Origin: a virus
Strand: one strand, 5' to 3'
Virus record (IMG/VR): IMGVR_UViG_3300046000_009425
Span: 1 to 21,537 of that record
DNA length: 21,537 nt
A program made the translations under genes and the position numbers. The notes beneath the pieces were generated by a model, which was not told the origin of the DNA, searched no databases, and was given only the letters and a program-made list of their open reading frames with translations. Positions 1 through 21,537 of this stretch are shown one piece after another (the stretch's first letter is position 1; every line of letters begins with the position of its first letter).

Positions 1-1722
1 TGATTGTCTTACCAAAGCAAAATCAGCTGTAGCTGTTAATGTATCAGCAAGTAATTCTCCATTTGGTGCTGTTTCAGTATTTGACGATACAGTAACATTG
101 GTTTTTATCCAGTTTGCTGCCGTAAAATCTTCACTCTGTAATAATGTATTATAATTTACAGATTCCAATAAATATTCAGGACATGAACTGCCTGAGTAAT
201 CTAATCTAGGTATGTTAAACCCAATCTGTCTATTATAAATTGGTGTGTTTATATCTACAGTTCCATTGACTACTTGAACACCCCATATTGCAACACCTTG
301 TCCATCAACTCTACTTGTAGAATTTAATAGCAAACTTGTTTGTAAATATATTTTATTCCAAATAGTTGTGCAATTAATACACACTTTATACCATCCATTT
401 CCTGCACTTTGAGAGGTATACGTTATACTATAATCTGTTGGATTATTAGCCAATGTCCCATTAGAGCAATCTATTTTTATGTTATATGTGTTAATATCAT
501 AATTAGTTCCTCCAGTACCATTGTGTAATCTTATACCTAAATATGGTTCAGTTCCTTGTTTTTTAACATACAATATCAGAGTTCTAATTCTACTTGTTGG
601 AAATGATTGTAAAGTTACGTCACCACCGCTAGTTAAATAAGTTAAATAGTAATTGTTATTAACAGTACCACCAAGTCTTATTATTGACCCTGTTAAAGTT
701 CCATCTGGTGCTTCTAATCCAGTATATGTTCTATTTAACGCAATATCAACCCATCTCCATATATTTCCATTAGCTACTGAACTTATTCTTGTACTTGGAT
801 ATATTAGATTTTCGTATGGACTATTTGTTAATAATCCATTAGAATCTGTTCTATACGGTATTGAGGTGTTTCCAAAATATGTATATTTATTTGTATTTTG
901 AGGGTGAGTTTCAATTTTTTGATATGGTGTTAAACTTGTACCCAATTCAAATTGAGCACCAAACATAAATGTGTTTCTATTTATGGCACCTAAGTATGAT
1001 AGTAATCTTGTTGCTGTTGGGTTATTGTTTACAAATGTAATGTAGACTGATGAGGTTCCAGTCGCAATACCAGTAGTTTGACAATTTCCAATAATAGCAC
1101 ATCTCCACCATCCATTACCAGCATCTGTAATACTTGTACTTGTTACACCACCACCTGAAGCTGTTGACACGCCTGTTACAATATTAAAATTTGCATAAGA
1201 TGTATTACTAAACCCTAATTGCATTATATCTGGTGAACCTGCACCATCACCTTTTTTAAGGTAACAACTCCATACAAATGGTGAACCTACACTTTCAATA
1301 AAATTAGGAACCCCTTGATTTCTATAGTGGCTATTTGTATTTGCAGCTTCAGTCATTTTAATAACGGTTGGTTCACCTGTTGGACTAGTACCAGCAACTA
1401 CTGCTTGTGTAACCTGTAAAGTGCTCCAAGATGTTGTTGACCCTTCACTCCTATATAATAGATTTCTAATATCATTAGTAGGTAGTGGTAACACTTGAAT
1501 TATTTCAGTTTCACTTGAATTGTTAGGTGTTAAAATCATTGTTGCAGAAGACAATAAATCTATTGTATCTAAGTCTGTTAAATCTGTAACTATACAAGAT
1601 TCTGCTTCAAATGTAGTACCTAGCTGCAATGTTCTTACAGTAATAAAATCTTTTAAATTTTTAATTAGACTTAAAATTAAGTTTCCACCTAATGTAAACA
1701 TCATCATTCTTCTTAAACTCAT
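1..1722 (-). CDS. Multi-module lectin-like tail fibre, 3' end outside window
   Basis: The reading frame is open for 574 codons from the ATG at 1722 and runs off the left edge without a stop, so the protein is longer. After a short N-terminal segment it contains similar jelly-roll-like modules. Module 1 (about residues 85-260) has the signature NGWWRC and ends in FMFGAQFELG. Module 2 (about 310-485) has NGWYKVC and IWGVQVVNG. PRLDYSGSSCPEYLLE lies at about 505-520, and a third module begins with TLLQSEDFTAANW. These phrases are typical of carbohydrate-binding modules in phage fibres, which adopt concanavalin-A-like folds; this is family knowledge. I infer a receptor-binding fibre or adhesin. 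The start lies 3 bases after the stop of the upstream fibre gene, so the two are probably coupled. In-frame ATG codons 6-8 are alternative starts. Confidence 0.8.
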   Translation of the reverse strand, partial: MSLRRMMMFTLGGNLILSLIKNLKDFITVRTLQLGTTFEAESCIVTDLTDLDTIDLLSSATMILTPNNSSETEIIQVLPLPTNDIRNLLYRSEGSTTSWSTLQVTQAVVAGTSPTGEPTVIKMTEAANTNSHYRNQGVPNFIESVGSPFVWSCYLKKGDGAGSPDIMQLGFSNTSYANFNIVTGVSTASGGGVTSTSITDAGNGWWRCAIIGNCQTTGIATGTSSVYITFVNNNPTATRLLSYLGAINRNTFMFGAQFELGTSLTPYQKIETHPQNTNKYTYFGNTSIPYRTDSNGLLTNSPYENLIYPSTRISSVANGNIWRWVDIALNRTYTGLEAPDGTLTGSIIRLGGTVNNNYYLTYLTSGGDVTLQSFPTSRIRTLILYVKKQGTEPYLGIRLHNGTGGTNYDINTYNIKIDCSNGTLANNPTDYSITYTSQSAGNGWYKVCINCTTIWNKIYLQTSLLLNSTSRVDGQGVAIWGVQVVNGTVDINTPIYNRQIGFNIPRLDYSGSSCPEYLLESVNYNTLLQSEDFTAANWIKTNVTVSSNTETAPNGELLADTLTATADFALVRQS

Positions 1723-1725
1723 AAC

Positions 1726-3891
1726 CTATGTTGCTTGATTTACTGAATAGATAATTTGATTATCTGCTATATAAGTACAATATATGTAATTTAATCCTGC
1801 TACATACTCTGAACTTCCGGTTAATTTTTTAAAATCTGATCCAATTGTAGGGACTGCTGATGCACTATGTATTATTATATTTGTTGCTCCAGGTATAGCA
1901 GAGGAAGTATTTGATGTTATTGCAGATCCTGTCTCAGGCAGGGCATATGAACCGTACATTCTATCTGTAGTAAATGAAATCTCTAATCCTGTTACTTGTG
2001 GTGAAGCTATTGGTAAATAATTTGGAGCTATAGAAGCTGTTTGTGCATAGCTTGCTGTTCCAAATAAAGAACCTGTTATACCTTGAGTTACATTTAATGA
2101 ACCTGTTATTACTTGATTTCCTATAAAAATATTTGAACCAGTTGTAGCAAGTGAACTTGTATTGATAGCTTGAGAAGGTGCCCATGAAGCACTTACTGCA
2201 AAAGAACTTGATATTGCTCTTGAAGAAGAAACTGCAAAGGAAGCTGTTCCGAATAAAGAACCTGTTATCGATCCACTCACTTTTAGTGATCCTGTTATTT
2301 CAACTATAGAATCATGAGCATATATTAAATTTGATCTACTATTCTCATCTTCACCATTTCCATGTATGAATGCAGATTGTACTGAGGATGAAATATTAAA
2401 TTGACCTTGTACATGTTGGTATGAACCAAATGCTACTGTTCCATACCCTTCAGCATGTGAATAATCTCCAGATGTTACTGTATTTGCTCCTTCTGCATGT
2501 GAATAAACTCCTTTTGCTTGAGTACCTCTTCCTTCAGCATGTGTTCCTGTTCCTTGTGATACTGTCTGTCTTCCTTCAGCATGTGAATATGATCCTGATG
2601 CTATTGCCCTATCTCCTTCAGCATGTGAATACTCTCCTGTTGCTGTTGTAAGATATCCTTCAGCGTGTGAGTAATCTCCAATTGCTTGAGTGCCGTTTCC
2701 TTCAGCATGCGAATAGCTTCCAGATGCTGTACTATCTCCTTCAGCATGTGAAAAATCTCCTATTGCTTGAGATGCGTTACCTTCTGCATGTGAATAATTT
2801 CCTACTGCTTGAGTCTGTCTACCTTCTGCGTGTGAGTTTGGTCCTAATGCTACAGTTAGGTATCCTTCAGCATGAGATTTTGGTCCTATTGCTTGGGTGC
2901 TTTCACCTTCGGTATGTGCATATGGTCCAGGTATTACATTATCTCCTCCAAAGTCTCCATTATCTTGTAGGTATGTCAAATCTCCTACATAAGCTATTGT
3001 AGTTGTAACTGAAGTATCGAATAGTTGTATTTCAGTTTCTGAGCTGTTAAATACAACAGTATCTATTTTAAATGATGCATATCCATATGCTCCATCAAAT
3101 TCTTCATCATACAAGTACAAATATCCACCTGGTGTAAAGTTTGCTGTTACATCTCCATAAGTACCATCTAATGTTATAAGTCCATCTAGTACTGCGAATC
3201 TTCCAGTAGCACTAAAAGCAGTTGTAATACCTGTTTTAGTTGTATTACCTTCGGCATGTGAGTTATTACCTATAGCTTGTGTATTAAACCCTTCTGCATG
3301 TGAATTGTTTCCTATTGCTGATACACCTTCCCCTTGCTGTAATTGTCCAGCTACATTTAATAAACTTCCATCAAAAGTTAAATCTACTTCACCATTTATT
3401 GTAGATCCTCCAGTTGCTGTTAGTATGTAATTATTTACATTATTTGTAATATTATTAGCTATAGATTGTACTATACTTGCTGTTGTAGCAAAAGAAGCAG
3501 ATACTGCTCTAGAAGAACTTACTGCAAATGATGCACTTGTACTATTAGTAGCAAATGAACTTGATATTGAATTAGAAGAACTAATTGCAAAAGATGCTGT
3601 TCCAAATAGAGAACCAGTAAAGGATCCTGTAAAACTTCCAGTATTATATGATGAAGTAAAAGCATTAAACGATGAAGTTGTTACAAAAGAACCTGTATTT
3701 ACTGTAGAACCAGATGGACCTGGTGGCCCTAGTGGTCCTTGTGGTCCAGCAGTGATTACTTCTACTATTGTAGTAACAGGTTGTACTACATTAACTGTAG
3801 TAGGGTTAGTAGGATCTGTTACAACTATTTGATTATTAGTTGTATTAATATCTACTGTGTTAGTATTTAATGTTATATTTACTTGAGACAT
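1726..3891 (-). CDS. Tail fibre with collagen-like and YadA-head-like repeats
   Basis: This 721-residue protein is a predicted trimeric fibre. In order it has an N-terminal Thr/Asn/Val-rich segment (1-45), a short collagen-like stretch GPQGPLGPPGPSG (about 50-62), and Ser/Ala/Phe-rich repeats of the type GSLFGTASFAxSSS (about 88-145). An array of 14-residue SHAEG units follows at residues 197-496, then further GSLFGTAS(F/Y)A copies (about 535-640) and a C-terminal domain without clear homology. SHAEG repeats match the left-handed beta-roll head repeats of YadA-type trimeric adhesins; GXY repeats also trimerise. A globular insert of about 100 residues (222-322) interrupts the array. The start overlaps the stop of the 128-residue gene by one base (TAATG). 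I infer a host-binding or whisker-like fibre; the exact attachment point on the virion is unknown. Confidence 0.85.
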   Translation of the reverse strand: MSQVNITLNTNTVDINTTNNQIVVTDPTNPTTVNVVQPVTTIVEVITAGPQGPLGPPGPSGSTVNTGSFVTTSSFNAFTSSYNTGSFTGSFTGSLFGTASFAISSSNSISSSFATNSTSASFAVSSSRAVSASFATTASIVQSIANNITNNVNNYILTATGGSTINGEVDLTFDGSLLNVAGQLQQGEGVSAIGNNSHAEGFNTQAIGNNSHAEGNTTKTGITTAFSATGRFAVLDGLITLDGTYGDVTANFTPGGYLYLYDEEFDGAYGYASFKIDTVVFNSSETEIQLFDTSVTTTIAYVGDLTYLQDNGDFGGDNVIPGPYAHTEGESTQAIGPKSHAEGYLTVALGPNSHAEGRQTQAVGNYSHAEGNASQAIGDFSHAEGDSTASGSYSHAEGNGTQAIGDYSHAEGYLTTATGEYSHAEGDRAIASGSYSHAEGRQTVSQGTGTHAEGRGTQAKGVYSHAEGANTVTSGDYSHAEGYGTVAFGSYQHVQGQFNISSSVQSAFIHGNGEDENSRSNLIYAHDSIVEITGSLKVSGSITGSLFGTASFAVSSSRAISSSFAVSASWAPSQAINTSSLATTGSNIFIGNQVITGSLNVTQGITGSLFGTASYAQTASIAPNYLPIASPQVTGLEISFTTDRMYGSYALPETGSAITSNTSSAIPGATNIIIHSASAVPTIGSDFKKLTGSSEYVAGLNYIYCTYIADNQIIYSVNQAT
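2404..3309 (-). repeat. SHAEG (YadA-head-like) 42-bp coding repeat array
   Basis: Fourteen units with core (S/T/A)H(A/T)EG recur every 14 residues (13 once), and the array ends with a degenerate HVQG. A typical unit reads SHAEG-xxTQAIG-xx. Units 1 and 2 are separated from units 3-14 by an unrelated insert of about 100 residues (bases about 2926-3228). The DNA repeats are imperfect, so this is an old protein repeat and not a recent tandem duplication. Confidence 0.9.
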
Positions 3892-4277
3892 TATGGTCTT
3901 GTTGTTTCTTTATTTAAATTAACTTGTCCCTCTAATATACGTGTTGTTATAGGGCATGTTCCTACACTACCTGAAAATATTTCTAAATCATATCTAGCAT
4001 TTAAAAAATTTAAAGCAGATGATGAGCAAGCCGAAATATAAATTCCAATGTATCCAGTACTTGCAGAAGACATGTTTAACCCTGTACCATCTGTTGCTAA
4101 TGAACTTGATAGAGTTATATAAGTTGTAGGATTATTATCAGCAAAGTTACTTCTGATTTGCATAGCCGCCCCATATCCTGTTAAGTTTATAGCGCTACCA
4201 CTTACATCTTTATATTGGATTTTAAAATCCACTGTAGTTCCTTGTTCTAATAAAATATTATATATTCCTGCTGCCAT
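3891..4277 (-). CDS. Small BppU-N/Ig-like virion protein
   Basis: This 128-residue protein begins with a beta-rich segment containing QGTTVDFKIQYKD, NLTGYGAAMQIR and a later ARYDLEIF. This layout (strand, polar/linear segment, 'dLtGy.a.mqiR', then 'Y.lei') resembles the N-terminal beta-sandwich domain of baseplate upper proteins (BppU_N-like) found beside fibres in many phages. I infer a baseplate or fibre-base adaptor. It starts one base after the stop of the gp15-like gene and shares one base with the start of the fibre gene, so it sits in a tail/fibre operon. No signal peptide or membrane segment is visible. The family assignment rests on motif resemblance only. Confidence 0.6.
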   Translation of the reverse strand: MAAGIYNILLEQGTTVDFKIQYKDVSGSAINLTGYGAAMQIRSNFADNNPTTYITLSSSLATDGTGLNMSSASTGYIGIYISACSSSALNFLNARYDLEIFSGSVGTCPITTRILEGQVNLNKETTRP

Positions 4278-4278
4278 T

Positions 4279-5151
4279 TTATATTATTTTTTCTGTGAAA
4301 GTTGTTTTTGTTACATTATATGATTTAGGATTTGGCCCGGCCATAGCAACATTTATTGTATTAGGTATAATATAACCTTGTAAAGTTAAAGTAATTTCAC
4401 TTTTATTGGCCCTATCTGTAGAATTTTCTAATAATACAGGAGTAGGGAATGAATTTATAATAGCTCTAAATTTAAATCTTTCAGGATCTCCCCAATATGA
4501 ATCTGATGCAAATTCTAGTGATTCTATTATGGGGTTCATTTGTTCTATGTAATCAGTAAAAATACTTAACTTATAAGTTATAGTGATATAGTCAGGTATT
4601 ACTCCTAAAATATACTCTTTTTGGGGTTTTTGTCCTCTTAATACTGAGAAATTATCATATACATTTCTTTGTGAATATTGTTTTTCAAAATATTGCACAT
4701 TATGAATTACATTACCATCTAATTTATTACCTAAGGTTCTATTTTTTTCAAATGATTCTCTTTTAAACATGATTAATGGAACCATTGTTTTACCATTCTT
4801 ATCACGATAAAACCCGTCGTATTGAATCGACTTCCATCTTTCCGGTGAACCATATATAATTGGAACTTCTATTTGTCTATCGTTTTGAGTTACCGTGGGC
4901 TTTATTATATTTTCTAAATAATATAAAATTGCATTATCATGATCTTCTAATCCAATATTAATTAATTGAGTATCATCATCTTTTAAAGATACTTCTAATG
5001 CTCTATTAAATTCAGGCTGACCAGGTTGTGAATCAATAGAATAAGTTGAATTAGGATTAGAGTATGGTTGTATCTCTACTTCAGGTTGCACATAAGGCTC
5101 TGAGAGAGATGTTAAAAATTCACGGCTATTTAATGGTCTTGGTTTTTCCAT
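4279..5151 (-). CDS. gp15-like tail terminator / sheath stabiliser
   Basis: This 290-residue protein has a proline-rich, disordered-looking N-terminus (1-50) followed by a folded region. It contains VPIIYGSPERWKS (about 97-109), a DGFYRDKNGK turn and PLIMFKRESF (about 125-134), then IPDYITITYKLSIFTDYIEQMN (split across about 187-208). VP.IYG.PERW and the DKNGK...P.I.F.R pattern are what I associate with tail-completion proteins of distant T4-like phages equivalent to T4 gp15, which caps the tail and joins it to the neck. The ITYKL...TDYIEQMN segment resembles tail-terminator folds. It overlaps the gp14-like gene by one base, as expected for the 13-14-15 neck cluster. A different minor tail-completion role is possible. 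Confidence 0.6.
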   Translation of the reverse strand: MEKPRPLNSREFLTSLSEPYVQPEVEIQPYSNPNSTYSIDSQPGQPEFNRALEVSLKDDDTQLINIGLEDHDNAILYYLENIIKPTVTQNDRQIEVPIIYGSPERWKSIQYDGFYRDKNGKTMVPLIMFKRESFEKNRTLGNKLDGNVIHNVQYFEKQYSQRNVYDNFSVLRGQKPQKEYILGVIPDYITITYKLSIFTDYIEQMNPIIESLEFASDSYWGDPERFKFRAIINSFPTPVLLENSTDRANKSEITLTLQGYIIPNTINVAMAGPNPKSYNVTKTTFTEKII

Positions 5152-5648
5152 TACAATCTATTTTCTCTTAATCCTACACGTTCTGGGCGAGTGTAGAAAC
5201 ATTCTAAGGTTATTGATAAACTTTTACCAGTATCTGGTACTCCATTTTCACTTGTATAAGCATAGTCAGGATCTTTACCTACTATTAATTGATTTTCATT
5301 TACATTATTAACTTCATAATAATCTTCATTCCATAAAATTATATCACCTACTGAGGGTTCTACATTTGCTGTTTGTAAATGGTATTTTAGAAATCTTACA
5401 TTTAGAGTTCTAGTAAAATCCATTCCAAAATCATCTGTTAAGGGTTGTATATCACCTCTTTCTAATAAGCAGTTTATTAAAACAGGACCTATAAATTTCT
5501 TATTTAAATTTTCTCCATAAATGTTAGCAGGAGTTTCATCTAATATTACTTGATAATATCCTACTTTCTGTTCAATAACTTGTCCTAACAATTCCTTGTT
5601 AACATTATGAAACATATCAATATCACGAGAGCGTCCAAAATAACTCAT
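5151..5648 (-). CDS. gp14-like neck protein
   Basis: This 165-residue protein begins MSYFGRSRDIDMFHN and contains GEDNLNK-like turns (ANIYGENLNKKF), then PSVGDIILWNEDYYEVNNV and GKDPDYAY, and ends with CFYTRPERVGL. The 'GDIi.w...yYEV.nv.eNq...GK.P.Y' pattern is typical of the neck/head-completion protein gp14 in divergent T4-like phages. It would sit in the connector between head and tail. At 165 residues it is shorter than T4 gp14 (256), as is usual for distant relatives. It lies between gp13-like and gp15-like genes, which supports the role. The leader to the start codon is almost pure A/T with no Shine-Dalgarno. Confidence 0.6.
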   Translation of the reverse strand: MSYFGRSRDIDMFHNVNKELLGQVIEQKVGYYQVILDETPANIYGENLNKKFIGPVLINCLLERGDIQPLTDDFGMDFTRTLNVRFLKYHLQTANVEPSVGDIILWNEDYYEVNNVNENQLIVGKDPDYAYTSENGVPDTGKSLSITLECFYTRPERVGLRENRL

Positions 5649-5694
5649 TAATTAATTATTTTTAAATTAGTAGTTATGTAAATTAAATATATCA

Positions 5695-6861
5695 TTAGCC
5701 TATAAAGATATTCATGGGGACATTCTGCAATGTTTGTTGCATAGCAATATTTTCCTCTGCTTTTCTTTGAAGTTGCATTCTACGTGAAGATTCATCTAAA
5801 TCTAAACGTAATTTTTCAATTAAAGCTAATTGTAAATCTCTTGCTTTACTTAATAAATCAGCTTGATTTAAAGATACCTCAGCTCCAGGAATTGGAACTT
5901 GAGTATATTTACCTCTAATAAGTCCTAAGGTTTCAGCTGCTAACGCTAATGTATATTCGAATATCCAGTACCTTCCAGGCGCATTTACATTAGAATAGGT
6001 AGGATTGTCATATGGCACGTTAGATATATCAGTAATTAAATTATCGCCTGATCCTGGCCCGTTTATTGCAATAACACTATTACGTTCTGATACTTTTATA
6101 TATTCAAAGAATAATCTTTTATCAGATGTAGGGATAGGAAATATTTTTAATTTATTATTAACAATTTGAAATGAGAATGCAGATCTTCTAATCTGATCGT
6201 TTAATTCAATGGCTTGGATAGTACCAATATCATAATTTAAAGGCATTAACATAAAGTTAATAGCAGGAGATTTATTACCAAACCCAAATGCATCTAATAA
6301 TTGTTGTGAACCATATCCTGTACCAGCATAAGGATCAAAATAACGAACAATAGCAGGAGCATTTTCGTAAAATATAGTTTTTATTTCAATTGAATCATCG
6401 GACGATACTGCTCCTGATGATGAAGCCCATGCTTTTAAATCATAGTCTTGTATTCCAGCTTCCATATCAATTGAACCAGTGTAGTATGTTGTATTACCTC
6501 CCACACCTGCTTCACTACCATAATCTTGAGCCATTCTAATAATATTTCCTAGTGAAGGTGTTATAACACTATTATTAAGAGACACATTATTAGGATTAGC
6601 TTCTAATGATAGAAAATTATTTCTTATTTGATATAAATAAAGTTCATTTCCATATGTTGTAACAGCAGACTCAAAACAAGTAAAGAAGGAACCACTATCC
6701 ATTTCAACATCCATTGAAGGGTATCCTAAACGAGTAGCACAGTATTTTGCTACCTTCACAGCATCCAACTGGAATTGATAATCATTATCATAAAACCCAA
6801 ATGAAGTTGCACTACCTTGAATAAAAGTAGAATTTCCCTTCCATAATTCTGAATTAGCCAT
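5695..6861 (-). CDS. gp13-like neck protein
   Basis: This 388-residue soluble protein carries near its N-terminus a segment (FQLDAVKVAKYCATRLGYP, about 30-48) followed by an acidic region and a helical stretch with FFTCFESAVTTYGNELYLYQ (about 58-78). The C-terminal 60 residues (about 325-388) are strongly helical and charged, rich in Leu, Arg, Glu and Gln, ending in PMNIFIG. The gene order PhoH - this gene - gp14-like - gp15-like suggests the counterpart of T4 gp13, which with gp14 closes the filled head and forms the tail-binding site. The assignment is from gene order and overall resemblance to neck proteins of distant T4-like phages. T4 gp13 is 309 residues, so this one is somewhat longer. 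Confidence 0.55.
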   Translation of the reverse strand: MANSELWKGNSTFIQGSATSFGFYDNDYQFQLDAVKVAKYCATRLGYPSMDVEMDSGSFFTCFESAVTTYGNELYLYQIRNNFLSLEANPNNVSLNNSVITPSLGNIIRMAQDYGSEAGVGGNTTYYTGSIDMEAGIQDYDLKAWASSSGAVSSDDSIEIKTIFYENAPAIVRYFDPYAGTGYGSQQLLDAFGFGNKSPAINFMLMPLNYDIGTIQAIELNDQIRRSAFSFQIVNNKLKIFPIPTSDKRLFFEYIKVSERNSVIAINGPGSGDNLITDISNVPYDNPTYSNVNAPGRYWIFEYTLALAAETLGLIRGKYTQVPIPGAEVSLNQADLLSKARDLQLALIEKLRLDLDESSRRMQLQRKAEENIAMQQTLQNVPMNIFIG

Positions 6862-6875
6862 ATTATATTATTTGG

Positions 6876-6885
6876 TATAAATATT
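6876..6885. promoter_or_regulatory. Intergenic TATAAATA box
   Basis: TATAAATATT is present on the plus strand in the 33-base gap before the gp13-like gene. In the gene sense it reads AATATTTATA, 14 bases upstream of the ATG. It is one of a set of gap boxes. Confidence 0.45.
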
Positions 6886-6894
6886 GAGATAGTA

Positions 6895-7581
6895 TTAATC
6901 TCTAAAATCTTGATATACTTTTAGTATAGGAGATACAATTTCATGTCTATGATTTTGTTTTAATTCAAATACTCTAAATCCAGGTACATGTTCTTCAATT
7001 CTAGATAAAAATGAAAATCCAGTTTCTTTTTTTATTTTTAAATCTATTTGAGCTAAATCCCCACAGATTGCCATCTTAGAATTCTTACCTAATCTTCCAA
7101 TCACAGTTTCCATTTGGTCATGAGTAACATTTTGTGCTTCGTCTACAATAACAAATGAATTAAGAAAAGTCCTACCTCTCATAAATGCAAAAGGTACAAT
7201 TTCAATGTTTCCATTTTCTAACTCTTTATCTACTTTATCCTTACTATAAAGGGCATATAAGTTATGATAAATTGGTGCTAACCAAGGATCCATTTTTTCC
7301 TTAAGATCTCCTGGTAGAAAACCTATTTCTTCCTTAGCTACTGTTGGTCTTGTAATAATGATTTTTTCTACTTCTTTAGTAAAAAGTAAATCTAAAGCTG
7401 CTTGTACCGCTACAAGTGTTTTTCCTGACCCTGCCATCCCTTTTAAAACGGTTACTGGGTTCTCTAAAATTATTGCTTTTGCTAGTTTTTGTTCTTCGTT
7501 AAGAACTAAGTTGAACTTGATAGGTTGTTTTGGTTTTCTCTTTTGAGTAAAAACCTCATCTGTGTGATGGTTAGAAGCCAT
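6895..7581 (-). CDS. phoH: PhoH-like ATPase
   Basis: This 228-residue P-loop ATPase has Walker A GMAGSGKT (48-55), the PhoH-typical ITRPTVAKEEIGFLPGD (76-92), Walker B FVIVDEAQN (143-151), a sensor-like ICGDLAQID (172-180) and an arginine-finger-like NHRHE (210-214). This is a complete PhoH domain, as found in many T4-like and marine phages, without extra nuclease or KH domains. PhoH proteins are RNA/DNA-linked ATPases of uncertain role, sometimes related to phosphate starvation in hosts. The gene follows the terminator behind the major capsid gene and carries a TATAAATA box in its leader, so it probably begins a new transcript. It sits unusually between capsid and neck genes. Confidence 0.92.
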   Translation of the reverse strand: MASNHHTDEVFTQKRKPKQPIKFNLVLNEEQKLAKAIILENPVTVLKGMAGSGKTLVAVQAALDLLFTKEVEKIIITRPTVAKEEIGFLPGDLKEKMDPWLAPIYHNLYALYSKDKVDKELENGNIEIVPFAFMRGRTFLNSFVIVDEAQNVTHDQMETVIGRLGKNSKMAICGDLAQIDLKIKKETGFSFLSRIEEHVPGFRVFELKQNHRHEIVSPILKVYQDFRD

Positions 7582-7601
7582 ATTAATAACGTTTAATTTA
7601 A

Positions 7602-7609
7602 TATAAATA
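7602..7609. promoter_or_regulatory. Intergenic TATAAATA box
   Basis: An exact TATAAATA on the plus strand (TATTTATA in the gene sense) lies directly after the T-tract of the capsid-gene terminator and about 20 bases before the phoH start codon. This is where a promoter for phoH would be expected. Confidence 0.45.
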
Positions 7610-7639
7610 TAAAAAAAAGACCTAGCTTGCGCTAGGTCT
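7610..7639 (-). terminator. Intrinsic terminator after major capsid gene
   Basis: In the gene sense a perfect 9-bp stem AGACCTAGC / GCTAGGTCT closes a GCAA (GNRA) tetraloop and runs straight into eight or more T residues. It starts 24 bases after the gp23 stop codon. This is a textbook Rho-independent terminator pointing leftward, so it ends the scaffold-capsid transcript before phoH. Confidence 0.93.
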
Positions 7640-7663
7640 CTTAATATTAAGAATTGGTTATTC

Positions 7664-9310
7664 TTAGATTACATTCATATCAGCAACAAGTACTTTACCA
7701 TAAAACTCTGGTCTTACCATTTTCTTAGCGTAACGAGTCATGATACCTTTTCTTGGAGTAAAAGTAGCAGGATCGTAAACTAATGGAGTCATGATAAGTG
7801 GAACATATGGAGCATAAACTGCACCTGATTCAAGGAATTGGTTACCTCTGAATCCCATCAAGATAGTATTCTCTGTCATGTATGGGTTTTTGTAAACTTT
7901 ATATCTAGAGTTTAATTGACCAATTTTCTGAACACCAAATGCGTAAGTCATTTTAGCTGAATCACCATCTGTATCAGCAGCAAATCCAGGAATAGATTCC
8001 AAGATAGTAGCAACAGTTGGAGAAATAACGATGAAGTTAGCACCACCTCTTAAAGTTCTTTGGTGGATGATATTAGAGATTTTTTGCAATTTAATTCCTA
8101 AAGTTTGGAACCAAGACATTTGAGTGTAGTATACACCTGATGTGTTAGAAGAAACAACACCATTTGTGATTTGATTACCTACTTTTGCAGACCATACTTC
8201 AACTTGGTTAGTTGGAACGTTTTGGATCAACATATCTAAGATTTCAAGATCAATCTCTAATGAGATATATTCCGATAATATAGAAGTTAATTCAGCTTCA
8301 GCATCAAGTGAATGGAATGCATTTAAATCTTGAGAGAACTCTGGAGTCCATTGTGCTTTTAATTTTCTTGTTTTAGCAACAATAGCTTCTGATCTCATTT
8401 GAACATTAATTTCTGGAATAGAAATTGCAGTTTGAGATTGTGCGTTAGGGAAACCTGCTCCTGAAGCATCTTCGAAATCACCTCTTGAGTTATCTTTAGG
8501 TCCTTTACTGTAGTAAACAGTAATTACGTTAGTTGAAGTACCTGCTGGTAAAAGTGCAGTATTAGAACCTGTAAAGAAGAAATCAACTGTTGTAGCGTTA
8601 AGTCTAGTGAATGCTGGTAAAGCATTAGCTGCTCCTAATCCTGAACCTGAAACTGCTACAAATGATCTAACAGCGTTAACATCAAGTCCTGCTATAGATG
8701 AAGTAGTTACAGTTAATTTAAGGATTTGAGACGCTGCCATAGAAGCTGATAATTCTGCTGTATAATTAATATCAGAGAATGTAGAAGAAGTTACAAATGA
8801 ACCTGTACCTGCAGTAAATGAACCTGTAAACTCATTGATTGAGTAACCGAATCTACCTGCACCATACAAACCATCTTTTGATTCGTTACCGAAGTTAGCT
8901 GATTGAGAACCATAAACTGATGTACCAGAAGTAAACGGTTGTTGGCTTGTTCCATATTGGAAATCTAAGAAGAATACCAAACCAGCTGGTAAACTCATTG
9001 GTTGAACAGAAACAAATTCTTTAGCAGCGATTTGACCAAATACTTTACGTACTAATGGTAATGCTACTGCAGCATATTGCTCACCTGTTCCAGCGGTAAA
9101 AGTACCACCTGTTCCTGTAGCAGAAGATTCTACTACTAATTGTTTTGCTTGGTTTTCTAAGATAATAGCCATATTAGACTTATCTGTTTCATTAGAAATA
9201 CCTTCTAAAAGACCTGACTTACCCCATTTAGATGCTAATCTGTTAGCGTCTTTTTGTACCGATTGGTAAGGGTTAGCTGTCTCTAATAATGAATTGATCA
9301 TGTTTGACAT
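7664..9310 (-). CDS. 23: Major capsid protein (gp23-like)
   Basis: This 548-residue protein matches T4 gp23 in size (521) and in landmarks. It has a charged N-terminal delta region, then ESSATGTGGTF (61-71), ALPLVRKVF (about 83-91) and FVSVQPMSLPAGLVFFLDF (about 98-116), which corresponds to the 'GVQPM..P.G..f' segment of gp23. Later it has MRSEAIVAKTRKLKAQWTPEFSQDL, IDLEILDM and a C-terminal YAPYVPLIMTPLVYDPATFTPRKG...TRYAKK. It forms the hexamers of the shell (HK97 fold). The likely maturation cut by the prohead protease is after Glu61 (QLVVE|SSA). The leader is A-rich without Shine-Dalgarno. Thr/Ser/Gly-rich stretches (about 165-275) probably form a surface-exposed insertion. It follows the scaffold gene by 30 bases with no terminator between them. 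Confidence 0.95.
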   Translation of the reverse strand: MSNMINSLLETANPYQSVQKDANRLASKWGKSGLLEGISNETDKSNMAIILENQAKQLVVESSATGTGGTFTAGTGEQYAAVALPLVRKVFGQIAAKEFVSVQPMSLPAGLVFFLDFQYGTSQQPFTSGTSVYGSQSANFGNESKDGLYGAGRFGYSINEFTGSFTAGTGSFVTSSTFSDINYTAELSASMAASQILKLTVTTSSIAGLDVNAVRSFVAVSGSGLGAANALPAFTRLNATTVDFFFTGSNTALLPAGTSTNVITVYYSKGPKDNSRGDFEDASGAGFPNAQSQTAISIPEINVQMRSEAIVAKTRKLKAQWTPEFSQDLNAFHSLDAEAELTSILSEYISLEIDLEILDMLIQNVPTNQVEVWSAKVGNQITNGVVSSNTSGVYYTQMSWFQTLGIKLQKISNIIHQRTLRGGANFIVISPTVATILESIPGFAADTDGDSAKMTYAFGVQKIGQLNSRYKVYKNPYMTENTILMGFRGNQFLESGAVYAPYVPLIMTPLVYDPATFTPRKGIMTRYAKKMVRPEFYGKVLVADMNVI

Positions 9311-9340
9311 AATAATGTGTTTTTTGTGTTTTTAAATTTT

Positions 9341-10315
9341 TTAAATAATTCCTGCAAGTTTTTGCATTCTTAATACGAAATCGTTGTTTTCAACGATTGG
9401 TTTTCTGTTTGGAGCAACACCTGCTGGTTTAGAAGCATATGAAAGAGATTCTTTTATAGAGTTCTTAGCTGGTGCTACACTTAAAGATTCTTGTAACGTT
9501 TCAAAAATATTCTTAGTTTCTTTAACTGTTTCAGCTCTGTCGAAGGCGTTGATTACTTTTACTTTTTGAGCTTCTGTTAAATTTTTAGATTTGAATAACT
9601 TATTAACGTAAAGTAATTTGGCATTTAAAAGATTAACTTCGTTTAATTCAGAACGTAAAGTAGCAATAGTATTCATTGCTTCTTCTAATTCTTTATCATC
9701 TTCGATATCATCTGGATTATCTTCATCTACGTCGTCGTAAGCGTAAGTTTCTTCCATTTCAAGTTCAGCTAAGATTTCTTCAAGATTAAGTTCATCTTCT
9801 TCATCAGCCATTTCTTCTTCTTCAGGGCCCATTTCTTCATCTGCCATTTCTTCTTCTTCAGCTTCTCCACCCATTAGGCCTGCAACTACATCTCTAATGA
9901 TATCTTTAAGATCATCAACTGTAATTTCTCCTACTGTGTCATCATCTTCAGCTTCTTCGAAAATGTAATTTTCTTCCATTTGATTGTCAGCATCATTATC
10001 TGATGGACCACCATAATTGTCAGAATCAGGTTCAGCATGATCTCCTTCAAGAGCTTCAAGTTCAGCTAAAAGTTCTTCTAATGAAATTTCTTCCATTGAA
10101 TCATTTCCAGGCATTTCACCATTTGATTTTTTAAAGTTTTCTTCCATCTCTTCATCGTCTTCAGCTAATGCTTCTAATCTAGAAGACATCATTTCTTGCA
10201 TACGAGGAGCAAAAGCTTCTTCAAGTGCTAGTTTAGCATTTACCATTGCGGTTTCTCTAATAGATTTAGCCTCAGCAATTGCTTCACTAAAAATTTTAGT
10301 GTTTGTGTTTGACAT
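9341..10315 (-). CDS. 22: Prohead core scaffold protein (gp22-like)
   Basis: This 324-residue protein has a helical N-terminus (KIFSEAIAEAKSIRETAM), a very acidic centre (about 50-215) with repeated EEEEMADEE-type runs, and a helical C-terminal third (about 210-324) ending in FVLRMQKLAGII. Extreme acidity, position directly before the capsid gene and directly after the protease gene, and the C-terminal 'lkN.FE.l...S' style helix all fit T4 gp22, the main internal scaffold that is digested by gp21 during maturation. Many LxE or IxE motifs, the cleavage specificity of gp21, occur in the acidic region. T4 gp22 is 269 residues, so this is slightly longer. Its transcript starts after a terminator, within the preceding 119-base leader. 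Confidence 0.88.
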   Translation of the reverse strand: MSNTNTKIFSEAIAEAKSIRETAMVNAKLALEEAFAPRMQEMMSSRLEALAEDDEEMEENFKKSNGEMPGNDSMEEISLEELLAELEALEGDHAEPDSDNYGGPSDNDADNQMEENYIFEEAEDDDTVGEITVDDLKDIIRDVVAGLMGGEAEEEEMADEEMGPEEEEMADEEDELNLEEILAELEMEETYAYDDVDEDNPDDIEDDKELEEAMNTIATLRSELNEVNLLNAKLLYVNKLFKSKNLTEAQKVKVINAFDRAETVKETKNIFETLQESLSVAPAKNSIKESLSYASKPAGVAPNRKPIVENNDFVLRMQKLAGII

Positions 10316-10434
10316 AAAATTGTTTTTTTGATTTTGTGATTACTTATTGGAAAGTAATATAGAATTGTTTATTTGAGGGAGATTATATTGGGATAATCTA
10401 TCTTTAAGATATCCATAAATATATAAAAAAGGAC
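10316..10434 (-). promoter_or_regulatory. Promoter/leader region of scaffold-capsid unit
   Basis: This A/T-rich gap lies between the protease-side terminator and the gp22 start, so it must hold the promoter of the scaffold-capsid transcript. It contains a one-mismatch TATAAATA box (10414-10421), a 7-bp stem-loop (10339-10345 with 10352-10358, loop of 6) and two smaller inverted repeats (GATTAT/ATAATC at 10381-10398 and GGATA/TATCC at 10391-10414). There is no Shine-Dalgarno; the 25 bases before the ATG are A/T-rich. Promoter position is inferred, not seen. Confidence 0.5.
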
Positions 10435-10464
10435 AAAAAATGCACTCTTCTTAGGGAGTGCATT
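10435..10464 (-). terminator. Intrinsic terminator after prohead protease gene
   Basis: In the gene sense a 9-bp stem AATGCACTC / GAGTGCATT encloses an 8-base loop and is followed by TTTT, GTCC and six more T. It lies 33 bases after the stop of the protease gene. A 5-bp palindrome (CTACA/TGTAG at 10469-10482) sits between the stop and this stem. It is a clear leftward Rho-independent terminator. Confidence 0.88.
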
Positions 10465-10496
10465 ACTCTACATAAATGTAGAAGGAGGATGGTTAT

Positions 10497-11111
10497 TTAT
10501 CTTATACAACAGATACCAGCTTGTGAGCAAATAATATCTGATATTAGTGTATTTATTTTTGAGTATTTGTTATCGTATTGAGGTTTGTATCCTTCACTTA
10601 ATCCTGTTGGTGTCATAAAAGCGCCCTGTGTTGATGGAGTAGATACGAAGTCCCAGCATAGTAATTCAAAATCGTCTTGTACTTCTACTGTACCTTCTCC
10701 TAATGATTGAACAGAGCCCATACCACGAGATGAAATACCTACAGTTATTTTATTTATGAATAATTCTTTTAATATATTACCACTTGGAGTAGGTAATACT
10801 TCTATTTTACCCATTAAATCATCTCCATTCCACCATAATTTTTTAATATTATGAGATACATTTTTTAGGTTGATCACCATTGATTCAGGATGATCTAATT
10901 CACCTAAGGCTCTATTTTCAGAGATAGGCCCTTGAACATATTTTTCAACTTCTCTTTCAAGAATATCTTTAGGGTAAACTCTACCATTTTGATTCTTAGA
11001 GTCAGCTCTTTGGATTACTCCTTCAACCATTAAGTTTCTATCACCTCTTCCTTCAGATAGTACTGATTTAGGGGTGAATAAGGCGTATTCTATTAATAGT
11101 GATTTACTCAT
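10497..11111 (-). CDS. 21: Prohead core protease (gp21-like, peptidase S77)
   Basis: This 204-residue protein is the serine protease that digests the scaffold and trims capsid proteins inside the prohead. The fold landmarks are GVIQRADSKNQNGRVYPKDIL (split, about 31-51), catalytic His in GELDHPE (His74), SHNIKKLWW, PTPSGNIL (about 108-115), catalytic Ser in GISSRGMG (Ser127 or Ser128), and CWDFVSTPSTQGAFM (about 152-166). Length and motifs match T4 gp21 (212 residues). It overlaps the preceding gene by one base (TAATG) and is followed by a terminator. The cysteine-bearing end ICSQAGICCIR is not something I recognise, but it is short and in frame with an intact stop. Confidence 0.92.
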   Translation of the reverse strand: MSKSLLIEYALFTPKSVLSEGRGDRNLMVEGVIQRADSKNQNGRVYPKDILEREVEKYVQGPISENRALGELDHPESMVINLKNVSHNIKKLWWNGDDLMGKIEVLPTPSGNILKELFINKITVGISSRGMGSVQSLGEGTVEVQDDFELLCWDFVSTPSTQGAFMTPTGLSEGYKPQYDNKYSKINTLISDIICSQAGICCIR

Positions 11112-12418
11112 TACCCTTTACTTATTGAAGTTACATCTGAAGTATTAGGAATCTGTTGATATCCTGCAGTTCTTAAGGCTGTTTTAGATTGTTGAGTACT
11201 TGCTACTACTTGTTGATTTCCTTTTTTAAAAATATCTTCTTCTAATTCATCATCCATTTCTCCTTCTTCATTACCTATTGCTAAAGCACTATCTAAGTAA
11301 TCTTTAGATCCTTGTAAGTAATTTTTAGCTAAAACAATTTTTGCTTGCCACCAATGAGGAAAATCAACTTCTCCCATATTATCTACAGAATCAATTATTT
11401 TGTATAATTCAGTAGCCTGTTTAACAATTTGGTATAATTCACCTTTAATCATACGAGGTTCATTATCTTGATGACCTAAATCTATATCTTCACTAGTAGT
11501 TTCTCTTTCACAATCATCACATTCTTCATTTATAGGAGATGAATCAGCATTAACATCAGCTACCCTATCAGAATATTGTCCATGTTCTTTTATTTTTTTT
11601 TCCTTAGCATCTCTAACCATAGATTTAAGATTTTCTAAAGGAATACCTGTAGCTTGAGCGTATTTTTCAAAGATAGCATTTTGTTGATCTTCTTTTACTA
11701 GACCACTATTGTCATATCCTTCTCTAATATGATTTTGATTAGTTAATTCAAAAGTTCCTCTACTAGTATAAAAATTATAACCATTAAAAGATACAACTTC
11801 TTCACCACCTTCTCTACCTAGATATTTACCTTTAGCACCTGTCATAACTCTAACTAGTCTAGCAACTTCTTTAGGCGGTGCTATCCAAACAATTTCATCA
11901 CCTTTTTTAGGTTCTATTCCTTCTCTCATTAAGCCTTTAGCAGCTTTACCTTTACCAATGGCATCGATATTTTTCTTAGTAGTTTCAATCCATTTATCAC
12001 TTACAACTTTATTATCTCCACCATAAATTTTATCAAAATAAAATTGTGAATTTTTAGTAAGATTAGCTAATACTTTCTTTTGAGCTTTAAGTACATTATC
12101 TTCTGATAAATCAGCTGATGTAACTGGTGTTTCTAATACTTCAAGTTCATATTTCATACCTCTAGAATACTCATATGGGTTAACCATATCAATAGTTTTA
12201 GCTATAACATCTACTTCTTGCTTTCCAGTTGGTTGTTTAGACTCTTTTGAAGCTTTTTCTGAGATGATATTTTTATTTTTAAGGATTTTAACAGTATCAT
12301 CGAAATTATTATGATGTGAAATCATAGTAAGATTTTGATCTCTGCGCACCTCGTAAAGAAATTTAGCTTTGGTTACTTTACCATCTAAATATTGAGTATA
12401 TAAGTTTTGAACTGTCAT
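11111..12418 (-). CDS. Uncharacterised phage structural-cluster protein
   Basis: This 435-residue, charged, mostly helical protein has no enzyme motif that I recognise. Three parts are visible: a helical N-terminal half (1-165), a beta-type central segment with [19 protein letters not shown] and GYNFYTSRG (about 173-222), and near the C-terminus a helical pair [16 protein letters not shown]... [17 protein letters not shown]...YL (about 320-381). The last part resembles a conserved segment of unknown function in proteins of marine T4-like phages ('s.argqLy.i...a..L...', then 'WVqsKIt.A..yi..v.~YL'). A CxxC pair (300-303) is present. Its place between portal and protease suggests a prohead core, internal or maturation protein. 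This is inference. Confidence 0.75.
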
Positions 12419-12421
12419 GTG

Positions 12422-12429
12422 TATAAATA
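12422..12429. promoter_or_regulatory. Intergenic TATAAATA box
   Basis: An exact TATAAATA on the plus strand fills most of the 11-base gap between the 48-residue gene and the 435-residue gene. In the gene sense TATTTATA ends only 3 bases before the ATG, which is too close for a promoter with a normal leader. Confidence 0.4.
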
Positions 12430-12576
12430 TTATTTTCCTTGTCCCCTGTTTAATTTTCTATAGTTTTTAGAACTTTTTAATTTAGATGTTTTACATTTTG
12501 CATGAACACCCGGTCTTTTTATTTTAGATACTTCAGTTTTTGTACCTGTTGAGTTGGATTTTATTTTTGTAGCCAT
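12430..12576 (-). CDS. Small conserved basic protein, 48 residues
   Basis: This reading frame is too short for most gene callers. It runs from the ATG at 12576 (overlapping the upstream stop by one base, TAATG) to a TAA at 12430-12432. The product starts [12 protein letters not shown] and continues with [28 protein letters not shown] and a final Lys. It is very rich in Lys, Arg and Ser, with a predicted pI far above 10. The phrase 'RpGvHaK.KtSk.K.SKnY.K...GQG' recurs, as I recall it, in small proteins of many tailed phages, usually annotated hypothetical. Its basic nature suggests binding to nucleic acid or to the acidic scaffold, but that is speculation. It would fill the only otherwise empty gap between two genes. 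Confidence 0.85.
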
Positions 12577-13127
12577 TATTCAGTTAAACCTTTTATTTTA
12601 TCGTTAATTAATTGAATTTTCTCGTTTATTTTAAATAGTGAATTATGAGTACGTTTTAAAAAATTCATTTCATCAGCGTCACCTTTTAATTCTGTCTTCA
12701 TACGAGATGTAAATTCAACTAATTTATTAATTTCGTCTAATTTACGATATATTTCTTTAACTCCCATATGTAATTGTTCTTGAGGGGAACGAGTTTTAGA
12801 TTGAGTTTTAAACTGAGAATAGCGAACCTCATTAAGTGATTCTTCTTTCCATAAATCTTTAGCATCAATTCTTTCCTCAGGTTTAATTATTCTAAATTTT
12901 CCTTTAATGTAAGTTTTAGCAGAATCAGGCATTGATTCAAACCCAGTAGGTGAGTTAACATCTTGTGCAGTTTTAGTACGAGCAGGGTTACGATTAAAAG
13001 TTTTAGTAGTACCTTCTTTTTGAGGATTTTTAACCATCATTTTACCCATAAATCCTCCAGCACCTGTTGTAGCAGACATTTCATCTATATAAGATTTTAC
13101 TAATTCTTTTAGTTTATTTTTTTCCAT
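12576..13127 (-). CDS. Uncharacterised coiled-coil protein of portal-protease interval
   Basis: This 183-residue protein has a helical start (KNKLKELVKSYIDEM), a Gly/Met-rich segment TTGAGGFMGKMM (20-31), a basic linker, and a long charged C-terminal helix (about 115-183) with heptad-like spacing, for example GVKEIYRKLDEINKLVEF and INEKIQLINDKIKGL. No catalytic motif is visible. The start lies inside the preceding gene (14-base overlap), and the stop overlaps the start of the 48-residue gene by one base, so it is tightly coupled in the capsid-assembly operon. A role in the prohead core or as a portal partner is a guess from position. Confidence 0.75.
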   Translation of the reverse strand: MEKNKLKELVKSYIDEMSATTGAGGFMGKMMVKNPQKEGTTKTFNRNPARTKTAQDVNSPTGFESMPDSAKTYIKGKFRIIKPEERIDAKDLWKEESLNEVRYSQFKTQSKTRSPQEQLHMGVKEIYRKLDEINKLVEFTSRMKTELKGDADEMNFLKRTHNSLFKINEKIQLINDKIKGLTE

Positions 13128-13974
13128 TATGAATCTTTTTTAATTCATTGTGCAACTCTTGGTATTGTAATAAAGCAACAATATTATCGTCTTTTACAGT
13201 TTTAGATTCTAAAATAGGATTAATAAGATTTATTGTCTCATTTACTTTAATTTTAATTGTGGCGTCTTCTATTTTAGGTAATAATTTTAAAAGAGATTCT
13301 TTTAAAGATGTAAATTTAGTATCTACATACTTTTTAAGATTAGTAGTATTAGAAATATTATTAATATATTCTTTTAATACTTCTTTCTGATCATTGGATA
13401 ATGTTTCAAATCTAGTATTAAATTTCTCTAGCATTATTTTATAAACTAAAGCACGAGTACCTTTATCTAAAGTTTCAAACTCACTTACTGTTGGTTGTAT
13501 TTCTTTTACAAGTTGAGATTGAGCTATATGCTCCAAAATATTCATTTTAGAGGTAAGTATAGTATCAATATGATGGGAAGGGAATAAATTAGCTTCTAAT
13601 AAGGTATAAGTTGAAGACAATAATTTATAATTATTAATCTTAGCTTTAAAGAAATCATCAATATCAAAATTAGATTTAATTTCTTTAATTAAATTATACT
13701 TTTCTTTAGATAATTTAACTTGATTTAAAGATTTGTTTATCTCTAATATAGTAGAAATAATAGATTCAGCTTTGGCTTCACTAATATTCTGAGTTTTTGA
13801 TAATGATTGATATAATTTATTTTCTCTAGATAATTCAGTATTAACAAAATATTTTTTAATTAAAGATACAGCTTTAGAGTCATGATTAGACATTGTATCA
13901 GCTGTAATTTTTCTTACGAGAAGTTCAAATAGTATACCTGTATTACGGAATTTATTATGCTTAATATTAGCCAT
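13114..13974 (-). CDS. Uncharacterised conserved protein downstream of portal
   Basis: This 286-residue, almost wholly alpha-helical protein begins with a basic N-terminus containing HNKFRNTGILFELLVRKITADT (split, about 6-27). I recall this phrase at the start of hypothetical proteins next to the portal gene in distant T4-like marine phages. The rest is Lys/Leu/Ile/Asn-rich helix with no enzyme motif, signal peptide or membrane segment. It follows the portal gene after a short gap holding a TATAAATA box and overlaps the next gene by 14 bases. A structural or assembly role with the portal is plausible; nothing in the sequence shows which. Confidence 0.78.
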   Translation of the reverse strand: MANIKHNKFRNTGILFELLVRKITADTMSNHDSKAVSLIKKYFVNTELSRENKLYQSLSKTQNISEAKAESIISTILEINKSLNQVKLSKEKYNLIKEIKSNFDIDDFFKAKINNYKLLSSTYTLLEANLFPSHHIDTILTSKMNILEHIAQSQLVKEIQPTVSEFETLDKGTRALVYKIMLEKFNTRFETLSNDQKEVLKEYINNISNTTNLKKYVDTKFTSLKESLLKLLPKIEDATIKIKVNETINLINPILESKTVKDDNIVALLQYQELHNELKKIHNGKK

Positions 13975-14001
13975 TTATGTTTTGTATAGTTAACTACTAA
14001 T

Positions 14002-14009
14002 TATAAATA
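14002..14009. promoter_or_regulatory. Intergenic TATAAATA box
   Basis: An exact TATAAATA (plus strand; TATTTATA in the gene sense) lies in the 41-base gap behind the portal gene, 27 bases before the next start codon. Confidence 0.45.
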
Positions 14010-14015
14010 TTAACT

Positions 14016-15944
14016 TTATTTATCTTCCTTTAAGAGGTTATCTTCATTTAATAAATTACTTTCTTCAAATAATTTAACTTTTTGTTTAGGGAACATATCT
14101 TTTAAAGAATTGGACATTTGATTGTAAGCTATCTGAGTATTGAAATTTTCAAGTGCTAGAGGAGATCCACCTTTGTAAGCAGTTTTAAATCCTTTAGATT
14201 CAGAATCATCTTTTTTCATAGCATCCCTACCTAATCTATCTTTACCTAATGCACTATCTTGAGTATTATAACTAGATGCTTTCTCTTTAGGACGACCTAA
14301 TACTTGTTCAGGATAGGTATCTGATTTTTCATCATATCCTTTAGGAGTACCTTCAGTACCTGGGTATCTACTTGAACCATAAAGTGATGCTAATGAATGT
14401 GGTGTACCATAAGCTTCTCCAGTTTTATATGGATCATTACCTTCAGTTTCTATTTGATCTAGTCTAAATTTACGTTTAGCATCTTCAATAATTAAATCTC
14501 TATATTCATCATATTGATCTTCACTAAAATGGAAGATATTATCATAAACCCAATCAGTTGGAACAATTTTGTTTTGGATTAATTCAATAGCTAATGCTGA
14601 TTTTTCCTTCAGTAATGCTACTTTTTCTTGCTCATATATAATTGAAGGAACAGTTAGTGATAAATTAAAATTAGTTAATGATTCCCCATCATATCCTTGC
14701 GCGTATAAATGTACTAGGGCAATTTTTGTTAATTCTGATATTATTATACGTTGAAGTCTTTCTACTGTACGAGCAAATCTAATATCCTCCGCTGCCAATG
14801 TAGCTTTACCTGTTAAGTCTTTTTCATATCCAAAATAGGCTTTTGGTACTTTTAAAGCAGCAAATAATTTATCTTTTAGATAATTAACATCTTCAATAGC
14901 TGTATAATCTAAACCTTTTGTAGTTTCAATTCTAGTTGTTGCATCACCACCTCTTACAGGAATATAAAAATCCTCAAGAATGTTTTGCATATTATATTTT
15001 AAGTTATACTCACCTGTGTTTGGATCAACATAAGGTGTTTTTTTCATTTTATTAATAGTACGTTGCATAAAATTTTCTACCTCATTAGGTGGAATATTAC
15101 CAACATTAATAAAGAATGTACGTTTTTCAGGTGCTCTAACAATACGATGTATTAACATCGCATCTTCCATTAAAGTTAATTGTTTAAATATTTTACGAGC
15201 GGGTTCAATAAATGATCTACCATAAGGTAAATAATTAAAATCTGATAGTAATCTAAAGTGAGCCATTTCATAATTATCAAACTGAATATCGCTATCATTG
15301 TTACGGCTATATTGAGAGATGTTTTGAGGACCCATTGTAGATTGCTGAGATGAAAAAGTAGGATCATATTTGAATTTTACTTCTTGTGGGCGTTCTGGGT
15401 TTCTACCTTCTAGTCTAATAATTGAATAAGATGAAAATGGTATTACACCATATACTCCAAATTTTTCTGATATTTCTAATTTAAGATAAAAATCTCCATA
15501 TTTACACATATTACGAGTCCAAGACCAAAGATTAAATTCAATATTTAATACATCGTAGAATAAATTGTAAAGTATTTTTTGTATTGTTTCATCAGAAGAA
15601 CGTATCTGTAATACTTCCCCCATATCATTTCTTAAACAAGTTTCATCAGCTAATATATCTAATGTAGAAGCAATAATAGAATCACTATCCATTAACTCAT
15701 AGTCAGTATAAAGTTGAATACGAGTAGTTGGATATGAAGTATCATTATTAAAGTTAAAATTTAATCCTCCTGTAGTAGTATATACTTTATTGTATCTGTC
15801 AAATAAAGAGTTTGTTTGGATAGTACCAAGTTGTTGAATACGGTCTGTATCCATTACTTTTAACTGATTACCCCCAACGTTTCTTATTATAACATCTGTT
15901 GAAAATAATCGTTGTAATCTACCAAAAAATGATGTATCTACCAT
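14016..15944 (-). CDS. 20: Portal protein (gp20-like)
   Basis: This 642-residue protein matches T4 gp20 in type (524 residues) with a longer C-terminus. It forms the dodecameric ring at the special vertex through which DNA is packaged. Recognisable parts are the N-terminus FFGRLQRLF, DYELMDSDSIIASTLDILADETC (split, about 80-102), the wing/stem region with HFRLLSDFNYLPYGRSFIEPARKIFKQL (split, about 230-257), RRAPEKRTFFINVGN-like (IVRAPEKRTFFINVG), FYIPVRGGDATTRIETTKG and LKVPKAYFGYEKDLTGKATLAAEDIRFARTVERLQR (split, about 365-400). All are typical of the gp20 family. The C-terminal 130 residues are low-complexity, Gly/Lys/Asp-rich and probably flexible; they end in LLNEDNLLKEDK. It follows TerL by 33 bases. 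Confidence 0.94.
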   Translation of the reverse strand: MVDTSFFGRLQRLFSTDVIIRNVGGNQLKVMDTDRIQQLGTIQTNSLFDRYNKVYTTTGGLNFNFNNDTSYPTTRIQLYTDYELMDSDSIIASTLDILADETCLRNDMGEVLQIRSSDETIQKILYNLFYDVLNIEFNLWSWTRNMCKYGDFYLKLEISEKFGVYGVIPFSSYSIIRLEGRNPERPQEVKFKYDPTFSSQQSTMGPQNISQYSRNNDSDIQFDNYEMAHFRLLSDFNYLPYGRSFIEPARKIFKQLTLMEDAMLIHRIVRAPEKRTFFINVGNIPPNEVENFMQRTINKMKKTPYVDPNTGEYNLKYNMQNILEDFYIPVRGGDATTRIETTKGLDYTAIEDVNYLKDKLFAALKVPKAYFGYEKDLTGKATLAAEDIRFARTVERLQRIIISELTKIALVHLYAQGYDGESLTNFNLSLTVPSIIYEQEKVALLKEKSALAIELIQNKIVPTDWVYDNIFHFSEDQYDEYRDLIIEDAKRKFRLDQIETEGNDPYKTGEAYGTPHSLASLYGSSRYPGTEGTPKGYDEKSDTYPEQVLGRPKEKASSYNTQDSALGKDRLGRDAMKKDDSESKGFKTAYKGGSPLALENFNTQIAYNQMSNSLKDMFPKQKVKLFEESNLLNEDNLLKEDK

Positions 15945-15961
15945 AAATCTAATTATATATT

Positions 15962-15969
15962 AATAAATA
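15962..15969. promoter_or_regulatory. Intergenic TATAAATA-like box (one mismatch)
   Basis: AATAAATA on the plus strand, followed by TT, lies in the gap between TerL and portal, 17 bases before the portal ATG. It fits the extended form ATAAATATT shared by the set. Confidence 0.35.
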
Positions 15970-15977
15970 TTAAAGTT

Positions 15978-17582
15978 TTAACCAAGAAGCCAATCTATGT
16001 CCTCCATCCCTCCCATACCATTATCCATTTTATATGGATTTTGAGCTTGAGGACTATGTGAATATATACCAGGAGATTGTTGAGTTGTGACATGAAAACT
16101 ACCTAATGTAGCACGTGTTAAATCCATACCCTGTTGTCTAAATCTTAACGCAGTATCACGTAAGAATAAACCAATACTGAATGCCATTACTAAGTCATCA
16201 TTATAACCGTTTTGTGACTGGGCTTTGCCATGTTTCCAAACGAAAGTTCTTAGCTCATCTAGCAATCTTTTAGATTGTATTGTGACAGATTTTTCTTGTA
16301 TGTAGGAAATTAATTTTGAAACACATAATGGACGTGTTTTTTGTGAAGTTGTAAAGCCAGGTATCATACCTTGCCCGTTCTCCATTCTAGCTAATTGATT
16401 TTCATTAGCTCCCATTGTAGTATCGGCTTTAGAAGAGTAATATAAATTTCTATATCCCCTTTCTATTAAATGTTCTAAAACACTCCATCCTATATTAGCG
16501 TTTTCTACTACTAATAAAGCATCATTATATTCAGTTGCTATTGAAAATAAAATATGGGCATAATCTCTTGTTTGAACTTGTGCTCTATATTCAGCTACTT
16601 GTTTAGCAGCCTCAATATCAAACACATGAAATGCCGAGTAATCACTACCATCTCCTCTAGCAACATCTGCTACAACCATATAAGTTTTTGTAAAATCAGG
16701 TATTTCCCATATCCATAAAGCTCCCTCTATCCCTCTTCTTTCTATAGGGTCAGATGTAAATGAAGCTTCTAAGAAATTAAGCATATCAGGTTCAATAACT
16801 GTGTCTCCAGATGTGCTAAAATCGCAATCACATTCTTGTGCGGCATGACGTAATCCTAGAATTTCATTTTGATCATCTCTCCATTGTTGGTTTCGTTCAG
16901 GATGAACAGTCCAAGGTAAAGATAAAGGAACAAATTTGTTTTCTTTATTTTGTGCTTTAGTAAAAGATTTATGAAACCAATTACCTGTACCATAAGGTGT
17001 AGACAAAGCAAGACATTGTCCTCCAGTAGCTAAAGTTTGTTGAGCAGAGGCAAAAATTTCATCAATACCTTCAATAAAAGCCGCCTCATCAATAATAAGA
17101 AAAGAAACAGCTTCTGATCTACCAGCATCTGCTGTCGCTCCTACTGCTTTAATCTGTGAACCATTATTTAACTTTAATGAAAGTTTATTATTTTCTGATG
17201 GTTTATCTCCAGATTTTAACCATTTAGGTAAAGCATCATAAGCAAAACGTACTTTAGTAACCATATTCTTAGCAGTTTCTTGCTTAGTAGCGATACAAAG
17301 TATATTTTTGTCTTTTTGGAATAACATTAACCACAAAGAATAAGCTGATGCTAATGTTGATATCCCTAATTGTCTTGATTTGTTAATAATTGTATACTCA
17401 TTTTTTTGAATCTGCTGTAATACTTTTTCTTGGAATGGGTATAAATTAAATTGGATCCTACCCCTTTGTGGGTGTTGAATCCAATAGTATTTTTTCATAA
17501 AATAGACTGGATCCTGCGAGCAGCGGATCCATTCTAATTTTATAATTTCCTTTAAAGGGAGTTGTTGTTGTATTTCAGACAT
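15978..17582 (-). CDS. 17: Terminase large subunit (gp17-like)
   Basis: This 534-residue packaging motor cuts concatemeric DNA and pumps it into the prohead. The N-terminal ATPase has a deviant Walker A NKSRQLGIST (67-76; the usual late Lys is Ile, with Lys68 at the start), Walker B FLIIDEAAF (161-169) with catalytic Glu166, and coupling motif LSTPYGTGN (193-201). The C-terminal RNase-H-like nuclease has acidic residues Asp306 (VADVARGDGSDYSAF), Glu360 (VVENANIGW) and Asp462/463 (NDDLVMAF). Deviant Walker A sites with an early Lys are common in TerL. T4 gp17 is 610 residues, so this is a compact version. The start has no Shine-Dalgarno. The gene before it is the candidate small subunit. Confidence 0.96.
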   Translation of the reverse strand: MSEIQQQLPLKEIIKLEWIRCSQDPVYFMKKYYWIQHPQRGRIQFNLYPFQEKVLQQIQKNEYTIINKSRQLGISTLASAYSLWLMLFQKDKNILCIATKQETAKNMVTKVRFAYDALPKWLKSGDKPSENNKLSLKLNNGSQIKAVGATADAGRSEAVSFLIIDEAAFIEGIDEIFASAQQTLATGGQCLALSTPYGTGNWFHKSFTKAQNKENKFVPLSLPWTVHPERNQQWRDDQNEILGLRHAAQECDCDFSTSGDTVIEPDMLNFLEASFTSDPIERRGIEGALWIWEIPDFTKTYMVVADVARGDGSDYSAFHVFDIEAAKQVAEYRAQVQTRDYAHILFSIATEYNDALLVVENANIGWSVLEHLIERGYRNLYYSSKADTTMGANENQLARMENGQGMIPGFTTSQKTRPLCVSKLISYIQEKSVTIQSKRLLDELRTFVWKHGKAQSQNGYNDDLVMAFSIGLFLRDTALRFRQQGMDLTRATLGSFHVTTQQSPGIYSHSPQAQNPYKMDNGMGGMEDIDWLLG

Positions 17583-17599
17583 AACTAATTTAGAAAGCT

Positions 17600-18313
17600 T
17601 TATACTCCTAATTTTTTACTTAATTTATTAATTTGAGCAGTTAAGTCTTTTAATTTAGATATAGCTGTTTTATCACCACCTTTAAAAGCTTTGTTTACTT
17701 CTAATCTTTCATCTTTAAGAGCTCTTAAAGCTTTAATCATTTCATCTTTACTTCTTGAGTCTTTTTCAACTTTAGTATCGATTTTATCATCAGCTGATGG
17801 TTCAGATTTAGCTTTAGATGGAGTAATTTTAATTTTTTGTTCTCCTGGAGTTTTAGCAGCTTTTGGCTCTTTAGGTTCAGCAGCAGGTTTATTAGGATCT
17901 GCAGGACGTCCTGTTCTTACAGCTGTTGGAGAAGATGAAGCAGCAATATATTGAGCTAAATCTTTTTCTAATACTTCTCTTGATTTTGGATTGTTCCAAG
18001 TAGCGATATCTTTACCTTGAGGATTTTCAGGGCTAATAGTAGCTTTTTTAAATTCTTTATAATCAGCTTCACCTTCTTTTTCTAAAGCATCTAATGTGTT
18101 ATACATAGCTGATCCAGGTCTAAATTTTGCTTTTTTAGCTGCAATTGCTTCTTTAGCTTCTGGAGAATCATCTGTTACTTTATAGAATGAAGCCATTTCA
18201 TCTAACATTTCATTTTCTTCTAAATCGTCTTCTTGTAAATAAGAAGCATCAAAATTTTCAGTTAAAAGAAAATTCTTTGCTTTTTTTAAATCAAAATCAC
18301 TATTAATGTTCAT
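17600..18313 (-). CDS. Unknown protein in small-terminase position
   Basis: This 237-residue, highly charged protein has an acidic N-terminus (FLLTENFDASYLQEDDLEE), an Ala/Pro/Lys-rich middle containing TGRPADPNKPAAEPKEPK (about 137-155), and a C-terminal coiled-coil-like helix (about 185-237) ending in INKLSKKLGV. It lies immediately before TerL, where T4 has gp16, the small terminase that oligomerises through a coiled coil. The size (gp16 is 164 residues) and lack of a helix-turn-helix that I can see make that identity only a possibility. The low-complexity centre would also suit a virion-internal protein. The A-rich leader contains a TATAAATA box 29 bases before the ATG. Confidence 0.75.
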   Translation of the reverse strand: MNINSDFDLKKAKNFLLTENFDASYLQEDDLEENEMLDEMASFYKVTDDSPEAKEAIAAKKAKFRPGSAMYNTLDALEKEGEADYKEFKKATISPENPQGKDIATWNNPKSREVLEKDLAQYIAASSSPTAVRTGRPADPNKPAAEPKEPKAAKTPGEQKIKITPSKAKSEPSADDKIDTKVEKDSRSKDEMIKALRALKDERLEVNKAFKGGDKTAISKLKDLTAQINKLSKKLGV

Positions 18314-18342
18314 TTTTTTATTTTTTAAGTTATTGGTTTTGA

Positions 18343-18350
18343 TATAAATA
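18343..18350. promoter_or_regulatory. Intergenic TATAAATA box
   Basis: An exact TATAAATA on the plus strand, followed by TT, touches the stop codon of the P-loop gene. In the gene sense TATTTATA lies 29 bases before the next ATG. Confidence 0.45.
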
Positions 18351-18881
18351 TTATAAAGAAATTACTTCTAATATTTGTTTAATTCTTTCCTCAGTTGTAC
18401 CTGATAATGTATGAGAATTTTTAATTCTATGGTTATAATTTTTACAAATATCTTTAATTATAAAATCAATTAAGTCCCTATACTCAGCATTAGTTTCCCT
18501 TACATCATTATCTTCTATTTCTACTCCTTCAGGAGAAACATAAAAAATATAATCATATTCATTGATAAAATTACGAGCATACTCTTCATATGAAATTTTA
18601 TCTGCCTCTTTTATAGACTTAGCAGCACTTGTAAAAGCCATTACATCAATAACTGTTCTATCAGTAATTAAGTTTTCATGCATTAATTCAGCACAACGTT
18701 CTGATAGAAATACAGTTTGACCCTTCATTGTAGAATCAGTATTTAAAGGAATACCTAAATCTCTTAAATATTTACTACGTTCAGTAGAAAATTTATAATC
18801 TTTAAATTGTGGTAATTCTTTTAAAGCATTAACTAATGTTGTTTTCCCGACACTTACTGTGCCACATAAACCTATTTTCAT
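18351..18881 (-). CDS. Small P-loop NTPase / NadR-like kinase
   Basis: This 176-residue single-domain protein has Walker A GTVSVGKTT (7-15), a lid/substrate-type STERSKYLRDLG (32-43), and a DR motif ITDRTVIDVMAF (72-83) in the Walker B position, followed by YDYIFYVSPEG (about 108-118) and a late VRETNAEYRDLI. The order P-loop, 'R.ylr..g', 'DR...D..aF', 'D.ifyl.pe' is characteristic of the AAA_28/NadR-type nucleoside or nucleotide kinases and relatives. It probably phosphorylates a small nucleoside-like substrate in the cytoplasm; the substrate cannot be read from sequence. It starts one base after the 83-residue gene. Confidence 0.75.
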   Translation of the reverse strand: MKIGLCGTVSVGKTTLVNALKELPQFKDYKFSTERSKYLRDLGIPLNTDSTMKGQTVFLSERCAELMHENLITDRTVIDVMAFTSAAKSIKEADKISYEEYARNFINEYDYIFYVSPEGVEIEDNDVRETNAEYRDLIDFIIKDICKNYNHRIKNSHTLSGTTEERIKQILEVISL

Positions 18882-18882
18882 A

Positions 18883-19134
18883 TTAAAATCTTGATGTTAC
18901 TTGTGGATTTTTTTCTGGTGGTACTCCATGTCTGTCTCTACGGGCTTCTAACCATTCATCTTTAGTGTATTGAAAACCATATAAATAGTATTCGTCTTTT
19001 TTCTTTAATTCCTTAGCATACTTAAGAGCAGGTTCATCCCATGAGTGGAGCTTCCCATCAAAGTATATAATAGTCCTACCATCAGTTGATGTAAGGGTTC
19101 TTGATTTATAATCAATATTCGTAACGTTTTCCAT
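18883..19134 (-). CDS. Small protein with degenerate MORN-like W/Y-G motif
   Basis: This 83-residue protein begins MENVTNIDYKSRTLTSTDGRT and carries KLHSWDEPALKY and EYYLYGFQYTKDEWLEARRDR (split, about 46-66). The pattern 'lH..d.PA..y......YyLyG..yt..eW' resembles short phage and bacterial repeats of the form 'H..dGPA.e..dG...W..nG..h', of unknown role. No enzyme motif is visible. It is packed between two genes of the accessory block with gaps of 1 and 8 bases. It is probably a real gene because of this packing and typical composition. Confidence 0.6.
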   Translation of the reverse strand: MENVTNIDYKSRTLTSTDGRTIIYFDGKLHSWDEPALKYAKELKKKDEYYLYGFQYTKDEWLEARRDRHGVPPEKNPQVTSRF

Positions 19135-19142
19135 TGGAAATT

Positions 19143-19388
19143 TTATTTGGTTTGTTCTATAAAAGATATAAAATCTTTAATAATTTCCTGTTTAGCAGGT
19201 GTTGCTTTCTTATAAGCTTCGCTTAATATAATATTAATATCTATGGTATCCAAAGATTCTACAAGAAGCTGTTTAAGAGGAGTTAAAGCACTTTCAGCTA
19301 AAATATACTCTGCGCCTTCTCCATAATCTTCAATATCATTTAAATATAATTCTATATATTTTTGTAACCTATTTTGAGAAGTATTCAT
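19143..19388 (-). CDS. Small helical protein of unknown function
   Basis: This 81-residue acidic protein appears all-helical (for example LQKYIELYLNDIED and AKQEIIKDFISFIEQ). I recognise no family. Its start lies inside the DUF6884-like gene (20-base overlap in another frame), typical of compact phage operons. The overlap and the small size leave the exact start uncertain, but the absence of a competing frame favours a real gene. Confidence 0.55.
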   Translation of the reverse strand: MNTSQNRLQKYIELYLNDIEDYGEGAEYILAESALTPLKQLLVESLDTIDINIILSEAYKKATPAKQEIIKDFISFIEQTK

Positions 19389-19851
19389 ATATCATTTTTT
19401 TAACATGTTTAACAATTTCTTTAATATTTTTAATTTGAGTATTTAACCACTGCATACGTTCACCCATACGTTTTCCCGCCATAGGAGTTTCAATATGATC
19501 TTCTGGGATGTATTTAAGTAAGGGTTTCATATATTCGGTTCCTGTTAGACATATAAAATGGTCAGTTTCAGGATTAATGTCATGAGATTTCATTTGTTTT
19601 GCTACTTCTGCACCCCAAGCTTCTTTTTCATCTTTAGGCATTTCTTTAAGAGTTTTATCATAAGGTTCTAGGACTTTAGTTAAAGGAACTAGATAATGTT
19701 TAGCAGATAAAATAAACATTTTGTCAGGTTTAAGCGACTTACCGTACTCTAAAGTTTTTTTGAATGTAGGCGACGCAGAATATAAATCCTGCGCTTGAGA
19801 CGGCTTATCTAATTTAGATTTGGTGCAGCTTAATAATACTATAGTAGACAT
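19369..19851 (-). CDS. DUF6884-like protein
   Basis: This 160-residue protein has an N-terminal LLSCTKSK (6-13), LYSASPTFKKTLEY (about 23-36), FILSAKHYLVPLTKVLEPYDKTL (split, about 46-68) and ICLTGTEYMKPLL (about 99-111). The sequence 'SCtk.K....A.dlY.s..F......ILSAKhgLv....i.PYd.tL' is that of DUF6884, a Rossmann-like family scattered in phages and bacteria with no proven activity; remote similarity to nucleoside/base-processing enzymes has been suggested to me by the motif style only. The usual Gly in AKhGL is Tyr here. Its gene carries a TATAAATA box in its leader. Confidence 0.7.
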   Translation of the reverse strand: MSTIVLLSCTKSKLDKPSQAQDLYSASPTFKKTLEYGKSLKPDKMFILSAKHYLVPLTKVLEPYDKTLKEMPKDEKEAWGAEVAKQMKSHDINPETDHFICLTGTEYMKPLLKYIPEDHIETPMAGKRMGERMQWLNTQIKNIKEIVKHVKKMIYEYFSK

Positions 19852-19866
19852 TTATAATGATTTTAA

Positions 19867-19874
19867 TATAAATA
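19867..19874. promoter_or_regulatory. Intergenic TATAAATA box
   Basis: An exact TATAAATA on the plus strand lies in the 32-base gap between the nucleotidyltransferase-like and DUF6884-like genes, 15 bases before the start codon of the latter. Confidence 0.45.
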
Positions 19875-19883
19875 TGTAAAATA

Positions 19884-20567
19884 TTAAGAAAATTCATTAT
19901 ACCATGTATTATCAACCCATTGAGATTTAATCTTTTTAATAATAGTAAAATACTTTTTCCAATCTATAGCACCAATATCTACAAAATGTTTATATTGTTT
20001 GCCTACTCTATTATCATAGGCATATCTCGATTTATGAGATAATGTAATTGATGGATGATTTACTTTAAGTTTTACCCCATTATAATCAACATAAATTATA
20101 TCTTTAGGTTTAATATACTGGCTATTAAAAAAATCTATAGTATATTCTATATTACCATTATCACCTGATGGTGTAACCCATTCTGTAGAAAATTTGTATA
20201 ATTGGATTAATTCTTTTTGAGCAAAATGTTTATCAGTTTTATTATTACCTTTTATTTTATGCCCATTCATTTCTGTAGTATCATAATCTCCTTTACCTAT
20301 CACATAATTTAAGTTAAAGAAATCTTTAAAAACTAATAATTCATCTTCAGTTAATGGTTCAGTTAAACTAAAATCAATATCAGGTTTACGATTTTTAAAA
20401 TCATATTCTACAATACCCATTATATATAAACCTAAACTACCACCTAAAATTAATTTATCACTTAAATTAGTTAATGGAAGAATAATATCGTCATACTTTT
20501 GAGGTAAATTATTAACTGTATTTGGTTTATAACCATTATGTATTCTACTTAATATATTTTTAAACAT
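19884..20567 (-). CDS. Predicted nucleotidyltransferase-superfamily protein
   Basis: This 227-residue protein has the two-part active-site pattern of the DNA-polymerase-beta/MNT nucleotidyltransferase fold: LILGGSLGLYIMGI (39-52) followed by KPDIDFSL (61-68), giving GGS and DxD for metal binding. A third acid is expected near IEYTIDFF (about 140-147). The C-terminal VNHPSITLSHKSRYAYDNRVGKQYKHFVDI (split, about 169-198) resembles the 'hp..il..K..a...R.k.KD..Di' helix of the AbiEii-like/DUF1814 branch. It may transfer an NMP to RNA, protein or a small molecule; the target is unknown. The start is 2 bases after the VWA gene stop. No antitoxin-like partner such as AbiEi is visible within the window. 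Confidence 0.65.
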   Translation of the reverse strand: MFKNILSRIHNGYKPNTVNNLPQKYDDIILPLTNLSDKLILGGSLGLYIMGIVEYDFKNRKPDIDFSLTEPLTEDELLVFKDFFNLNYVIGKGDYDTTEMNGHKIKGNNKTDKHFAQKELIQLYKFSTEWVTPSGDNGNIEYTIDFFNSQYIKPKDIIYVDYNGVKLKVNHPSITLSHKSRYAYDNRVGKQYKHFVDIGAIDWKKYFTIIKKIKSQWVDNTWYNEFS

Positions 20568-20569
20568 AA

Positions 20570-21537
20570 TTATTGGATTTTAATTTTAGTACCTGGTAAT
20601 TCATCGTTTATTTTTGATTTTGAACTGTGCACCCATAATATAGGTTTTAATGGTTTAGTAGCAGGTGAACAGCATTCTCCGTCTGTTAAATAAATTAAAT
20701 TATCAAATTCATTTTTATGTTCAACTAAATACTTCATTACAGGTTCAAAATCAGTACCACCTCTACCTTGAACAGATAAGTCTTCTAAATTACCTTTGTA
20801 TTCATAAACTCTTTGAATATTAGCATCACATTCTACTACTGTTACTTTAGTACCTGTTTTATAGATATGATATATTTCATTAAAAAATTCTGCTAATTCA
20901 CTATTAGAGACTGAACCTGATGTATCAATTGCAACTAATGTTGATTTTTTAAGTTTAATTTTTAAAGCAGGATTACCATAAAAACGTTTATTAGGTTTAC
21001 GTCTTGTTTTTTTAGTGAATACTTTATTTGATGTGTTACTAAATCTACGTAAATAGGCTTTCCAATCTAATACAGGTTCTTGTACTTCAAATAAAGAACT
21101 AATATAATCCTTCATTTCTGATGGTATTAAACCCCTATCTTTAGCACGTTTTTCTAATTGGCTTGCTATTTCTTTTAATTGATGGTCAACTTGTTTACCT
21201 ATTAATTTACGTTCAGCCTCACTCATCCCTTCCATTGCTTCCCATAACTCATGAATATCAATTTCCATACCATTCATGAAATCAGCAAAGTCTCCGTTCG
21301 GATTATTATCTAACTCGTCTTGAAGTTTATCATAATAATATTTAGTACCTTGTTTAGGGAGTAAATTTAAAGGTTTATAAATACCTTCCTCAAATTCTAA
21401 TCCATCCCATTTTTCACCTTTATATTCAGCTTGAATGTATTGGTTAATTTCTAAATCAGCAGCAACATTATATAATTTCTTATTAGGAAATCTATCAAAA
21501 TGTTGTAAATGAAAAAATGCAATATGAAGTAATTTCC
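20570..21537 (-). CDS. VWA/DUF2201 metallopeptidase-like protein, 5' end outside window
   Basis: The frame is open to the right edge, so the ATG at 21277 is probably internal; 321 residues are visible. The first part, LLHIAFFHLQHFDR followed by KLYNVAADLEINQYI, matches the DUF2201 N-terminal metallopeptidase-like domain ('H....H...R....wN.AaD..iN'). The C-terminal half is a von Willebrand A domain with an intact MIDAS: DTSGS (about bases 20919-20933), the Thr of GRGGTDFEP, and the Asp of YLTDGEC. Proteins of this type occur in phages and bacteria, usually beside a MoxR-like AAA ATPase, which would lie just right of this window. The HE of the HExxH motif looks replaced (see findings). The cellular function is not established. 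Confidence 0.85.
   Translation of the reverse strand, partial: KLLHIAFFHLQHFDRFPNKKLYNVAADLEINQYIQAEYKGEKWDGLEFEEGIYKPLNLLPKQGTKYYYDKLQDELDNNPNGDFADFMNGMEIDIHELWEAMEGMSEAERKLIGKQVDHQLKEIASQLEKRAKDRGLIPSEMKDYISSLFEVQEPVLDWKAYLRRFSNTSNKVFTKKTRRKPNKRFYGNPALKIKLKKSTLVAIDTSGSVSNSELAEFFNEIYHIYKTGTKVTVVECDANIQRVYEYKGNLEDLSVQGRGGTDFEPVMKYLVEHKNEFDNLIYLTDGECCSPATKPLKPILWVHSSKSKINDELPGTKIKIQ

Follow-up and report, generated by a model that had tools for sequence, protein, structure and literature searches.

The locus analysed here raises the question of what a segment of 100 residues is doing within a regular array of SHAEG repeats, and whether it belongs to the fold of the array or stands apart from it. 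The window, that is, the whole stretch of 21,537 nucleotides under study, comprises positions 1–21,537 of IMG/VR record IMGVR_UViG_3300046000_009425, called a virus by IMG/VR.

The putative fibre protein and its SHAEG array

An open reading frame on the minus strand (1726–3891) encodes a protein of 721 residues that matches phrog_25468 (E = 2.5e-45). From the N-terminus it is composed of a collagen-like GPQGPLGPPGPSG, a TGS-rich stretch, the SHAEG array with its insert, a cap, a second TGS-rich stretch and a C-terminal part, with the borders outside the array set by eye. In Pfam the protein matches YadA_head (PF05658; E = 8.8e-12; score 45.5 bits, cut-off 25).

Exact SHAEG occurs 12 times (residues 197, 211, 339, 353, 367, 381, 394, 408, 422, 436, 464 and 478) and is joined by the variants AHTEG (325), THAEG (450) and QHVQG (492). 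The array thus comprises 15 units (14 without the degenerate QHVQG), so that the 14 units counted in the initial annotation were right within one. Twelve of the 14 intervals between units measure 14 residues, one measures 13, and the one after unit 2 measures 114; as the usual interval is 14, the insert comprises 100 residues (222–321; 2929–3228, minus strand), within one residue of the borders first given, 222–322 after unit 2. The assignment of this segment as an inserted domain draws on the spacing of 114, the model and structure alignments described below, and 30 copies of the same module.

Preceding the insert are units 1 and 2, the N-terminal turns of the β-roll (residues 197–221; 3229–3303, minus strand), located by their motifs and by roll strands in the model. 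Following it are the rest of unit 2 and units 3–15 (residues 322–496; 2404–2928, minus strand), located by motif positions and spacing and ending at QHVQG. Below the array is a cap (residues 497–536, QFNISSS..SAFIHGNG..RSNLIYAHD..ITGSL; 2284–2403, minus strand), which forms part of the array-plus-cap query and has an approximate end border. Array and insert are not chance products, because the YadA_head match lies above its cut-off and independent contigs have the insert again in the same phase.

By eye, the N-terminus of the protein (3709–3891, minus strand; QP..VEVITAGPQGPxGPPG) resembles the product of a separate 176-residue gene of locus L024 (1728–2258). That gene comes after the phrog_1084 gene of L024, which hints at an anchoring piece common to both.

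Genomic context

In a Pfam scan the window matches Gp23 (E = 3.4e-75), Portal_T4 (E = 1e-66) and Terminase_6N (E = 2.8e-10). The contig is classed on this gene content as a T4-like myovirus, because a gp23-type capsid, a gp20-type portal and a T4-type terminase occur together. Searches of the window for Rfam families and for tRNAs gave no match.

Upstream of the fibre region is a neck gene for an Ad2-like head–tail adaptor (5695–6861, minus strand; phrog_211, E = 3.5e-9), followed by two more genes, a gene for a 128-residue protein (3891–4277, minus strand) and the fibre gene. The 128-residue protein matches phrog_1084, a family of unknown function (E = 1.5e-14), and weakly phrog_3304, annotated as L-shaped tail fibre assembly (E = 3e-4). 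The next gene after the fibre gene (1–1722, minus strand) is open at the contig end and matches the tail-protein family phrog_5939 (E = 1.4e-19). By eye, its product seems to contain segments that recur with WWR/WYK motifs, and it is perhaps a second adsorption protein.

An array gene also follows a head–tail adaptor gene in L025, and precedes a tail sheath gene in both L003 and L025; it is from the neighbouring genes and gene order in these two loci and in the window that we infer the fibre role. No neck gene was found among the neighbours in L005, L008, L020 and L022 (one neighbour protein each, four tested), the neighbour in L020 having its best match to an endolysin/head family.

Predicted structure of the roll and the insert

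Residues 177–380 were modelled as a single chain with AlphaFold2 from a 13-row alignment (pLDDT 89.3, pTM 0.81). Roll strands are present both before and after the insert, which has strands of its own and a short helix, and which occupies model residues 46–145 with block-mean pLDDT of 81–95. Folded alone, the insert reached a pLDDT of only 69.5, which makes confidence in its fold dependent on context.

Nine solved YadA-type heads align with the model from residues 1–6 to residue 204, with Z-scores of 14.3–17.8 and only 100–104 residue pairs. The r.m.s.d. is 1.0–1.2 Å for EibD (2xqh; Z = 17.1, 1.0 Å over 100 pairs, with 104 EibD residues spanned), CbpF (9gh4; Z = 14.3, 1.1 Å) and UspA1 (3ntn), and 1.3–2.9 Å for the others, which include BoaA (3s6l; Z = 17.8, 2.9 Å), BpaC (7o23; Z = 17.6, 2.4 Å) and YadA (1p9h; Z = 16.1, 2.4 Å). 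As the model outside the insert has 104 residues, these alignments appear to pass over the insert, and because the 1.0 Å fit of EibD spans the roll minus the insert, the turns flanking it would stack as if contiguous. The plant ice-binding β-roll 3ult scores within the range of the YadA-type heads (Z = 15.1). With Foldseek, neither the 177–380 model nor the insert-only model matched a PDB entry at E ≤ 0.001, and matches of the model in BFVD were mostly to the roll.

The array is thus predicted to adopt a left-handed parallel β-roll of the YadA-head type. That the insert is a separate small β-rich domain, predicted to be looped out of this continuous roll, is well supported by the model together with the relatives, which vary in having it. 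This agrees with the first description of the segment as a β-rich inserted domain protruding from the stalk; the contrary outcome, a segment that continues the β-roll, is not what the single-chain model and the structure alignments gave.

The insertion corner

SHAEG was set to positions 4–8 of the published turn numbering by sequence alignment with BpaC, a mapping of our own; that numbering puts the conserved glycine of the YadA-type turn at position 8 (PMC9543794). On this scale position 13 or 14 is the last before the insert and position 1 the first behind it, and the rare loop insertions reported in autotransporter heads fall between positions 14 and 1 (PMC9543794). Ordinary units (224, from 11 proteins) have Ala as residue 10 in 86% and either Ile or Ser as residue 11 in 68%; the units bearing an insert all have Gly as residue 11 (15 of 15).

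A strict corner test asks for a retained head (T@11..A@13) and a lost tail (A@13.G@1). This pattern is found in 28 of the 30 module copies, the exceptions being L068 and L102, which argues for one fixed corner for the module. Other large inserts are mixed: the head is kept without the tail in 11 (including L052 and L175, which are caps) and the tail is kept in six, from L135, L177 and L172; the remainder are ambiguous by this test. Short loops are also present in the arrays (50 counted, nearly all of 4–14 residues), and 29 of the 50 keep the tail. Because the tail is kept, the six large inserts and these 29 loops are placed at the opposite corner. Four large gaps, one of them ambiguous, fall within the single protein of L177, and L135 has two.

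The His and Glu of SHAEG correspond to BpaC positions 5 and 7, position 7 lying near the three-fold axis. Across the 127 array open reading frames (window positions 2404–3303 included), 2054 places were expected for a next unit, of which 1890 hold His and 1856 hold Glu; this tally is free of the condition that makes His and Gly 100% by construction in the tally of 224 units, where the search pattern demands both. With Glu near the axis, the core of the roll might contain acids and histidines stacked as a ladder, with water or ions perhaps bridging them.

Recurrence among relatives

Relatives were collected by scans with insert sequences and by insert-blind scans with array-plus-cap queries, in which the query from the window gave 67 relatives and that from L024 the best 80 of 177. 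Removal of contained duplicates left 127 of 195 array open reading frames overall and 113 of 152 in the insert-blind set; the latter represents the nearer relatives within a larger set, and some frames are cut by contig ends.

The module is present in 30 copies in 25 of the 127 non-redundant array frames, the window included, with one copy in 21 proteins, two in 3 and three in 1. It is placed after units 1 to 35, in arrays of 6–43 units. The near-duplicates L005/L006 and L162/L169 are kept among the 30 copies, and 28 rows were used for column statistics: G221 and G237 are conserved in 28 of 28 rows, F252 and T286 in 96% and L290 in 93%. Within the insert-blind sample (for the L024 query, the best 80 of 177), 18 of 113 array frames contain the module and 95 are without it by profile, so such fibres do not need it. 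Sixteen frames of this set have only another large gap, which by eye is a cap in L052 and L175 and a run of degenerate units in L179. Flavobacterium phage immuto has an array with no insert and a spacing of 14 throughout, from which aquatic Bacteroidota can be guessed as hosts; the array of L002 is likewise free of the insert. Relatives thus have the array without the module, with the module elsewhere or with other inserts, the variation for which the initial annotation proposed to look; the opposite outcome that it named, a segment shared by all relatives as an integral part, is contradicted by the 95 insert-blind arrays. In L004, L022, L024, L039, L068, L077, L086 and L122 the array-plus-cap block is repeated within a single fibre, with modules in at least one block.

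Among 4491 open reading frames, redundant loci included, the module profile (E ≤ 1) matched 65 array frames and no others, a count that says little about other proteins because the loci were picked for arrays or inserts. The inserts of L171, L066_u19 and L046 match this profile with E of 2e-6 to 5e-6 under lenient settings (filters off, 21 sequences only) and have hhalign probabilities of 77, 57 and 11, respectively, scores that we distrust because L179, with its degenerate units, scored 38; the three are not counted as members. Some of the other large inserts are perhaps distant relatives of the module.

Searches of 13 module copies against Pfam, PHROGs and NCBIfam had best E-values of 0.065, 0.01 (phrog_22767, from one of the 13 copies) and 0.17, respectively, none convincing, and a PDB sequence search with the 13-row module profile gave only E = 1.4 and 9.3. 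With tblastn against 50,697 named phage records, the window insert and those of L084 and L104 were unmatched at E ≤ 1 and the L004 module at E ≤ 10; the whole 721-residue protein has matches in 12 named phage records. Four of these 12, those of immuto, match from residue 278, a point inside the insert, but the immuto array has no gap. Two further contig scans returned pattern matches and no relative, scans of this kind detecting close relatives only.

Probable gain, loss and exchange of the module

The orthologous fibres L020 and L039 are almost the same at both ends and carry two inserts and one, respectively. The second insert of L020 and some units around it are absent from L039, which has an extra array–cap stretch. 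The two L020 inserts are 26% identical to one another, with identities of 81% to the L024 copy and 86% to the L077 copy. Inserts within one protein are 29% identical in L008 and 39% in L086; as the nearest copies elsewhere of these are only 30–42% identical, exchange is seen best in L020. At the DNA level, the insert shared by L020 and L077 is 91% identical and its flanks 75% and 86%, a comparison that is only suggestive because the flanks are repeats. Copies within one protein are 77–86% alike in L022/L023, and the three of L023, with identities of 77–86%, look like the outcome of duplication inside the gene. Together, these sequence comparisons suggest that the module is swappable, having been gained, lost, duplicated and exchanged between fibre genes, and recombination among like turns would be the simplest route.

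A possible role for the inserted domain

The explanation that we propose, and consider rather probable as a whole, is that of an adsorption fibre with a YadA-type roll and an exchangeable corner barrel adding a sideways contact surface. In a T4-like myovirus the 721-residue protein would form an adsorption fibre of the virion, with a left-handed parallel β-roll of the YadA-head type, presumably trimeric, at its centre. A β-barrel of about 100 residues would leave the roll at an outer corner, between position 14 and position 1 of the next turn, and return in register, so that a trimeric fibre would have three barrels projecting laterally at a common level. Phages would gain, lose, duplicate and exchange this barrel, probably via recombination in the repetitive units. 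Its likeliest job would be to provide a second, sideways contact surface for a glycan or other surface ligand, and the insert may in this way help the virus to grip its host.

A precedent is the rider of a K1 lyase, a small β-barrel leaving one turn of the trimeric β-solenoid of a phage adsorption protein, whose loops contribute to the lining of a second carbohydrate site, one of importance for adsorption (PMC8822698). By this analogy, and from the shuffling pattern, we give an added contact or ligand-binding site about even odds, favouring it over a structural brace, and a brace over a passenger. The same rider contacts the neighbouring β-helix, and a quadruple mutant is less thermostable (PMC8822698), as would suit an insert that packs on the neighbouring subunit and serves to stabilize the trimer or to mark a bend while binding no ligand itself; the most conserved module columns (G221, G237, F252, T286 and L290) also look like core and turn residues. 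We hold such a bracing role, the main rival to the contact site, to be possible but on the whole unlikely, since 95 of 113 insert-blind arrays (for the L024 query, the best 80 of 177) are without the module, the orthologues L020 and L039 differ in copy number, and copies within one protein diverge to 26–39% identity (L020, L008 and L086), beyond what is expected of a shared packing interface, although the 77–86% likeness of the L022 and L023 copies limits this last argument.

The outer corner of a β-roll might also tolerate functionless domains, the insert then being a neutral or near-neutral passenger. The frequency of short loops in the arrays is in keeping with this, as are the loops that bacterial adhesins have inserted at this corner (PMC9543794), but one sequence family recurs and its conserved columns are kept over great divergence, where passengers would lose them, and we judge this origin improbable. 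The open frames of the module copies do not count against it, because the search was made in open frames. That the segment consists of degenerate SHAEG units or continues the roll is scarcely credible: arrays can hide degenerate units, as the L179 gap seems to by eye, but the segment has no SHAEG-like period and is looped out in the model and the structure alignments.

Returning to the added contact site, a broader idea can be put forward tentatively, as one that we would not yet expect to hold: the SHAEG β-roll might serve as a rack, with ligand-binding barrels swapped, duplicated and lost at one fixed corner and other inserts at a second, so that recombination among like turns could re-tool the fibre for new hosts while the roll stays undisturbed. 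If the explanation proposed above is right, it would show where and how a widespread class of phage fibres accepts whole extra domains, with a highly regular scaffold providing a natural, modular point of attachment, and would offer a directly testable route by which fibres could change what they bind. The module is a domain family not found in Pfam, PHROGs or NCBIfam.

Comparison with known systems

YadA-like repeats are shared with tail fibres of uncultured and marine phages, such as UniProt A0A6J5LUW0 and a pelagiphage fibre (PMC3909814). A0A6J5LUW0 is 44% identical to the window model over 232 columns and may therefore carry the same insert; the passages of PMC3909814 on the pelagiphage fibre describe no insert. 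The phage YadA-type fibre is known, and an exchangeable domain of about 100 residues was not found described in the sources searched, nor did the papers listed from open-licence PMC text include one on such inserts in phage β-rolls.

YadA-type heads (YadA, EibD, BpaC, UspA1 and CbpF; PF05658) have the same 14-residue turn and conserved glycine, and the predicted roll of the window protein superposes on nine solved heads. Their insertions between positions 14 and 1 are reported as loops (PMC9543794), whereas the phage protein has a domain of about 100 residues there; it further differs from YadA-type adhesins in being a phage protein, in its SHAEG motif and in the Glu at the position near the axis. 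A Pfam scan of the whole protein (E ≤ 1) found YadA_head only and no YadA membrane anchor, and without this C-terminal anchor the protein is not classed as a trimeric autotransporter adhesin. Head insert motifs (HIM) and last-turn insertions of trimeric autotransporters also interrupt a YadA-like head roll, but are described in the last turn or over the neck (PMC2483945, PMC7688925), whereas the phage module stands early, midway or late, in one to three copies. The window insert, after unit 2 of 15, is by its placement not a HIM, and other copies follow units 1–35.

The best fold matches of the insert are small β-barrels and similar domains; they include a domain of 8pvs (Z = 7.6), a GH110 barrel, the T5 Dit protein pb9 and a half-domain of Uba1 (all Z < 8) and, for the insert alone, a phage tail tube protein (Z = 7.0); as all have Z ≤ 7.6, under the trust level of 8, they may reflect a common arrangement. 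In the K1 lyase of Klebsiella phage NTUH-K2044-K1-1 (PDB 7w1c, assigned by title) the insert aligns to residues 136/138–231, the rider, with Z of 7.2 in context and 6.5 alone, both below the same level. This lyase differs in being a β-helix enzyme, with no sequence similarity to the insert shown. With a fold match below the trust level, its rider nevertheless appears to be the best mechanical analogue of the domain that leaves the SHAEG roll.
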